A stretch of DNA of 64,000 bases from Phosphitispora fastidiosa. GTDB taxonomy: Bacteria; Bacillota; Thermincolia; Thermincolales; UBA2595. The first letter of the stretch is position 1. Each line of letters begins with the position of its first letter. Below the pieces are notes generated by a model. That model worked only from the letters and a program-made list of their open reading frames with translations, was not told where the DNA came from and searched no databases. This document shows, piece after piece, positions 1-64,000 of the stretch. The stretch spans positions 1 through 64,000 of the forward strand of contig NZ_JAHHUL010000012.1 in the NCBI RefSeq assembly GCF_019008365.1, given 5' to 3'. Both the position numbers and the translations under genes were made by a program.

Positions 1-70
1 GGGTTATCTTCCCGCTGGTTAGGTGATAGGGTTTCTCTCAACCCATCGGCTTGATGTGCATGCCGGACGA

Positions 71-96
71 ACAAAAGAGGCCCCCTTAGCGGGGCC
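71..96 (-). terminator. Rho-independent terminator of acsA
   Basis: On the minus strand a GGCCCC/GGGGCC stem with a 6-nt loop is followed by a T-rich run (CTCTTTTGTT). It lies about 30 bp past the acsA stop codon. Confidence 0.7.
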
Positions 97-124
97 CCGA
101 GATATCGATACTTTTTCTTTATTT

Positions 125-1843
125 CTAGTCTTCCATTGTGGACAGGTCACCAACAGGCAGCCCCAGTTCCCATGCCTTCAGGACACGGCGCATGATCTTA
201 CCGGAACGTGTCTTGGGCAGCTTATCCTTAACCTCAAATTCCCTCGGAGCAGCATGAGCTGCAAGACCGAGCTTTACAAAGTCGCGCACCTCTTTGGCCA
301 ACTCATCAGTCCACTCATAGCCCTCACGAAGTGCAACAAATGCCTTGATGATTTCACCCCGAACAGAATCCGGCTTGCCAATTACACCGGCTTCAGCAAT
401 TGCCGGGTGCTCAATAAGCTTGGACTCTACCTCAAAGGGACCGACACGCTCACCGGCTGTATTGATAACATCATCAACACGACCTTGGAAGAAGAAATAG
501 CCCTCTTCATCTATGTAAGCAGAGTCGCCTGATACATACCAGGGATCATTCTTAAAATACTCATTGAATTTATCAGGGTTCTTCCAGACAGCACGCATCT
601 GGGCAGGCCAGCCTTTTTTGATTGCCAGGTTACCCATCTGCAGCGGCGGGAGGACATTGCCTTCGTCATCAACAATAGCCGCTTCTACACCCGGAACTGG
701 CTTACCCATTGAACCCAGTTTAATCGGCATTGCCGGGTAATTACAAATCATTTGCATACCTGTTTCAGTCATAAACCAAGTATCATGAACCCGGATATTC
801 AGGTTGGCCATAAACCAACGGATTACCTCAGGGTTCAGGGGTTCACCGACAGACATAATATGGCGCAGGTTGGAAAAATCATAGTTTTTCAGCTTTTCTT
901 CTCCATCAGCCATCAGGAGTCGGAATGCAGTGGGGGCGCTGTACCATACAGTTACCTTGTACTTAGCCAAAGTGCTGTACCAGTCATCAGCGCTGAAGCG
1001 GCCGCCTCTGAGAATTGTGCTTACACCGTTTAACCAGGGGGCCAGCATGCCGTAAACCACACCGGTAACCCAGCCTGGGTCAGCGGTGCACCAGTACATG
1101 TCACCTTCCTGGAGGTCACCCACATACTTCCCTGTTGCGTAGTAACCCAGCATGTCATTATGCACGTGGATAATACCCTTAGGCTTCCCGGTTGAGCCAG
1201 AGGTATAAAGGAGGAATAAAGGAGTTTCCCGGTCAACCCACTCTATTTGGGCATCCTCAGATGCTGCAGCCATTTCGGCATTCCAGTCAATTTCACGCTC
1301 TCCCAGGTCGCCATCGGCGCCAACCACGAAAATATGCTTGAGGTTGGGCAGCTCCTCCTTGAGAATGCGGCCTTTTAACGCCGGTGTGGTGATAATGGCA
1401 GTAGCTTCGCTGTCAGCCAGGCGGTCCCTTAAAGCAGCTTCCATAAATGCTTCAAACAGCGGACCTGCAGTAGCGCCTACTTTAACAATACCAAGAAAAC
1501 TGAAAAACAGTTCAGGACTTCTGGGCATAAAAATAAATACCCTGTCACCCTTCGCAACACCGTATTTCCTTAAGACATTGGCAAACTTATTGGAATTAGC
1601 CTTCATATTCGCAAATGTATAGGTTTCTTCCCGTTTGGCATCAAGATAATATAATGCAGGCATATCTGCCTTGCCTTTTTCGTCAACCATCCTGTCAACA
1701 GCCTCATAGGCAAGGTTTACTTTTCCAGTGGTATACCAGCTAAACTCCTTCTCCACATCTTCCCATTTAAAATCAGCTGCCATATTATAATCTTCCATAT
1801 TATGTTTGCCGGGAGAAGGGGGTAACAAATTCATTTCAGACAT
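125..1843 (-). CDS. acsA: Acetyl-CoA synthetase, short AcsA type (AMP-forming)
   Basis: The 572-aa product belongs to the ANL adenylate-forming family. Such enzymes convert acetate (or a small acyl acid), ATP and CoA to acyl-CoA, AMP and PPi in the cytoplasm. Visible motifs are the ATP-binding loop [11 protein letters not shown] near residue 213, the core DTWFMTETG, the hinge GRVDDVINTAGER, and the C-terminal [11 protein letters not shown] whose Lys is the catalytic, acetylatable residue. Length matches the Bacillus AcsA type and is about 70 aa shorter than the two other synthetases in the window. The usual DTWW pair of acetate enzymes is DTWF here, so the acyl pocket may be slightly wider and propionate is possible. 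A good ribosome site (GAGGAGGC) precedes the ATG. Phased repeats and a predicted promoter lie 340-520 bp upstream. Confidence 0.93.
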   Translation of the reverse strand: MSEMNLLPPSPGKHNMEDYNMAADFKWEDVEKEFSWYTTGKVNLAYEAVDRMVDEKGKADMPALYYLDAKREETYTFANMKANSNKFANVLRKYGVAKGDRVFIFMPRSPELFFSFLGIVKVGATAGPLFEAFMEAALRDRLADSEATAIITTPALKGRILKEELPNLKHIFVVGADGDLGEREIDWNAEMAAASEDAQIEWVDRETPLFLLYTSGSTGKPKGIIHVHNDMLGYYATGKYVGDLQEGDMYWCTADPGWVTGVVYGMLAPWLNGVSTILRGGRFSADDWYSTLAKYKVTVWYSAPTAFRLLMADGEEKLKNYDFSNLRHIMSVGEPLNPEVIRWFMANLNIRVHDTWFMTETGMQMICNYPAMPIKLGSMGKPVPGVEAAIVDDEGNVLPPLQMGNLAIKKGWPAQMRAVWKNPDKFNEYFKNDPWYVSGDSAYIDEEGYFFFQGRVDDVINTAGERVGPFEVESKLIEHPAIAEAGVIGKPDSVRGEIIKAFVALREGYEWTDELAKEVRDFVKLGLAAHAAPREFEVKDKLPKTRSGKIMRRVLKAWELGLPVGDLSTMED

Positions 1844-2184
1844 TGCTCAGCCTCCTCATATCAAGTTCGATTACACGAGTTCGATTACACAATTTTGACT
1901 TTTCTGAATTTTTCTAATGCAACATTAGATAAGTACGTGATTCTTTTCGTGACCCAATAGGATTAGCCACCGGGTCTAAGCAGGTTGTTAATAAGAAAAA
2001 ATCTCTTGGCGTTTTTTTCGCAGGTTAGTTTGTTACAAGTAAAAAGGGAATAAACTTAATGGAAAACACTGCATTAAAAGCTTGGGGGACCTTTTATAAG
2101 TGCATTCCGTTACGGTATTCTATTTTCTACTCACCACCTTTTTGTCTATATTTGTGTACATTCCCGACATAGGGCCTTGTATAT
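1844..2184 (-). other. acsA 5' leader, no gene seen
   Basis: About 335 nt separate the predicted transcription start from the acsA ATG. The stretch is AT-rich and holds no convincing ORF. It contains the 12-bp tandem repeat and a GACCC...GGGTC hairpin around 1950-1976. I do not recognise a known riboswitch in it. Confidence 0.4.
1865..1891. repeat. 12-bp tandem direct repeat
   Basis: GTTCGATTACAC occurs twice, separated by GA, just upstream of the acsA ribosome site and inside its predicted 5' leader. No function is apparent. Confidence 0.6.
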
Positions 2185-2297
2185 ATTTTAGTACACCTAA
2201 GTATATAAGTCATTGCATTTTCGGCGAACGGTCGTTATGGGCGGCGAATGGTATTATTTTAATCTTTAACGGTCGTTTATGGGAGTTTAGCGGTATT
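2185..2297 (-). promoter_or_regulatory. acsA promoter with four phased LytTR-like direct repeats
   Basis: On the minus strand the sites ACCGTT, ACCATT, ACCGTT and ACCGCT have the base opposite their central C at 2229, 2249, 2270 and 2291, so they are spaced 20, 21 and 21 bp. Sixteen bp downstream of the proximal site starts a weak -35 ATGACT (2213-2208), then 17 bp, then a -10 TAAAAT (2190-2185). Weaker similar hexamers occur at 2324 and 2356, spaced 33 and 32 bp. Direct repeats of about 9 bp separated by 12-13 bp are the known layout of LytTR-family response-regulator sites. Assignment to that family is inference; no LytTR gene is in the window. Confidence 0.55.
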
Positions 2298-2470
2298 GCT
2301 ATTCACATCCAGGCTTTTTTGTTCGGTTGTTAAACTGACATATTCGGATAGTGAATGGTGGTTAATCTCCTTAAGCGGGCGGGCCAACGTTTGTTTACAT
2401 AACATTTCCATTCGTTTCGAATGCCACATAACTAGAAGTGCGCCTATTTCAGTTCCCCCATAAACAAAAA

Positions 2471-2492
2471 TGCAGGGACAATTGTCCCTGCA
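2471..2492 (-). terminator. Terminator hairpin of acs (first long copy)
   Basis: A perfect 22-bp palindrome (TGCAGGGACA-AT-TGTCCCTGCA) is followed on the minus strand by ATTTTTGTTT. It lies 30 bp after the acs stop codon. Confidence 0.8.
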
Positions 2493-2523
2493 AAAACACA
2501 ACATATATGAGATACTTTGAGGG

Positions 2524-4449
2524 TTAATCTTCTTTTCCGGAGTATTGAGAGGCAATTTCCTGCATTGCACCCGGGTCGGCCAGGGTAGTCACGTCACCAA
2601 TAGCACGACCTTCGGCAATATCTCTTAAAAGACGACGCATGATCTTACCTGAACGGGTCTTGGGCAGTCCACCTGTGAAAATGATATCATCAGGACGGGC
2701 AATCGGACCTATCTTCACACCAACATGCTTCCTCAATTTGTCGATAAGCTCGGAATTTGCTTCGAAACCGTCCTTGAGGATTACAAAAGCGCAAACAGCT
2801 TCACCTTTAACATCATGCTTCTTGCCAACAACAGCGGCTTCAGCAACCTCTTCACATTCAACCAGGGCGCTTTCAACTTCAGCAGTCCCCAACCTGTGTC
2901 CTGATACATTAAGCACGTCATCAACGCGACCGGTTACCCATATGTAACCCAGTTCATCTCTCTTGGCACCGTCACCGGCGAAATAGAAATCTCCGAAGCG
3001 CTTCCAGTAAGTTTCTACGTAACGGTCATCATCTCCGTATATTGTCCGCAGCATAGAGGGCCAAGGTGATTTCACGACAAGATAGCCTACATCTGCAGAG
3101 TTTTTGTTCTCGTCTACGATGTCAAGTTCAATTCCAGGGAAGGGAACTGTCGCCGTACCGGGTTTCAGCGCAGTGATGCCGGGCAGGGGAGTGCACATGA
3201 AAGCTCCGGTCTCAGTCTGCCACCAAGTATCCATGATAGGAGCCTGCCCGCCGCCGATATGTTCGCGATACCACATCCAGGCTTCCGGGTTAATTGGCTC
3301 CCCGACGGAACCCAGTATTTTAATTGCCGACAGGTCATGGCTCTTGGGAAATTCGGTACCCCACTTCATGAATGTCCGAATGGCTGTAGGAGCAGTATAA
3401 AACTTGGTTACCCCGTACCTTTCAGCCATATCCCACAGCCTATCCTTGGCAGGATAATCTATCGTACCGTCATACATAAAGGTTGTAGCTCCAAGTGCCA
3501 GGGGAGCATAGACAACATAACTGTGTCCGGTTATCCAGCCAATATCTGCAGTACACCAGTAAACATCATCTTCTTTGATATCAAAAACATATTTCAGGGT
3601 GGCTTGTGTCTGCACCAGATATCCACCGGTTGTATGTACAACACCCTTTGGCTTGCCGGTTGTACCTGAGGTATACAGGATAAAGAGCATGTCTTCGGCG
3701 TCCATCACTTCAGGCTCATAATAGCTGCCTGCTTTGGCCATCAGTTCGTGATACCAAACATCGCGTCCCTCTACAAAGTCGACATCATTTCCGGCATTCT
3801 TGACAACAACACATTTTTCAATGGAAGGCGCATCTTCCAAAGCTTTATCGGCATTATTCTTTAATGCGAATGGTTTACCACGGCGGAAGTTACCATCTGA
3901 GGTAATCAGGACTTTAGCCTGGCAGTCATTAATCCGGTCCCTGAGAGACTCTGGGCTGAAGCCTCCAAATACCAGAGAGTGGGGCGCCCCAATTCTGGTA
4001 CAGGCCAGCATGGCAATTGCAGCTTCAGGGATCATTGGCATGTACAGCGCTACCCGGTCACCCTTCTTAACACCCAGGCTTGCCAGAGCATTGGCAAACT
4101 TGTTAACTTCACGGTAAAGCATTCCATAAGTAAGACAGACCTGCCTGCCGATTTCACTTTCATAGAGAATAGCTGCCTTATTGCGGCGGTCTGACTTGGC
4201 ATGACGGTCTATACAGTTGTAAGACAGGTTCAGTTTTCCGTTCACAAACCACTTATAAAATGGCGCTTTACTATCATCAAGAACCTTATCATATGGTTCA
4301 ACCCAGGTTACCAGTTCCTTGGCCTGGGTATCCCAGAAACCAATACGGTCCTTTTGGGCAAGTTCATAAATATCCGCTTTGGCATTTGCGTTTTCCGTAA
4401 TTTCAGCCGGCGGATTAAACACACGGTTTTCCAATGCAACGTTTTCCAT
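2524..4449 (-). CDS. acs: Acetyl-CoA synthetase, long Acs type, copy 1
   Basis: The 641-aa cytoplasmic enzyme activates acetate to acetyl-CoA through acetyl-AMP. Motifs run in order: the N-terminal Acs domain ([19 protein letters not shown]), the ATP loop [11 protein letters not shown] near residue 262, DTWWQTETG with the acetate-pocket Trp, [15 protein letters not shown] at the domain hinge, and [12 protein letters not shown] with the catalytic Lys about 40 residues from the C-terminus. It is collinear with and very similar to the copy at 5747-7669, pointing to a duplication, now separated by two small genes. The ATG follows a GGGGGGAG ribosome site. Its predicted promoter has two 21-bp-phased repeats. 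Acs is usually switched off by acetylation of the KTRSGK lysine; no acetyltransferase or deacetylase gene is nearby. Confidence 0.96.
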
Positions 4450-4585
4450 AAAATTTTTCTCCCCCCAAGACTAATTTTACTTTACAGTTCATTATCAAAA
4501 CATACTCCGTCTACCCAAATGCTCCCCATAGACCACCTCTCTGATTAAATTTTCAAATATTCTGACTGCTCAGTTACGTGTCTAT

Positions 4586-4657
4586 ATTGTAAAACATATC
4601 GTAAGCCAAAGTCATCATTAAAGCGGCTAACGGTCGTTTTTCGATGCCGAACGGTTG
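4586..4657 (-). promoter_or_regulatory. acs copy 1 promoter with two phased LytTR-like repeats
   Basis: Minus-strand ACCGTT cores with central positions at 4631 and 4652 are exactly 21 bp apart and share flanks (AAACRACCGTT). Sixteen bp from the proximal site begins the same ATGACT hexamer as at acsA (4615-4610), then 18 bp, then a -10 TACAAT (4591-4586). The predicted 5' leader is about 130 nt. The rest of the 320-bp gap holds only a terminator for the next gene. Confidence 0.55.
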
Positions 4658-4715
4658 TTTTTGCCATCCATAATAATGTCTATGTTTATGTCATAGCACA
4701 TTTTTTTAGGCAACG

Positions 4716-4742
4716 AAAAAAGGCCTGACATTTTCAAGCCCT
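4716..4742 (-). terminator. Terminator of the 111-aa hypothetical gene
   Basis: A short imperfect stem (GGGCTTG...CAGGCCT) is followed by TTTTTT on the minus strand, 30 bp past the stop codon at 4771. Confidence 0.5.
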
Positions 4743-4770
4743 CCGTGTTATGTAAACTAGATAAATTTTC

Positions 4771-5106
4771 TTAGCGGTCACTGAAACTACCATTCAAAAT
4801 AAAGTTTACCCATTCTTTAAATTTAATTCCGGAATTCCCCATCATCTGGTTGATCTCAGACTTTCTGCTGTCTTTTTTTCTTAAGTATTCCCCGGCATTC
4901 TTTATCGTTTGCTGCAGAATCTCCTCATCAAATAACCCCTCCTGCACCAGCAGCGCCTGAAAGGCAAAATTAATTTCTTCCAGCCTTTTAACTCTGCCAA
5001 GCAGCTCGACCAGCAAAAGCCTGAGAAATTCGTTGTCCATGGTCTCAGAGTCCTCTATGGCCTTATAGATATCCTTGTCTGCCAGCATGCTCCATACAGT
5101 TTGCAT
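4771..5106 (-). CDS. Small hypothetical protein, paralogue A of a divergent pair
   Basis: I do not recognise the family. The frame is open to 5220, but only the ATG at 5106 is preceded by a ribosome-site-like GAGAGG and makes the protein start in register with its neighbour, giving 111 aa. It is end-to-end similar to the divergently transcribed product at 5280-5642. Shared features are WxMLADK at the N-terminus, DS, a helical stretch RLxxxELxxRVKxLE with coiled-coil character, LLxQ, and a C-terminal SGIxFxxWxxFxxGxF. It has no signal peptide or membrane segment and is charged, so probably cytoplasmic. It lies between two acs genes; a link to acetate metabolism is only positional. Confidence 0.7.
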   Translation of the reverse strand: MQTVWSMLADKDIYKAIEDSETMDNEFLRLLLVELLGRVKRLEEINFAFQALLVQEGLFDEEILQQTIKNAGEYLRKKDSRKSEINQMMGNSGIKFKEWVNFILNGSFSDR

Positions 5107-5279
5107 ATCAGCGGGCCTCTCGAACAGGCCCTTCACCTTCCCTTCCCCACTTTTCACACCCGCTGTGCAAAAAGACTGATATTTTGCCCAAAAAACGGAA
5201 TATTTCCGTATAAAAGCCATTTTTTAAGGTTACCATTAAAATGTGCATCTAAATTAACCGAGTGAAAGGCGGAGTAATA

Positions 5280-5642
5280 ATGCAGAAATCCAATGAGCCC
5301 TGGGAAATGTTGGCTGATAAAAAAATCTGGGCTTTCCTGGGCGATTCTGACCGGGAACTGACCCAGGACTATGTACGCCTTATGTTCATTGAACTATTTA
5401 ACAGAGTCAAAAACCTTGAAATGGAGAACAACACCTTAAAGGTGCTACTGTTTCAATACGAACTGGTTGAAGAAAAGGTCTTTTTTGACGCCCTTTCCGC
5501 GGTCAGGGAATTCTTCAGGGAATGGGATGAAGAACGCGCCAAGGAAGTGGATTTTTACTCTAAGTCAGGCATATCCTTCGTTGACTGGGCTGCTTTTGTA
5601 AAAGAAGGCAAATTCGACAAAAGCTATTTGAAGAATAATTAG
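5280..5642 (+). CDS. Small hypothetical protein, paralogue B of a divergent pair
   Basis: A 120-aa protein of unknown function. A GTG at 5262 is in frame, but the ATG at 5280 is chosen because GGCGGAG sits 5 bp before it. It matches paralogue A over its full length: WEMLADKKIW, DS, VRLMFIELFNRVKNLE (likely amphipathic helix or coiled coil), LLFQ, and the terminal SGISFVDWAAFVKEGKF. It is acidic and soluble. The two genes are head-to-head with about 170 bp between starts, and it converges on the next acs gene through a shared bidirectional terminator. The pair could form a hetero-oligomer; that is inference. Confidence 0.75.
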   Translation: MQKSNEPWEMLADKKIWAFLGDSDRELTQDYVRLMFIELFNRVKNLEMENNTLKVLLFQYELVEEKVFFDALSAVREFFREWDEERAKEVDFYSKSGISFVDWAAFVKEGKFDKSYLKNN

Positions 5643-5654
5643 GCTGTTTTAGCA

Positions 5655-5687
5655 ATAAAGGGGAAACGGCATCCGTTTCCCCTTTAT
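5655..5687. terminator. Bidirectional terminator
   Basis: A 15-bp perfect stem (ATAAAGGGGAAACGG with its complement) closes a 3-nt loop between two convergent genes, with T-rich sequence on both sides. Confidence 0.85.
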
Positions 5688-5746
5688 CCTTTTGTATATA
5701 AGTCTTGGCGTTAACTTATATCCAGTAATATATTGTTATTCCAAAA

Positions 5747-7669
5747 TTACTCTTCCTTGCCGGAATACTTAGTGGCAATTTCTGCCATAGCGCCCGGGTC
5801 TGCAAGGGTAGTCACGTCACCGATAGCACGCCCTTCAGCAATATCCCTCAGAAGACGGCGCATAATCTTACCGGAACGGGTCTTGGGCAGACCGCCTGTG
5901 AAGATGATATCATCAGGACGGGCAATGGGGCCAATTTTGACACCGACATGCTTCTTCAGCTTGTCGATCAGTTCGGGACTGGCTTCAAAACCATCCTTGA
6001 GGATAACAAAGGCAACAGGAGCTTCACCCTTAACGTCATGCTTTCTGCCGATAACTGCTGATTCAGCAACTTCCGCACACTCAACAAGAGCGCTTTCAAT
6101 CTCGGCTGTCCCTAGGCGGTGACCGGAAACGTTAAGCACATCGTCAACCCGGCCGGTTACCCAGATATAACCCATGTCGTCCCTCTTAGCGCCGTCACCG
6201 GCAAAGTAATAGTCACCGAAACGCTTCCAATACTGGTCAATGTACCTGTCATCATCACCCCAGATAGTCATCAGCATGCCCGGCCAGGGAGACTTAACAA
6301 CCAGGTAACCCCTTTCAGTTGACTGCTTGTTTTCATCAACCACATCAACCTCAATACCGGGGAACGGAATGGTTGCAGTACCAGGCTTCAGCGGCACCAT
6401 TGGAGTCGGTGTAATCATGAACCCGCCGGTCTCAGTCTGCCACCAGGTATCCATAATGGGGCACTTGCTGCCACCGATGTTTTCATAATACCACATCCAG
6501 GCTTCCGGGTTGATAGGCTCGCCAACAGTACCCAGCAGGCGGATATTTGACAGGTCATGCTTTCGGGGATACTCGTTACCCCACTTCATAAATGTCCGAA
6601 TTGCGGTAGGAGCGGTGTAGAATACCGATATCCCCCACCTTTCGGCCATATCCCACATCCTGTCCTTATCAGGATAGTCAACAGTTCCGTCATACATAAA
6701 GGTGGTCATCCCAAGAGCCAGCGGCGCGTACACAACATAGCTGTGACCGGTAATCCAGCCAATGTCGGCAGTACACCAGAAAGTATCGTCTTCCTTAAGA
6801 TCAAAAACGTACTTCAGAGTTGCCTGAGTCTGAACCAAGTAACCGGCTGTGGTATGCTGGACACCTTTAGGTTTCCCGGTTGAGCCGGAAGTATAAAGGA
6901 TAAACAGCGGAGCATCAGCTTCCATTTCCTCAGGCTTGCAGTACTTGTCAGCAGTGGCCATCAGGTCATGATACCAGACATCGCGGCCTTCCACTACATT
7001 AATATCATTTCCGGCATTTTTAACAATAATAACCTTTTCCACACATGAGGTGCTTTCAAGGGCAACATCGGCATTATTCTTCAGCGGGAACGGATTCCCC
7101 TTCCTGAAGTTACCATCAGCAGTAATTACAATCTTAGCCTCGGCATCATTAATCCGGTCAGCCAGTGAATCAGCGCTGAAGCCGCCAAAAACTATTGAGT
7201 GGATAGCGCCTATCCGGGTACATCCCAGCATGGCAATGGCGCACTCAGGAATCATAGGCATATACAGGCAAACCCTGTCACCCTTTTGTACCCCGAGGCC
7301 TTTAAGGACATTAGCAAATTTATTAACTTCAATATAAAGTTCACGATATGTCAAAATAACTTTCCTGCCAATCTCGCTTTCATAACAGAGGGCCGCTTTA
7401 TTCCGCTTGGCAGAATTGTAATGACGGTCGAGGCAGTTATAGGAAACGTTTGTGGTACCCCCGGTAAACCAGCGGAAGAATGGCGGGTTACTGTCATCAA
7501 GAACCTTTTCATAAGGCTTAAAGAAAGTTACCAGTTCATCAGCCTGCTTTCCCCACCATGCTAAACGATCGGCAGCAGCCTCATCGTATACAGCCTGACT
7601 GATATTTGCATTTGAAACGACTTCCTCTGATGGGTTAAACACGCGATCTTCAATTGCAGTCTTCTCCAT
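5747..7669 (-). CDS. acs: Acetyl-CoA synthetase, long Acs type, copy 2
   Basis: The 640-aa product is collinear with copy 1 and has the same motif set: [21 protein letters not shown] with the acetate-pocket Trp, [15 protein letters not shown] and [12 protein letters not shown] with the catalytic Lys. Both copies end in almost the same C-terminal region, indicating recent duplication or gene conversion. The ATG follows AAGGGGGAG. Having three acetate-activating enzymes within 7.5 kb suggests that acetate uptake or scavenging, or ATP-driven acetyl-CoA supply for the leucine and citramalate routes downstream, matters to the cell. Its promoter and repeats lie far upstream, leaving a leader of roughly 370 nt. 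Confidence 0.96.
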
Positions 7670-8042
7670 TAAGTTTACTCCCCCTTAATTATTATTACAC
7701 TTTTTTGATTATTCGGGATAATCCGCATAAACTGTCACTGATTTTCCCCAAATCTGCTTAGCCCCTTAGAATCTGACCATTGCCTCCTTTCTGTAACATT
7801 TATGACTCTAAGGCCTATCCCTGGTTCGCCGTATCGTCCCCCAAGACAATTTCAAAAAATTACTGAAATCACACACGAACCATGGGTATAAAAAACCAAC
7901 ATACATTAAATTAAGCCCTTTGAGGGCATATTGTCTAATAAAGAAGACTAAAACTTAACCTTCTTCAGGCACAGACAACCGCATTCCCCCCAGATGCGGC
8001 TCTATATGTATACATTTGTTGACACTCTTTTCTGTCAGTTTT
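7670..8042 (-). other. Long acs copy 2 leader, no gene seen
   Basis: The stretch between the predicted start of transcription (about 8036) and the ATG contains no convincing ORF. Visible hairpins are CCGCAT...ATGCGG (7979-7999) and GCCCT-TTG-AGGGC (7915-7927). It does not match a riboswitch I recognise. A cis-regulatory RNA is possible but unsupported. Confidence 0.4.
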
Positions 8043-8176
8043 ATTCTAATATAACTGCCCGGAATATACTATTATTTAGCCGTGAACGGCAATTTTGTGA
8101 ACTCTAACGGTTAAATATGATTGCAAGTGGTCCGCACCCTTGCAAGAATCGCCCTTTAAACGACCGTTAACGGTTA
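8043..8176 (-). promoter_or_regulatory. acs copy 2 promoter with phased LytTR-like repeats
   Basis: Minus-strand cores GCCGTT, ACCGTT and ACCGTT have central positions 8087, 8108 and 8171 (spacings 21 and 63, i.e. 3 x 21), with a weaker ACCACT at 8128 filling one phase. Sixteen bp below the proximal site begins TAGTAT (8071-8066), then 17 bp, then the -10 TAGAAT (8048-8043). The -35 is poor, as expected for an activated promoter. The array lies downstream of the chemoreceptor gene's terminator, so it belongs to acs. Confidence 0.5.
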
Positions 8177-8214
8177 ATTTCAGCTCTATTTGACCGTTTT
8201 TCGGTGATATTAAC

Positions 8215-8242
8215 AAAAAACAAGGCCGTTTGTACGACCTTG
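8215..8242 (-). terminator. Terminator of the PAS chemoreceptor gene
   Basis: A 9-bp stem (CAAGGTCGT with CGGCCTTG, one G:T pair) is followed by TTTTTT on the minus strand, about 80 bp after the stop codon. Confidence 0.75.
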
Positions 8243-8320
8243 ACAGGTTATTCTCCCACGTGCAGCAGCAGAAAATGCTGCCCTTTTGTACTAAGACGTT
8301 GCAATTATTAGACACATGCT

Positions 8321-9916
8321 TTATTCATTACTTTGATGACCGAACATGGCTGCCGCTTCATTAAGGCCGTCAGCTACCTCGGCCAGTTCCCGGGCCAAGC
8401 GGGCCACTTCTTCGGAAGAAGAGCTGACCTGCTCCGATGAGGCTGAGATCTCTTCGGTGGCTGCTGATATATTGCCAAACCGCTCAGATACGTTGTCAAT
8501 TCCGCTTACAATATCCTCAAGACTCTTTTTGGCAGTATCAGCACCGCTTTTTATGTTATCAACAATATCAATTGCCTGCTGTACTGTGACTCCCGTAAGA
8601 TTAATGCTGTTCTGTGAACTGCGGATTAAATCAGCAATTTTCTTTGAAGAATGAGCAGAACGTTCTGCCAGCTTGCGTACCTCATCAGCTACAACCGCAA
8701 ACCCCTTTCCGTGTTCACCCGCCCGGGCTGCTTCAATTGCGGCATTTAAAGCCAGCAGGTTTGTTTGTTCAGCAACCTCGTCTATAACAGAGATAATTTC
8801 ACCCATTTCAACTGAGTGTTTTTCAATTTCACTAAGGTGGTCACTAACCTTATTTACAATATTAAATATTGCCTCCATTCCCTGAAGTGTTCCGATGATT
8901 GCCTGTCCGCCCTCCTGAGCCGTACTGCCGGCCTCACTGGCAAGTTCGGCTACCTGTCCCGACTCCTCTGCCAATGAGTAGGTTCCCTGAGACATATGCT
9001 GTGCCGTGGTACTGGTCTCCTCTGATGCTGCTGACAGGCTTCGGCCTGATTCCAGGAGGCACATACTCGCCTCCTTTACTCTTGCCTCAATGGCAACATC
9101 GGCACTGATATCCCTGACAAGCTCAAAACCACCTATAATATTGCCCTCTCCATCTCTTAACACAGCTGCACTTGCCAGTACGGGTATTTCCTTTCCGTAA
9201 CGGTCTTTAAGTATTACCCGAACTCCCTCAATAGAGTCCCCGGATCGCATGGCATATTTGATGGCACAGTTGTCTTGACATATATTGCTGTTAAAGACAT
9301 CCCTGCACATCATTTTGCCCACAACCTCATCGACCCGGTATCCCATAGCTCCGGCTGCAGATTCGTTAATGTATGTAACAACCAGATCCTTATCGACAAT
9401 AAAGAACGGGTCTTTTATACCCCTGACTATACTGTTGGCATATTCCTTATCATTCTTCATGGTTTCCTGAAACTTTATTTCTTCACTAATGTCTCTTATT
9501 ACTTCCATGGCTCCGATTAATTCACCTTTTCTATTGATAACAGGTGCGGCATCTATTGAAATATATACCGCCTGCCCCCGGGAATTCTTCACCATAGCTT
9601 TCCGGTTGACAAAACTTTTTTTCTCATTCAGGCAGTCATCCACCGGACAGTTGGTCTTACAGATATCAGCCTGAAAAATATCCCAGCATTTTTTCCCGAT
9701 AACTCCCGCGGCATCACTGAGTCCGATAAATTCCAGACACGCCTGGTTCAGGAAGATTAGATTTCTCTCTCTATCTGTAACAAACATTGGATCAGGGACA
9801 CTATGGACCACAGCACAGTAAGCTTCCATAGCATTTAGAACAGCTGGATCAGCTCTTGTAAATAAACCGTTTTTTACCTGTCTGCACTCATTGAAGGCTG
9901 AATTGATGTCTGTCAT
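8321..9916 (-). CDS. Soluble methyl-accepting chemotaxis protein with two PAS domains
   Basis: The frame is open to 10036, but the upstream part is encoded by a 14-bp tandem repeat and lacks a ribosome site. The ATG at 9916 follows AGGAG at 9 bp, giving 531 aa. Two PAS domains (about residues 30-140 and 155-265) precede a chemoreceptor signalling domain with the hairpin-tip sequence [21 protein letters not shown] and [13 protein letters not shown]. No transmembrane or HAMP segment is present, so it is a cytoplasmic receptor that should act on CheA/CheW. Each PAS carries a cysteine set of similar spacing ([28 protein letters not shown]), which suggests a redox or metal-dependent signal. No che genes are adjacent. 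Confidence 0.9.
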
Positions 9917-9962
9917 TTCCCACACTCCTCTTTCTTTTGTAAATTTTGGCACTCCCGGATTT

Positions 9963-10026
9963 CTGCACTTGTTTCTCTGCACTTGTTTCTCTGCACTTGT
10001 TTCTCTGCACTTGTTTCTCTGCACTA
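9963..10026. repeat. 14-bp tandem repeat, 4 copies plus a partial
   Basis: The unit CTGCACTTGTTTCT repeats perfectly four times (9963-10018) and is followed by an 8-bp partial copy. It lies in the 5' region of the chemoreceptor gene, upstream of its ribosome site, and is not a multiple of three. Copy-number change would alter leader length. Confidence 0.9.
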
Positions 10027-10054
10027 GATTTACCAAATTACTTTATGTAGTTAT

Positions 10055-10061
10055 TTCGACA
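10055..10061 (-). promoter_or_regulatory. Single Spo0A-box-like heptamer
   Basis: TGTCGAA on the minus strand, 140 bp upstream of the chemoreceptor start. A lone heptamer is expected several times by chance in 64 kb, so support is weak. Confidence 0.25.
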
Positions 10062-10281
10062 ATTTACTTAATTTCCCTTCAAAATGCAATATGCTAAGTA
10101 CTATTTTTTTATAGTTACTAATATTAATTGTGCCGGAAGGGTGCACCTTAACGCCATTCCGGCACATCTTACGGGTAAACTTTATGCTTTAGCGCTTAGC
10201 AAGAATAAGTAAAGGAGACCTTTTCAAGCCTCCTCAGAGTGCTGACAAAGTCAATAATTTTTAACTATAAAAATGATATAA

Positions 10282-10470
10282 GACAGGGGTAGATGTGTTC
10301 CGGATGGCGGAGTCTGTCGTCCGTCCGGCCAGCGATCCGCGAAGCGGGAGCTGCTGCCGGCGGAGATGTCTGGGGGTCCCCCCGATCCGTCGAAGCCCCG
10401 GCTTTTCTAAAAAGCCGGGGCTTCGGTAACGGATTGGGGGCCCCGCCGGAGGAATTCATCTACCCCTGTC
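10282..10470. repeat. 189-bp GC-rich palindromic element with 14-bp terminal inverted repeats
   Basis: The ends GACAGGGGTAGATG and CATCTACCCCTGTC are perfect inverted repeats. Inside is a perfect hairpin (GAAGCCCCGGCTTTT with its complement, around 10393-10425) flanked by a second pairing layer (GATCCGT with ACGGATT). The element is far more GC-rich than its surroundings and has no ORF of its own. It resembles a MITE or a structured non-coding repeat. ATATA-like sequence adjoins both ends but is not a clear target duplication. The rest of 9917-10530 holds no gene. Confidence 0.7.
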
Positions 10471-10519
10471 CATATACAATTTAATACTCACAAAAAATAT
10501 AGGGTTTGTCAATAAACTG

Positions 10520-10541
10520 AGGAGGCCTTTTCAGGCCTCCT
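10520..10541 (-). terminator. Terminator at the end of the ilv-leu operon
   Basis: AGGAGGCCT pairs with its complement around a 4-nt loop and overlaps the cimA stop codon. A degraded look-alike (AGGAGACCTTTTCAAGCCTCCT) lies at 10213-10234 on the other side of the 189-bp element. Confidence 0.6.
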
Positions 10542-12123
10542 GTTGCTCTTTATTTTTACTGTATTTATGCAGCCCATATGCGATACTGTCCACCAGGGCT
10601 TGCCAGCTTGCCTCAATTATATTTTCCGACACCCCGACAGTGCCCCACGACTCGTGTTTATCACGTGTTTCAATAAGTACCCGGACCAAGGCGCCGGTTC
10701 CGTCATTGCCGCCAAGTACCCGGACCTTGTAGTCGGCCAGCTGCATTTGGCGGATTTCCGGATAAAACCCTTCCAAAGCCTTCCTTAGGGCATTATCAAG
10801 CGCATTTACGGGACCGTTGCCTTCTGCCGCGGTATGGACAATCTCCTGACCTACCCTCATCTTGATGATGGCTTCAGAATAGATATCGTTTTCTTCGCGC
10901 TTTTCCATGATTATACGCAGGGTCTCCAGGTTAAAGGGTTCATGGTAGCCGTTAAAGGCTTTGCGCAGTAAAAGCTCAAAAGATGCCTCAGCGCCCTCAA
11001 ACTGAAAGCCCCTGTGTTCCAGGTCCTTAAGTTCTTCAAGAACAGCCCTCGTCTCAGGATTGGTATGGCTGAGGTCAACATTTATATTAAGCTCTTCGGC
11101 CTTATAAACAATATTGCTCATTCCCGAGAGTTCTGATACCAGCACACGCCTGACATTTCCGACAGTTTCCGGTTTGATATGCTCATAGGTCTCCGGATGC
11201 TTTAACATCGCACTAACATGGATTCCGCCCTTATGGGCAAAAGCGCTGTTGCCGACATAGGGCTGGTGGGGGTTGGGGATGACATTTGCCAGTTCACTGA
11301 CATATCTGGAGAGCTCGGTCAGCCCTGCCAGTCTGTCTTCAGGAATACATTGACAACCCATTTTCAGTACCAGATTCGGGATTACAGAACACAAATTGGC
11401 ATTGCCGCACCGCTCCCCAAAACCGTTTATAGTCCCCTGTACCTGTACAGCGCCGGCCCTGACAGCCATCAGGGAATTGGCCACCGCCAGCTCACCGTCA
11501 TTGTGGGTATGAATGCCGACAGGTACTTTGACAGCAGAGGTTACCTTTGAGACAATCTCCAAAATGTCCGCAGGGAGACTGCCCCCATTGGTGTCACAAA
11601 GGCAAATCAAATCGGCTCCGGCATCCTGGGCAGCAAGGATTGTCTCCATAGCATATTCCGGATTGTTTTTATAGCCGTCAAAAAAGTGTTCCCCGTCATA
11701 TATTACTTCAAGACCCTTTCCCTTGAGGTAGGCAACCGAATCATAAATCATCCGGAGATTCTCCTTAAGGGTAGTCTTCAGGGCATGAGTGACATGAAAG
11801 TCCCAGCTCTTGCCAAAAACAGCTGCCGCCTTGACCCCGGACTTCAGGACTGCCTCCATACTGCTATCCTCAGATGGCTTACCACCCGGCCTGCAGGTAC
11901 TGCCAAAAGCCGTAATAGTAGCATGCTCCAAATCAGCTTCCCTGGCGCGCAGGAAAAACTCCATATCCTTGGGATTAGAGCCGGGCCACCCTCCCTCTAT
12001 ATAATCGATACCCATTCTGTCAAGTTTAACGGCAATTTTTAGTTTATCATCAACTGAAAGGGAAATCCCCTCACCCTGGGTTCCATCTCTTAAAGTGGTG
12101 TCATAAATAGATACTTTCTTCAT
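10531..12123 (-). CDS. cimA: (R)-citramalate synthase
   Basis: The 530-aa enzyme condenses pyruvate with acetyl-CoA to citramalate, the first step of the threonine-independent isoleucine route. The N-terminus [17 protein letters not shown] and the WPGSNPKD segment are typical of the CimA branch of the LeuA/homocitrate synthase family. [13 protein letters not shown] carries the metal-binding His and GNANLCSV follows. The C-terminal part is a LeuA-type allosteric domain. It is last in the operon, 20 bp after leuB. LeuCD and LeuB probably process citramalate to 2-oxobutyrate as well as the leucine intermediates; that double use is known in other bacteria and inferred here. ATG follows AAGGAG. 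Confidence 0.93.
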
Positions 12124-12143
12124 AAAAATTCCTGCTCCTTAAT

Positions 12144-13217
12144 TCAATAGCCGACAATCTGCTCCACAACACGGTCTCCCATTTCTTCAGTGTTCACAGG
12201 CTTACCGCCGCTCTCCATGATATCAGGTGTCCTGTACCCGCTGTTAAGGACCTGGACGACTGCATTCTCAATGGCTGCCGCCTCATCATTCAGGTTAAAG
12301 GAATACCTCAGCAGCATGGCTGCAGAAAGGATTGTCGCCAGAGGATTGGCCTTTTTCTGTCCGGCTATATCGGGTGCCGATCCGTGACTTGGCTCATAGA
12401 GGCCTATCTTGCCGCCAATGCTGGCCGATGGCAGCATCCCTATAGATCCTGTAAGCATTGAAGCCTGGTCAGTGAGGATGTCTCCAAACATGTTTTCCGT
12501 TACGATTACATCAAACTGTTTCGGCCAGCGCACCAGCTGCATGGCACAGTTATCAACATACATGTGTATCAGCTCAACATCAGGATATTCCGCTGCCAGT
12601 TCAATCACTGTCTCCCGCCAGAGGCGTGAGCTTTCTATAACATTTGCTTTATCCACAGAATGGAGGACCTTTTTTCGCTTTCTGGCAATTTCAAAACCCA
12701 GCCGGGCAATGCGAATAATTTCCTCTGTACTGTATACCATTGTATCAATAGCCACCTGTCCGGTGGCAGTCTTTTCGCGTTTCTTCTCGCCAAAATACAG
12801 TCCCCCAGTCAGTTCCCTGATAACCATGAAATCAATTCCCTCGATTACTTCCTTCTTTAGGGTGGAGGCATCAATCAGGGCATCATAGAGAGTTGCCGGG
12901 CGCAGGTTGGCGTAAAGTCCCAGGGCCTTTCTCAAAGGAAGCAGGGCGCCCGCCTCCGGCCTTAGATGTACCGGCAGGGTGTCCCACTTAGGACCTCCGA
13001 TGGCGCCCAGTAAAACTGCATCACTATTATAACAAAGGTCCAGGGTTGCTTTGGGAAGCGGTTCTCCCACGGCATCAAGGGCTGCTCCTCCGATGAGCCC
13101 TTCGGTAAATTCAAAATCATGACCGTATTTCCCGCCAACAGCCTTTAATACCTTGACTGCTTCAGGCACTATTTCCACACCGATTCCGTCTCCCGGTAAA
13201 ACAGCTATCTTATACAT
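12144..13217 (-). CDS. leuB: 3-isopropylmalate dehydrogenase
   Basis: The 357-aa NAD-dependent enzyme oxidatively decarboxylates 3-isopropylmalate in leucine synthesis. It shows the family start [17 protein letters not shown], the substrate-binding LRPA near residue 105, the catalytic region [10 protein letters not shown]-like ([13 protein letters not shown]) and the NAD-site motif [13 protein letters not shown]. Its ATG overlaps the leuD stop by one base (TGATG), indicating translational coupling. It probably also acts on 3-methylmalate in the citramalate branch. Confidence 0.97.
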
Positions 13218-13711
13218 CAGCGGTTCAGCCTCCCCCGTACATAGTTGATTAAACCTCCGGCATCAATAAGTTCCTGCATGAACGGTGGAATAGCCGTTGA
13301 CTTAAAACTTGTGCCCTTGGTAACGTTATATATGACACCTTTATCCACATCAACCTTTACTTGGTCCCCTTCGTCAATGCCGTCCACAGCTTCAGCTGAT
13401 TCCAGGATCGGCAGCCCGATATTAAAGGCATTCCGGTAAAAAATCCGGGCAAAGGACTTGGCAATCACGCAGGATATCCCTGCTGCCTTGATACATATGG
13501 GGGCATGCTCCCTGGAACTGCCGCAGCCAAAGTTTTTTGCGGCAACAATGATATCTCCGTTTTTTACTTTGTTGGGAAACTCGGGATCGGCATCCTCCAT
13601 ACAGTGCTTTGCCAGCTCATCGGGGTCTGAGGTATTCAGGTATCTGGCTGGAATTATGGCATCAGTATCCACATCGGCTCCAAACTTCCACGTACGTCCC
13701 TGAAATTCCAT
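13217..13711 (-). CDS. leuD: 3-isopropylmalate dehydratase, small subunit
   Basis: The 164-aa product carries the swivelling domain of isopropylmalate isomerase, which pairs with LeuC. The [12 protein letters not shown] motif that positions the substrate and the [11 protein letters not shown] start are both present. The length fits the short archaeal/Clostridia-type LeuD. The gene begins directly after the leuC stop. Confidence 0.97.
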
Positions 13712-14977
13712 TTATTCCACCTCCCCGGGTCCGACAATCCGGCCCATTATCGCTGACGCGGCAGCAACTGCAGGATTTGACAGGTAGACTTCGCTCTCAG
13801 GATGGCCCATCCTGCCGACAAAGTTGCGGTTAGTTGTGGCCAGCGCTCTTTCACCCTTGGCCAGGATACCCATGTGTCCTCCCAGGCAGGGCCCGCAGGT
13901 TGGGGTACTGACTGCGGCATCGGCATCAACAAAAATTTCAAAAAGCCCTTCCTGCATAGCCTGTTTATATATCTTCTGGGTCCCGGGGATAATTACCAGC
14001 CTGACATCAGGATGAACCTTATGCCCTTTGAGTACTTTTGCTGCAATGCGCAGGTCTTCCATCCGCCCATTGGTGCAAGAACCGATGATAACCTGGTCAA
14101 GCTCCACCTTCCCGGCCTCACTTACCGGCCTGGAGTTTTCGGGCAGATGCGGGAAAGCAACCTGGGGCTCGATTTCGGAAACGTCATATTCGATAACCGC
14201 ATCATAAACAGCATCAGCGTCACTGCTGTAAATTTTATAAGGCCTCTTAGCCCTTGATTCCACATAATCAATGGTCGTCTGGTCAGGGGCAATAATGCCG
14301 TTTTTGCCCCCTGCTTCAATAGCCATATTGGCCATGGTAAACCTGCCGTCAATAGACAGGTTCTCGATAGCGGACCCGGTAAACTCCATCGCCTTGTATA
14401 AAGCGCCATCGACACCGATATCGCCAATAGTGTGCAGGATCAGGTCCTTGCCGCTGACCCATTCATTTAATTCATTACCATTGTAGACAAACTTGATTGA
14501 TTCCGGCACCTTAAACCACACCTCACCCGAGGCCATACCTGCAGCCATATCGGTACTGCCAACCCCGGTTGAGAATGCTCCCAGCGCACCATAGGTACAG
14601 GTATGGGAGTCAGCTCCGATAATAACATCACCCGGAAGGACAATTCCCTGTTCCGGCAGCAGACAGTGTTCTATGCCCATCCTGCCTACTTCAAAGTAAT
14701 TAGTCAATTCATGTTTTTTGGCAAAGCTGCGCAGCAGCTTTGCCTGTTCTGCGGACTTGATATCCTTGTTAGGAGTAAAATGGTCCGGGACAAGTACAAC
14801 CTTTTCCTTGTCAAAGACATCCGGTACTCCGATTTTTTCAAATTCCCTGATGGCAACAGGGGCGGTGATGTCATTCCCCAGAACAACATCAACCTTGCTG
14901 CTGATCAGTTCACCCGGAGCAACAGTTTTTTTCTCCGAATGTGCTGCCAGGATTTTTTCAGTGATAGTCATCCCCAT
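13712..14977 (-). CDS. leuC: 3-isopropylmalate dehydratase, large subunit
   Basis: The 421-aa aconitase-family subunit holds the [4Fe-4S] cluster and isomerises 2- to 3-isopropylmalate. Cluster ligands are seen in GSCTNGR and in [24 protein letters not shown] and PDHFTPNKD are family landmarks. Size and sequence place it in the HACN/LeuC type 2 group, which often accepts citraconate or homologues, in keeping with the cimA gene in the operon. The start could be either of two ATGs six bases apart. Confidence 0.96.
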
Positions 14978-15020
14978 CCTCAGTCACCTCTCTCATGCTA
15001 AATTAATTACCGATTAGCCT

Positions 15021-16580
15021 TTACACTCCATCCCGGGGGCTTTCGTCATGGCTGCCGTTTTCCAGTTCTGCATCGACCACCTTGTTGACAGCATTCAGAT
15101 ACGCCTTGGCGCTGGCTTCCAGGACATCGGTGCTGACGCCTCTGCCCAGGAAAGTCCTTTTGTTGCCGCCATTAGGCAGAATTTTAACCGTAACTTCACC
15201 AAGGGCATCTTTGCCTCCCGTAACAGCATGGAGGTTATATAACTGCAGCACACTGCTGATTCCCGTAATCTTATCCATAGCCTTGTAAATAGCATCAACA
15301 GGTCCGTCGCCACAGGCGGCTTCCTCGAACATTTCCCCGGATTTCCCCAGCCGGATAGTAGCTGTCGGAATCACCTTGGTTCCGCTGGATATGTGGAGGT
15401 ATTCCAGGGTATATGTCTCCGGAACTGTGAGAACCTCATTTTCTACTATCGCAGCCAGGTCCTCATCCTTGATTTCCCTCTTTTTATCAGCCAGTTCCTT
15501 GAATTTTACAAAAGACTTTTCAATTTCCTCCTTTGAAAGGTGATAACCCATTTCCAGGAGCCGGTCTCTGATGGCATGTCTTCCCGAGTGTTTCCCCAGG
15601 ATAATATTATTGATATTCAGTCCTATCATTTCCGGATTCATAATCTCGTAAGTACTGCGTTCCTTAAGTACCCCATCCTGGTGTATCCCTGACTCATGGG
15701 CAAAGGCATTTTTCCCTACAATGGCTTTGTTGGGCTGAACCCTCATCCCTGTAAGACTGGATACCAGGCGGCTGGTACGGTAAAGCTCGTCTTTTTTGAT
15801 TCCGGTGTTCCTTTCAAAAAACGGCCGCCTGGTGTAAAGGGCCATAACCACTTCTTCCAGGGAAGCATTGCCTGCCCGCTCCCCAATACCATTCACAGCA
15901 CATTCCACCTGTTGAGCGCCATTGGCAACGGCTGCCAGAGAATTAGCCACCGCCAGCCCCAGGTCATTATGACAATGGACACTGATAACGGCTTTATCAA
16001 CATTGGCCACCCTGGCCCTGATATCACTGATAAATTCTCCAAATTCGCCAGGTGTGGCATAACCTACCGTGTCAGGAATATTAATAGTTGTCGCTCCTGC
16101 TGCTATAGCGGCTTCAACTACCCTGCAGAGAAAATCAAGGTCACTGCGGAAGGCATCTTCAGCTGAAAACTCTACATCTCCGGTATACTTTTTGGCATGT
16201 TTTACGGCTGCCACAGCAGCATCCAGTACCTCGTCACGGCTCATTTTAAGCTTATGAGTAAGATGTATATCTGAAGTGGCAATAAATGTATGTATCCTGG
16301 CCTGTTCGGCGTATTGCACGGCTTCCCAGGCTCTGTCAATATCCTTTACGGAAGCCCTTGCCAGGCCTGCAATGGTGACACCCTTAACTTTTTTGGCGAT
16401 ATTCCTGACAGCTTCAAAATCCCCCTGTGAAGCAATCGGGAATCCGGCCTCAATAATGTCCACCCCAAGCCTCTGGAGTTGATTGGCAATGTCCAGTTTC
16501 TCCTGGGCATTCAGGCTCACTCCGGGTGACTGTTCCCCGTCTCTTAAGGTGGTGTCGAAAATATAAACCCTCTGGTTCAT
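15021..16580 (-). CDS. leuA: 2-isopropylmalate synthase
   Basis: The 519-aa enzyme condenses acetyl-CoA with 2-oxoisovalerate, the committed step to leucine. The N-terminus has [17 protein letters not shown], then [16 protein letters not shown] with metal-ligand His residues and [19 protein letters not shown]. The C-terminal third is the leucine-binding regulatory domain, so feedback inhibition by leucine is expected. It is a paralogue of cimA four genes downstream. ATG follows GAGAGGGG. Confidence 0.97.
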
Positions 16581-16594
16581 ACTAATTCCCCTCT

Positions 16595-18262
16595 CTACCC
16601 TTCAATGGGCTGGCACAGGGGCTGCCCTGCCAGTACCATTGGATAAACGTTCTCATCCTTTTCTATAACACAGTCAACTATTACAGGTCCGTCATGCCTT
16701 AGCGCCTGCTCCAGAACACTATGCAGCTGACCGGCATCAGAAATCCTCAGGCCCAAAGCATCATATACTCCAGCGAACTTCACAAAATCAGGGTTCTTTT
16801 GAAAATCCGCTGCCACATTACGCCTGCTACAGTAAAAGTCCTGAAGCTGGCGCACCATACCAAGGGAGTGATTGTTCAGAATAATCACCTTAACCGGCAG
16901 TCCCTGTTCGACAGCTGTGCCAAATTCCTGCATACACATCTGAAAGCTGCCGTCACCGGTGATAAGGATCACCTCCCTGTCCGGAGCCCCGATTTTGGCT
17001 CCCACCGCTGCAGGCAGGCCATATCCCATCGTCCCGAGACCTCCTGAGCTGACAAAGGTACGCGGCTTTTTGGTTTTATAGTACTGGGCAGCCCACATCT
17101 GATGCTGTCCGACATCAGTAACCATTATGGCTTCTCCATCGGTCAGTTCTCTTAGAGCTTCAATGACAGCCTGGGGCTTTAGTGCAGCTTCAGCTTTGTA
17201 GCGGAGAGGAAAGGTCTTTTTCCATTCCCCCACCTGGGCCAGCCACTCATCACAGCTCTTTTCCTCAAGCCTTTCCAGCATGGCCTCCATTACCATCCTG
17301 ACATCACCCACAATAGGGATATCAACCCTGACATTTTTGCCAATCTCAGCAGGGTCAATATCAACGTGAATGATTTTGGCATTGGGAGCAAATGAGGAAA
17401 AGTCCACAGCGACCCGGTCATCAAACCTGACTCCCAGAGCTATCAGCACATCACATTCCGTTACCGCCAGGTTGGCATACTTAGCCCCATGCAGTCCCAG
17501 CATCCCGAGGGACAGGTCATGACATCCCGGAATGGCGCCAAGTCCCATGAGGGTACAGGTCACCGGCGCTGACAGCGTTTCGGCAAGTTTGGTCAGGATG
17601 TCTGAAGCATTTGAGGCGTGTATTCCTCCCCCGCAGTAAATCAAGGGGCGGCGGGCCTGCATAATCAGGTCACAGGCCGTATTAATCTGGGATTTGTGGC
17701 CCCTGTATGTAGGCTTATATCCCAACAATTTCAGGTCACCAGAATCCTCACAAGTAATTTCCTGCTGCAAGACATTTTTGGGGAGGTCAATAAGCACCGG
17801 TCCGGGCCTGCCGGTAGAAGCAATATGAAACGCCTGTTTAACTATCAGCGGCACTTTCCGGGCGTCCTTGACCAGATAGTTGTGCTTGGTAATGGGAATA
17901 GTAATTCCTGTAATGTCAACTTCCTGAAAGGCATCGGTCCCTACCATCGTAGTAGGCACCTGGCCTGTAATAACTACCAGAGGAATGGAATCCATATACG
18001 CATTAGCTATTCCTGTAACCAAATTGGTAGCGCCGGGGCCGGAGGTAGCCATACACACCCCTACCCTGCCGGTAACCCTGGCATAGCCGTCAGCGGCATG
18101 AACGGCTCCCTGTTCGTGCCGTACCAGCACGTGTCTGATATCAGATGATTCACACATAGCATCATAAACCGGCAGGATATTACCTCCGGGATACCCGAAG
18201 ACAACATCCACACCCTGTTCCTTTAGGCACTTAACCAGTGCTTCGGCAGCCGTCATTTTCAT
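16595..18262 (-). CDS. ilvB: Acetolactate synthase large subunit, second copy
   Basis: The 555-aa thiamine-diphosphate enzyme forms acetolactate or acetohydroxybutyrate from pyruvate. Visible are the start [21 protein letters not shown], the catalytic-Glu region [28 protein letters not shown], and the ThDP/Mg motif [12 protein letters not shown] with NNHSLGM. It is paralogous to the ilvB copy at 20033-21694 but has no small subunit next to it. It stands after a palindromic repeat that splits the operon, with AGGAGG 7 bp before the ATG. It may share IlvN or work as a less feedback-sensitive isozyme (inference). Confidence 0.94.
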
Positions 18263-18326
18263 TCCATTCCCTCCTTTTTCATGTTAATAAGCCTAGCATC
18301 ATAATTCGTATTAATAACTTTCACAG

Positions 18327-18471
18327 CTTATTGGTCGAATCCCCACTGTTGGCTCTGGAAATGACTATGGGATATGGTTTGGCGTTGTACAAGGGAAATC
18401 TTGTACAATGCCAAACCATTTCGCCGATAGTTATTTCCTGAAGCCAACAGTGGCGGTATGTTACCAATAAG
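18327..18471 (-). repeat. Palindromic repeat family, short copy A
   Basis: An imperfect inverted repeat of about 145 bp: outer CTTATTGGT/ACCAATAAG, then CCACTGTTGG...CCAACAGTGG, then a tip TTGTACAAG/CTTGTACAA. The outer arm sequence (GGAAATG..TATGG..GTTGTACAAG) matches the outer arms of the longer copies B and C. The central part of those copies is missing here. It lies between ilvC and the second ilvB. Confidence 0.75.
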
Positions 18472-18491
18472 GCCTCTTCGGAGAAGAGGCC
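18471..18491 (-). terminator. Hairpin after ilvC, possible weak terminator
   Basis: GGCCTCTTC pairs perfectly with GAAGAGGCC around a 3-nt loop, 28 bp past the ilvC stop. The following minus-strand sequence (TTATTGG) is a poor T-tract, so read-through to ilvB2-leu is likely. Confidence 0.45.
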
Positions 18492-18518
18492 GAGATTAAC
18501 ACTTTGTTTTTCCGTGGC

Positions 18519-19514
18519 TTACTTCTTCTTCAACCAGGGCATCATTTCACGAAGCCTTTTGCCGACAACCTCAACCTGATGTTCTGCATCCTGCTTTCTG
18601 AAAGCATTAAATACCGGACGGTTGACACTGTTTTCAAGGAGCCATTCCCGGGCAAACTGTCCTGATTGGATCTCATAAAGCACCTGGCGCATTTCTTCTC
18701 TGGTATCTTCATTAATAATCCGGGGGCCTGTGACATAATCGCCGTACTCTGCAGTATCACTGATGGAGTACCTCATATAACTCAGACCGCCTTCATAAAC
18801 GAGGTCTACAATAAGCTTCAGCTCATGCAGGCACTCAAAATATGCCATCTCGGGAGCATATCCGGCTTCAACCAAGGTATCAAAACCTGCCTTGATAAGC
18901 TCAGATACTCCGCCACAGAGGACAGCCTGCTCACCAAAGAGGTCAGTCTCTGTCTCCTCCTTGAAGGAGGTTTCAAAAACTCCGGCGCGGGTGCAGCCGA
19001 TTCCCTTGGCATAAGCCAGAGCCACATCCATTGCCTTGCCGGTGGCATCCTGGTGAATAGCCACCAGTCCGGGGACTCCGGCGCCTTCCTGATACATCCG
19101 GCGCACCATGTGTCCCGGGCTCTTAGGAGCTATCATAAAGACATCAACATCAGCAGGAGGGATAATCTGCCCGAAGTGAATATTAAACCCGTGGGAGAAA
19201 ACCAGAGCCTTACCGGAAGTCATATGTTCAGCAACAGACTCCTTATATACCATGGCCTGAATCTGATCAGGAACAAGAATCTGGATGATATCTGCTTTTG
19301 CTGCAGCTTCAGCAACATTCATTACCTCAAACCCGTAAGCAACTGCAGCATCCCACTCGGGAAGGTCACGGCGCAGGCCAATAATAACATTAAGCCCGCT
19401 GTCCTTAAGGTTCTGTGCCTGGGCATGGCCCTGGCTGCCATAACCTATAATCGCAATTGTCTTGTCTTTTAGCAGATTAAGGTCGGCATCACTATCATAA
19501 TACATTTTTACCAT
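18519..19514 (-). CDS. ilvC: Ketol-acid reductoisomerase
   Basis: The 331-aa class I enzyme isomerises and reduces acetolactate (valine, leucine) or acetohydroxybutyrate (isoleucine) with NAD(P)H and Mg. The Rossmann motif [13 protein letters not shown], then LRRDLPEW in the cofactor-specificity loop, and the C-terminal [14 protein letters not shown] with Mg-binding acidic residues are visible. The ATG at 19514 is preferred to an upstream in-frame start because AGAGAGG lies 9 bp before it, one base after the ilvN stop. Confidence 0.97.
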
Positions 19515-19515
19515 T

Positions 19516-20028
19516 TTAATCATCCTCTCTGATTTCATTTATTGATGTAAATTTATGTCCCCTTTGCATGGCAACCTTTCCGGTACGCACCAATTCTTTG
19601 ATGCCAAATGGCATCAGGGACTGAATCACCGCATTTATTTTACCCTCGTCACCGGTACACTCTATCATTAGGGTTTTCCGTCCGATATCGACAATCCGCG
19701 CCCTGAAGATGTCAACAATCTGCATTATTTCAGCCCGTACGGCAGGGTCAGCTCCTACTTTTATCAGTACCAGTTCCCGATCCACATACTGGTCAGAAGT
19801 AATATCATTAATCTTGATAACATCAACGAGTTTATGTAACTGCTTGGTAACCTGCTCCAAAACCTGGTCATCACCGGAAACTACAATAGTCATCCTGGAA
19901 ATCCTGGCACTCTCAGTTCGGCCTACAGTCAGGCTGTCAATATTGTAGCCCCGCCTGCTGAATAGTCCGGCAACACGTGTCAGTACACCCGGATTGTTTT
20001 CTACCAGAACAGCAAGGATATGCCTCAT
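19516..20028 (-). CDS. ilvN: Acetolactate synthase small (regulatory) subunit
   Basis: The 170-aa protein has an N-terminal ACT domain ([28 protein letters not shown]) that binds valine, and the C-terminal domain typical of IlvH/IlvN. It confers feedback control on the catalytic subunit encoded immediately upstream, with a 4-bp gap. Confidence 0.96.
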
Positions 20029-20032
20029 AAGC

Positions 20033-21694
20033 TTAACCTCCTAACATTTTGTGGATAGCCCCGCCGGGAGGAACCATAGGGAAAACGTTCTCTTCCCGTT
20101 CAATTACAAAATCTATGATCACCGGGCGATTGGCTTCAATAGCTTTTTGCAGAGCAGGCCTGACATCCTTTTGCTCAGTAACCCGAATCCCCAAAGCCCC
20201 ATAAGCTTCTGCCAGTTTCACAAAATCGGGACCGGTGATATCGGTATAGGAATACCTGCGGTCATAGAATATTTCCTGCCACTGCCTCACCATTCCCAGG
20301 TAGCTGTTATTTAAGATGGCAATAATCACCGGAATGTTATAGTGTACCGCAGTGGCCATCTCCTGAATGTTCATCTGAATACTGCCGTCACCGGCGATAT
20401 CTATTACCACTGAATCAGGTTGACCAACCTTGGCGCCAATTGCTGCCGGCAGACCGTAACCCATAGTCCCTAGACCGCCGGAGCTTAAAAATGTACGCGG
20501 TTTCGTATACTGATAATACTGGGCAGCCCACATTTGATTTTGTCCGACCTCGGTGACAATAGTAGCTTCCCCATTTGTTATTTTATATATTTCTTCAATA
20601 ATACACTGTGGCTTTAAAACACCGTTTTCCTTATAGCATAACGGGTATTTATCCTTCCACCTGGCAACCCGCTCCTGCCATTCACTGGGCAGCTGCTGCT
20701 CCAGTTTCCCATTAAGTTCTGCCAATACCATCCTGACATCCCCGACAATAGGCACATCAACCCTGACATTCTTACCAATCTCCGCCGGATCGACATCTAT
20801 ATGTATTATCCGGGCTTCTGAGGCAAACTCATCCAGCTTTCCGGTAACCCGGTCATCAAACCTTGCTCCCACAGCAATCAGCAGGTCACACTCACTAACG
20901 GCAAAATTGGCTGACTTGGTGCCGTGCATCCCCAGCATCCCTACTGAAAGTGGGTGAATCTCCGGGAAAGCCCCAATACCCATCAAGGTGGTTGTTACTG
21001 GGCTTACGGTCAGCTCTGCCAGCCTGAACAGTTCCTCACTGGCATTAGAGACGACAACACCCCCGCCGGCATAGATAACAGGCCTTTTCGCCGCTCCAAT
21101 AAGCTTCACCGCATTGGAAATCTGTCCTCTATTCCCTTTCAGGGTAGGCTTATAACCCTTTAGATTAACCTTGTCCGGGTACTTAAAGGTAGTTTGCTTG
21201 ACACAGATATCTTTGGGAATATCAATAAGCACCGGTCCCGGCCGACCGGTTGTGGCAATATGGAATGCTTCCTTAATGGTCCTGGCCAGGTCATTAACAT
21301 CTTTCACCAGGAAGTTATGCTTGGTAATCGGCAGTGTAATCCCAGTAATATCGGCTTCCTGAAAAGAATCCTTTCCCAGCATGTCACAGGGCACCTGTCC
21401 GGTAAGAGCAACTAAAGGTACCGAATCCATATAAGCAGTGGCGATTCCTGTGACCAGATTGGTAGCTCCCGGTCCGGAGGTTGCCAGGCAGACACCCGGC
21501 TTTCCGGTAGCCCTGGCATAACCGTCAGCCGCATGTGCCGCCCCCTGTTCATGCCTGACCAAATAGTGTTTCAAAGACGAGTCATACAAAGCATCATAGA
21601 TGGGCAGCACCTGCCCCCCCGGATATCCGAAAATGGCTTCAACGCCTTCTTCCTGCAAGCTCTTGATTAATATTTCCGCCCCGGAAAATTTCAC
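20033..21694 (-). CDS. ilvB: Acetolactate synthase large subunit, first copy
   Basis: A 553-aa thiamine-diphosphate enzyme. The frame opens at 21712, but the GTG at 21694 is preferred because GGAGG lies 8 bp upstream and the protein then aligns with the other IlvB ([26 protein letters not shown]-like start). The catalytic-Glu segment [19 protein letters not shown] and [16 protein letters not shown] with [11 protein letters not shown] are intact. The tight link to ilvN makes this the presumptive main anabolic acetohydroxyacid synthase. Confidence 0.95.
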
Positions 21695-21811
21695 CCTATC
21701 CACCTCCGTCATATACTAATTGCGGCCAGTACCTGCCGATCATTGACCGGCAGCAGCAGCCGTTGATACCCGGCTACCTGTTCCAGCTTTCTTTGAAGCA
21801 CTGCTCCTGTT

Positions 21812-23479
21812 CTAACTGTCTTTGAGCACTGCTCCTGTACTGGCAGAAGTCACCAGTTTAGCATAACGGGCCAGGTAACCTTTCTTGACTCTGGGTTCTC
21901 GGGGCTGCCATTCGGCAAGCCTTGCCTTCAGTTCAGCATCACTGATCAGGACATTTAAGCTGCAGTTGGGGATGTCTATTTCAATAATATCCCCATCCCT
22001 TACTGCCGCTATGGGACCTCCTTCGGCAGCTTCAGGAGAAACATGGCCAATGGATGCTCCTCTGGTGGCCCCGGAAAATCTTCCGTCAGTAATTAGAGCC
22101 ACATCCTTATCCAGTCCCAGACCGGCCACCATCGCAGTCGGAGTCAGCATCTCCCGCATACCGGGACCGCCTTTTGGACCTTCATACCTGATTACAATAA
22201 CATCACCTTTATTAACCCTGCCGTCAATTAACGCCTGGACCGTTTCCTCCTCTGATTCAAAAACTCGGGCCGGCCCTTTATGCTGATGCATTTCAGGCGC
22301 TACGGCAGCTTCCTTGACAACAGACCCGTCAGGAGCAATGTTGCCTCTGAGGATTGCCAAACCGCCCTTTTCGCTGTAGGGATTATCCAGAGGCCTGATT
22401 ACATCGGGATCCCGTATCTCTTTTCCGGCAATATTCTCCCTGACAGTCTTTCCGGTTACTGTCGGCCGGTCCAGATAAAGAATTCCTTTCTTGCTGAGTT
22501 CAGCCAGCACTGCGGGAATCCCGCCGGCCTCATTGAGGTCCTGAATATGGTGGCTCCCTGCGGGGCTCAGCTTGCACAAGTGTGGTGTTTTTTCATTAAT
22601 CTCCTGGAAATTGTCAAGGTCAAGCTCAAATCCACACTCATGGGCAATTGCCGGCAGGTGAAGCACCGTGTTGGTGGACCCCCCAAGGGCCATATCTGCA
22701 GCAATCGCATTATGGAAGGTTTCCTTATTCATAATATCGAGAGGCTTGATATCCTGGGCAACCAGTTCCATTATCTTCATGCCGGTCTGTTTTGCCAGCC
22801 TCTTCCTGGCTGCTGTTACTGCAGGAATGGTACCGCTCCCTGGCAGGGACATCCCGAGTACCTCTGTCAGGCAGTTCATGGTGTTTGCGGTAAACATACC
22901 CGCACATGAACCACAGCCCGGACACGCTGACTCCTCCATCTCTGCGAGTTCATCCTCAGTCATCCTGCCGCCGCGGACAGCGCCGACTCCCTCAAAAATA
23001 TTACTTAAAGAAAAATCCCTTCCCCGGTGCCTGCCTGTGAGCATCGGCCCGCCGCTAACAACTATTGCGGGGATATTCAGGCGGGCAGCGCCCATCAGCA
23101 TCCCGGGAATAATCTTATCACAATTCGGTATCAGGACAAGGCCGTCAAAAGCATGAGCCTGTGTCATGATCTCCACAGAATCAGCAATAATCTCACGGCT
23201 TGCCAGTGAATACTTCATTCCGGCATGGTTCATGGCAATACCGTCACAAACCCCGATTGCCGGAAATTCAATAGGCGTACCTCCAGCCATACGCACCCCG
23301 GCCTTAACCGCCTCAGCAATAGTATCCAGATGAATATGTCCGGGCACCACTTCATTTTGAGAGTTGACAACCCCGATAAGCGGCCTGGCCAGTTCCTCAT
23401 CAGTATATCCCATCGCTTTAAAGAGGGAGCGGTGGGGCGCTTTTTCCAATCCTTTTTTAACAGCATCACTTCTCATCAT
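21812..23479 (-). CDS. ilvD: Dihydroxy-acid dehydratase
   Basis: The 555-aa Fe-S enzyme converts dihydroxy-acids to 2-oxo acids in valine and isoleucine synthesis. Cluster and metal Cys residues lie in [10 protein letters not shown] and [19 protein letters not shown]; the C-terminal [19 protein letters not shown] is the family signature. It is the first gene after the T-box. Two adjacent ATG codons follow GGAGGGG; either can be the start. Confidence 0.97.
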
Positions 23480-23496
23480 AAACCCCTCCCTTAAAT

Positions 23497-23790
23497 ATAA
23501 AAACCTCCCGCCCGATAGACAGCCCTATCAGGGACGAGAGGTTTAATTAACCTTCCGCGGTACCACCCTGTTTGCCATTTATTAATATAATAAAACGGCC
23601 TCTCAATTGATGTTTTCGCCTGCATGATAACGGTCTGCGCCGGGCAAACCTACTGGGCACTCAGAGAATGCGGTTCAGCTGCCGGTTCAGGGGTGAGTAG
23701 CTTATACATTATCCGGCGCCGGTTTTCAGCTCCCCCGGCTCTCTGGAGGCCTTCCGCATGTATAAATTCCCCTTCATCACCTTTTGAATT
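23497..23790 (-). ncRNA. T-box leader, leucine-specific, upstream of ilvD
   Basis: On the minus strand the diagnostic AGGGTGGTACCGCGG (23555-23569) forms the antiterminator bulge that binds the tRNA acceptor end. A terminator hairpin follows (AACCTC...GAGGTTTTTAT, about 23500-23545). In stem I, AGGGG pairs with CCCCT and TTATACAT with ATGTATAA. Between them on the 3' side lies the specifier loop GCTACTCA, placing CTC (Leu) at 23697-23695 before the usual purine. Uncharged tRNA-Leu should thus favour read-through into the whole ilv-leu-cimA operon. Confidence 0.92.
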
Positions 23791-23880
23791 GAAAATATAT
23801 TGAATCTAGTATACATACTCACTTTCAATGTGTCAAGGTATTTTTTTATAAAATGTCCCTCTGGGAATTGACCTGCAACT

Positions 23881-25080
23881 CTAACTCTTCCCCATGTCGA
23901 ACCTTTCATATAGAATCTGCATGGCTCTCATTACATCTGTTTCCTTTATTAAAAATGAAATTGTGATATCCGAGTCTGAGGTCTGGAGGACTGTAACCCC
24001 TGCCCTGTCAAGGGACTCCATGGCATTTGCCATTACACCGGGAACCCCCTCCATACCGGCGCCGATTACAGATATCTTGGCACAATCGGTATCAACCACA
24101 ATATTATATCCTGCCTCCTGAAGGATCCGGCTGGCTCCTGTAGTATCATCTCTATTGATGACAAAGAAAATAGAGTTAGGCGCTACTCCAATCATATCAA
24201 TACTGATTCTGGCTTCTGCCATTGTCTTCAGCACCTTTACCTTAGCCATCTGGACGGCGCTCCCGTCAAGAGGCCCCACCTTTATCTGGCTGATGTTGGT
24301 CAGGTGAGCAAGTCCGGTGATAACCCTTTCATCAACATTTTCAGCTATCAGGGTACCCTCAGCATCTGAAAAGGTGTTTTTTATCTTAATCGGAACCTTC
24401 CCGCTCATAGCTGCCTCAACTGCCCTGGGGTGGATGACCTTGGCCCCGTGATAAGCCATTTCACAGATTTCCCTATAGGAGACATCTTTCATGATGGCCG
24501 CATCGGGAATAACCCTCGGGTCTGTTGTCATCACCCCGTCAACATCGGTATATATCTCCACATATTCTGCTTCCAGGGCTGCCCCCAGAGCTGTTGCCGT
24601 AGTATCACTGCCTCCCCGGCCCAGGGTGGTGGTGCTGCCATCCTTACTGGTCCCCTGAAATCCGGCGACGATAACAATATTCCCTTCTGCCAGGGACCGC
24701 CTGATAAAACCGGGATCTATCTCAAGTATCTGGGCATTCCCATATGCTCCGTCAGTACATATGCCCGCCTGTCCACCGGTCAAAGCGATAGCCTGGTGGC
24801 CCATGCTTTTCAGCAGTGTAGCCATGACTACTGAAGAAATAACCTCTCCACATGATATCAACAGGTCAAGCTCCCTGGGTTCAACATCATCATGTACTGA
24901 CTTTACCAGCCCAAGCAGGGTATCTGTAGCATAAGGCTCGCCCTTCCTGCCCATCGCCGAAACAACAACCACAGGGGAATATCCCTGATTTTTAGCTTCA
25001 ATAATCCGCTTTAGTACCTTTTCTCTTGACTCCGCAGTCGCGACAGATGTCCCGCCGAATTTTTGGACGACGATCTTCAA
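23881..25080 (-). CDS. lysC: Aspartate kinase
   Basis: The 399-aa enzyme phosphorylates aspartate, the entry step for lysine, threonine and methionine (and diaminopimelate for peptidoglycan). Kinase landmarks are VVQKFGGTSV at the N-terminus, SCGEVISSVVMA, and GRGGSDTTATALGAALEAE near residue 155. Two ACT domains fill the C-terminal 140 residues (MIGVAPNSIFFVINRDD; KISVIGAGMEGVPGVM), so allosteric inhibition is expected. It reads into the T-box leader with no clear terminator between, but lies outside the T-box control. Confidence 0.96.
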   Translation of the reverse strand: MKIVVQKFGGTSVATAESREKVLKRIIEAKNQGYSPVVVVSAMGRKGEPYATDTLLGLVKSVHDDVEPRELDLLISCGEVISSVVMATLLKSMGHQAIALTGGQAGICTDGAYGNAQILEIDPGFIRRSLAEGNIVIVAGFQGTSKDGSTTTLGRGGSDTTATALGAALEAEYVEIYTDVDGVMTTDPRVIPDAAIMKDVSYREICEMAYHGAKVIHPRAVEAAMSGKVPIKIKNTFSDAEGTLIAENVDERVITGLAHLTNISQIKVGPLDGSAVQMAKVKVLKTMAEARISIDMIGVAPNSIFFVINRDDTTGASRILQEAGYNIVVDTDCAKISVIGAGMEGVPGVMANAMESLDRAGVTVLQTSDSDITISFLIKETDVMRAMQILYERFDMGKS

Positions 25081-25204
25081 TGATTACACCTCTCCCCAAT
25101 TAACTCTATCTTTTTAGTATAAACCTATCACTTTGCTATTTCAATAACAAATACTTGTATAAACACTGCCATAAATGCCTATCCTCTAAATGAGGTGGTT
25201 ATTT

Positions 25205-25978
25205 ATGTCCAAACTGAAGAACTTGCTTGCTAAAAACCGGCTTACATTGTATGTACTTATAATTTCACTGACCTTCATGATATTCACCCTGGTCCATGAT
25301 AAGCCAAAAGTGAGTATCCAGACAGTTAATGAAAACCAGTTGACAGAAGCGGAAAAAACCCTTAAAGAAAACCGGGAACTTAAAAACAGGCTGGCCAAAC
25401 TGGAGCCGCCCGCGCCGGTTAAAATGGTAGCTTCAGACAGCATCATCCCTGTCGAACAAACGCTCCCTGCGCTTACGGTAATGGAGGAAGGAATACGGGT
25501 TCCATTTGAAGAGGTTTACCAGGACACGGCATGGGTCCGCCCCGACTACCAGCCGTACTGGCACAGCATAAACGGCCAATGGTGCAGAGTCCCCGACCGG
25601 ATTCACAACTCCTATCACAGGCTGTTTGCCACCCAGGGAACCCCCGTGCTGTGGGGTGAAACCCTTCATAACTGCGGCATAGCTGAGCTTGCCGGTGATA
25701 TTGAACTTCCGGTTTATGGCAACAAAGCATCTGATTCGGTTGCTATAATTGCTGTCTACCATATGGTTACAGAAATAATCGTTTTTGATAAGCAGGTAGT
25801 ACTGGTTGGTACACCTGCCAGGACCGGTGTCCAGGTCCTGGCAGTAGACCTCAGGGATCTGGTATCAAGTGTTTCCGGTGAAATCATGGCCTTAAATGAA
25901 AACAAGAAATTTATCTTTCAGCTGGTCACGCCTGACGGATACGAAATTGATTACAACAATATGACGGTGAGCTTTTAA
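25205..25978 (+). CDS. Membrane-anchored protein of unknown function
   Basis: I do not recognise the family. The ATG at 25205 is chosen over one at 25190 because GAGGTGG lies just before it, giving 257 aa. A single N-terminal transmembrane segment (about residues 13-32, LTLYVLIISLTFMIFTLV) is followed by a short charged coiled-coil stretch (about 45-70) and a roughly 190-residue extracytoplasmic domain with Trp/Tyr-rich motifs (WVRPDYQPYWHSINGQW) and two Cys. The gene is monocistronic, divergent from lysC and convergent with argH through a strong terminator. Confidence 0.75.
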   Translation: MSKLKNLLAKNRLTLYVLIISLTFMIFTLVHDKPKVSIQTVNENQLTEAEKTLKENRELKNRLAKLEPPAPVKMVASDSIIPVEQTLPALTVMEEGIRVPFEEVYQDTAWVRPDYQPYWHSINGQWCRVPDRIHNSYHRLFATQGTPVLWGETLHNCGIAELAGDIELPVYGNKASDSVAIIAVYHMVTEIIVFDKQVVLVGTPARTGVQVLAVDLRDLVSSVSGEIMALNENKKFIFQLVTPDGYEIDYNNMTVSF

Positions 25979-25989
25979 ACCATAAAATG

Positions 25990-26036
25990 AAAATGTCCCA
26001 AGCAGTGGGGCCCCGCCCGCTTCTGGGACATTTTTT
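25990..26036. terminator. Bidirectional terminator between convergent genes
   Basis: AAAATGTCCCA pairs with TGGGACATTTT, with an inner GC-rich stem, and is followed by T runs in both directions. Confidence 0.88.
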
Positions 26037-26046
26037 CTGACCTTCT

Positions 26047-27441
26047 TTATGAGGTAAACCTTTTCTTAATTTCCTGCAGCCACTGTTTCCCTTTGTCAAT
26101 AGAAGCCTGAACAGCCTCCGGGGCCGGACCTCCAGGAACTCTGCGGGCAGCCACACACTTTTCAATATTGATGGCATCAAAAATATCAGCTTCTATCACC
26201 GGTGAAACCTCCCGATATTCCTCCAAAGTGAGGTCTTCCAGGGATTTTCCCCTGTTGATGCAGTCCAGAACCAGTTTACCGACTATCTCATGTGCCTTTC
26301 TAAACGGGACTCCACTTTTGGCCAGGTAATCGGCAACCTCGGTGGCATTGGTAAAGCCTCCGCGGGCAGCCTGTGCCATTACCGTTTCATTGAGGGTCAT
26401 TGTATCCACCATAGGCGTGAAGACCATTAGGCATCCCTTAACAGTATCAATGGCGTCAAAGAGAGCTTCCTTGTCCTCCTGCATGTCTTTATTATATGCC
26501 AGAGGCAGTGACTTCATCACTGTCAGCAGCGCCATCAGGTCGCCATATACGCGCCCGGTTTTACCCCGAATGAGTTCTGCCACATCAGGGTTCTTTTTCT
26601 GGGGCATAATACTGCTCCCGGTAGAATAAGCATCATCCAGCTCCACAAACCTGAATTCGGCAGATGACCACAAGATGATTTCCTCACAGAAACGGCTTAA
26701 GTGCATCATGATAATGGAAGCTGCGGCACAAAACTCAATGGCAAAATCCCGGTCACTGACACCATCTAGACTGTTTTCGGTGATCCCGGCAAAGCCAAGT
26801 TCTGCAGCAACACTGTTCCGGTCAAGATCAAAGGTAGTCCCGGCGAGGGCGCCGGATCCCAGGGGCAAGACATCAGTCCTCTCCAGGCAGTCCAACAGCC
26901 TGCCCATATCCCGGGCAAACATCCGGAAATATGCCATCAGGTGATGCCCGAAAGTAATAGGCTGTGCCCGCTGCAGATGGGTATAACCGGGCATAATCGT
27001 CCCGGTGTGACCTTCCGCCAGCTTCAGGAGGGTTTCCTCAAGCCCTGCCAGCAGGCCCGCCGTGGCGCAAATTTCCTCTTTCAGGTACATTTTGATATCA
27101 AGGGCTACCTGGTCATTCCGGCTCCTGGCAGTATGAAGCTTACGACCGACATCACCGATACGATCTGTAAGCAGTTTTTCGATATTCATATGGATATCCT
27201 CTGCCCCTACATCAAATTGGACCCTGCCGTCTTCTATATCTGCAAGAATCGCCGTCAGTCCGGAGATAATGGCATCAGCCTCTGCGGGCGAAATAATCCC
27301 CTGTCTGCCAAGCATCCCGGCATGGGCAATACTGCCCCTGATATCCTGCCTGTATAGCCTTTGGTCAAAAGATATTGATGAATGAAAATCTTCAACTACC
27401 TTGTCGGTGCCCTTGGTAAATCGTCCACCCCAAAGTTTCAT
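26047..27441 (-). CDS. argH: Argininosuccinate lyase
   Basis: The 464-aa enzyme splits argininosuccinate to arginine and fumarate, the last step of arginine synthesis. It has the N-terminal [10 protein letters not shown], the TARSRNDQ motif, [10 protein letters not shown] with the catalytic His, and the flexible signature loop [12 protein letters not shown] of the fumarase/aspartase superfamily. It is the last gene of the arginine operon; GGAGGAA precedes the ATG. Confidence 0.97.
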
Positions 27442-27469
27442 GGTGTTCCTCCTGTAACATAAAAAGTGC

Positions 27470-27745
27470 TCAACCTTTCAGCCATAGGCTGATAATGAGA
27501 ACCATCAGGATGGCCTCTAATACAATCATAATCATCCCCATGCTGCGGGTCTTCTTAACCTGGGTCAGGAATTCGACTTCCAGCCACTTCTTAAATTCGG
27601 GATCCTTCTGAGCCGCTTTCCATTGACTACTCTTCACCCTTCTGCTGACAATCTTTTCAGGTTTGTAGTAATAAAATCCGCCCAGAAAAATACCCACCCC
27701 ACTAAGGACAAGCAAACTGATAAAAACCGGAGTACTTAACATCAT
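27470..27745 (-). CDS. Small two-helix membrane protein, unknown function
   Basis: A 91-aa protein with hydrophobic helices at about residues 3-25 ([20 protein letters not shown]) and 68-88 ([19 protein letters not shown]), joined by a basic and then acidic loop ([22 protein letters not shown]). The frame continues to a TTG at 27751, but the ATG at 27745 follows AAGGA by 8 bp. It lies between argG and argH in the same orientation with short gaps, so it is probably co-transcribed. I do not recognise the family. Confidence 0.7.
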
Positions 27746-27788
27746 CCACAACTTCCTTTTAATAATTTGTTCCGGCGGCCCGGAAAGA

Positions 27789-29000
27789 TTAGTCCCTCAA
27801 GCCGGCCTTTTTCTCCATGATGGCCCTGACCGTCAATGGCAGTCCAAAAAGGTTGATAAACCCTTCGGCATCCTTCTGGTTATATACCTCATCACGGCCG
27901 AAGGTGGAAAATTCCTCATTATAAAGGGAATACCGCGACTTCGCTCCTGCCGGGGTACAGCTGCCTTTATAGAGTTTCATCCTCACTGTCCCGGTAACAC
28001 TCTTCTGAGTAGTATCCACAAACGCATCCAGGGCCTCCCTTAAAGGATGATACCACTGCCCGTAATACACCAACTCGGCATATCGTTGGGAAACCAGGTC
28101 TTTATAATGCAGAGTATCCCGGTCAATGCAAAGCAGTTCCAGTTCGCGGTGGGCGGCATACAGGACCGTCCCCCCCGGTGTTTCGTAAACCCCTCTGGAT
28201 TTCATGCCTACCAGCCGGTTTTCCACCATATCAACAATACCGACACCGTTGGCCCCGGCGGTTTTGTTCAACTCCTCTATCATCCTGACCCCATCCATAG
28301 CTTCTCCGTTCAGCCTGACCGGAATCCCCTGCTCAAAGTCCAGTTCGACATAGGCAGGCTTATCAGGCGCTTTATCAGGTGGAGTTGTCATCAATAACAT
28401 ATCGTATTTGGGCTCATTCCACGGGTCCTCCAGGTCTTCACCCTCATGGCTCAGATGCCACAGGTTGCGGTCCATGCTGTAGGCATGCCCTTTTTTAACC
28501 GGAATGGGGATACCCCTCTCCTCTGCATAAGCAATAGCATCCTCCCGGGAGCGAATGTCCCATTCACGCCATGGGGCAACAATCTTCAGGTCAGGCGCCA
28601 GGGCTTTCACTGCCAGTTCAAACCTCACCTGGTCATTTCCTTTTCCGGTGGCCCCGTGAGCAATGGCTTCCGCCCCCTCCTGCCGGGCAATCTCCACCAG
28701 CCTTCTCCCAATAAGAGGCCTGGCAAAAGATGTCCCCAACAGGTATTTACCTTCATATACAGCCCCGGCCTTTAGGGTCGGCCAGATGAATTCCTCAACA
28801 AAGTCTTTCTTGACATCCTCAATGTATATCTTGCTGGCCCCGGTATTAATGGCCTTTTCCTGTAGGGGGGCAAGTTCTTCACCCTGACCTACATCGGCAG
28901 CCATGGCGATTACTTCATACCCGTAGTTCTCTTTCAGCCACGGAATGATTATGGAGGTATCCAACCCTCCGGAATAAGCAAGCACAACTTTTTTGGGCAT
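27789..29000 (-). CDS. argG: Argininosuccinate synthase
   Basis: The 403-aa enzyme ligates citrulline and aspartate using ATP. The N-terminal PP-loop [13 protein letters not shown] binds [19 protein letters not shown] and [15 protein letters not shown] are family signatures. GAGGAG lies upstream of the ATG and 17 bp separate it from argF. Confidence 0.97.
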
Positions 29001-29017
29001 AGTGTCAAACTCCTCTC

Positions 29018-29962
29018 TTATATCATTGTCAGGGCAAGTACGGCCTTTTGCGCATGAAGCCTGTTTTCAGCTTCATCAAAGACAACCGAGTTCGGCCCGT
29101 CAATTACCCCTGCAGAGACTTCCTCACCCCGGTGGGCAGGCAGGCAGTGCATAAACAGATAATCCGGCTTCGCGACGCTCACCAGCTCTTCATTGACCTG
29201 ATAAGGCTCAAATATCTTCAGACGTTCCGCATGCTCCTCTTCCTGACCCATGCTGGCCCATACATCTGTATAAACAATATCGGCATCCTTAACCGCCTTA
29301 AAGGGGTCGTCAGTTATCTCTATCACTGCTCTGGTTTCAACGGCATCGGCCCTGGCAATCCTCACTATTTCCTGACTTGGTTCATAACCTTCGGGAACAG
29401 CCGCCGAAATGTGCATTCCCACTTTAGCGCAGCCATTGAGAAGGGAGTGGCAGACGTTGTTGCCATCACCGACATAAGCCAGTTTCAGTCCTTCAAGGCA
29501 GCCCTTGTGTTCCAGAATAGTCTGAAAATCGGCCAGAATCTGGCAAGGGTGGTTCAAGTCGGTAAGTCCGTTAATTATCGGTATACTGGCATATTTCGCC
29601 AATTCTTCAACATCCGAGTGGGCAAAGGTTCTGATCATGATTCCATCCAGGTAACGCGATAACACCTTAGCCGTATCGGCAATAGTCTCCCCGCGTCCCA
29701 ACTGGAGTTCCTGGCCGCTCAAAAACAGTGGATAACCCCCCAGCTGGTGCATGGCAACCTCAAAAGATACCCTGGTCCTGGTGGAAGACTTGGTAAAAAT
29801 CATCCCCAGGGTTTTTCCGTTTAGTATCGGGTGGGCTTCACCCTTTTTCTGTTTGGTTTTCAGATCCTGGGCCACTTTCATAATTGCCCATATCTCTTCC
29901 CTGGTCAGTGAATACAGGGCAAGCAGATCCTTACCCCGCAGACCGGAATGTAAACTATTCAT
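29018..29962 (-). CDS. argF: Ornithine carbamoyltransferase
   Basis: The 314-aa enzyme makes citrulline from ornithine and carbamoyl phosphate. The carbamoyl-phosphate motif [10 protein letters not shown], the [11 protein letters not shown] segment and the ornithine-site [11 protein letters not shown] are intact. Position between argD and argG supports the anabolic role. Carbamoyl phosphate synthase genes are not in the window. Confidence 0.97.
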
Positions 29963-30005
29963 GTCATCCCTCCTGTACGATAATAGTTTACCTTATCTGG
30001 TAAAG

Positions 30006-31211
30006 CTATACAATATGTGAAATAAATTCGCCCATGGTCTCATCAAGTATTTTTACAGCATTGTCGATATCTTCAAATGAAATAGTAAGGGGTGGGAGAA
30101 ACCGCAATACATTTGCACCCACACAGTTAATCAATAGCCCCTTGCCCCGGCAGGAATCTACTATTTTTCCGCCATCAACGGTAATCCCCATCCCGAGAAT
30201 CAGACCTTTACCACGCACATCAGTGACAAAGGAATATTTTTCTTTGAGACCGTCAAGTTTTCCTGCAAAATAACTGCCCTTTTCCACCGTTTCAGCCAGG
30301 AATCCTTTGTCTGCCAGAAGGCTTACCGCAGCACATCCTGCTGCCGCTGCCAGAGGATTGCCGCCAAAGGTTGAGGCATGGTCACCCGGCTGGAAGCATT
30401 CCGCCACCTTATCTTTTGCCATCAAAGCCCCCATCGGGAAGCCTCCGGCAATGGCCTTGGCCAGTGTCATCATATCAGGCTCAATGCCGTAGTGCTCATA
30501 GGCAAACAATTTTCCCGTCCGTGCCAGGCCGCACTGGACCTCATCAAAAATAAGCAGCAGACCCTTATCGGCACAGAGCTGTTTTACTTTATGCATGTAA
30601 TCATAATCAGCTACATTGACCCCGCCCTCACCCTGCACCGGTTCCATCAGAATAGCACAGGTATGCGGTGAAACCGCCTTTTCCAGGGCAGCAATATCAT
30701 TAAAAGGAACATACCGGAACCCCCCCGGCAGCGGGTCCAGGTCCTTCTGGTATTTGGGCTGTGCAGTTGCCGTTATGGCAGCAAGAGTCCGGCCATGGAA
30801 GGATTTTTCCATGGTTATTATTTCATATTTATCAGGGCCCAGGTATTTCCGGGCATACTTGCGGGCCAGCTTGATTGCCCCCTCATTGGCTTCAGCCCCG
30901 CTGTTACAGAAAAAAGCCTTATCCAGGGCGGAATTCTCAACCAAGAGCTTCGCCAAATCCACCTGGGGCTCAATCCAGTACATGTTGGAGACATGCATCA
31001 GGTTTCCTGCCTGTTCCCGAATGGCCTGAACCACTGCAGGGTGGCAGTGCCCCAGGGAATTCACCGCCAGCCCCGCAACAAAATCAAGATACCTTTTTCC
31101 GTCAGCATCCCATACATATACTCCTTCACCCTTAACAAGCGCCATGGGCAGCCGCCCATATGTATGCATCACATATTGCTGTCCATTTGCCATTATTTCC
31201 TTTGTATTCAC
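30006..31211 (-). CDS. argD: Acetylornithine aminotransferase
   Basis: The 401-aa class III PLP aminotransferase transaminates N-acetylglutamate semialdehyde. FVAGLAVNSLGHCHP, ANEGAIKLARKY, LLIFDEVQCGLARTGK and the PLP lysine in TLAKAIAGGFPMGA are visible. A GTG start at 31211 follows AGGGGGG. It lies 34 bp after argB. Confidence 0.95.
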   Translation of the reverse strand: MNTKEIMANGQQYVMHTYGRLPMALVKGEGVYVWDADGKRYLDFVAGLAVNSLGHCHPAVVQAIREQAGNLMHVSNMYWIEPQVDLAKLLVENSALDKAFFCNSGAEANEGAIKLARKYARKYLGPDKYEIITMEKSFHGRTLAAITATAQPKYQKDLDPLPGGFRYVPFNDIAALEKAVSPHTCAILMEPVQGEGGVNVADYDYMHKVKQLCADKGLLLIFDEVQCGLARTGKLFAYEHYGIEPDMMTLAKAIAGGFPMGALMAKDKVAECFQPGDHASTFGGNPLAAAAGCAAVSLLADKGFLAETVEKGSYFAGKLDGLKEKYSFVTDVRGKGLILGMGITVDGGKIVDSCRGKGLLINCVGANVLRFLPPLTISFEDIDNAVKILDETMGEFISHIV

Positions 31212-31245
31212 AGGAATTTCCCCCCTAAATTTTCGTCAGTTCCAG

Positions 31246-32136
31246 CTACTTGACGACCATGGTCCCAATACCCTTATCGGTAAACACCTCCAGCAGAATG
31301 GAATGAGGTATCCTCCCATCAAGGATATGTGTGCTGTTTACCCCTTTTTCTATCGCCTGTACACAGCACTCCACCTTGGGAATCATTCCTCCGCTGATAA
31401 CACCTGAGGCAATTTTCTGTTCAACCTCACCAAGCTTGAGCTCTGATATAAGTGTTTCCTTATCACTGTAATCTTCAAAAATGCCCTCAACATCAGTAAG
31501 CAGGATCAGCTTATCAGCATTCAGGGCCGCAGCCACCTCACCGGCAACATAATCTGCATTGATGTTGTAGCTTTCCCCCTCTTCCCCGACACCGACCGGG
31601 GCTACTACGGGAATATACCCCTGGCTGATAATAGTCTGGATTATTTCCGGGTTGATTTTTTTCACATCTCCCACAAACCCGATATCCTGCAGGGAATGGT
31701 TGCCCTCAGAATCAACAGCCCTGCCCATTTTTTTCACAGCCTGGATAAGGCTGGCGTCTTTTCCGGACAGCCCCACAGCTTTGCCGCCGTGCCTGTTAAT
31801 CAGGGCCACTATCTCTTTATTAATTTTCCCTACCAGGACCATCTCCACGATTTCCATGGTAGCCGGATCTGTCACCCGGCACCCGGCCACAAACTGTGAG
31901 GGTATATCCAGCCGCTTCAGCATTTCAGTGATTTCCGGCCCGCCCCCGTGGACTATCACCGGGTTAATTCCAATTAATTTCATTAGAATCACGTCATTAA
32001 TTACCGCTTGTTTAAGGTTATCATTTACCATGGCATGACCACCATACTTGATAACAACTGTTTTCCCGTAGAATTTCCTGATATATGGCAGGGCTTCAAT
32101 AAGAATACCCGCTTTTTCTACTGCATTCTTCATCAT
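31246..32136 (-). CDS. argB: Acetylglutamate kinase
   Basis: The 296-aa amino-acid kinase phosphorylates N-acetylglutamate. VIKYGGHAM at the N-terminus and [10 protein letters not shown] bind ATP and substrate; a C-terminal [10 protein letters not shown] motif is present. The N-terminal helix ([21 protein letters not shown]) is of the arginine-sensitive, hexameric type, so feedback inhibition is likely by family knowledge. Confidence 0.97.
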
Positions 32137-32175
32137 CTCTCAACCCCTCTCATATTCTATTTAGTTCCCTGTGTG

Positions 32176-32640
32176 CTACACAGACCTGTTGTGCCTGCCG
32201 GTAATCCTTTCTATGTCGATCCGAATCATTCGGAGCACAGCGAGCTTTTCTTTCGGCACCGGTGAAATTTCTGTATCGCGGTATTTTTCCACTAATTTAT
32301 TCAAACTTAAGGACACTTCACTTTTTCCTTCCACCTCTGCGGCTTTTCCGAAAACCGCCACACTCTCAAATTCATATGTATATGTACAGGGACTGTCACC
32401 TGTTCGTTTGCAGCCCGGGTCAGCCACAGTAAAGCAAACCAACGGGTTGTGGGCCAGGATATCCCACTTAAGCCCTTTAAGGCCTGTATGGATATATATC
32501 TTTTGCTGCTCCCGGTCAAAAAAATAGTTCACGGGAATACAGTATGGCATATCGTCCCGGCACATCGCCAAAAACCCTGTCTGTTCCCGTTCAAGTATTT
32601 CCATACACTTTTCCGGTGTCAAATCTTTTCCAGACAACAT
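32176..32640 (-). CDS. FMN-binding split-barrel protein (pyridoxamine-phosphate-oxidase-like)
   Basis: The 154-aa protein resembles the NimA/PNPOx-like family: an N-terminal EREQTGFLAMCRDDMPYCIPVNYFFD strand pair, then IYIHTGLKGLKWDIL, and the hydrophobic strand CFTVAD. Such proteins bind FMN or sometimes haem and reduce small molecules. The specific substrate is unknown. It sits in the arginine operon with a radical-SAM gene on its upstream side; AGGAGGG precedes the ATG. It is probably a passenger of the operon rather than an arginine enzyme. Confidence 0.8.
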   Translation of the reverse strand: MLSGKDLTPEKCMEILEREQTGFLAMCRDDMPYCIPVNYFFDREQQKIYIHTGLKGLKWDILAHNPLVCFTVADPGCKRTGDSPCTYTYEFESVAVFGKAAEVEGKSEVSLSLNKLVEKYRDTEISPVPKEKLAVLRMIRIDIERITGRHNRSV

Positions 32641-32678
32641 TTGCCCTCCTCCGGTATTTTTTTACGTAGTAATATTTA

Positions 32679-33578
32679 TTAAAATATCCCCAGGATATCT
32701 TTCCCGGCCATTATCGCACTCCAGTGCAGCTGGTAGGCAAGGGAGATTTCGGTGTGTGCCGCAAAACCGCAGAGCCTGCAAGGGTTATCATCAGTTGTCC
32801 GGTTTTGCAGGTAACACCCCTGGTTAAACGAACCGTCAGGCTCAATATTAGCAATCATCCAGGGCTCACAAACCCATGTATTTTGTTTAAGCTTTTCCAT
32901 GGCCGGGATAGAATCACTGATGGGATAACCAACTTTCTTCAGCTTAATCAGCTTATCAAGAATATCGGCACGTTCTTCCCATGTAAGCAGTAAATCTTCA
33001 CTTTCCGGATATGGATAAAAAAACTGAATGGTAATGCCTCTTACAAGCGGCGCCAAAAATCTGACCAGAGCGGGAACTTCCCTGTGGTTGATGCGGTTTA
33101 TGGTGATATTGGCAAAAATCTTGGGGTGTTTTGAACTCTTGATGTTGTGAATTATCCGGTCAAATGACTCTCCCCGCAGACGGTCATGGGTTTCCCGCAG
33201 TCCGTCAAGGCTGACCCATAATATGTCGGCACCCACATCCAGCGGCAGGGTCCCGTTAGTTGTCACTCCAACACAGAAAAAATGCTTCCGGGCTTCCCTG
33301 ACAATATCTTTTACAGTCCGGCCGCCATCCTTCCACAAAAGTGGTTCCCCACCCTCCAGGATTAAAACCCTAATCCCCTGCTCCCGGAACTGTGGCAATA
33401 ATTTCATAATCATTTCCCACTCCAGGTCTGGGACTGGCCTCTGCCAGTAGGGACACTGCCGACACCTAAGAGTACACCTGTGGGTCAGCTTCATCCCGGC
33501 AAGTATCGGCCTCTTATCATTCATGAACCTTGCCCTGACATAATACCGGGCCAGGTACATCACCTGCGAAAATTTCAT
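32679..33578 (-). CDS. Radical SAM protein with C-terminal Cys cluster
   Basis: A 299-aa product from the ATG at 33578, which follows AGGGGTGG; the open frame starts at 33662 inside argJ. The [4Fe-4S]/SAM motif is CTLRCRQC (CX3CX2C), followed by ILEGGEPLLW (GGE motif) and WVSLDG. The C-terminus carries more cysteines (CEPW, GCY, CRLCG), suggesting a SPASM/twitch-like auxiliary cluster. Its N-terminal 25 residues are basic and amphipathic. The substrate is unknown. It is placed between argJ and the FMN-binding protein gene in the arginine operon. Confidence 0.85.
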   Translation of the reverse strand: MKFSQVMYLARYYVRARFMNDKRPILAGMKLTHRCTLRCRQCPYWQRPVPDLEWEMIMKLLPQFREQGIRVLILEGGEPLLWKDGGRTVKDIVREARKHFFCVGVTTNGTLPLDVGADILWVSLDGLRETHDRLRGESFDRIIHNIKSSKHPKIFANITINRINHREVPALVRFLAPLVRGITIQFFYPYPESEDLLLTWEERADILDKLIKLKKVGYPISDSIPAMEKLKQNTWVCEPWMIANIEPDGSFNQGCYLQNRTTDDNPCRLCGFAAHTEISLAYQLHWSAIMAGKDILGIF

Positions 33579-33642
33579 TCCCACCCCTGTTCTTCCTCTC
33601 CTCATATACTTTAAACCGGCAGTCATGTCCTCCGCTCGGCAG

Positions 33643-34854
33643 CTATGACCTGTAACTGGCATTTATCTTCACATAATCAAATGAAAAATCACACGTCCAG
33701 GCTGTTGCTTTTTCACTGCCATGATGCAAATCAATAGTAATCTTAACTTCTTCGCGGCTAAGAATCTCTTTAGCCCGCTCCTCACTAAAATTAAGAGCAG
33801 CCCCGTTTTCGGCCATTTTCTCATCCCCAATGAAGATATCAATCCTTCCCGGGTCTAGGTCTGCACCCGAGTACCCGGCAGCACAGATAATCCGGCCCCA
33901 GTTGGCATCCTCACCGAAAACTGCAGTTTTCACCAGGTTGGAATTGGCCACTGCCATGGCCACTGCCCCGGCATCTGCAAAGGTCGGGGCATTCCTGACC
34001 TCCACCTCTATGAATTTCGTCGCCCCTTCCCCATCACGGGCAATCATTCTGGCCAGAGCGGCACAGACCTTTTCCAGGGCATCCCTGAAGACAAGGAAAT
34101 TCTCATCTTCCCTTTTGATGGGACTATGCCCCGCCAGGCCGTTGGCCAGTATAACCAGGGAGTCATTGGTACTGGTGTCTCCATCTACAGTGACCATATT
34201 AAAAGTTCTGGCAGTGACATAAGTGAGGGCCTTTTGCAGCAGCTCAGAGGTTATCCCGGCATCAGTTGTCACAAAGGCCAGCATAGTGGCCATATTTGGC
34301 CTAATCATCCCTGACCCTTTGGCAATCCCCCCAATAGTAACGGTCCTGCCCCCGATTTCAAATTGTATCAGGGCTTCCTTCGAAACCGTATCTGTTGTCA
34401 TTATCGCCAGAGCGGCATCATGTCCACCCGGGGAACTCAAGGCTTGCGAAGCTTCACTTATCCCCGCTTTTATCCTGTCCATGGGCAGCTTATCACCAAT
34501 TACTCCTGTTGATGCCACTACAACATCTTCAGGACTGATTTTAAGGTGTCCTGCGGCTTCACGAGCCATTTCCAGAGCCATAGCCATGCCGTCTTCGCCT
34601 GTGCAGGCATTGGCACAGCCGCTGTTAACAACAACAGCTTGGGCTCTGCCGCCGGCAATATGCCGTTTAGACAGCACCACCGGAGCAGCCTTGACCGCAT
34701 TGGTGGTAAATACCCCTGCGGCGGCAGCCGGAACCTCAGAAACTATTAATGCCAGGTCTTTTTTGTCGTACTTAATCCGCGCCTTTACCCCTGCAGCCCT
34801 GAACCCCTGCGGAGCAGTGATACTTCCCTCTATGTATTGTATATCATGAATCAT
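33643..34854 (-). CDS. argJ: Bifunctional ornithine acetyltransferase / N-acetylglutamate synthase
   Basis: The 403-aa protein transfers acetyl from acetylornithine to glutamate and may also use acetyl-CoA. It is made as a precursor that self-cleaves before Thr in the visible MATMLAF motif near residue 190. VVNSGCANACTG and the C-terminal CAAGYSGADLDP are family marks. The absence of argA and argE nearby fits the acetyl-recycling pathway. AGGAGG lies 7 bp before the ATG. Confidence 0.96.
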   Translation of the reverse strand: MIHDIQYIEGSITAPQGFRAAGVKARIKYDKKDLALIVSEVPAAAAGVFTTNAVKAAPVVLSKRHIAGGRAQAVVVNSGCANACTGEDGMAMALEMAREAAGHLKISPEDVVVASTGVIGDKLPMDRIKAGISEASQALSSPGGHDAALAIMTTDTVSKEALIQFEIGGRTVTIGGIAKGSGMIRPNMATMLAFVTTDAGITSELLQKALTYVTARTFNMVTVDGDTSTNDSLVILANGLAGHSPIKREDENFLVFRDALEKVCAALARMIARDGEGATKFIEVEVRNAPTFADAGAVAMAVANSNLVKTAVFGEDANWGRIICAAGYSGADLDPGRIDIFIGDEKMAENGAALNFSEERAKEILSREEVKITIDLHHGSEKATAWTCDFSFDYVKINASYRS

Positions 34855-34930
34855 ATATTTTCCTCCTAACCTTAACTAGGTCTCTCAGAAAACCTCTGTA
34901 TGTTCAAGGCTTTGCGCCTTATCCTTTATG

Positions 34931-35251
34931 TTGGCTCCGGAAATGCCTGTGGAATTTGGTGAGGTGTTGTACAAGATTTTCCTCGCACTGAGGCCGCGAG
35001 AAATATTACCGCAGTTCCGCTGAGTGAAGCCACAGACCGGAGCCACGGAGGGCGAAGCCGCCATTGAGGCAGCAGCGGAGCCGTTGCCGCTTTAGCGGCT
35101 TACGGATTCCGGCGTGCCCCTTGCGGGTAGAGCCAAATTGGCGGTTTAGTCTGTGGCTTCACCAGGAACAAGGTTAGATTTCTCCGGAAGCAGTGCGGAA
35201 AATCGTTACAATAGCTCACCAAACTCCATTTCCGGTCATTTTCGGAACCTG
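34931..35251 (+). repeat. Palindromic repeat family, long copy B
   Basis: About 320 bp between argC and argJ form a long imperfect inverted repeat. The left arm (TTTGGTGAGG..GTTGTACAAGATTTT..GAGAAAT..CCGCAGTTCCGCT) pairs with a diverged right arm (CTAACCTTGTTCCTGG on its complement). The inner stem GTGAAGCCACAGAC (35024-35037) pairs perfectly with 35149-35162. The centre is GC-rich, with no ORF. It is homologous along its length to copy C in the opposite orientation. It fills the 408-bp intergenic gap. Confidence 0.85.
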
Positions 35252-35263
35252 CCTATAGACATC

Positions 35264-36304
35264 TTACGGAAATACCGGTACATAATCAAGCCCTGTTTTC
35301 TCATTTAGCCCAAACATCAGGTTCATGTTCTGTACCGCCTGCCCTGATGCTCCTTTAACCAAATTATCAATTGTGGATACAACTACAACCCTACCGGTCC
35401 GGCTATCCACGGTCAGGCCAATATCGCAAAAATTGGATCCATAGACCCACTTGGTCTGGGGATACTGTCCCCGGGGATGGACCCTGACAAAAAACTCTTC
35501 ACTGTAAAAATTCTTATATAGCTCAAGAAGCTCGTCTGTTGAGTATGAATTTACGAGAGATGCGTAAATAGTACTGAGGATTCCCCGTGTCATTGGAACC
35601 AGATGAGGGGTAAAAGAAATGGTGACACCTGTCCCGGCCAGTTTGCTGAGCTCCTGCTCAATTTCCGGGGTATGCCGGTGTCCTCCGATATTATATGCCT
35701 TAAAGTTCTCATTACATTCAGCATAATGGAAAGCCAGATTCAGCCCGCGACCTCCCCCTGACACCCCTGACTTGGAGTCGGCTATCACAGTATCTGTTTT
35801 TACCATCCCGTTTTTCAAGAGCGGCGCCAGGCCAAGGATAATACTGGTGGGATAGCATCCGGGATTCCCGATGATATCTGCTTCCAAAATCAACTTCCGG
35901 TTAATTTCAGGCAGCCCGTATACCGACCTGGCTGCAAGATCCGGGGTCTTATGGGTAACTTTGTACCACTCTTCATAGGTCTTAATGTCATCAAACCTGT
36001 AGTCAGCTCCAAGGTCGATGACCTTTTTACCTGCCGCAGCCATATCCTGCACCACTTCCATTGAGACACCGTGTGGAAGCGCGGTAAATATCACATCACA
36101 CCGTTCAGCCAATGACTGTGTATCCTGAACCTCCAACACAGCTTCCGAAAAACCTCCGGTACTGGGAAACACACTGTCAAAACGCTGTTGAGAATAGGTC
36201 TGTGATGTCAGTCCCACCAACTCTACTTCCGGATGGCGGGACAGTATCCTGATTAGTTCCACTCCAGTATAACCGGTAGCCCCAATAATTCCTGCCTTAA
36301 TCAT
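35264..36304 (-). CDS. argC: N-acetyl-gamma-glutamyl-phosphate reductase
   Basis: The 346-aa NADPH-dependent reductase performs the third step of arginine synthesis. The open frame runs to 36469, but the ATG at 36304 starts the family N-terminus MIKAGIIGATGYTGVELIRIL and follows AGAGGAG. The catalytic Cys lies in GNPGCYPTS and the His-containing HPRGQYPQTKWV segment is present. It is the first gene of the operon, behind a promoter overlapped by an ARG-box-like palindrome. Confidence 0.97.
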   Translation of the reverse strand: MIKAGIIGATGYTGVELIRILSRHPEVELVGLTSQTYSQQRFDSVFPSTGGFSEAVLEVQDTQSLAERCDVIFTALPHGVSMEVVQDMAAAGKKVIDLGADYRFDDIKTYEEWYKVTHKTPDLAARSVYGLPEINRKLILEADIIGNPGCYPTSIILGLAPLLKNGMVKTDTVIADSKSGVSGGGRGLNLAFHYAECNENFKAYNIGGHRHTPEIEQELSKLAGTGVTISFTPHLVPMTRGILSTIYASLVNSYSTDELLELYKNFYSEEFFVRVHPRGQYPQTKWVYGSNFCDIGLTVDSRTGRVVVVSTIDNLVKGASGQAVQNMNLMFGLNEKTGLDYVPVFP

Positions 36305-36358
36305 TCTCTTTTCATCTCCTCTAATCAGCGGTATAAATTTCCTGCCTAATAATTTATA

Positions 36359-36390
36359 ATTATACATCACTACTGCATAAAAATGCAATA
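36359..36390 (-). promoter_or_regulatory. argC promoter with overlapping ARG-box-like operator
   Basis: On the minus strand TTGCAT (36388-36383), 18 bp and TATAAT (36364-36359) form a good SigA promoter. The palindrome TGCATAAAAATGCA (36374-36387) overlaps the -35 and fits the AT-centred ARG-box pattern bound by ArgR/AhrC. Repression by arginine is inferred; argR is not in the window. Confidence 0.65.
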
Positions 36391-36412
36391 GCAGACAAGC
36401 TGTTTTTTTCTT

Positions 36413-36491
36413 TTCGACAGCAGTGTTTACATTTCCTTTTATGTATGAGTTTATCCAGTTTTTCGACAATCAATTTAAAAACTTTTCGACA
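36413..36491. promoter_or_regulatory. Cluster of three Spo0A boxes
   Basis: TTCGACA, the complement of the core Spo0A box TGTCGAA, occurs at 36413-36419, 36462-36468 and 36485-36491, all in the same orientation and all within CTTTT/GTTTTT-flanked contexts. They lie 83-160 bp upstream of the histidine-kinase pair in the argC divergent region. Three exact heptamers in 79 bp is far above chance. Confidence 0.65.
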
Positions 36492-36573
36492 CATAATTTG
36501 AGACTTATTTCAAGCAAATATGCTATTATATTAAAACTAATGACCTACAAAAAACAGAGGGGGAATTCTAAAC

Positions 36574-38844
36574 ATGACTTCAGATATGTTGATAATCCCC
36601 GAAAAAGAAACAAAACAACCAAATATTCTCCTACAATTTATAGTAATACTGATAGCAGCTATCGCAATTGCCAGGCTGGCATCTCCTCAGATCTGGGCAA
36701 ACCATAGCAATCTCTGCCATGCCATGCTGGAACTGACATGTATATTTATAGCCGTGGTCATTTTTCTAGTGGTCTGGTTTACCTATGAACGTTCCGGTTC
36801 CGGACCTTACAATCACCTGATAGGGTTCGGATTCGTGGCAGTTGCTGTATTTAACATATTTCACGTTATTTATTACCCCGACTTTAATCTGTATCCTGAC
36901 GGGCGCAGGGACCTGACACTTTATTACTGGACTCTCAGCAGTTTCGCCGAGGGGATCATGCTGCTCATTGGGACCCTGAAGCTCTGTAAGGCAAGAATCA
37001 ACAAATGGGTTGGATTAACCACCTCCCTCGTATCCGCTCTAGGCATCTCCTACCTAATTCTGTTTTTTCCGGAGAGATTACCCCTTCTGGCCACAGAAAA
37101 TGCAGTGGTAACACCGGTCAAGACGGCCTTCGAATATTTTATTATAGCAATATTTATAGTTGTGCTCTGGAATACTGCCAGGAATTCTGCAGGAACCCAG
37201 GATGCACCCTCAAAATACATTATCCTTGCCGTAATGTTCGTTGTGCTTACCGAACTCTGCTCAACCCTCCCAAATGCCCTCTCCCCCTTTTTTAGTACCT
37301 TTAGACATATTCTAAAAATCATATCGTATTTTTTCCTTTTCCGCGGGATTTTTGTAAATGCCGTTACCTTTCCCTACGACAAACTGGAACATTCCCAGAA
37401 GTACCTCAACAGCATACTGAACGGATTACCACTGGGTTTGATAACCTACAATTCCGATTTCAGGCTTTCCTTTGCCAACCTCAGAGCCAGAGAAATCCTC
37501 GGCTGTGAGCATGAAGATATTAAGGGCCTGTCAACTGCCGAAACCTCGGAAAAGTTTTACACAGAAAATTCGCGACACCTTCCCGATAACAGTCTGGAAG
37601 CAGCAGGGCAGATATTTGAACAGCTTGGCACCGTCAAGAACAAGTGCGGTGAGCCTGTCAGACTTGACATAGATGTCCAGCGCCTTGAACCCGGGGGTTT
37701 TTTATATATTTTTGATGAGGCCGCTAAGGCGGAACAATTAGAAAACCTGGTCCTGCAAACCCGACCTATTTTTAGTTCTTTGAGCAACCCGGTTGTCATC
37801 TTTGACAGAAATAAAGAAATCATTTGGTATAATAGGGGATTTTTGAGCGCCACCGAAATGAATACCTCCGACATCCTTGGTATCAGCAGCCGGCAGCTGC
37901 TCAAAAGCCTGAAGTTTTCCAAGAAAAAGCTGCCCTCCGGTACCCTGCCGAAAATGTGCCCCAGCCGCACCTTCGAAATCTCTGTGGTTACCCCTAAGGG
38001 AACCAAAAAGGAGCTCATCCTCCATGCTTCATCTATTTTAAGTACTTCAGGGAAGTTGATGGGATATATTGCAATAGCATCAGACATTACAGCTGCCAAC
38101 ATTGCCAAGGAAAAGCTGCGCCAGCAGGAGAAGCTGGTTGTCCTGGGACAGATGGCTGCCGGGATTGTCCATGAAATCAGAAATCCACTTACAACTATCC
38201 AGGGGTTTACCCAATTGATCCAGGCAAAAACTGCCGAACAATCTACCAGGGAATTTACCCATATAATCCAAGGGTCAGTTGGTGATGTAAACAGGGTTGT
38301 TACCGATTTCCTCTCCTTCGCCAAACCCTGCCCCTGTAACTTAAAGCCAGTATCTCTGACCCTACTGATGAACTCTTTACGTCTGATGCTGGAAACCCAT
38401 TCATTTATGCAGGGAGTCGATATATCTTTAATAACATCACCTGGTGAGAAAATGGTGCTGGCAGATGAAAGCCAGATAAAGCAGGTTATTTTAAATATTG
38501 TTAAAAATGCCATCGAGGCTATGTCTGGGACTAAGACCCCTAAACTTCTGATAACAACCGGAATCAAAAACCTGACAGAAGAAATGTTTATTAAAATTAC
38601 AGATAACGGCAGGGGAATGACCTCAGAGGAAAAAATCCGGCTGGGGACACCTTTTTTCACTACTAAGGATACAGGAACCGGACTTGGTTTAAGCATATGT
38701 TACCAAATTATCAGGGAACATGGCGGCAGAATTGAAGTGGAAAGCAGCCCCGGTAAGGGAACAACCTTTTCTATACTCCTCCCTTATCAGGATATCACCC
38801 AAGGCAAACTGCCCGGAGTCTTTGAAATGGGGAAAACAGGATGA
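36574..38844 (+). CDS. Membrane sensor histidine kinase with MASE3-like and PAS domains
   Basis: The 756-aa protein has an N-terminal region of about eight transmembrane helices (residues 18-250) resembling MASE3, then two PAS-like domains (about 265-390 and 395-510). A HisKA domain follows with phospho-acceptor His in IVHEIRNPLTTIQGF, then an HATPase domain with N box (NIVKNAIEAM), DNGRGM, TPFFTTKDTGTGLGLSI and a final GKGTTFSILLP. AGGGGG lies 10 bp before the ATG. Its stop overlaps the start of a second kinase, and no response regulator follows. With three Spo0A boxes upstream, a role as a sporulation-type (Kin-like) kinase is the best inference. Confidence 0.9.
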   Translation: MTSDMLIIPEKETKQPNILLQFIVILIAAIAIARLASPQIWANHSNLCHAMLELTCIFIAVVIFLVVWFTYERSGSGPYNHLIGFGFVAVAVFNIFHVIYYPDFNLYPDGRRDLTLYYWTLSSFAEGIMLLIGTLKLCKARINKWVGLTTSLVSALGISYLILFFPERLPLLATENAVVTPVKTAFEYFIIAIFIVVLWNTARNSAGTQDAPSKYIILAVMFVVLTELCSTLPNALSPFFSTFRHILKIISYFFLFRGIFVNAVTFPYDKLEHSQKYLNSILNGLPLGLITYNSDFRLSFANLRAREILGCEHEDIKGLSTAETSEKFYTENSRHLPDNSLEAAGQIFEQLGTVKNKCGEPVRLDIDVQRLEPGGFLYIFDEAAKAEQLENLVLQTRPIFSSLSNPVVIFDRNKEIIWYNRGFLSATEMNTSDILGISSRQLLKSLKFSKKKLPSGTLPKMCPSRTFEISVVTPKGTKKELILHASSILSTSGKLMGYIAIASDITAANIAKEKLRQQEKLVVLGQMAAGIVHEIRNPLTTIQGFTQLIQAKTAEQSTREFTHIIQGSVGDVNRVVTDFLSFAKPCPCNLKPVSLTLLMNSLRLMLETHSFMQGVDISLITSPGEKMVLADESQIKQVILNIVKNAIEAMSGTKTPKLLITTGIKNLTEEMFIKITDNGRGMTSEEKIRLGTPFFTTKDTGTGLGLSICYQIIREHGGRIEVESSPGKGTTFSILLPYQDITQGKLPGVFEMGKTG

Positions 38845-40280
38845 TCAAAACAAAACCGGCAAACCCCGAGACACCGGCTTCATTTTTCCGAAAGCTGCCT
38901 AAGGACTCCTTTGAGCTCCCAATTTCAATTCCCATTAAGATTATTGAAGAATCCCCCCTGCCCTTTTCGGTATGTGATGCGGAAGGCAATTACATAACCT
39001 GCAACAAGGCATTTTGTGATTTGACCGGATTCACCCTGGAAGAACTGGTACAGACATCATGGATGGCAATCACACCTCCCGAGAATCTTAAAAAAGAAAT
39101 CAGTCTTGCCTATAAGTTGGTAACCACAAGCGTCCCCCAGCGTATCGAAAAGGAGTACTTCCGCAAGGATGGGACCAGGGTTCCTGTAGAACTGATTATA
39201 CACAGGCATTTTCAACCGGCTGCCAAGACATGTTTTGACTTTACTTTTGTTATCAATGTTGAAAACTTGAGAAAGATGACTGATAATGTCCTTGATGTGA
39301 TTACCGAGACCACACCCGAAGGGATCATCACATACTTGAGTCCATCTATACATAAAATTCTGGGCTATGATCCGGATAAAGTTGTTGGGATGCACCTGTT
39401 TGACCTGGTACATCCCGATGATATTGAAAGGCTGAGTATTGCCTTCAGCTCCTTTCTATCCGGAAGGGCTCCTGCCAAAACTGATTTCCGGTGCAGGCAT
39501 ATTAACGGTTCCTATCTCTGGATGGAAACAGTCGGAAATCTCCTTTATGATCAGAACAATATTATTTCAGGTGCAGTGCTGAGTACCAGGGACATTACCC
39601 GGCGCAAGGAACTGGAAAAGACCATGGCCCACCTGGAGCAAATAAATCTTGTGGGCGAGGTTGCGGTGGGTCTGGGACATGAAATCAGGAACCCGCTGAC
39701 TACTGTGCGCGGTTTCCTGCAGTTAATGCAACAAGAAGACGATTTAAACAGCTGCAGGGACCGGATTAATCTCATGCTGGAAGAACTGGACAGGGCCAAT
39801 TCAATCATCAAGAAGTTTCTGTTCCTGGCCAAAGATAAAGCCCTTCATTTAAAAGTGCAAAATCTCAATATTATCATACAGTCTGTCTCTCCCGCAATCA
39901 AAACAACGGCCAAACAATCCGGTCTGCGGGTGAAAACTGACCTGGGCATTACCCCTGACCTGCAGCTTGACGAGTCAGAAATTATCCTTCTGCTGAAAAA
40001 CCTCTCACGGAACGGTCTGGAGGCAATGTCCCCCGGAGGAACGCTGCTGATAAAGACATATGTCGAAGGCCGCTCTGTTGTATTGGCGGTATCTGACCAG
40101 GGAACCGGTATCCCCGACGACGTGGTGGGAAAAGTAGGAACTCCTTTTTTTACCACCCGCGAAAACGGCATCGGCCTTGGAATGGCCATCTGTTACCGGA
40201 TAGCTGCCAGGCATAACGCCACTGTAAAACTCGAAACCGGTCCTTCGGGAACAACAGTTTTTGTGAATTTCGAAGCCTGA
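38841..40280 (+). CDS. Soluble PAS-PAS sensor histidine kinase
   Basis: The 479-aa kinase overlaps the previous gene by 4 bp (ATGA), so they are co-translated. Two PAS domains (about residues 30-140, with CDAEGNYITCNKAFCDLTG, and 145-260) precede HisKA with GLGHEIRNPLTTVRGF and an HATPase domain (NLSRNGLEAM, DQGTGIPDD, TPFFTTRENGIGLGMAI). It lacks membrane segments and a receiver domain. The H-box and ATP-lid sequences match those of its neighbour, suggesting both serve one common partner encoded elsewhere, plausibly Spo0A. Confidence 0.9.
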   Translation: MIKTKPANPETPASFFRKLPKDSFELPISIPIKIIEESPLPFSVCDAEGNYITCNKAFCDLTGFTLEELVQTSWMAITPPENLKKEISLAYKLVTTSVPQRIEKEYFRKDGTRVPVELIIHRHFQPAAKTCFDFTFVINVENLRKMTDNVLDVITETTPEGIITYLSPSIHKILGYDPDKVVGMHLFDLVHPDDIERLSIAFSSFLSGRAPAKTDFRCRHINGSYLWMETVGNLLYDQNNIISGAVLSTRDITRRKELEKTMAHLEQINLVGEVAVGLGHEIRNPLTTVRGFLQLMQQEDDLNSCRDRINLMLEELDRANSIIKKFLFLAKDKALHLKVQNLNIIIQSVSPAIKTTAKQSGLRVKTDLGITPDLQLDESEIILLLKNLSRNGLEAMSPGGTLLIKTYVEGRSVVLAVSDQGTGIPDDVVGKVGTPFFTTRENGIGLGMAICYRIAARHNATVKLETGPSGTTVFVNFEA

Positions 40281-40301
40281 TTTGCCTCCTGAACCCACCT
40301 T

Positions 40302-40880
40302 TTACCTCCTGACCCAACCGGTGAACATGGCCTGCAGTTTTGCCGGATCCTCAGTCAGAACAAGGTAAATATGGAGCGGGACAGTACCCAGGAACCATAA
40401 TGTGCCCAGGAAGTGATAAAACCGCACCTTTTGAATAGTGACAGGATATGGGAGTACATATCCGAAATTGCTAGAATACAGGATCAGGCCGGTAATAAAC
40501 ATAAATATAAAAATAAAAAACCAGGAACTATAAATAAGCCTCTGCCCGGCATTATATTTGCCGTGAACAGGGGGGTTTTTTTCCATAAAAAAGTAGTACT
40601 TCAGCAATCCCTTGAAATCAACGGCATCCTGCCTCCTGAACCTGATATCCCGGTAAGCCCCTGTCACCAGATGGTGGTATACCCAGGCAAGAAATATTCC
40701 AGATTGCAAAATACCGGCGGTCATCTGCATAAAGACAGCGATATCCATATCATAAACATCCCCAAGGTCGACCGGGTAGGATATATAAAGTCCCGATATC
40801 AACAGGAATGTCACAGTAATAACTGAACTCCAGTGAAAGAGCCTGGTGAGCCGGGACTGGATATAAACCTTTTGAGGCAA
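40302..40880 (-). CDS. [NiFe] hydrogenase cytochrome b subunit
   Basis: The 192-aa membrane protein has four predicted helices, with haem-ligand His candidates in RLFHWSS, YHHLVTG, YHFLGTLW and PLHIYL. This layout is typical of the HyaC/HupC di-haem cytochrome b that accepts electrons from the periplasmic hydrogenase dimer and passes them to quinone. It follows the large-subunit gene by 18 bp and converges on the kinase operon. Sequence gives no hint of further haem motifs. Confidence 0.88.
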   Translation of the reverse strand: MPQKVYIQSRLTRLFHWSSVITVTFLLISGLYISYPVDLGDVYDMDIAVFMQMTAGILQSGIFLAWVYHHLVTGAYRDIRFRRQDAVDFKGLLKYYFFMEKNPPVHGKYNAGQRLIYSSWFFIFIFMFITGLILYSSNFGYVLPYPVTIQKVRFYHFLGTLWFLGTVPLHIYLVLTEDPAKLQAMFTGWVRR

Positions 40881-40898
40881 CTTTAATCACCCTCATTT

Positions 40899-42308
40899 TT
40901 ACATTATTTGCAGGCTCTGCCTGCTGCCGTCTATTTTTATCAGGTGCACGGCACACGCCAGACAGGGGTCAAAGGAGCGGGCCACCCGCCCTATTTCAAT
41001 TGGGTTATCGGCATCAGCTATCGGAGTTCCCACCAAGGCCTCCTCAAGGGGGCCTCTCATTCCGGCGCCATCCCTTGGTGAGCAGTACCAGGCTGAAGGT
41101 GTGACAATTTGGTAATGAAGGATTTTGTTTCCCTTAAACCTTACCCAGTGAGCCAGCGCCCCTCTCATGGCGCCTGTATAGCCCACCCCTTCCACTTCCC
41201 GGTCCGGCATTTCATATGGCCGGTAAATGGGTTTACCCGGTTCAAGCTGTTTCAGCCACTCTTTCATCATATTGCCAACGATTTTGGCCTCAATGACCCG
41301 GGCCATAATTCTGTCCATTGTAGAAATGCCTCTGCGGTATTCCCCTTTCATCCACAGGTGGGCAATGGGACCTGTCTCAAAAGGCTTACCGGTATACCTC
41401 GGGGCCTTGACCCACGAATAAGCGCCCTCCTTTTCAGGTTCAGGATTAGTTTCCTCTTCAGCAGGATGTTTGGGACTATCCTGGACAAACCACGAATAGT
41501 GTACATGTTCCCTGATTAGTTCCGGATTAAATTTTTCTATCCTGCCACCGCTATATACACCGAAGGGCGTCACATATTCGCTGTTTTTTCCGGGAACCTG
41601 AAAATTGCCATATGCCAGGAGATTCTCATAACCACGACCGATTTCAAAATAATCATCATATTTCCGGGCCACCAGTTGGGCATCAGGAAGCGCCCTTTCA
41701 TGAATAAATTCCAATACAGTATCAAGTGAGCCCATAAAATTCTGAATCCTGTCAATAGTCGGCGGAGTAGTAACGCCACCCGGGATTATGCCGTGCTGGT
41801 GCGGCACTTTACCGCCAAAAATAGTCACCATTTCATGGGTAAGCCGGGCAATATCAAAATGCTGCCGATAACTATCGATCACCCGGTCGGTCTCCTGTCC
41901 GTTTAGCCGGTAATCGCTTTCATATCTCGGTATAAAAGGCGGCTGCTCCGGCCCCCTTATAAAATCCAAAACCGTCAGCAGATAAAAATGCCTGAGGTGG
42001 TTTTGCAGCAGGTCTGCCCCAAAACTAAGATTTCTTAATAAAACTGCATTTGACGGAATTTCTATTTTCAGGGCATCTTCCATAGCATGGGACGCTGCAA
42101 TGGCGTGAGCAGTTGAGCAGATGCCACAGATGCGCTCCGTTAGGTAAGCAGCATCCCTGGGGTCCCTTCCCTTAAGGATTTCCTCAAAGCCCCTGAAAAA
42201 AATGCCGCTGCTGCGAGCATCAGTTACGCGTCCGTTATCCACATCCACTTCCAGGTTCCAAAAGCCGTTTATCCGGGTTACCGGACTGATACGGATTAAT
42301 TTTGCCAA
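40899..42308 (-). CDS. [NiFe] hydrogenase large subunit
   Basis: The 469-aa catalytic subunit binds the Ni-Fe(CN)2CO site through RICGICSTAH near residue 60 and DPCLACAVH near the C-terminus. Both CxxC pairs are intact. Fifteen residues after the last His (LIKIDGSRQSLQIM) are the expected C-terminal peptide removed by a maturation protease, which is not encoded in the window; nor are the hyp genes. It is encoded between the small subunit (4-bp gap) and cytochrome b. A membrane-bound uptake (group 1-like) role is inferred from the gene set. Confidence 0.94.
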   Translation of the reverse strand: MAKLIRISPVTRINGFWNLEVDVDNGRVTDARSSGIFFRGFEEILKGRDPRDAAYLTERICGICSTAHAIAASHAMEDALKIEIPSNAVLLRNLSFGADLLQNHLRHFYLLTVLDFIRGPEQPPFIPRYESDYRLNGQETDRVIDSYRQHFDIARLTHEMVTIFGGKVPHQHGIIPGGVTTPPTIDRIQNFMGSLDTVLEFIHERALPDAQLVARKYDDYFEIGRGYENLLAYGNFQVPGKNSEYVTPFGVYSGGRIEKFNPELIREHVHYSWFVQDSPKHPAEEETNPEPEKEGAYSWVKAPRYTGKPFETGPIAHLWMKGEYRRGISTMDRIMARVIEAKIVGNMMKEWLKQLEPGKPIYRPYEMPDREVEGVGYTGAMRGALAHWVRFKGNKILHYQIVTPSAWYCSPRDGAGMRGPLEEALVGTPIADADNPIEIGRVARSFDPCLACAVHLIKIDGSRQSLQIM

Positions 42309-42312
42309 ACGC

Positions 42313-43500
42313 TCACCTTCTTTTCCCTTTTTTTCCGTGCAGCCGATACCTTCCGAGGTTAATTTCTTTGATTGTTCCTTCAGGGACGAAGACTACTTCC
42401 CGTGTCTTGTCCTCCGAGTGTTTTCTGATATCACGTTTTACTCCTCCACTCTTGGGACGGGTTCCGTCTATCAGGGTTGTGCCCAGCCTCCCGGTTGCCA
42501 CAGAGGCCGTGAGGTGTATCCCTATCCCTGCTGCAGTTATGGCTGCAATGCCTTTTCCGATTTTATCGGTTGTGGTCCTCAGCCCCAGTACATTCAAATC
42601 AGGCAGGTGTGCATAAAAAGGGGACATACCATCCGGAAAATCAGGGCTGACACAGCCAATACACGGTGTGTTGGCTTCAACCGGCCAGCTGTTATGCTCA
42701 CCAATCCACTGCCTGGTGGGACAGTCAACAAAAGTTACCGGTCCTTTACAGCCAATTTTATAAGTACATTTCTCTTCACCGGGGTGTGTGGCAAACTCAC
42801 CGTTGTCAAAGTGCTGCCTCCGGGGACACCAGTCATGTATCCGCCTGCCAAAGAAGATCTTGGGCCTGTTAAATGTATCTAATTCCGGAATTCCATAAAG
42901 AAGCAAATGGGTCAGGGTTCCCAATGCCCAATCCGGGTGTACCGGACAGCCGGGGACATTTATTACCTGGTTGTCTACAACCTTATGAACCGGAACAGAC
43001 CCCGACGGATTCGGGTAGGCGGCATACGGACCGCCAAAGGAAGCACAGGTTCCTACTGCCATTACATATTTTGCCTTGGCAGCAGTGAACCTGATGGCCT
43101 CAAGGTCGGTGAATATACTGCCATCGGCATGATGCCCGATGGCTCCATACCTGCCCCCGGCCTTTAACGGCACAGTTCCTTCTGCAATCAGAATAAATTC
43201 TCCCTGTTCCCGTTCCACTGTCTCCTTAAGATGCTTAATCGCCATATCACCTTCAGCAGCCATGGTGGTGTTACTATAGCAGAGGTCAATTGTGTCAAAC
43301 AAAAGCTCCCGCATACCGGGACGCAGGGTATTGGCCACGGAAAGGAAATCACCCGTGCAGGTCATCATCTCAAGCCAGATTACCGGCGGCTTCTTTCTCC
43401 CTGCAAAGGCCTCAGCTAAATGTGGGATCACGAAATCAGACAACTGAAGGGCTGCCGTGGTTGCCATGGCCGTTTTGAGGAACTGCCGCCTTGTAAGCAA
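42313..43500 (-). CDS. [NiFe] hydrogenase small subunit, Tat-exported
   Basis: The 395-aa subunit carries three Fe-S clusters. It starts with a twin-arginine signal RRQFLKTAM followed by a hydrophobic stretch, so the dimer is exported folded. Cluster ligands visible are Cys48 (TCTGD), GTCASFGG, NVPGCP for the proximal cluster; RIHDWCP and KCTYKIGC for the distal; DCPTRQW and PCIGC for the medial. The second ligand of the usual CxxC of the proximal cluster is Asp51, a 3Cys-1Asp set as reported for actinobacterial-type oxygen-tolerant hydrogenases. No C-terminal membrane anchor is seen; the cytochrome b must hold the complex. Confidence 0.94.
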   Translation of the reverse strand: MLTRRQFLKTAMATTAALQLSDFVIPHLAEAFAGRKKPPVIWLEMMTCTGDFLSVANTLRPGMRELLFDTIDLCYSNTTMAAEGDMAIKHLKETVEREQGEFILIAEGTVPLKAGGRYGAIGHHADGSIFTDLEAIRFTAAKAKYVMAVGTCASFGGPYAAYPNPSGSVPVHKVVDNQVINVPGCPVHPDWALGTLTHLLLYGIPELDTFNRPKIFFGRRIHDWCPRRQHFDNGEFATHPGEEKCTYKIGCKGPVTFVDCPTRQWIGEHNSWPVEANTPCIGCVSPDFPDGMSPFYAHLPDLNVLGLRTTTDKIGKGIAAITAAGIGIHLTASVATGRLGTTLIDGTRPKSGGVKRDIRKHSEDKTREVVFVPEGTIKEINLGRYRLHGKKGKRR

Positions 43501-43548
43501 TTAATTTTCCCCCTCCCGTTTTCTTTTTATACTTTCCCTTTTTAAAAG

Positions 43549-43583
43549 AAAAAATGCGGGAACCGTTAACGCGCCCGCTTTTT
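43549..43583. terminator. Hairpin between the 35-codon ORF and the hydrogenase genes
   Basis: GCGGG (43556-43560) pairs with CCCGC (43574-43578). On the minus strand it overlaps the short ORF's stop codon and is followed by ATTTTTTC, so it could be an attenuator before the hydrogenase operon. T runs are also present on the plus side. Confidence 0.5.
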
Positions 43584-43673
43584 TTCAGCCCTCATCTTCT
43601 TAGCAGCTCTCATGAACAGGTTATAAATCTCAAGCCTGTTATTAATGTCTTTCAAATTCTGGCTTTGGTTCAT
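43566..43673 (-). CDS. 35-codon ORF upstream of the hydrogenase operon
   Basis: ATG at 43673 follows an excellent GGGAGG ribosome site at 7 bp. The 35-aa product begins MNQSQNLKDINNRLEIYNL and ends in a strongly basic tail (MRAAKKMRAEKKRAR). No known family is recognised. The stop overlaps a terminator-like hairpin 65 bp before the hydrogenase small-subunit gene. It may be a real small protein, or a leader peptide involved in attenuation. A TATAAT hexamer lies just upstream at about 43698-43703 on the minus strand. Confidence 0.55.
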   Translation of the reverse strand: MNQSQNLKDINNRLEIYNLFMRAAKKMRAEKKRAR

Positions 43674-43827
43674 AATTCATCCTCCCAGCAACGGTTATTA
43701 TATCTAAAGTATATCCACAGGTTCCGGTAGATAAACTCATTATGAATACCACCCCCCAAAAAATAATCACCGCATTCGTAATATTAAACCAAGTGCTTTA
43801 GCGGCCTCAAACCAAAGGAGAAGAAGA

Positions 43828-44112
43828 ATGATACAGCTTGATATTGTCGAGCGACTTCAAAAAGAACTTAAATATGTAAACAGTATGGTCAGGGAAATAA
43901 GCGGAAAGGCAATGACACTTTCTAAAAGTGGGATAAAGGTTGTTCATGGTAAAAAAACAGCTCCCCGGTCACTTGCCGATTCTGTTCACATGTTCAGTGG
44001 AAAGGTCCGGGAACATCAGACAGCACTAATAATGTTACAGGAAAAGGTCGACCACCTTTATGACCTGGTAACCATCTATAACCAAAATGAGCAGGATAAC
44101 TCTGCTGATTGA
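43828..44112 (+). CDS. Small hypothetical protein
   Basis: A 94-aa soluble protein with an AAAGGAGAAGAAG ribosome site. It is predicted mostly helical: an N-terminal helix (QLDIVERLQKELKYVNSMVREI), a basic middle (GKKTAPRSLADSV) and a C-terminal heptad-like helix (LIMLQEKVDHLYDLVTIYNQ). It is divergent from the 35-codon ORF and monocistronic with its own terminator. I do not recognise the family. Confidence 0.7.
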   Translation: MIQLDIVERLQKELKYVNSMVREISGKAMTLSKSGIKVVHGKKTAPRSLADSVHMFSGKVREHQTALIMLQEKVDHLYDLVTIYNQNEQDNSAD

Positions 44113-44171
44113 TAAGGCAGCGGCTCAAGGACATTAGGAAATCCTTGCCTATAAGTAGGGAATGTTAAATC

Positions 44172-44199
44172 AAGCAAGATAGGGAACTATCTTGCTTTT
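44172..44199 (+). terminator. Terminator of the 94-aa hypothetical gene
   Basis: An 11-bp stem AAGCAAGATAG with its complement closes a GGAA tetraloop and ends in TTTTG, 60 bp past the stop codon. Confidence 0.8.
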
Positions 44200-44290
44200 G
44201 ACTTAAAGGAGAAAATAGGTGGATTAGGCAGTACTGTAGACCGCCTTTGCAGGCATTAACGCCACAAAACGAGTTATGCAATCTGTGAAC

Positions 44291-45286
44291 CTATAGGATA
44301 ATCGCAATATCCCTGCCGCATTTGCGGCATTTTTGGTTTTCCAGACCTGTTTCCATAGCTCTGTAACCCCGGCGGTCAATGATTAATGCCCCACACTCCG
44401 GGCAATATGTGCTGGAGGCCTCTGAGCCGGGAACATTGCCGAGGTAAACATAATTCAGTTTCCGCAGCGCTTCATCTCTGGCCTCCTCCATAACATATAA
44501 AGGTGTGGGAGGCAATTGCATTTTATAATTGGGAAAATAGCGTGAAAGATGCAGGGGGATGTCTTTGTTAATTCCAGCCAGCCAGTCAGCCAACCGGCTG
44601 ATTTCCTCCTTCGAATCATTTAAACCGGTCACCAGAAGAGTGGTAATCTCAACATGACAATAGGCGCTGGCAGTCTCAACAGCCCGCAGGACCGGATGTA
44701 GTTCTCCCACACACGTTTCATTGTAGTAACTGTCCGAAAAACCCTTGACATCAATATTCATGGCATCAATAAAGGGCAGGATTTTCTTCAGGGGTTCAGG
44801 ATTGATAAAACCATTTGTCACCAGCACGTTTTTGAGCCCACTGTCTCTGGCCAGTTTCGCTGTATCATATACATATTCATACCACATAAAAGGCTCGGAA
44901 TACGTATAGGCGATTCCTATAGAATTACTGCCGCCATCTTCCTCAGCGGCAGCGGCAGCAAGCTGTTCAGGCAAAAAAGTTACCGATGGCGGGTCACCGT
45001 GGGCAATACTCCAGTTCTGACAGAAACCGCAGCGCAGGTTGCACCCAAAGGTGCCCACCGAAAAGATGTGCGCTCCGGGATAGAAATGGTACAGCGGCTT
45101 CTTTTCTATAGGATCAATACTGTGTGCTGAAACCTGAGCGTAATTAGCAGTATATAGCACTCCCCCGTCATTTTGCCTCACCCGGCAGAAACCCCTTTTC
45201 CCGTCAGCAATAACACACTTCTGAGGGCACAGAAGGCACAGTACCCTGTCATTGCCAATACCCTCCCAAAACATTGCCTGATTCAT
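44291..45286 (-). CDS. amrS: AmmeMemoRadiSam system radical SAM enzyme
   Basis: The 331-aa protein resembles pyruvate-formate-lyase-activase-like radical SAM enzymes of the AmmeMemoRadiSam type. The N-terminal CLLCPQKCVIADGKRGFCRVR Cys-rich stretch precedes the SAM-cluster motif CNLRCGFCQNWSIAH (CX3CX2C). The C-terminus ends with a zinc-ribbon-like CPECGALI...CRKCGRD. ATG at 45286 follows AGGAGG at 6-7 bp; the longer frame lacks a site. It lies 10 bp after the MEMO-AMMECR1 fusion gene, so the two are one transcription unit. The reaction of the system is poorly known. Confidence 0.9.
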   Translation of the reverse strand: MNQAMFWEGIGNDRVLCLLCPQKCVIADGKRGFCRVRQNDGGVLYTANYAQVSAHSIDPIEKKPLYHFYPGAHIFSVGTFGCNLRCGFCQNWSIAHGDPPSVTFLPEQLAAAAAEEDGGSNSIGIAYTYSEPFMWYEYVYDTAKLARDSGLKNVLVTNGFINPEPLKKILPFIDAMNIDVKGFSDSYYNETCVGELHPVLRAVETASAYCHVEITTLLVTGLNDSKEEISRLADWLAGINKDIPLHLSRYFPNYKMQLPPTPLYVMEEARDEALRKLNYVYLGNVPGSEASSTYCPECGALIIDRRGYRAMETGLENQKCRKCGRDIAIIL

Positions 45287-45296
45287 ATTGACCCTC

Positions 45297-46697
45297 CTAA
45301 TAATATCTGACAACTTCGAAACGCTGTAGCTGAACCGGCTCGTCAGGTCCAATACCCGCTTTTTGCCTGGCTATACTAACCTGCTGCTCCACTGTATCAA
45401 TCCCCTCAAGGTTTGGCAGCAGCAGGCCTGACCTTCTGCCGCTGCGTACTATAACCCCATAACGCCTGACATCAAGCTGGCTCATGTTATTTATGGGCTC
45501 AGCAGGTTTTAAGACATCTACCGAATATACCAGCTCATCAAGTTCACCCGGCTCCACCGGTTCAAACCTGGGGTCTCCGGTTCCGGCGCTGATGGCATTA
45601 TTAATAATTTCAAAGCCGATGTTATCAGTTGTCGGCATTATTGTCCCAATACAGCCCCTGAGCTGGCCGTGTTTCTTGAGAGATACAAAAACCCCGGCTT
45701 TTTCTTCCAGTACAGGACTGCTCCCGGTATCAGGATATATTTTCTTCCCTTCCCTTACATATCTCTCCAGAGCCATTCTGGCAAGGCTAACCAATTCACT
45801 TTCTCCCGCACGTTGTGCTCCAATTTTTTCTGCCCGCTCGTTAAATATACTCTCCAAGAGGCTTTCAGATTCCCCTCCCAAAGGTTTCAGTACCGCCACC
45901 ATGTAGCCAACTCCGAACGGCCCTTCATATGACAATACTTCGGTATCCACCTTTACTCCATCTGCAGCCCCAAGCATCATGATAATTGAACGCAGACCGC
46001 ATTCACCGGCAGCCTCAGCTAATTCCAGGTCGATGTTGAGGATACCTCTGAAGTCTTTCTTTGCGAGAAGGTCAACAACTGCCCGGTCAAAAACAGCCCC
46101 TTTTTCAGAATAGCCTGCAGTAGCATCCGGGGTCAGGCGGTGACTCATGTCGCCGCTGGCAATCAGAGCCGCCTTTTTCCCATGTCTGGTACATGCATCC
46201 TTGATGGCGGCCCCGAAAGCATATAATTCCTCAAAAGGCAGCATACTCATGGAAACTGGCACAACCGGGAGATCAACTCCGGCTCTGTTAAGAAAATACA
46301 TAGGCACAAGCACACCATGGTCAAGCCTTGTTGTAATTCCGTACTCACCTGCCAAGTAATCATCTATAGCAAGTGCCGCAATTCCTCTTTTTCCGGCCTG
46401 TTGGATTATTTCGTTCACCAGAACCGGATCATTACTATACTTAAAATTCAGGTCAGCTCTAAATTGCTTTAAGTCCCCTGATGTGGTAACACTTCCGGTT
46501 ATAGCCACCCCGTCAGAGAAAACAGCGCCATGAGGGGAAATTATGATAACTATCTCAGCCCCGCTCTCGATTATCTGTGAGGCAAATTTCTGCATGGCTG
46601 TAAACGTCCGGTCAACCTTCTTCGAGTCTGCTCCCCCCACCTCCGGCAGCAGTATCGGAGGATGGGGCGCTACGCCGTAAAAAACTATGTTACTCAA
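45297..46697 (-). CDS. MEMO-like / AMMECR1 fusion protein
   Basis: The 466-aa protein joins an N-terminal MEMO/class III extradiol-dioxygenase-like domain (about residues 1-265; start NIVFYGVAPHPPILLPEVGG, with SPHGAVFSD and SGDMSHRL His motifs) to a C-terminal AMMECR1 domain (about 285-466) with the signature LRGCIGTIMPT. A TTG at 46697 is chosen, as AGGGGG lies before it; an ATG at 46718 is upstream. It is coupled to a radical-SAM gene, giving the complete AmmeMemoRadiSam set in two genes. The family may act in protein or metabolite modification; no substrate is known. Confidence 0.9.
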   Translation of the reverse strand: MSNIVFYGVAPHPPILLPEVGGADSKKVDRTFTAMQKFASQIIESGAEIVIIISPHGAVFSDGVAITGSVTTSGDLKQFRADLNFKYSNDPVLVNEIIQQAGKRGIAALAIDDYLAGEYGITTRLDHGVLVPMYFLNRAGVDLPVVPVSMSMLPFEELYAFGAAIKDACTRHGKKAALIASGDMSHRLTPDATAGYSEKGAVFDRAVVDLLAKKDFRGILNIDLELAEAAGECGLRSIIMMLGAADGVKVDTEVLSYEGPFGVGYMVAVLKPLGGESESLLESIFNERAEKIGAQRAGESELVSLARMALERYVREGKKIYPDTGSSPVLEEKAGVFVSLKKHGQLRGCIGTIMPTTDNIGFEIINNAISAGTGDPRFEPVEPGELDELVYSVDVLKPAEPINNMSQLDVRRYGVIVRSGRRSGLLLPNLEGIDTVEQQVSIARQKAGIGPDEPVQLQRFEVVRYY

Positions 46698-46854
46698 CAG
46701 TGCACCCCCTTTAGTCATATTTTAGCCTTCCATTTTTATTATTATCCAACATGTGGTATTTCTATAGCCTGTTGGAAATTCCTTCATTTTAGTGGCATAG
46801 GCCATCCTATAGACCGCATATTGTTAAAAGAAAAGATAGTTAGGAGGAATACAT

Positions 46855-47580
46855 TTGCGCCTGGTCTATATAAAAGCACTCCGGGTAAAAAAAATCGGCC
46901 TCTTGGTCGTGGCAGCAGCTCTAACTGTGACTCTTGGCCTGGGTTCCGTTATGTCGCTTAATCAGGCAGCCCCAGCAACCTCATGGGCAATCGCCAACCG
47001 CCTGATTATAGTTGACCCCGGCCATGGCGGGATCGACCCCGGGGCTGTTGGCTTTAATGGACTGCTGGAAAAAGAAATTGTACTCAAAACAGGAAATCAC
47101 CTAAAAAAAATCCTGAACCAGGCTGGGGCAAATGTCATTATGACCAGAACCACAGATACTGAACTGAACAGGCGGAAGCGTGAGGACCTGGCCCTGAGAG
47201 TGGATATAGCTAATAAGAAAAATGCAGACCTATATATTAGTATCCATGTCAACTCTTTCCCTTCCTCCAGGTGGCGGGGGGCCCAGACCTTTTACCAGAA
47301 AAACCAGCCCGAAAGTAAAAAACTGGCTGAAGCAATTCAGTCAGAACTAATCGGGGTCATGAAAAATACAACCCGAAAGGCAAAACCCGAGGATTACTAC
47401 ACCACCCGAAATACAAAGATGCCTGCGGTTATTGTAGAAATTGGCTTTATTTCCAATCCCGCGGAAGCAAAACTGATGGTTAAAAATGAATACCAGCGTA
47501 AGCTTGCTTATGCAATTTATGCCGGTATCGCTAACTACTATGCCGAAAAAGCAGGTGAAGCGCCTCAGGGCGGACAATAA
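46855..47580 (+). CDS. cwlD: N-acetylmuramoyl-L-alanine amidase, CwlD-like
   Basis: A TTG start with AGGAGG gives 241 aa. An N-terminal hydrophobic segment (about residues 13-33) exports or anchors it. The amidase_3 domain follows, with Zn ligands in VDPGHGG, the Glu in LLEKEIV and SIHVNS, and the catalytic Glu in VIVEIGFISNP. Length and the short N-terminal anchor fit CwlD, which makes muramic-lactam precursors in spore cortex; this supports an endospore former. A vegetative amidase cannot be excluded. It stands alone, divergent from the AmmeMemo genes. Confidence 0.9.
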   Translation: MRLVYIKALRVKKIGLLVVAAALTVTLGLGSVMSLNQAAPATSWAIANRLIIVDPGHGGIDPGAVGFNGLLEKEIVLKTGNHLKKILNQAGANVIMTRTTDTELNRRKREDLALRVDIANKKNADLYISIHVNSFPSSRWRGAQTFYQKNQPESKKLAEAIQSELIGVMKNTTRKAKPEDYYTTRNTKMPAVIVEIGFISNPAEAKLMVKNEYQRKLAYAIYAGIANYYAEKAGEAPQGGQ

Positions 47581-47592
47581 TCAATCTCCTTA

Positions 47593-47632
47593 TTATCAAA
47601 GGAGTGCCTGTCATCAGGCACTCCTTTGATAA
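47593..47632. terminator. Bidirectional terminator between cwlD and the cytochrome c gene
   Basis: An 18-bp perfect stem (TTATCAAAGGAGTGCCTG and complement) closes a TCAT loop between convergent genes. Confidence 0.9.
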
Positions 47633-47633
47633 T

Positions 47634-48728
47634 TTATTCTTTCTTTTCCTCTGCTGCGGGCGGTGCAGGTGCCTGGAACCAGTGACAGGTATTACAATAT
47701 GTACCTGTTACATTGGCGCCGGGCTGATTCTTATCATGGCACGCAAAGCAGTTTGGCAGGCCTTTCTCATTAGCCATCTGCGGGTGTTTACCCATCCATT
47801 GGGAATCGTGATTAGTTGGCCGTTTCAGGTGACAGCCGTAGCAATAACTGTTTGCCCTTGCAAAGTCAGCAATTTGATCTCCTGTGGAAGGAGTTGCAAA
47901 TTTCTGGCTCTCTTTATCATAGTGGCACTTACTACAGTTATCAACATCCTGACGACCGGCCTTGCCGTGAATACTGCCCCACTGAGGATTCTCGTGTGAA
48001 GGCAGGGTTGCTCTGTCAGGCCAGTAGTGGCAGGCAGAACACTTTGTAGTTACACTGCGGGATTCATGGCATTTAATACAAACAAACATGTTAGGACGAC
48101 GCTGTACACCAGGTGCAGCCTTGTTGGCCATCTGTGGGCTCCACTGGTTATAATCAGCAAATTCTGCTCTCGTAGTAACCTTACGTTCTGCGATATTCCC
48201 GTGAGTAGTAAACCTATGGCATTCGAGACATGAAATCTTAGCTGCAGCGTGCTTGGAGTGAGGTGCAATCAAGTCAGGAAGCAGTGTAGCATCCCTGTTC
48301 TCCATAGCGTGACAGCTTTGGCATGCCTCGTCACTGACAGTAGTATTCCGCAGTGCAATCGGCTTCTGGAATGACTTACCATCATGAGCTGCCTTATTCT
48401 GAGTCGGGTTATACCCCTCGTGGCACTCCAGACAGTCAACCTTGGCATGGACCGAAGTCTGCCATGTAGCGATTTCAGGCCACATTTCGTGACACTCTGT
48501 ACATTGGGTTTGGGCTATGGTAGTATTATTAACCTTAGCCGGAGCCCCCTTGTCCTCACCGGAAGTATTTTTTGCCCCCGTAGAAGTACCCGCCGGGGCA
48601 GTTTTCTCACCGGAAGTCGGAGCAGTTTTGGGCCCGCAGCCCACAACCATAAAAGCTAAGATCACAAGCAGTGCAGTGAACAATGTTGCTGTCTTTAGGG
48701 ACCACTTATGCAGTCTTTCCCTATTCAT
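47634..48728 (-). CDS. Decahaem c-type cytochrome lipoprotein
   Basis: From the ATG at 48728 (AGGAGGGG upstream) the 364-aa product has a signal segment ending in a lipobox, VVGC, so it is lipid-anchored outside the membrane. A Thr/Ser/Gly/Ala-rich linker of about 45 residues follows. Ten CXXCH haem motifs come next: CTECH, CLECH, CQSCH, CLECH, CIKCH, CSACH, CSKCH, CYGCH, CFACH, CNTCH. Additional His residues can serve as distal ligands. Such proteins carry electrons across the Gram-positive envelope to reductases, humics or metals. No partner reductase is adjacent; the hydrogenase 4 kb away could be an electron source (inference). Confidence 0.92.
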   Translation of the reverse strand: MNRERLHKWSLKTATLFTALLVILAFMVVGCGPKTAPTSGEKTAPAGTSTGAKNTSGEDKGAPAKVNNTTIAQTQCTECHEMWPEIATWQTSVHAKVDCLECHEGYNPTQNKAAHDGKSFQKPIALRNTTVSDEACQSCHAMENRDATLLPDLIAPHSKHAAAKISCLECHRFTTHGNIAERKVTTRAEFADYNQWSPQMANKAAPGVQRRPNMFVCIKCHESRSVTTKCSACHYWPDRATLPSHENPQWGSIHGKAGRQDVDNCSKCHYDKESQKFATPSTGDQIADFARANSYCYGCHLKRPTNHDSQWMGKHPQMANEKGLPNCFACHDKNQPGANVTGTYCNTCHWFQAPAPPAAEEKKE

Positions 48729-48938
48729 TTTTCTTTTTCCCCTCCTTTCTACCAAAATATATAAAAGTCCTAATTTAAATTATTCTATTAAAACAGTTAT
48801 ATTCCTCTTTTGGTTGCACAGTTTCTCTAGTTATTTTTAATGAAATTTCTGATATTTCTACTGTGATGGATAGCACTACATCGTGTCCTCCTGCTTACAT
48901 CAAGCTGCTCTCGCAATTTGGACAAAAGAGACATACTA

Positions 48939-48966
48939 AAAGGGAAGGTAATAAATACCTTCCCTT
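48939..48966 (-). terminator. rpsI terminator
   Basis: AAGGGAAGGTA pairs with TACCTTCCCTT around a 5-nt loop, followed on the minus strand by TTTTAGT. Confidence 0.8.
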
Positions 48967-48994
48967 AAAACCGGCGTAATTTCCAGTCCCCTTA

Positions 48995-49387
48995 TTAACG
49001 CTTGGAAAACTGAGGAGCTCTCCGCGCTTTTCTGAGACCATATTTTTTTCTTTCTTTCATCCTCGGGTCTCTGGTCAGGAACCCGGCTTTTTTCAATGCG
49101 GAACGCAAATTGGGATCAGCCTTGATTAAAGCCCTGGCAATACCTAAACGCATAGCCCCTGCCTGACCCGTTGTGCCGCCTCCCTCAACCTTTGCCAGAA
49201 TATCATACTGAGCAAGGGTGTTAGTCAGATTAAGCGGCTGCTTAACAATCATTTCAAGGGTCTTCTTACCAAAATATGCATCCAAGGGCCTGCTATTTAC
49301 TATTAATTTACCTTCACCAGGCAACAGCCTTACGCGTGCAATCGCGTTCTTCCTGCGGCCTGTTCCCTGAAATTGAACCTGTGCCAA
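48995..49387 (-). CDS. rpsI: 30S ribosomal protein S9
   Basis: The 130-aa protein shows the S9 N-terminus ([17 protein letters not shown]) and the conserved basic C-terminus [14 protein letters not shown] whose tail contacts P-site tRNA. It is coupled to rplM in the usual order. Confidence 0.98.
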
Positions 49388-49452
49388 TGTTTATTCCTCC
49401 TTCCATCCGTTAAACTCTTCTATCCGTTAACTCTTCCAATCCATGTAGACAG

Positions 49453-49887
49453 TTAAACTGCAAAATCCCATTTTTCCGGAAGCTGAGCTGCATGTGGATG
49501 TTCCGAACCACTGTAAACCTTAAGCTTACGTCCCTGGGCACGTCCCAGCCGATTATGTGGCAGCATGCCTTTTACCGCCTTTTCAATCGCACGTTCCGGC
49601 TTTTCTTTGAGCAGACGCTCGTATGACATAGTCTTTAAGCCACCGGGATAACCTGAATGGCGAACATATTGCTTCTGCTGCAGCTTTTTACCTGTAAGCT
49701 GAACCTTTTCTGCATTGATTACAATAACAAAATCTCCGGTATCAACATGCGGAGTGAAGATTGGCTTATGCTTGCCCCGCAAAACCCGGGCGATTTCAGT
49801 GGCAACCCGTCCCAGCGGCTTGCCTTCAGCGTCTATCACGTACCAGTTTTTCTTTATCTCATCTGGCTTAGCCATATAAGTACTCAA
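49453..49887 (-). CDS. rplM: 50S ribosomal protein L13
   Basis: The 144-aa protein has [19 protein letters not shown] at the start, [14 protein letters not shown]-like strand ([16 protein letters not shown]) and [10 protein letters not shown]. The TTG at 49887 with AGGAGG 8 bp upstream gives the normal length; the open frame runs 25 codons further without support. Confidence 0.97.
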
Positions 49888-49949
49888 TTTTGTTCCCTCC
49901 TTACCTATGAATCTAATATTGCCATAAATATAGTAAAATGTTACTTTAT

Positions 49950-50010
49950 GAGCCGCTGCCATCTACCACTGGTCGCAGCATTCAATAATCCGGGGCAGTG
50001 GATTATTTAG
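49950..50010 (-). promoter_or_regulatory. Structured rplM leader, possible L13-leader RNA
   Basis: Between a TTGACT -35-like hexamer upstream and rplM lie two hairpins: AATAATCC/GGATTATT (50007-49984) and GCTGC...GCAGC (about 49952-49978). Ribosomal L13 leaders that bind L13 are known in Firmicutes. I cannot confirm the match from sequence alone. Confidence 0.35.
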
Positions 50011-50069
50011 TTATAAAGTCACGCATATATTTTATTACAAAAAGTAGTCAAATGTCAAGCAAAACGGTT

Positions 50070-50747
50070 TCAAAAAAGACTGTGCAGTCGTGCCAAAAGC
50101 GCCCACCTGCGGTGCAGCTTCCTGAGCCGGCCTGGCACATATGAATATTCTTCCAAAGCCTTAAGGAACATTTCATTTGCCTTCTGCTTATCACCTGTTT
50201 TTTTGTACACCATACCCATCCGGTATAAATTTTCAGTATTGGCAAAATTGGCAAAAGAACCGGCTAGCTGCTTAAATTTTTCGGACCGTGATCCTTTATG
50301 AGTTAGTTCATATCTGGTCAAATAAATGTACAGGAGCCCGTGCCCCACCCGCGGGTCAAGTTCCAGCGCCTTTTCCAGCGCTTCCTTTCCCTGATCCTCC
50401 TGCTGCAATTCCATATATGTCATTCCGAGGTAAAGATACAGTCTTGGAGAATTGGTTACTTTTTCAAGGGCTTTATTCAGATATTCCAGAGCGCTGTTAT
50501 AACTTTTCTTTTCAAAATAGATACTCCCCAGTTCCTGTGCAGCATTGGCATCAGCAGGGTTAATCCGCAAAACCCCGCGGAGCTGTTGAATGCGGCTGTT
50601 CCGCCTGAAGGGGGCCAGGAAATCAGGCAGGAAACCAATATATGCCCGGTCCATAAAGGCATAAATCAAAAAAATAATGACCAGCGCCAGCAGCGGGCTT
50701 CGCGTCAAAAATGACAACAAAAAGTATAATCCCAGACCTTTGAACAA
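50070..50747 (-). CDS. Membrane-anchored TPR protein
   Basis: A TTG at 50747 preceded by AGGGTGATAGCA is preferred; an ATG at 50777 without a ribosome site is also possible. The product (225 aa) has an N-terminal hydrophobic region (LGLYFLLSFLTRS / LLALVIIFLIYAFM), then three or four tetratricopeptide-like repeats (for example ANAAQELGSIYFEKKSYNSALEYLNKAL and PRLYLYLGMTYMELQQED). TPR domains mediate protein contacts; the partner is unknown. It shares orientation with rplM but is separated from it by the structured leader. Confidence 0.8.
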   Translation of the reverse strand: MFKGLGLYFLLSFLTRSPLLALVIIFLIYAFMDRAYIGFLPDFLAPFRRNSRIQQLRGVLRINPADANAAQELGSIYFEKKSYNSALEYLNKALEKVTNSPRLYLYLGMTYMELQQEDQGKEALEKALELDPRVGHGLLYIYLTRYELTHKGSRSEKFKQLAGSFANFANTENLYRMGMVYKKTGDKQKANEMFLKALEEYSYVPGRLRKLHRRWALLARLHSLF

Positions 50748-50906
50748 TGCTATCACCCTACCAATATAATTTACCATATACAACTATTTTATCATACCTT
50801 TACTGTAACTGTTATCCAAAATTTCCATTTAAGTTTTATCGGAATTGATTTTTTTTCGGCAATTTTTGCAGTTTTTACGTGTCACAAACAGGGTATTGTC
50901 AAATTA

Positions 50907-50913
50907 TGTCGAA
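50907..50913 (+). promoter_or_regulatory. Single Spo0A-box-like heptamer before the hemerythrin gene
   Basis: TGTCGAA lies 32 bp upstream of the hemerythrin ATG. As a lone heptamer it is weak evidence of Spo0A control. Confidence 0.25.
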
Positions 50914-50944
50914 TAATTGGTTAAAACAAAGAGGGGGCTTGATT

Positions 50945-51352
50945 ATGTCTTACATTTCTTGGGATGACAAATTTATTACCGGTATCAGGCTTATTGATGA
51001 CCAGCATAAGGCCCTGGTCCAGTTAATCAATAACCTGCATGATGCTATGATGATCGGAAAGGGAAAACAGGCTGTTTCCAAAGTAATCCAGGAGCTGGTA
51101 GATTATACAGTATCTCATTTTTCCACAGAGGAAAAATTCATGATCAAGTACAGCTATCCATGGATGCTGCCCCATAGGTCAGAACATAAAAAATTTGTGG
51201 ACAAGGTTTCTGAGTTTCAGAAGGGATATAATGAAGGCAAAATGTCCCTTTCAATTGAAATTATGAATTTCCTAAAGGACTGGCTGGTAAACCACATTCA
51301 GAGTACTGACAAAAAACTGGGGCCTTTTTTAAGTGAAAAAGGATTAAATTAA
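50945..51352 (+). CDS. Bacteriohemerythrin
   Basis: The 135-aa protein has the di-iron ligand pattern of hemerythrins: ISWDDKFITGIRLIDDQHKAL (first His), FSTEEKFMIKYSYPWMLPHRSEHKKF (Glu and His ligands) and LKDWLVNHIQSTDKKLG (HxxxxD). It binds O2 reversibly, for sensing, storage or detoxification. ATG at 50945 follows AGAGGGGG; the upstream part of the frame is not needed. An HD-GYP gene follows after 23 bp, so both are probably one unit. Confidence 0.93.
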   Translation: MSYISWDDKFITGIRLIDDQHKALVQLINNLHDAMMIGKGKQAVSKVIQELVDYTVSHFSTEEKFMIKYSYPWMLPHRSEHKKFVDKVSEFQKGYNEGKMSLSIEIMNFLKDWLVNHIQSTDKKLGPFLSEKGLN

Positions 51353-51375
51353 AGCTTATTTTTCCGAGGTGTGTT

Positions 51376-52437
51376 ATGCGAAAGATAAATATAACTAACA
51401 TTCAAGTTGGTTCACGAATATCTAAAACCATATATAATTCCAAGGGGCAGGTTCTTCTAAGCGCTGGCACAGTCCTCACCGGCCGCTATGTAAAACGTTT
51501 AATAGAACTCGGCTTTACCTCCATTTTCGTGGATGACGGTTTGATTGATGACATTAGTCTTGATGAGGTCATTTCTGAGGAAACCAGGGTACAGGCAGTT
51601 AACTGCATCCGAGGCATTATGCAAAATGTTGCGAAGAACGATGTTGTTCATACAGCTCCGGTTGGCAAAGCAGTAGATTGTATAATTGACGACCTGATGA
51701 AAAACAGGGAAATGATGCTCAACTTATCCGATATCCGTTCTTATGATGATTACACTTTCAGCCATTCGGTAAATGTAACTGTGATTTCCGTCGTTATCGG
51801 CATATGTCTCCATTACCGCAAGGACCGGCTCAAAGACCTTGGCATGGGTGTGCTCCTCCATGACATAGGCAAAACTCAGATACCTCCGGATATTATAAAC
51901 AAGCCGGGGAAATTAACAGATGAAGAATACGAAATTGTAAAAAAACACACCTGGCTCGGATTTGAAACCCTGAGAAAAAGCCCTGGGATCAAACTCACCT
52001 CAGCCCATGTAGCCTTACAGCACCACGAACGCCACGATGGTTCGGGCTACCCTAGAAGGCTAAAAGGTGACCAAATCATTGAATTTGCCCGTATCAGTGC
52101 CATCGCAGATGTTTATGATGCCATGACAAGTGACCGCTGTTACCGGAAATCAATCCCTGTCCACAAGGTCTGCCAGTATCTTGCCGAGAACTCAAGGGAA
52201 CAGTTTGACAGCCGCATCCTGGACCGTTTTATTGAGAAAGTGGCCCTCTATCCCCAAGGCACCAGAGTTACCCTTAATGATGGCAGGTCTGGAATTGTCA
52301 CTAAACAAAACAACGGTATCCCCACCAGGCCGGTAGTACGCCTTTTCTGGACTAATAAAGGGCATCTCCCCAAGCCTTTGAACGTTAATCTTGCCGAACA
52401 TCTGGAACTGGCAATTGAGGATATCCTTGATCAGTAG
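51376..52437 (+). CDS. HD-GYP domain protein, probable c-di-GMP phosphodiesterase
   Basis: The 353-aa product has an N-terminal DUF3391-like region (residues 1-100, VGSRISKTIYNSKGQVLLSAGT) and an HD-GYP domain. Metal and signature residues are FSHSVNVT, HDIGKTQIPPDIINKPGKLT, and HHERHDGSGYPRRLKG, followed by AISAIADVYDAMTSDRCYR-like (ARISAIADVYDAMTSDRCYR). The canonical HD and GYP motifs are intact, so c-di-GMP hydrolysis is likely. Linkage to hemerythrin suggests an oxygen-linked input. Confidence 0.92.
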   Translation: MRKINITNIQVGSRISKTIYNSKGQVLLSAGTVLTGRYVKRLIELGFTSIFVDDGLIDDISLDEVISEETRVQAVNCIRGIMQNVAKNDVVHTAPVGKAVDCIIDDLMKNREMMLNLSDIRSYDDYTFSHSVNVTVISVVIGICLHYRKDRLKDLGMGVLLHDIGKTQIPPDIINKPGKLTDEEYEIVKKHTWLGFETLRKSPGIKLTSAHVALQHHERHDGSGYPRRLKGDQIIEFARISAIADVYDAMTSDRCYRKSIPVHKVCQYLAENSREQFDSRILDRFIEKVALYPQGTRVTLNDGRSGIVTKQNNGIPTRPVVRLFWTNKGHLPKPLNVNLAEHLELAIEDILDQ

Positions 52438-52449
52438 AACCAGGCAATT

Positions 52450-53019
52450 CTATTCCGTTCTCGAACAGCCATGCTGTCCCAGGATGTCCGCCATCAGCCG
52501 GTATTCCCCTGCTCCATATCCTACAGGCCGTATTCTGTCCAGGTCAGGCCTGCCTTTTTCATCCAGCACATTTTCATCGAAATGTACCGCCAGAACTTCA
52601 GCTATGAACACATCATGACTACCGAGACTGATGACCTGCCTGACCCTGCATTCCATATTAACCGGACATTCGTTAATTAAGGGAGGTTTTACGTGGGCAG
52701 CCGGTATCGGGTTCAGGTGTTTTTCCTTGAACTTGTCAACTGTCCTGCCGGATACGGTGCCACAGTAATCCACTACCCTGATCCAATCAGATGAAGGTAT
52801 ATTAATAACATACTCGCCGGATTCTTTTATCAAGCTGTATGAATGCCTTGAAGGCTGTACTCCTATATATACCATCGGTGGTGAACTGTTCATAATCCCC
52901 GTCCACGCAATAGTAATAATATTTGGGGCGCTGTCACCAGACTGGCAGGTTACCAGCACCGCAGGGACAGGAAAGAGTATGGTGGATGCCTGTTTGGTAA
53001 CTTTATTTATGGTAATCAT
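52450..53019 (-). CDS. Flavin reductase family protein
   Basis: The 189-aa FMN-binding split-barrel protein shows the family features VLVTCQSGDSAPNIITIAWTGIMNSSPPMVYIGVQPSRHSY-like early region (residues 20-60) and ESGEYVINIPS. These bind FMN and often act as NAD(P)H:flavin reductases or as flavin-dependent electron carriers. It converges on the HD-GYP gene with a 12-bp gap and is separate from asnS. Confidence 0.88.
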   Translation of the reverse strand: MITINKVTKQASTILFPVPAVLVTCQSGDSAPNIITIAWTGIMNSSPPMVYIGVQPSRHSYSLIKESGEYVINIPSSDWIRVVDYCGTVSGRTVDKFKEKHLNPIPAAHVKPPLINECPVNMECRVRQVISLGSHDVFIAEVLAVHFDENVLDEKGRPDLDRIRPVGYGAGEYRLMADILGQHGCSRTE

Positions 53020-53104
53020 CCCCTAATTTTAGATTTAAGTTAATTATATACAGTATGCCGGGAATTTATGAGATGACTGTTTACACGCCCTATAATGACC
53101 TGCA

Positions 53105-54499
53105 CTAAAACTCACAGGACTTAACAGTCCGGGGAAACGGAATCACGTCCCTGATGTTAGTTATACCCGTTAGATACATGATAGCCCTTTCAAAGCCCAG
53201 CCCAAACCCCGCATGCTTTACCCCGCCATATTTTCTTAAGTCCAGATACCACCACAAATCTTTGTTGTTAATATTAAGCTCCCGGATTCTCTGTTCCAAT
53301 ACATCTGCCCTTTCCTCTCTCTGGCTGCCGCCAATCAGTTCTCCCACGCCGGGAACCAATAAGTCCATAGCGGAAACGGTTTTTCCGTCCTCATTAAGTC
53401 TCATATAAAATGCTTTAATCTCTTTGGGGTAATCGGTAACAAAAACCGGCTTCTGATATATTTTTTCTGTCAGGTATCTTTCGTGCTCTGTCTGCAAGTC
53501 ATTACCCCAAGCAACGGGATATTCAAATTGCTCTCCCGATTTCTTCAAAACTTCCACAGCCTCAGTATATGTCATATGTGCAAATTCCGTGTTAACGATG
53601 TTTCGCAGTTTTTCTCTGATGCCCTTTTCAACATATTCATTAAAAAAGTCCATTTCTTCTGTGGCATTTTCCAGCACATATCTGATAACATATTTCAGCA
53701 TATCCTCTGCAAGTCTCATATCATCCTGCAGGTCTGCAAAGGCGATTTCAGGCTCTATCATCCAGAATTCAGCCGCATGTCTTGCTGTATTTGAGTTCTC
53801 TGCCCTGAAGGTCGGGCCAAAGGTGTATACATCTCTGAAGGCAAGGGCAAATACTTCTGCCTCCAACTGACCGCTCACGGTAAGGTTTGTCCTCCTGCCA
53901 AAAAAATCCGCAGAGAAATCCACCCTGCCTTCCTCTATAAGCTTCGGATTCCCTGGGTCAAGTGTAGATACCCGGAACATTTCTCCCGCACCTTCAGCAT
54001 CATTTGCAGTAATTATGGGTGAATGCACATAAACAAACCCTTTTTCATTAAAGAACTTGTGAATGGCATAGGCAGCAAGGGATCTTACCCGAAACACTGC
54101 GGTAAAGAGATTGGTCCTCGGGCGCAGGTGGGCTACCTCTCTTAAAAATTCCCTGGTATGCCGCTTAGGCTGGATAGGATAGTCCTCCGGCGAATCTCCC
54201 TCCAGAATTATTTCCTTGGCCTTAATTTCAAAGGACTGTTTTGCCTGTGGAGTTTCAAGCAAGATACCCCTGATTATAACAGCGGAACCAACCCTTAATT
54301 TCGCCGCGTCCTCAAAATTGGGAATCATATCCTTTTCATAGACTACCTGTATCGTATTGAAGTGTGTCCCATCATTTAAGGAGATAAAACCAAAGGATTT
54401 CTGGTCACGATTGCTTCTGATCCAACCGCTGACTTCCACTTCTTTATTGCTGTATCTTGCGGTGTCCCGCACCAGCTGTCTGATAACTGTTTTTTCCAT
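53105..54499 (-). CDS. asnS: Asparaginyl-tRNA synthetase
   Basis: The 464-aa class IIb synthetase charges tRNA-Asn. The N-terminal OB fold ([23 protein letters not shown]) precedes the catalytic core with class II motif 2 ([25 protein letters not shown]) and motif 3 ([15 protein letters not shown]). The active-site content matches AsnRS rather than AspRS. It is preceded by palindromic repeat copy C. Confidence 0.96.
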
Positions 54500-54528
54500 A
54501 CCTGATTCCCCTTATTATGTAATTTTTA

Positions 54529-54795
54529 AGCCTCCCGGCAGTGACCGTTGGTTAATATGGTGATGTGTTGTACCGATTTTCCGCACTGCCGCCGGAGAAA
54601 TCTAACCTTGTTCCTGGCGAAGTATGGGAACACCGCCAATTCGCCATCCGTGGCTCAGTGGCGGCGCGGGCCGTCCATGGCCCGCGTCCCATACTTCGCT
54701 TAGCGGAACTGCGGTAATGTTTCTCACGGCGGCAGTACAAAGAAAATCTTGTACAACACATCACCACATTCCATCGCGTCCACTTCCGGGAGGCT
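54529..54795 (-). repeat. Palindromic repeat family, long copy C
   Basis: A 267-bp imperfect palindrome between the ArsC-like gene and asnS. The ends AGCCTCCCGG and CCGGGAGGCT are perfect inverted repeats. The inner stem GCGAAGTATGGGA (54617-54629) pairs with 54687-54699. Read on the minus strand it aligns with copy B along both arms and the centre (shared GTTGTACAAGATTTT, TTACCGCAGTTCCGCT, GAGCCACGG, ATTGGCGGT). It fills most of the 416-bp gap; I see nothing else there. Confidence 0.85.
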
Positions 54796-54916
54796 GAAAT
54801 ATTAAAAAAATGGTCACGTAATATTATAACCACTATGTAAGGCAGTATTGCAGTATCACATCGAATAAACAGTTTATTCAGCTTTGCCTGAAATGATGTT
54901 CAATCTGCAGCTTATT

Positions 54917-55258
54917 TCAACTTTCCCAGGTTTTCCATATATCCGGCTGATAGCCGACTGTGGCGAGTTTCCCATTGCGTACTATTGGAGTTATATAGAG
55001 TCCGGGATTATTTAAAAGGATGTCTTCCCTGACACTCGACCCAATAATGCGATCCATGTTCAGTTTCTTGTAATCCCTTGCCAAACTGTCAATCAAGCTG
55101 TCTAACCCCACAGCCGACCGGACACTCTGCAGTTCTCCCTTGCTAAGTCCCCGTTCGGCCAAGTCAATAAAATGATATTTGATCCTTCGTTCTTTAAAAT
55201 AGCGTTCCGCTTTTTTAGTTGCAAAACATCTCTTAGTACCAAAAATCTGTATGTTCAT
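54917..55258 (-). CDS. ArsC/Spx-family thioredoxin-fold protein
   Basis: A 113-aa protein starting at the ATG 55258 (GGAG 8 bp upstream). The N-terminus MNIQIFGTKRCFATKKAERYF carries a single active-site Cys in place of CxxC, and a cis-Pro loop TPIVRNG near residue 90 is present. This is the ArsC/Spx/YffB fold. It lacks the extra conserved Arg/Cys set that would identify arsenate reductase or Spx, so its substrate is open. It directly follows truA. Confidence 0.82.
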   Translation of the reverse strand: MNIQIFGTKRCFATKKAERYFKERRIKYHFIDLAERGLSKGELQSVRSAVGLDSLIDSLARDYKKLNMDRIIGSSVREDILLNNPGLYITPIVRNGKLATVGYQPDIWKTWES

Positions 55259-55280
55259 AAGCTCACTCCTCACGCCGGCC

Positions 55281-56018
55281 CTAGTACTTCACTTCCAACA
55301 AACACAGCCCATGAGGCGGCACTGTCGGCCCTGCCTCCTCGCGCCGGCCGGAATTGACAAAATTCCGTACTTCGGCCGGTGTCAGCTTGCCTTTGCCCAC
55401 ATAAAGCAGTGTCCCTGTGATAATCCGGACCATGTTATATAAAAAGCCATTAGCCTCAACTGTTATATATAGATGAGGCGGCATATATTCAATATCAAGC
55501 CTGGACACATTCCTGACGGACGTTTTGGCATGCGACCCGGCAGCCCTGAAGGCGGTAAAATCATGTTCTCCCACAATATACCCGGCCGCTGCCCTCATTT
55601 TTTCTATATCCAGTCCCTGGGGCACATAATAGCTGTAACGCCTTTCAAAGGCCGAAGGAGTGCGTGAATTATAAATATGATACCGGTACACCTTGGAACG
55701 GGCTGAAAACTGGGCATGAAAGGACGGAGCGGCCTCCTGAGCATCTTTTGCCGCGATATCCTCAGGCAGCAGACTGTTCATGGCAAAAGGCAGTCTATCT
55801 GCAGGTATCCGGCAGTCTGTAATAAAATTGATGACCTGTCCCCGGGCATGGACCCCGGCATCTGTCCTGCCGGACCCATTCACAGTAACTGGATGCTTAA
55901 CAAGCAAGCCCAGAGCTTCCTCCAGGGATTTCTGGACTGTGGGCAGGTTATCTGTCTGTCTCTGAAAGCCATGATAGTTTGTTCCGTCATATTCCACCAG
56001 TACTCTGATATTCCTCAC
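55281..56018 (-). CDS. truA: tRNA pseudouridine synthase A
   Basis: The 245-aa enzyme makes pseudouridine at positions 38-40 of tRNA. The catalytic Asp lies in GSGRTDAGVHARGQV. VEYDGTNYHGFQRQ and FLYNMVRIITGTLL are family marks. The GTG at 56018 has AAAGGG upstream; another GTG at 56030 lies too close to that site. It follows ecfT, as in most Firmicutes. Confidence 0.95.
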   Translation of the reverse strand: MRNIRVLVEYDGTNYHGFQRQTDNLPTVQKSLEEALGLLVKHPVTVNGSGRTDAGVHARGQVINFITDCRIPADRLPFAMNSLLPEDIAAKDAQEAAPSFHAQFSARSKVYRYHIYNSRTPSAFERRYSYYVPQGLDIEKMRAAAGYIVGEHDFTAFRAAGSHAKTSVRNVSRLDIEYMPPHLYITVEANGFLYNMVRIITGTLLYVGKGKLTPAEVRNFVNSGRREEAGPTVPPHGLCLLEVKY

Positions 56019-56034
56019 TGCTATGGACACCCTT

Positions 56035-56826
56035 TCAGAAATACTTATACATTATAAATGCACCCGTGATAGTGACAGTCAATGCCAGTACCAAAAAATC
56101 TACCGGCCTGAATTCCAGTTTATGTAAACTGCTTCTATGCATACCGACTACATAGCCCCTTGACTCCATGGCCATGGCCAGTTCGTCGGCCTTACGGAAG
56201 GAACTGACAAACAGCGGCACCAAAAGGGCTGTCATATACTTAGCCCTTTTTTGCAGATGCCAACTCTCAAAATCAGCCCCTCGCGATTTCTGTGCTTTGA
56301 TTATTTTATCTGTTTCCTCCCAAAAAGTCGGAATAAACCTCAGAGCAATATTTATCATCATGGCGAGCTCACTGGCAGGAAGCCCGATACGCTGAAACGG
56401 TTTCATCAGCCGTTCCAGTCCGTCAGTCATCCGAACCGGTGAGGTAACCAGAGTCACCAGTGATGAGAGGAGAATCAGATACATAATTTTAACACCCAGG
56501 AAAAGGCCATTTTCCAATCCTGTTCGGGAGACAGGAACCGGTCCGATGCTGAACATGGTTTCCCCTGGAGTGAAGAACATATTCAAGACCAGGGTAATCA
56601 CAATTAAAAAAATACCCGGCTTCATAACCTTGAGGAAACTTCCGGCAACCCCTCCGATTATGTATAATACCAGGATAAACAAGCCATATGCCGCAAATTC
56701 AGCCGGGTTCTCCACAACAAATACCAACCAGAGCAGTATTGCCGACACGATTATTTTGGTTCTGGGGTCAAGCCTGTGCAGCAATGAACTTCCCGGGACA
56801 TATTGTCCGATAACAATACCTTCCAT
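56035..56826 (-). CDS. ecfT: Energy-coupling factor transporter transmembrane subunit EcfT
   Basis: The 263-aa membrane protein couples EcfA1A2 ATP hydrolysis to vitamin-binding S components. It has about five to six hydrophobic segments, and two Ala-Arg-type coupling motifs of the family appear as KAQKSRGADFE and AMESRGYVVG. The ATG at 56826 begins MEGIVIGQYVPGSSLLHRLDPRTK, the usual EcfT start. Confidence 0.95.
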   Translation of the reverse strand: MEGIVIGQYVPGSSLLHRLDPRTKIIVSAILLWLVFVVENPAEFAAYGLFILVLYIIGGVAGSFLKVMKPGIFLIVITLVLNMFFTPGETMFSIGPVPVSRTGLENGLFLGVKIMYLILLSSLVTLVTSPVRMTDGLERLMKPFQRIGLPASELAMMINIALRFIPTFWEETDKIIKAQKSRGADFESWHLQKRAKYMTALLVPLFVSSFRKADELAMAMESRGYVVGMHRSSLHKLEFRPVDFLVLALTVTITGAFIMYKYF

Positions 56827-56895
56827 AAAGCACCACACCCTGATTATAGTTATTTCATTACCAGTTTAATCATAGTTATTTCCTTACCAGTTTGA

Positions 56896-57750
56896 TTATT
56901 GTTTTTCTTTAAGCAGTCTGATTATTTCTTCCCTGATTTCATCCAGGGTGACAGGCTGTCCCCTTACCTCAAGACCCCTCCCCCTCAGTTCCCTGGATAT
57001 TACTGCTGCCGGTGGGATATCAAGGCCCATTTCCGACATAATCGGGTCAGCCAGTACATCACGCGTTTTTCCTGTAATGACTGCTTCACCGTTATTTAAA
57101 ACAACCAGCCGGTCAGCCAGGTGGGCTATTTCTGTGATTTCATGGGTCACCCAGATTACGGTTATCCCATGGTCCCGGTTCAAACGAGTAATAGTCCCGA
57201 TCAGAAGCTGTCTTCCCGAAGTATCAAGTCCTGCCGTTGGTTCATCAAGAACAATAACCTCAGGTGATGCCGCCAGCACTCCTGCCAGAGCAACTCTTCT
57301 CTTCTCACCACCGCTCAGTTCATAGGGCTGGCGGTTTTTATACCGTTCATAACCCAAGCCCACAGTATCCATAGCTCTCTGGACCAGTTCCGTGATTTCG
57401 TCCTGAGGATAACCATAATTCTCCGGACCGTAGGCAACTTCTTCATAGACGCTAGCCCCAAAAAGCTGGTGCTCAGGGTACTGAAAAACCAACCCGACTT
57501 TCCGCCTGGCTTCTCTGAGGCTGGCAGCAGATGAGTGGATGTTTTTGTCATCCAGCAGAACCTCCCCCGAATCCGGCTTCAGGAGGCCGTTTAAATGCTG
57601 CAGCAGGGTCGATTTGCCTGACCCGGTAGGTCCCATAACGGCAAGCCACTCTCCCCTGGCAGCCCGCAAATCAATGCCTTTAATGGCCTGCCTGGCAAAC
57701 GGAGTACCTTTTGAGTATTTATAGCTGACATTCTTTATTTCTATAGACAT
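56896..57750 (-). CDS. ecfA2: Energy-coupling factor transporter ATPase EcfA2
   Basis: The 284-aa ABC ATPase has Walker A GPTGSGKSTLLQ, Q-loop VFQYPEHQLFG, signature ELSGGEKRRVALAG, Walker B VIVLDEPTAGLD and the switch His in VTHEI. Its start overlaps the end of ecfA1 by 10 bp. The pair with EcfA1 and EcfT forms the shared ECF module for vitamins or metals; no S component lies nearby. Confidence 0.96.
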   Translation of the reverse strand: MSIEIKNVSYKYSKGTPFARQAIKGIDLRAARGEWLAVMGPTGSGKSTLLQHLNGLLKPDSGEVLLDDKNIHSSAASLREARRKVGLVFQYPEHQLFGASVYEEVAYGPENYGYPQDEITELVQRAMDTVGLGYERYKNRQPYELSGGEKRRVALAGVLAASPEVIVLDEPTAGLDTSGRQLLIGTITRLNRDHGITVIWVTHEITEIAHLADRLVVLNNGEAVITGKTRDVLADPIMSEMGLDIPPAAVISRELRGRGLEVRGQPVTLDEIREEIIRLLKEKQ

Positions 57751-58589
57751 ATAAAGTCCACCAGTTCTTCTAAAGAATTAATGTTCGCCGGTAATCTGAT
57801 ACCCTGTTCCTTTAGTGAATTAACCAGTTGATGCACCGGCGGCGCCTCAAGGCCTGTGAAGCGGAGACTTTCCTTATCGGCAAAAAGCTGTTCGGGGTTC
57901 CCCTCAAATACAATTTTGCCGCGTGCCATAGCCATTATCCGGCTGCTGTAAATTGTTTCACTCATATCGTGAGTCACATAGATAACTGTAATATTGTGAC
58001 GAGTGTTTAAGTCTCTGACCGCTGACAGGACTTCCTGCTTACTCCCGGGATCCAGCATTGAGGTCGGTTCATCAAGGACTATACACTCCGGACGCATGGC
58101 TAGCACCCCGGCGATGGCAACCTTCTGTTTTTGCCCCCCTGATAACCTGTGTGGCGGATAATTGCGGTATTCCTCCATACCCACCTGTTCTAAGGCCCAG
58201 TCAACCCTCTCCCTGATCTCGGTACGGGGCAGGCACAAGTTCTCACACCCAAAGGCGACGTCCTCTTCCACAACCGACGCAAATAACTGGGTATCCGGAT
58301 TCTGAAAAACCATTCCTATTTTTCTCCTTATTGCAGAGAGGTGGTCTCTTTTGTCAGTATCCAGACCATCTACTGAGACACTTCCCATACTTGGCAGTAA
58401 AAGTCCGTTTATCAGCCTGATCAATGTCGATTTGCCACAGCCGTTAGGGCCTACCAGAGCTAAAAATTCTCCTTTGTTGATATCCAGACTTATCTCGGAG
58501 AGCACATGACTCCCGGCGCTTTGAAAATTATCTTCCTTTTCCTTGGAGTACCAAAAGCTGACATCGCTGAACCTGATAAAAGAACCCAT
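57741..58589 (-). CDS. ecfA1: Energy-coupling factor transporter ATPase EcfA1
   Basis: The 282-aa ABC ATPase shows Walker A GPNGCGKSTLIR, Q-loop VFQNPDTQLFA, signature RLSGGQKQKVAIAG and Walker B CIVLDEPTSMLDP. Position directly after rplQ and before ecfA2 matches the conserved order in Firmicutes, which assigns it as A1. Confidence 0.96.
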   Translation of the reverse strand: MGSFIRFSDVSFWYSKEKEDNFQSAGSHVLSEISLDINKGEFLALVGPNGCGKSTLIRLINGLLLPSMGSVSVDGLDTDKRDHLSAIRRKIGMVFQNPDTQLFASVVEEDVAFGCENLCLPRTEIRERVDWALEQVGMEEYRNYPPHRLSGGQKQKVAIAGVLAMRPECIVLDEPTSMLDPGSKQEVLSAVRDLNTRHNITVIYVTHDMSETIYSSRIMAMARGKIVFEGNPEQLFADKESLRFTGLEAPPVHQLVNSLKEQGIRLPANINSLEELVDFICL

Positions 58590-58734
58590 ATACTCACCAC
58601 ACTATATGTTATATATTCAATCATATATCAATCATTATATTTGGCGCAGCCGAAAATATTAATTTAAAAAAACAGAAGCCAGGAATTGTTTACATAAATT
58701 TTAGTAAACCATCCTGACCTCGCTCATGTTCTAA

Positions 58735-59073
58735 TTATACAAGTTCCAGTATCACCATTTCAGCAGCGTCACCGCGGCGCTGGCCAACCTTGATTGTTCT
58801 GGTATAGCCACCCTGCCGGTCGGCATATTTAGTTGCCAGTACATCAAACAATTTTTTGACAACATCCTCATCATAGATAAATTGCATTGCCTGTCTGCGG
58901 GCATGTAAGTCGCCGCGTTTAGCCAGGGTAATCATTTTCTCCGTGACACGGCTTACAGACCTGGCACGGGCTGCTGTAGTCTGGACTCTTTCTTCACGAA
59001 GCAAGGAAGTAACCATGTTACGCACCAGGGCCTTCCTGTGATCGGTGGGCAGGCCCAGTTTGGGAAATGCCAT
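58735..59073 (-). CDS. rplQ: 50S ribosomal protein L17
   Basis: The 112-aa protein has the L17 start [21 protein letters not shown] and ends [13 protein letters not shown]. It follows rpoA by 20 bp. A 145-bp gap separates it from ecfA1. Confidence 0.98.
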
Positions 59074-59093
59074 TTTGTTTCCCCCCTCCTGTC

Positions 59094-60032
59094 TTATTCT
59101 TCAGATTCCTTCAGGGAAAGACCGAGTTCATGCATCTTGTTAATAACCTCTTCAAGGGACTTCTTGCCAAGGTTACGGACCTTGATCATGTCCTCTTCAG
59201 TACGCTGTGTCAATTCTTCAACTGTATTTATTCCCGCTCTCTTGAGGCAGTTATAAGACCTAACTGATAAGTCAAGTTCCTCAATAGTCATTTCAAGTAT
59301 CTTATCTTTTTCTTCTTCTTCTTTTTCTACCATTATTTCTACATCATTAACTGTCTCAGTCAGACCAATAAACTGGCGCAGATACTCACTCAGTATCTTG
59401 GCTGAAAGGCTGGTAGCCTCATCAGGTCTAATGCTGCCATTTGTCCATACTTCCAGGGTAAGCTTGTCATAGTCGGTAATCTGCCCCACCCTGGTATCCT
59501 CTATATGGTAATTTACTTTGCGCACCGGAGTAAAAGCAGAATCTATCGGAATAACGCCGATAACATGATCCTCCTTTTTGTTCTTTTCCGCAGGGACATA
59601 GCCCCTGCCCTTGGCAGCAGTAATCTCCATATACAACCGGCCTTCAGATATAGTGGCAATCTTAAGCTCCGGATTAAGTATCTCCACATCTGCATCTGTG
59701 ATTATGTCACCTGCAGTAACTACTCCCGGTTCTTCTGTTTCAATCCGAAGCACCCGTTCCTCGTCAGTATGCATTTTTATACAGAGACCCTTCAGATTAA
59801 GGATTATATCTGTTACATCCTCAACAACTCCCGGTACTGTGGAAAACTCATGTAAAACACTGTCAATCCTCACTGAGGTAACCGCTGCTCCCGGTAATGA
59901 AGACAACAGGATACGCCTCAGAGAGTTACCCAGTGTTATGCCATAACCTCTCTCCAAAGGTTCAACCACAAACTTACCATAATCATCAATCAGTTCCACA
60001 CACTCTATTTTGGGCTTTTCGATCTCCAACAT
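59094..60032 (-). CDS. rpoA: RNA polymerase alpha subunit
   Basis: The 312-aa subunit has the assembly domain ([28 protein letters not shown], residues 18-45) and a C-terminal domain ([22 protein letters not shown], near 245-300) that contacts UP elements and activators. AAGGAGG precedes the ATG. Confidence 0.98.
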
Positions 60033-60070
60033 AAGTGACCCTCCTTCTCGAGACTTGAAACTTTGGTTGA

Positions 60071-60697
60071 TTACCTGGAGTACAGCTCTACAATAAGGTG
60101 TTCCTCAATAGGCATATCAATTTCTTCCCGAGAAGGAATAGCAACCACCTTTCCTGTAAACTGGTCGGCAGATACCTCGAGCCATGCTGGCGGGGTTTTT
60201 CTTGCCGCCTGTTCCGCCAGTTCCTTAACTCTATTGACCTCACGGCTTTTTTCACGAACTTCGACTACATCTCCAACCTTTACCAGAAACGAAGGTATAT
60301 TAACCTTTCTGCCGTTTACGGTAAAGTGGCCATGACGAACCAGCTGCCTGGCCTCAGTGCGTGAACCTGCATAGCCTAAACGGTAAACAACATTGTCAAG
60401 CCGTCTTTCCAGCAGTCTGAGAAGGTTTTCACCGGTAACCCCCTTCTGCCGTTCAGCTTTTTCAAAGTAGTTGCGGAATTGGGTCTCCAGAATACCGTAA
60501 ATCCGGCGGGCCTTCTGTTTTTCCCTGAGCTGAATACCATACTCAGAAACCTTTTTCCTGCTCTGCCCGTGTTCACCCGGAGCATAGCCTCTCCTATCAA
60601 TAGCACATTTATTGGTATAGCACCTGTCACCTTTAAGATATAATTTAGCGCCTTCCCTGCGGCATAATCTGCAAACAGGTCCATTGTATCTAGCCAT
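60071..60697 (-). CDS. rpsD: 30S ribosomal protein S4
   Basis: The 208-aa form contains an N-terminal zinc-binding set ([23 protein letters not shown]) and the S4 RNA-binding motif ([25 protein letters not shown]). It is the zinc-containing paralogue type, common in anaerobic Firmicutes. AGGAGG precedes the ATG. Confidence 0.98.
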
Positions 60698-60713
60698 CCT
60701 GTGTCAACACCTC

Positions 60714-61100
60714 CTAAACTCTTCTTCTCTTTGGCGGACGGCAGCCGTTATGGGGAATAGGGGTAACGTCTTTAATCATGTTGACTTCCAGACCTGCGGC
60801 CTGAATAGCCCTGATAGCTGCTTCCCTTCCGGCGCCCGGCCCTTTAACAAAAACCTCTATTTCCTTCATACCGTGGTCCATAGCCTCTTTGGCAGCAGAT
60901 TCTGCCGCCATCTGGGCAGCAAACGGAGTGCTCTTTCTGGAACCTTTAAATCCCTGCGTTCCCGCACTGGACCATGATACACAATTCCCGTTGGTGTCTG
61001 CAATAGTGATTATGGTATTATTAAAAGTGGACTTGATATGGGCCACACCACGTTCAACATTCTTCCGTTCCTTACGTTTAGTTCTAACTCTACGAGCCAT
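60714..61100 (-). CDS. rpsK: 30S ribosomal protein S11
   Basis: The 128-aa protein shows [39 protein letters not shown] and the C-terminal [18 protein letters not shown] of S11. Confidence 0.98.
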
Positions 61101-61116
61101 CCTTTATCCCCCCTTG

Positions 61117-61488
61117 CTATTTCTTGCGGCGAACGCCAACAGTCTTTTTGGGACCTTTTCTGGTCCTGGCATTAGTCTTGGTCTTTTGGCCCCGGACAGG
61201 CAGTCCCCGGCGATGCCGAATTCCGCGGTAGCACCCAATTTCCATCAGCCGCTTGATACTTAATGAGATATCCCTTCTCAGATCGCCTTCCACGTTCAGG
61301 TTTTTGTCAATGTATTCCCTGAGCTTGGCGATTTCCTCTTCGGTCAGGTCTCTGACCCGGGTATCAGGGTTAACCCCGGTTTCTGCCATGATCCGCTTGG
61401 AGACAGAGCGCCCGATCCCAAAAATATATGTCAGAGCAATTTCCACACGTTTCTCCCGAGGTAAGTCAACCCCAGCAATTCTCGCCAT
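61117..61488 (-). CDS. rpsM: 30S ribosomal protein S13
   Basis: The 123-aa protein starts at the ATG 61488 (GGAGGTG upstream) with [22 protein letters not shown] and ends in a basic tail [18 protein letters not shown]. The [17 protein letters not shown] motif is intact. Confidence 0.98.
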
Positions 61489-61516
61489 TATGTGCACCTC
61501 CGTCTTTTACAATTTT

Positions 61517-61874
<358 letters not shown>

Positions 61875-61905
61875 TAGGCAAACACCCTCCCTTTTGTTCG
61901 ACTTC

Positions 61906-62184
61906 TCAATCTATATGGCTTAACCCCAAGGTTTTTATGGTTTCACAGATTTCTTTCTCTGTAACGGGTTCCCCCCTGATCAGCTTTTTAGCTACGCTAT
62001 CAGCTTTTACAGGAAAAATATCAAGATGCTTAATGTTCTTTCTCTTGGGATTTATCAATTTCTTTTTTTCGCCATCTATTACCCGAACAAAGGCTTCATC
62101 AAGCACGTCATATATCAAGTATACCTTCCCTTTGTCTCGACCTGCAGAGGACCTGACCAACTGGCCAACCTGTACATTGTCCAT
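61906..62184 (-). CDS. KOW-domain RNA-binding protein
   Basis: A 92-aa protein (ATG 62184, GGAGGTG 10 bp upstream; a TTG at 62193 is possible). The KOW motif [30 protein letters not shown] fills the N-terminal half, followed by a basic region ([15 protein letters not shown]). This family (L14e-like) is often found between map and infA in Clostridia and is thought to bind ribosomal RNA; its exact role is not known to me. Confidence 0.88.
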
Positions 62185-62223
62185 TACTGCCAAACACCTC
62201 CTGAAATCTGCCTCAATATTATA

Positions 62224-62970
62224 TTATACCTTAGTCAGAATTTCAGGCAGTTTATCAGTTATCACAACTGAGTGTTCAAAGTGGGCAGACAGTTTTTTAT
62301 CCTTTGTAACGACTGTCCAGTTATCACCCAGGGTCATGACTTCATATGTGCCCTGATTAACCATAGGTTCTATAGCCAGTGTCATTCCGGACCTCAGCCT
62401 GGGTCCGCGACCCGGCCTGCCGAAATTAGGCACCTGCGGTTCTTCATGCATTTGGCTGCCAATCCCGTGTCCAACATAGTCCCTGACAACCGAATAACCT
62501 TTTCCTTCAACAAAGGTCTGGATACTATGGGAAATGTCGCTTAACCGGTTACCATCCACCGCGTTGCCGATACCGGTAAATAAGGCTTCCTCGGTAACCC
62601 TGATCAGCTCCATGGCCTCATCACTGACCTCCCCTACCGGGACGGTTAAGGCTGCATCCCCAAAATACCCATTTATTTCCGCTCCAATATCAATACTAAT
62701 AATATCCCCATTTTCCAATTTTCTTAAACCAGGGATACCATGAACTACCTGTTCATTCACTGAAGCGCAAATTGAAGCCGGAAAACCATGATAACCTTTG
62801 AAGGCAGGCCTGGCGCCACTGGCAATGATGAAATCCTCGGCAATCTTATCCAACTCAAGTGTAGTGACATCCGGCCTGACCATTTTCTTTATTTCTTCGT
62901 GTGCTTGGGCCACTATGCGGCCCGCATCTCTCATCAAATCAATTTCACGGTCAGATTTACAAACAATCAC
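62224..62970 (-). CDS. map: Methionine aminopeptidase, type I
   Basis: The 248-aa enzyme removes the initiator Met. Metal ligands are visible in ISIDIGAEINGYFGDAALTV (two Asp), GHGIGSQMHEEPQVPN (His), TLAIEPMVN (Glu) and HSVV-adjacent Glu (FEHSVVI). The GTG at 62970 gives the usual length and 9 bp from GGAG; an ATG at 62976 is also in frame. It follows secY by about 16 bp. Confidence 0.96.
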   Translation of the reverse strand: MIVCKSDREIDLMRDAGRIVAQAHEEIKKMVRPDVTTLELDKIAEDFIIASGARPAFKGYHGFPASICASVNEQVVHGIPGLRKLENGDIISIDIGAEINGYFGDAALTVPVGEVSDEAMELIRVTEEALFTGIGNAVDGNRLSDISHSIQTFVEGKGYSVVRDYVGHGIGSQMHEEPQVPNFGRPGRGPRLRSGMTLAIEPMVNQGTYEVMTLGDNWTVVTKDKKLSAHFEHSVVITDKLPEILTKV

Positions 62971-62986
62971 GAACATTCGCTCCTAA

Positions 62987-64000
62987 CTATTTCATAAACC
63001 CTTGATAATGCCTCATAAGCAGGTGAGATTCTATCTGTTTCATGGTCTCAAGGGCTACACCCACAACAATGAGAAGTCCGGTACCACCGAAATATACGTT
63101 CTCGATTTTTGTGGCAACTAATACAAAGGTTGGCAAAATAGCTATCAAGGCCAAAAATATGGCACCAGAAAGAGTAACCCTTGTAAGTATCTTATCCAGA
63201 TATTCAGCTGTAGGCCTCCCCGGTCTCAGTCCTGGAATAAATCCGCCGTGTTTCTTCATATTGTCCGCCACATCAACTGGATTAAACGTAATTGCTGTAT
63301 AAAAATAGGTGAAAAATATGATAAACACTGCATACAATATGGAATGTGTCGGGCCGCCCCATCTGAATACATCCAGAATCCATTGAGAAATACCGGAAGA
63401 CTGGAAGAACTGCGCTATAGTAGTTGGGAAAAGCAAAATTGAAGATGCAAAGATTACCGGAATAACACCTGCCTGGTTTACCTTAAGAGGTATATGGGTA
63501 CTCTGCCCGCCATATACGCGCCGGCCCACAACCCTTTTGGCATATTGTACCGGAATCCTGCGCTGCCCTTCATTTACTGCTACTATCGCAGCTATAACCA
63601 TTGCTGCAATGACCACCAGGAAAATCACACTGAAGATATTAATTGTTCCAGCTGCAAGTCCTTGATAAATCCGATAAAGGGCACCCGGAAGCGCTGCTAC
63701 AATCCCTGCAAAAATTATCAGTGAAATACCATTCCCAATGCCTTTTTCAGTAATCTGCTCACCCAGCCACATAAGAAAAGCAGTTCCGGCTGTAAGCGTT
63801 ACAGCTATCATCAGGTAGGAACCAATCCCGGGATTAGTCAGGGCGTTGGCCGCCCGCAAGGTAAAGGCCATTCCAATTGCCTGGATGAAGGCCAGAACAA
63901 CAGTGCCATACCTGATATACTGGGTCATTTTCTTTCTGCCTTCCTCACCTTCCTTTGACAGTCGCTCAAGCTTAGGAATAACAACAGTCAAAAGCTGCAT
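62987..64000 (-). CDS. secY: Protein translocase subunit SecY, 5' end outside window
   Basis: A 337-residue C-terminal part of the Sec61/SecY channel. It is truncated by the window edge; roughly the first 80-90 residues lie beyond 64000, and the Met at the edge is internal. Eight or so transmembrane helices remain, together with the RRIPVQYAKRVVGR cytoplasmic loop, GGFIPGLRPGRPTAEYL and the C-terminal loop KQIESHLLMRHYQGFMK. It exports unfolded proteins with SecEG and SecA. The gene is directly followed by map, without adk between. Confidence 0.97.
   Translation of the reverse strand: MQLLTVVIPKLERLSKEGEEGRKKMTQYIRYGTVVLAFIQAIGMAFTLRAANALTNPGIGSYLMIAVTLTAGTAFLMWLGEQITEKGIGNGISLIIFAGIVAALPGALYRIYQGLAAGTINIFSVIFLVVIAAMVIAAIVAVNEGQRRIPVQYAKRVVGRRVYGGQSTHIPLKVNQAGVIPVIFASSILLFPTTIAQFFQSSGISQWILDVFRWGGPTHSILYAVFIIFFTYFYTAITFNPVDVADNMKKHGGFIPGLRPGRPTAEYLDKILTRVTLSGAIFLALIAILPTFVLVATKIENVYFGGTGLLIVVGVALETMKQIESHLLMRHYQGFMK

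Follow-up and report, generated by a model that had tools for sequence, protein, structure and literature searches.

Phosphorelay kinases whose expression depends on Spo0A are already known in Bacillus: KinA and KinC of B. subtilis are reported to receive feedback from Spo0A~P, either directly or through sigma-H (cited in PMC12090719, PMC8749435). In several Clostridia, orphan histidine kinases phosphorylate Spo0A directly (PMC11210211), and PMC6136694 gives the specificity residues of the direct Spo0A kinases of C. acetobutylicum as NVSAQV, NISAQL, and SVGLQL. The same paper describes a Spo0F-Spo0B-Spo0A relay that was validated in vitro with a Desulfotomaculum kinase carrying the residues TTGFQL, which are those of Dtox_1918, the Dtox Spo0B having QVGLQL. 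Few studies have addressed the sporulation decision in phosphorelay-bearing Clostridia, and it is difficult to identify sporulation kinases by sequence.

We analyzed a window of Phosphitispora fastidiosa DNA, i.e., the whole stretch of 64,000 nucleotides, in which two kinase genes, K1 and K2, lie behind a set of TTCGACA heptamers, the core of the 0A box (Table 1). Judging from the sequence, we put at about 0.68 the probability that K1-K2 is a Spo0A~P-responsive phosphorelay kinase operon with positive feedback through the phosphorelay. Computation established the boxes and the conservation of the promoter, the domains and specificity residues of the kinases, their orphan status, and the occurrence of Spo0F and Spo0B in the genome; the genome-wide statements rest on pattern searches and family searches.

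Table 1. Coordinates of the K1-K2 operon, its promoter, and its divergent neighbor
Feature	Position	Strand	Description
argC	35264..36305	-	Divergent neighbor; true start ATG at 36305
Palindrome TGCATAAAAATGCA	36374..36387		Conserved through G004 (alignment)
0A box 1 (distal), TTCGACA	36413..36419	+	Exact; weakly conserved: kept in G002, TTCGACG in G001
0A box 2, TTCGACA	36462..36468	+	Conserved in G001, G002, and G004; degenerate ATCGACA in G003
0A box 3 (promoter-proximal), TTCGACA	36485..36491	+	About -51 to -45
Weak -35-like element GAGACT	36500..36505	+	Spacing recurs ahead of other orphan kinases
Extended -10, TGC TATTAT	36521..36529	+	18-bp spacer to the -35-like element
K1	36574-38844	+	MASE3-PAS-HisKA-HATPase orphan histidine kinase, 756 aa, specificity residues TTGFQL
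K2	38841-40280	+	PAS-PAS-HisKA-HATPase orphan histidine kinase, 479 aa, specificity residues TTGFQL

The initial annotation of this DNA had described three exact heptamers within 79 bp ahead of two overlapping kinase genes, one encoding a protein with eight membrane helices and the other a soluble protein, with no response regulator, and our analysis confirmed each of these points. The reading frames of K1 and K2 overlap by 4 bp (ATGA), the domains given in Table 1 were found by domain searches, and the H-boxes are HEIRNPLTTIQGFTQL in K1 and HEIRNPLTTVRGFLQL in K2. Eight long N-terminal helices were predicted for K1; hydropathy resolves seven clear segments, and an AlphaFold model of moderate confidence (mean pLDDT of 65.6, built from only five sequences) is in line with eight. 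No membrane segment was found in K2 by hydropathy. None of the 50 genome-wide receiver-domain matches falls on the contig that carries the pair (C12). The MASE3 domain is present in K1 by its score against Pfam PF17159 (131.6 bits; threshold, 31), and because K1 reaches only 180.5 bits against NCBIfam NF047874 (MASE3_PAS_HK), below the curated cut-off of 560, it lies outside that curated subfamily. A literature search for MASE3 kinases gave no match.

On the + strand, 49 bp separate box 1 from box 2 and 23 bp separate box 2 from box 3. If heptamers were placed at random at the density seen in the window, three would fall within 79 bp with P = 0.00019, and none of 200 dinucleotide shuffles produced such a triple. 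Close pairs of TTCGACA were not overrepresented genome-wide (2 matches versus 5 for the reversed pattern), and we dropped such enrichment as evidence, since the reversed pattern matched as often or more often; because there is no such excess, the weight of the K1 boxes rests on their location and conservation. Phylogenetic footprinting showed the boxes to be more conserved in relatives than their flanks, and as judged by this footprinting, the conserved core is the two proximal boxes, the distal one being less constrained. Box 1 was rejected as part of the core for its degenerate form in G001, although the syntenic locus of G003 does have a third box.

The GAC of the -35-like element falls 14 bp past the GAC of box 3. 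From box 3 through this element, 21 of the 22 bases are identical between the K1 promoter and its counterpart in G004 (best of 1,000 shuffles, 18 of 22), although the two K1 proteins are only about 46% identical. A generic promoter scan did not detect the K1 promoter, whose -35 departs too far from the consensus applied. The proximal boxes and the promoter next to them are conserved in relatives even at loci that have lost or exchanged K1. K1 is gone from G001, but the promoter ahead of K2 there still has boxes 2 and 3 together with the -35 and -10 elements; at the argC locus of G003, a different single kinase of 910 aa stands in place of K1 and K2, and the K1 ortholog (39% identical) sits elsewhere in the genome. 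At the argC locus, the promoter appears to outlive the kinase that it drives, and the pairing noted in the initial annotation, valid for the overlapping genes here, is not obligate among the relatives.

In the proposed mechanism, K1 and K2 would be cotranscribed, and their sigma-A-like promoter combines a weak -35 with an extended -10. Binding of Spo0A~P at boxes 3 and 2 would probably aid RNA polymerase at the poor -35, activating the operon rather than repressing it. Signals would be sensed by K1 at the membrane via MASE3 and by both kinases via their cytoplasmic PAS domains, after which K1 and K2, acting on balance as kinases and not as phosphatases, would autophosphorylate and pass the phosphate to Spo0F, then to Spo0B, and finally to Spo0A. 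With Spo0A~P at the promoter and the kinases feeding the relay, Spo0A~P would thus most likely raise its own input. The sign of this loop is probably positive, given the position of the box immediately before a weak -35. Negative feedback, arising if Spo0A repressed the operon or if K1 and K2 acted mainly as relay phosphatases, is unlikely but is the strongest of the alternatives: the DNA gives no certain sign, the positions of the boxes by themselves are compatible with repression, and KinC and KinD of B. subtilis can be phosphatases (PMC11210211). Against it, box 3 is located upstream of the weak -35 and not over the -10 or the start site, and the geometry from box to -35 to -10 is constant across many kinases, as activation would predict.

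This geometry forms a rigid module, TTCGACA, 14 bp, GAC(T/A), 22 bp, and TATAAT, which also stands ahead of other orphan kinases of the bacterial family. The pattern TGTCGWW-N14-18-TGTCGWW gave eight matches in five whole genomes, six of them directly upstream of kinases, and its sole match in G003 precedes the K1 ortholog. In the organism's own genome, CGACA-N10-GAYWW-N16/17-TANNAT gave three matches, at the K1 promoter, a MASE3 paralog on C16, and an operon for a signal peptidase and camelysin/CalY-like proteins on C2. Out-of-sample matches to the module include additional kinases of G003 and G005. When a PWM was trained on 12 promoters taken from elsewhere, mostly those of other orphan kinases and one that of a distant K1 ortholog, it ranked the K1 promoter first in 327 kb with 28.7 bits (best reversed-sequence control, 12.9). 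A PWM match in L164 (20.3 bits), antisense inside a hybrid kinase gene and without a good -10, was taken as chance. The module is present at only two of the six orphan kinase units of the own genome, and no description of it was found in the literature searched.

The organism's own Spo0A has a recognition segment, SRVERAIRHAIE, identical to that in the structures 1fc3 and 1lq1 of Spo0A DNA-binding domains. TTCGACA is also found ahead of its spo0A gene, and a conserved pair of the heptamer precedes a SpoVT/AbrB-like gene. No exact box was seen in the 320 bp before spoIIGA, which was tried as a positive control for the form of the box; early C. difficile sporulation promoters bound by Spo0A likewise lack one (PMC3485338). 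Spo0A control of the operon, suggested by the initial annotation, is well supported by the footprinting, the module common to other orphan kinases, and the unchanged recognition helix. Spo0A dimers of Bacillus use tandem boxes at 10 bp, and the spacings of 14 and 23 bp in the K1 promoter differ from this. Such unusual spacings, the spoIIGA result, and the box of spo0A, which lacks the full module, would suit another regulator that reads the same TTCGACA core, with the kinases still serving the phosphorelay. We regard this as improbable in view of the exact 0A-box core and the identical recognition segment, the boxes ahead of spo0A and the SpoVT/AbrB-like gene, and the module matches, which fall on sensor-kinase and matrix-like operons.

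With Spo0A as the preferred regulator, the occurrence of this promoter design ahead of other sporulation-type kinases in relatives suggests that the master switch may control its own inputs. We tentatively extend this, at slightly less than even odds, to one Spo0A-responsive design (a 0A box, a weak -35 after a 14-bp step, and an 18-bp spacer) that would front many nonorthologous phosphorelay kinases and some matrix-type operons, so that Spo0A~P would activate a whole set of the kinases that feed it, i.e., a distributed positive feedback in a clostridial phosphorelay.

The Spo0F gene is on C11, in the neighborhood of pyrG, fba, and tal. Spo0B is encoded on C2 before obg, with HDFMNHLQVILGLLQL. 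The residues shared by K1 and K2 are of the TxGFQ(L/M/F) type by comparison with Table 1 of PMC6136694. Residues of the type T[TAS]GF[QY][LI] were found in seven of seven orphan kinases and in none of the response regulator-adjacent or hybrid kinases whose residues were extracted. Specificity residues are an imperfect predictor of partners. Both kinases also have the N-terminal PAS domains that are frequent, though not universal, in Spo0F-directed sporulation kinases. On these features, K1 and K2 very probably feed the sporulation phosphorelay. The initial annotation had instead favored direct phosphorylation of Spo0A, which under Spo0A control of the operon would resemble C. acetobutylicum or C. 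difficile. Several Clostridia do have such orphan kinases (PMC11210211), and the promoter evidence fits equally, but direct transfer is not supported, and we rejected it as the leading model: Spo0F and Spo0B are not absent but encoded in diagnostic neighborhoods, and the TTGFQL residues are of the phosphorelay type and not those listed for C. acetobutylicum in PMC6136694. The probability of direct transfer is low, about one in ten. Specific literature queries on the Spo0A-kinase link gave no match.

The operon is flanked by argC, whose listed 401-aa TTG open reading frame is overextended, and by hydrogenase genes. The divergent argC arrangement is conserved in L004, L076, L077, and L224, L004 being Firmicutes bacterium HGW-Firmicutes-8. 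The palindrome in Table 1 is a probable ArgR operator of argC, outside the kinase promoter. That K1 and K2 serve arginine synthesis or the NiFe hydrogenase locally, through a response regulator encoded elsewhere and with no sporulation role, fits the conserved neighbors (argC divergent, hydrogenase convergent in G000 to G003) but is very improbable given the phosphorelay-type residues, the lack of a nearby response regulator, the K1 ortholog located elsewhere in G003, and the absence of the hydrogenase beside L004.

A phosphorelay kinase operon under Spo0A~P would correct the view that clostridial orphan kinases bypass a relay and act on Spo0A itself. The shared Spo0A-box promoter would be a second, independent marker of such kinases besides orphan status and specificity residues, and the module would allow a concrete test for kinase-level positive feedback in these relays. 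Compared with the D. acetoxidans Spo0 phosphorelay (PMC6136694), P. fastidiosa shares the orphan PAS kinases with TTGFQL, a Spo0F gene by fba, tal, and pyrG, and a Spo0B gene before obg with QVGLQL. The MASE3 sensor of K1 and the two-kinase operon set it apart, and no 0A-box promoter module for the D. acetoxidans kinases was found in the passages of PMC6136694 consulted. Among MASE3 sensor kinases (PF17159; NF047874), the domain is common to K1 and its C16 paralog, and K1 differs from NF047874 members in missing the cut-off of that subfamily. The C. acetobutylicum and C. difficile kinases are orphans like K1 and K2 and likewise have Spo0A as their end target, but Spo0F and Spo0B, present here, are absent there (PMC11210211), and the C. 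acetobutylicum residues differ as well (PMC6136694). With KinA and KinC of B. subtilis, as reported, the locus shares the expression of phosphorelay kinases under Spo0A~P control; those are single kinase genes, whereas here one fixed-spacing promoter is common to several nonorthologous kinases of a family.

Three exact copies of TTCGACA lie on the plus strand of the 268-bp intergenic region between argC and K1, the first of two orphan histidine kinase genes (K1 and K2), and they fall inside 79 bp, as the initial annotation had claimed. Given the heptamer frequency of the window itself, such a triple has a probability of 0.00019, and none was found in 200 dinucleotide shuffles. We found no genome-wide enrichment of close TTCGACA pairs (2 matches versus 5 for the reversed control pattern); the weight of the box evidence is in location and persistence, not in pair enrichment.

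Features of the argC-K1-K2 region in the window
Feature	Position	Strand	Description
argC	true start ATG at 36305	-	divergent from K1
Palindrome	36374-36387		TGCATAAAAATGCA
Box 1 (distal)	36413	+	TTCGACA
Box 2 (proximal)	36462	+	TTCGACA
Box 3 (proximal)	36485	+	TTCGACA
K1	36574-38844	+	ATG at 36574; MASE3, PAS, HisKA, HATPase
K2	38841-40280	+	two PAS, HisKA, HATPase
NiFe hydrogenase operon	40302-43500		cytochrome b, large and small subunit; convergent towards K2

The gene arrangement was also as described earlier, with K1 and K2 sharing 4 bp and no receiver-domain gene anywhere on their contig. K2 is soluble, and the eight membrane helices attributed to K1 are consistent with a structure model of moderate confidence, in which eight long helices span the N-terminal part (residues 18-36 to 238-265); hydropathy gives seven clear segments. 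A 63-bp gap sets the two genes apart in the relative G002, so their overlap is not a conserved feature. The NiFe hydrogenase genes adjoin the locus in G001 to G003, not in L004. The palindrome, which looks like an ArgR operator, lies beside a TATAAT-like element (ATAATTTATAATTATACATCA) in the argC promoter; the palindrome is kept in G001, G002, G004, and the G003 argC locus, and an ArgR gene (L037:219-671) is located near spo0A.

Relatives were retrieved with K1 and K2 as queries. All three boxes are kept in G002 (K1 86% identical). G004, whose K1 is about 46% identical and which is apparently Firmicutes bacterium HGW-Firmicutes-8, retains both proximal boxes together with the -35-like element and the -10 in an otherwise diverged region. 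Across the 22 bases spanning box 3 and the -35-like element it matches the window at 21, versus a maximum of 18 in 1000 shuffles of the G004 region. G001, of the same genus, has lost K1 by an almost precise deletion; some 16 matching codons from the K1 start are left, fused into the leader of K2, and K2 still has the two proximal boxes, the -35, and the -10 in front of it despite this loss (L077, G001:C6, about 52707-52850). A distant K1 orthologue of G003 lies at another locus behind ATCGACA and TACGACA with the same 23-bp spacing, the sole pair-pattern match of G003. Between argC and the NiFe hydrogenase genes, which again lie downstream, the syntenic position in G003 (L224, G003:C34:47000-58000) has one 909-910-aa PAS-GAF-PAS kinase in place of the K1-K2 pair, preceded by TTCGACA, TTCGACA, and GTCGACA, 55 and 23 bp apart.

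A comparison of the sequences ahead of these orphan kinases and others revealed a fixed layout: (T/A)TCGACA; a second GAC(T/A), 14 bp from the box GAC, that falls at the -35; and, 21-22 bp past the second GAC, TATAAT or a near match to it, often with a preceding TG. In the window, box 3 occupies about -51 to -45 relative to the inferred start, followed by a poor -35-like element (GAGACT), an 18-bp spacer, and an extended -10 (TGC-TATTAT). The pattern CGACA-N10-GAYWW-N16/17-TANNAT matched 31 times in ten genomes, versus 11 for its reverse. The three matches in the P. fastidiosa genome are the K1-K2 promoter, that of a MASE3 kinase paralogue of 750 aa encoded on C16, and a site on C2 (L225, around 102744) in front of an operon that encodes a signal peptidase and several camelysin/CalY-like (Peptidase_M73) proteins and is reminiscent of sipW-tasA. 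Among the matches outside the set that framed the pattern are those ahead of the G003 argC-locus kinase and, in G005, of two hybrid kinases on C30 and of kinases on C36 and C55. A module in G001 (L226) is followed by genes for a HisKA_3 kinase, a response regulator, and a related secreted protein. K2-like PAS kinases are markedly expanded in G005 (contigs C30, C36, C49, C55, and C57), and at least six of its kinase genes carry the module, including the tandem hybrid pair on C30. Other matches stand ahead of unrelated genes, which means that kinases are not the only genes with this pattern. A PWM derived from 12 module promoters at other loci, one being that of the distant G003 K1 orthologue, ranked the window site first in 327 kb of the own genome (28.7 bits), followed by the C16 kinase promoter (22.8 bits); a 20.3-bit match is antisense within a coding region and has no good -10, and the reversed-sequence control reached at best 12.9 bits.

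TTCGACA is, on the opposite strand, the core TGTCGAA recognized by Spo0A of both B. subtilis and C. difficile (PMC3485338), and the SRVERAIRHAIE segment of the P. fastidiosa Spo0A is identical to that of the solved DNA-binding domains 1fc3 and 1lq1. A further copy of the heptamer lies some 150 bp ahead of spo0A, and two copies spaced by 20 bp, a pair kept in G002, precede a SpoVT/AbrB-like gene (L038, G000:C8:70234-70260; TIGR02851 116 bits, under its cut-off). Counting against Spo0A, no exact box was found within 320 bp upstream of spoIIGA; the same is reported for early sporulation genes of C. difficile (PMC3485338). Together with the conserved boxes and promoter, these matches suggest Spo0A as the candidate binder and favor the proposed Spo0A control of the pair.

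Direct phosphorylation of Spo0A by the pair, also proposed at first, as in Clostridia, is not favored by the predicted specificities. Davidson et al. 2018 (PMC6136694) described a Spo0F-Spo0B relay kept in some Clostridia and recognizable by gene neighborhood, one of which, from Desulfotomaculum acetoxidans, was validated in vitro. The P. fastidiosa genome encodes a match to Spo0F, a 132-aa protein with a single receiver domain (VDDQMGVRRLL) whose gene follows pyrG and comes just before fba and tal, and, directly before obg, a 191-aa SPOB_a protein with HDFMNHLQVILGLLQL, whose QVGLQL is that reported there for D. acetoxidans Spo0B. Among its 20 HisKA kinases, 13 are hybrid or beside a response regulator, and all 7 orphans carry HE(I/V)(R/K)NP(L/M)T(T/A/S)xxGFx(Q/Y)(L/I); GF followed by Q(L/I) was absent from the non-orphan kinases with extracted residues. 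K1 and K2 both have the specificity residues TTGFQL, the same as Dtox_1918 of D. acetoxidans and unlike NVSAQV, NISAQL, and SVGLQL of the direct C. acetobutylicum kinases in that account. These residues and the gene content make Spo0F the predicted first target.

The pair is probably part of a feedback loop. Spo0A~P on boxes 3 and 2 would recruit or stimulate sigma-A RNA polymerase at the weak -35 and raise K1 and K2 levels; K1 would integrate a membrane signal via MASE3, both kinases would integrate cytoplasmic signals via their PAS domains, and phosphate would pass from K1/K2 through Spo0F and Spo0B to Spo0A. The loop would be positive if the kinases work in the kinase direction; its sign is inferred, since KinC and KinD of B. 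subtilis are able to work as phosphatases (PMC11210211).

An earlier description of this promoter module was not found in the openly available papers searched. Spo0A feedback onto phosphorelay kinases is already known in B. subtilis: Spo0A~P is reported to control the expression of KinA and Spo0F both directly and by way of sigma-H (PMC8749435), and kinC is listed among 0A-box genes (PMC12090719). What looks new is that several non-orthologous orphan kinases across one clostridial family share a precise module, which persists where the kinase has been lost or replaced.
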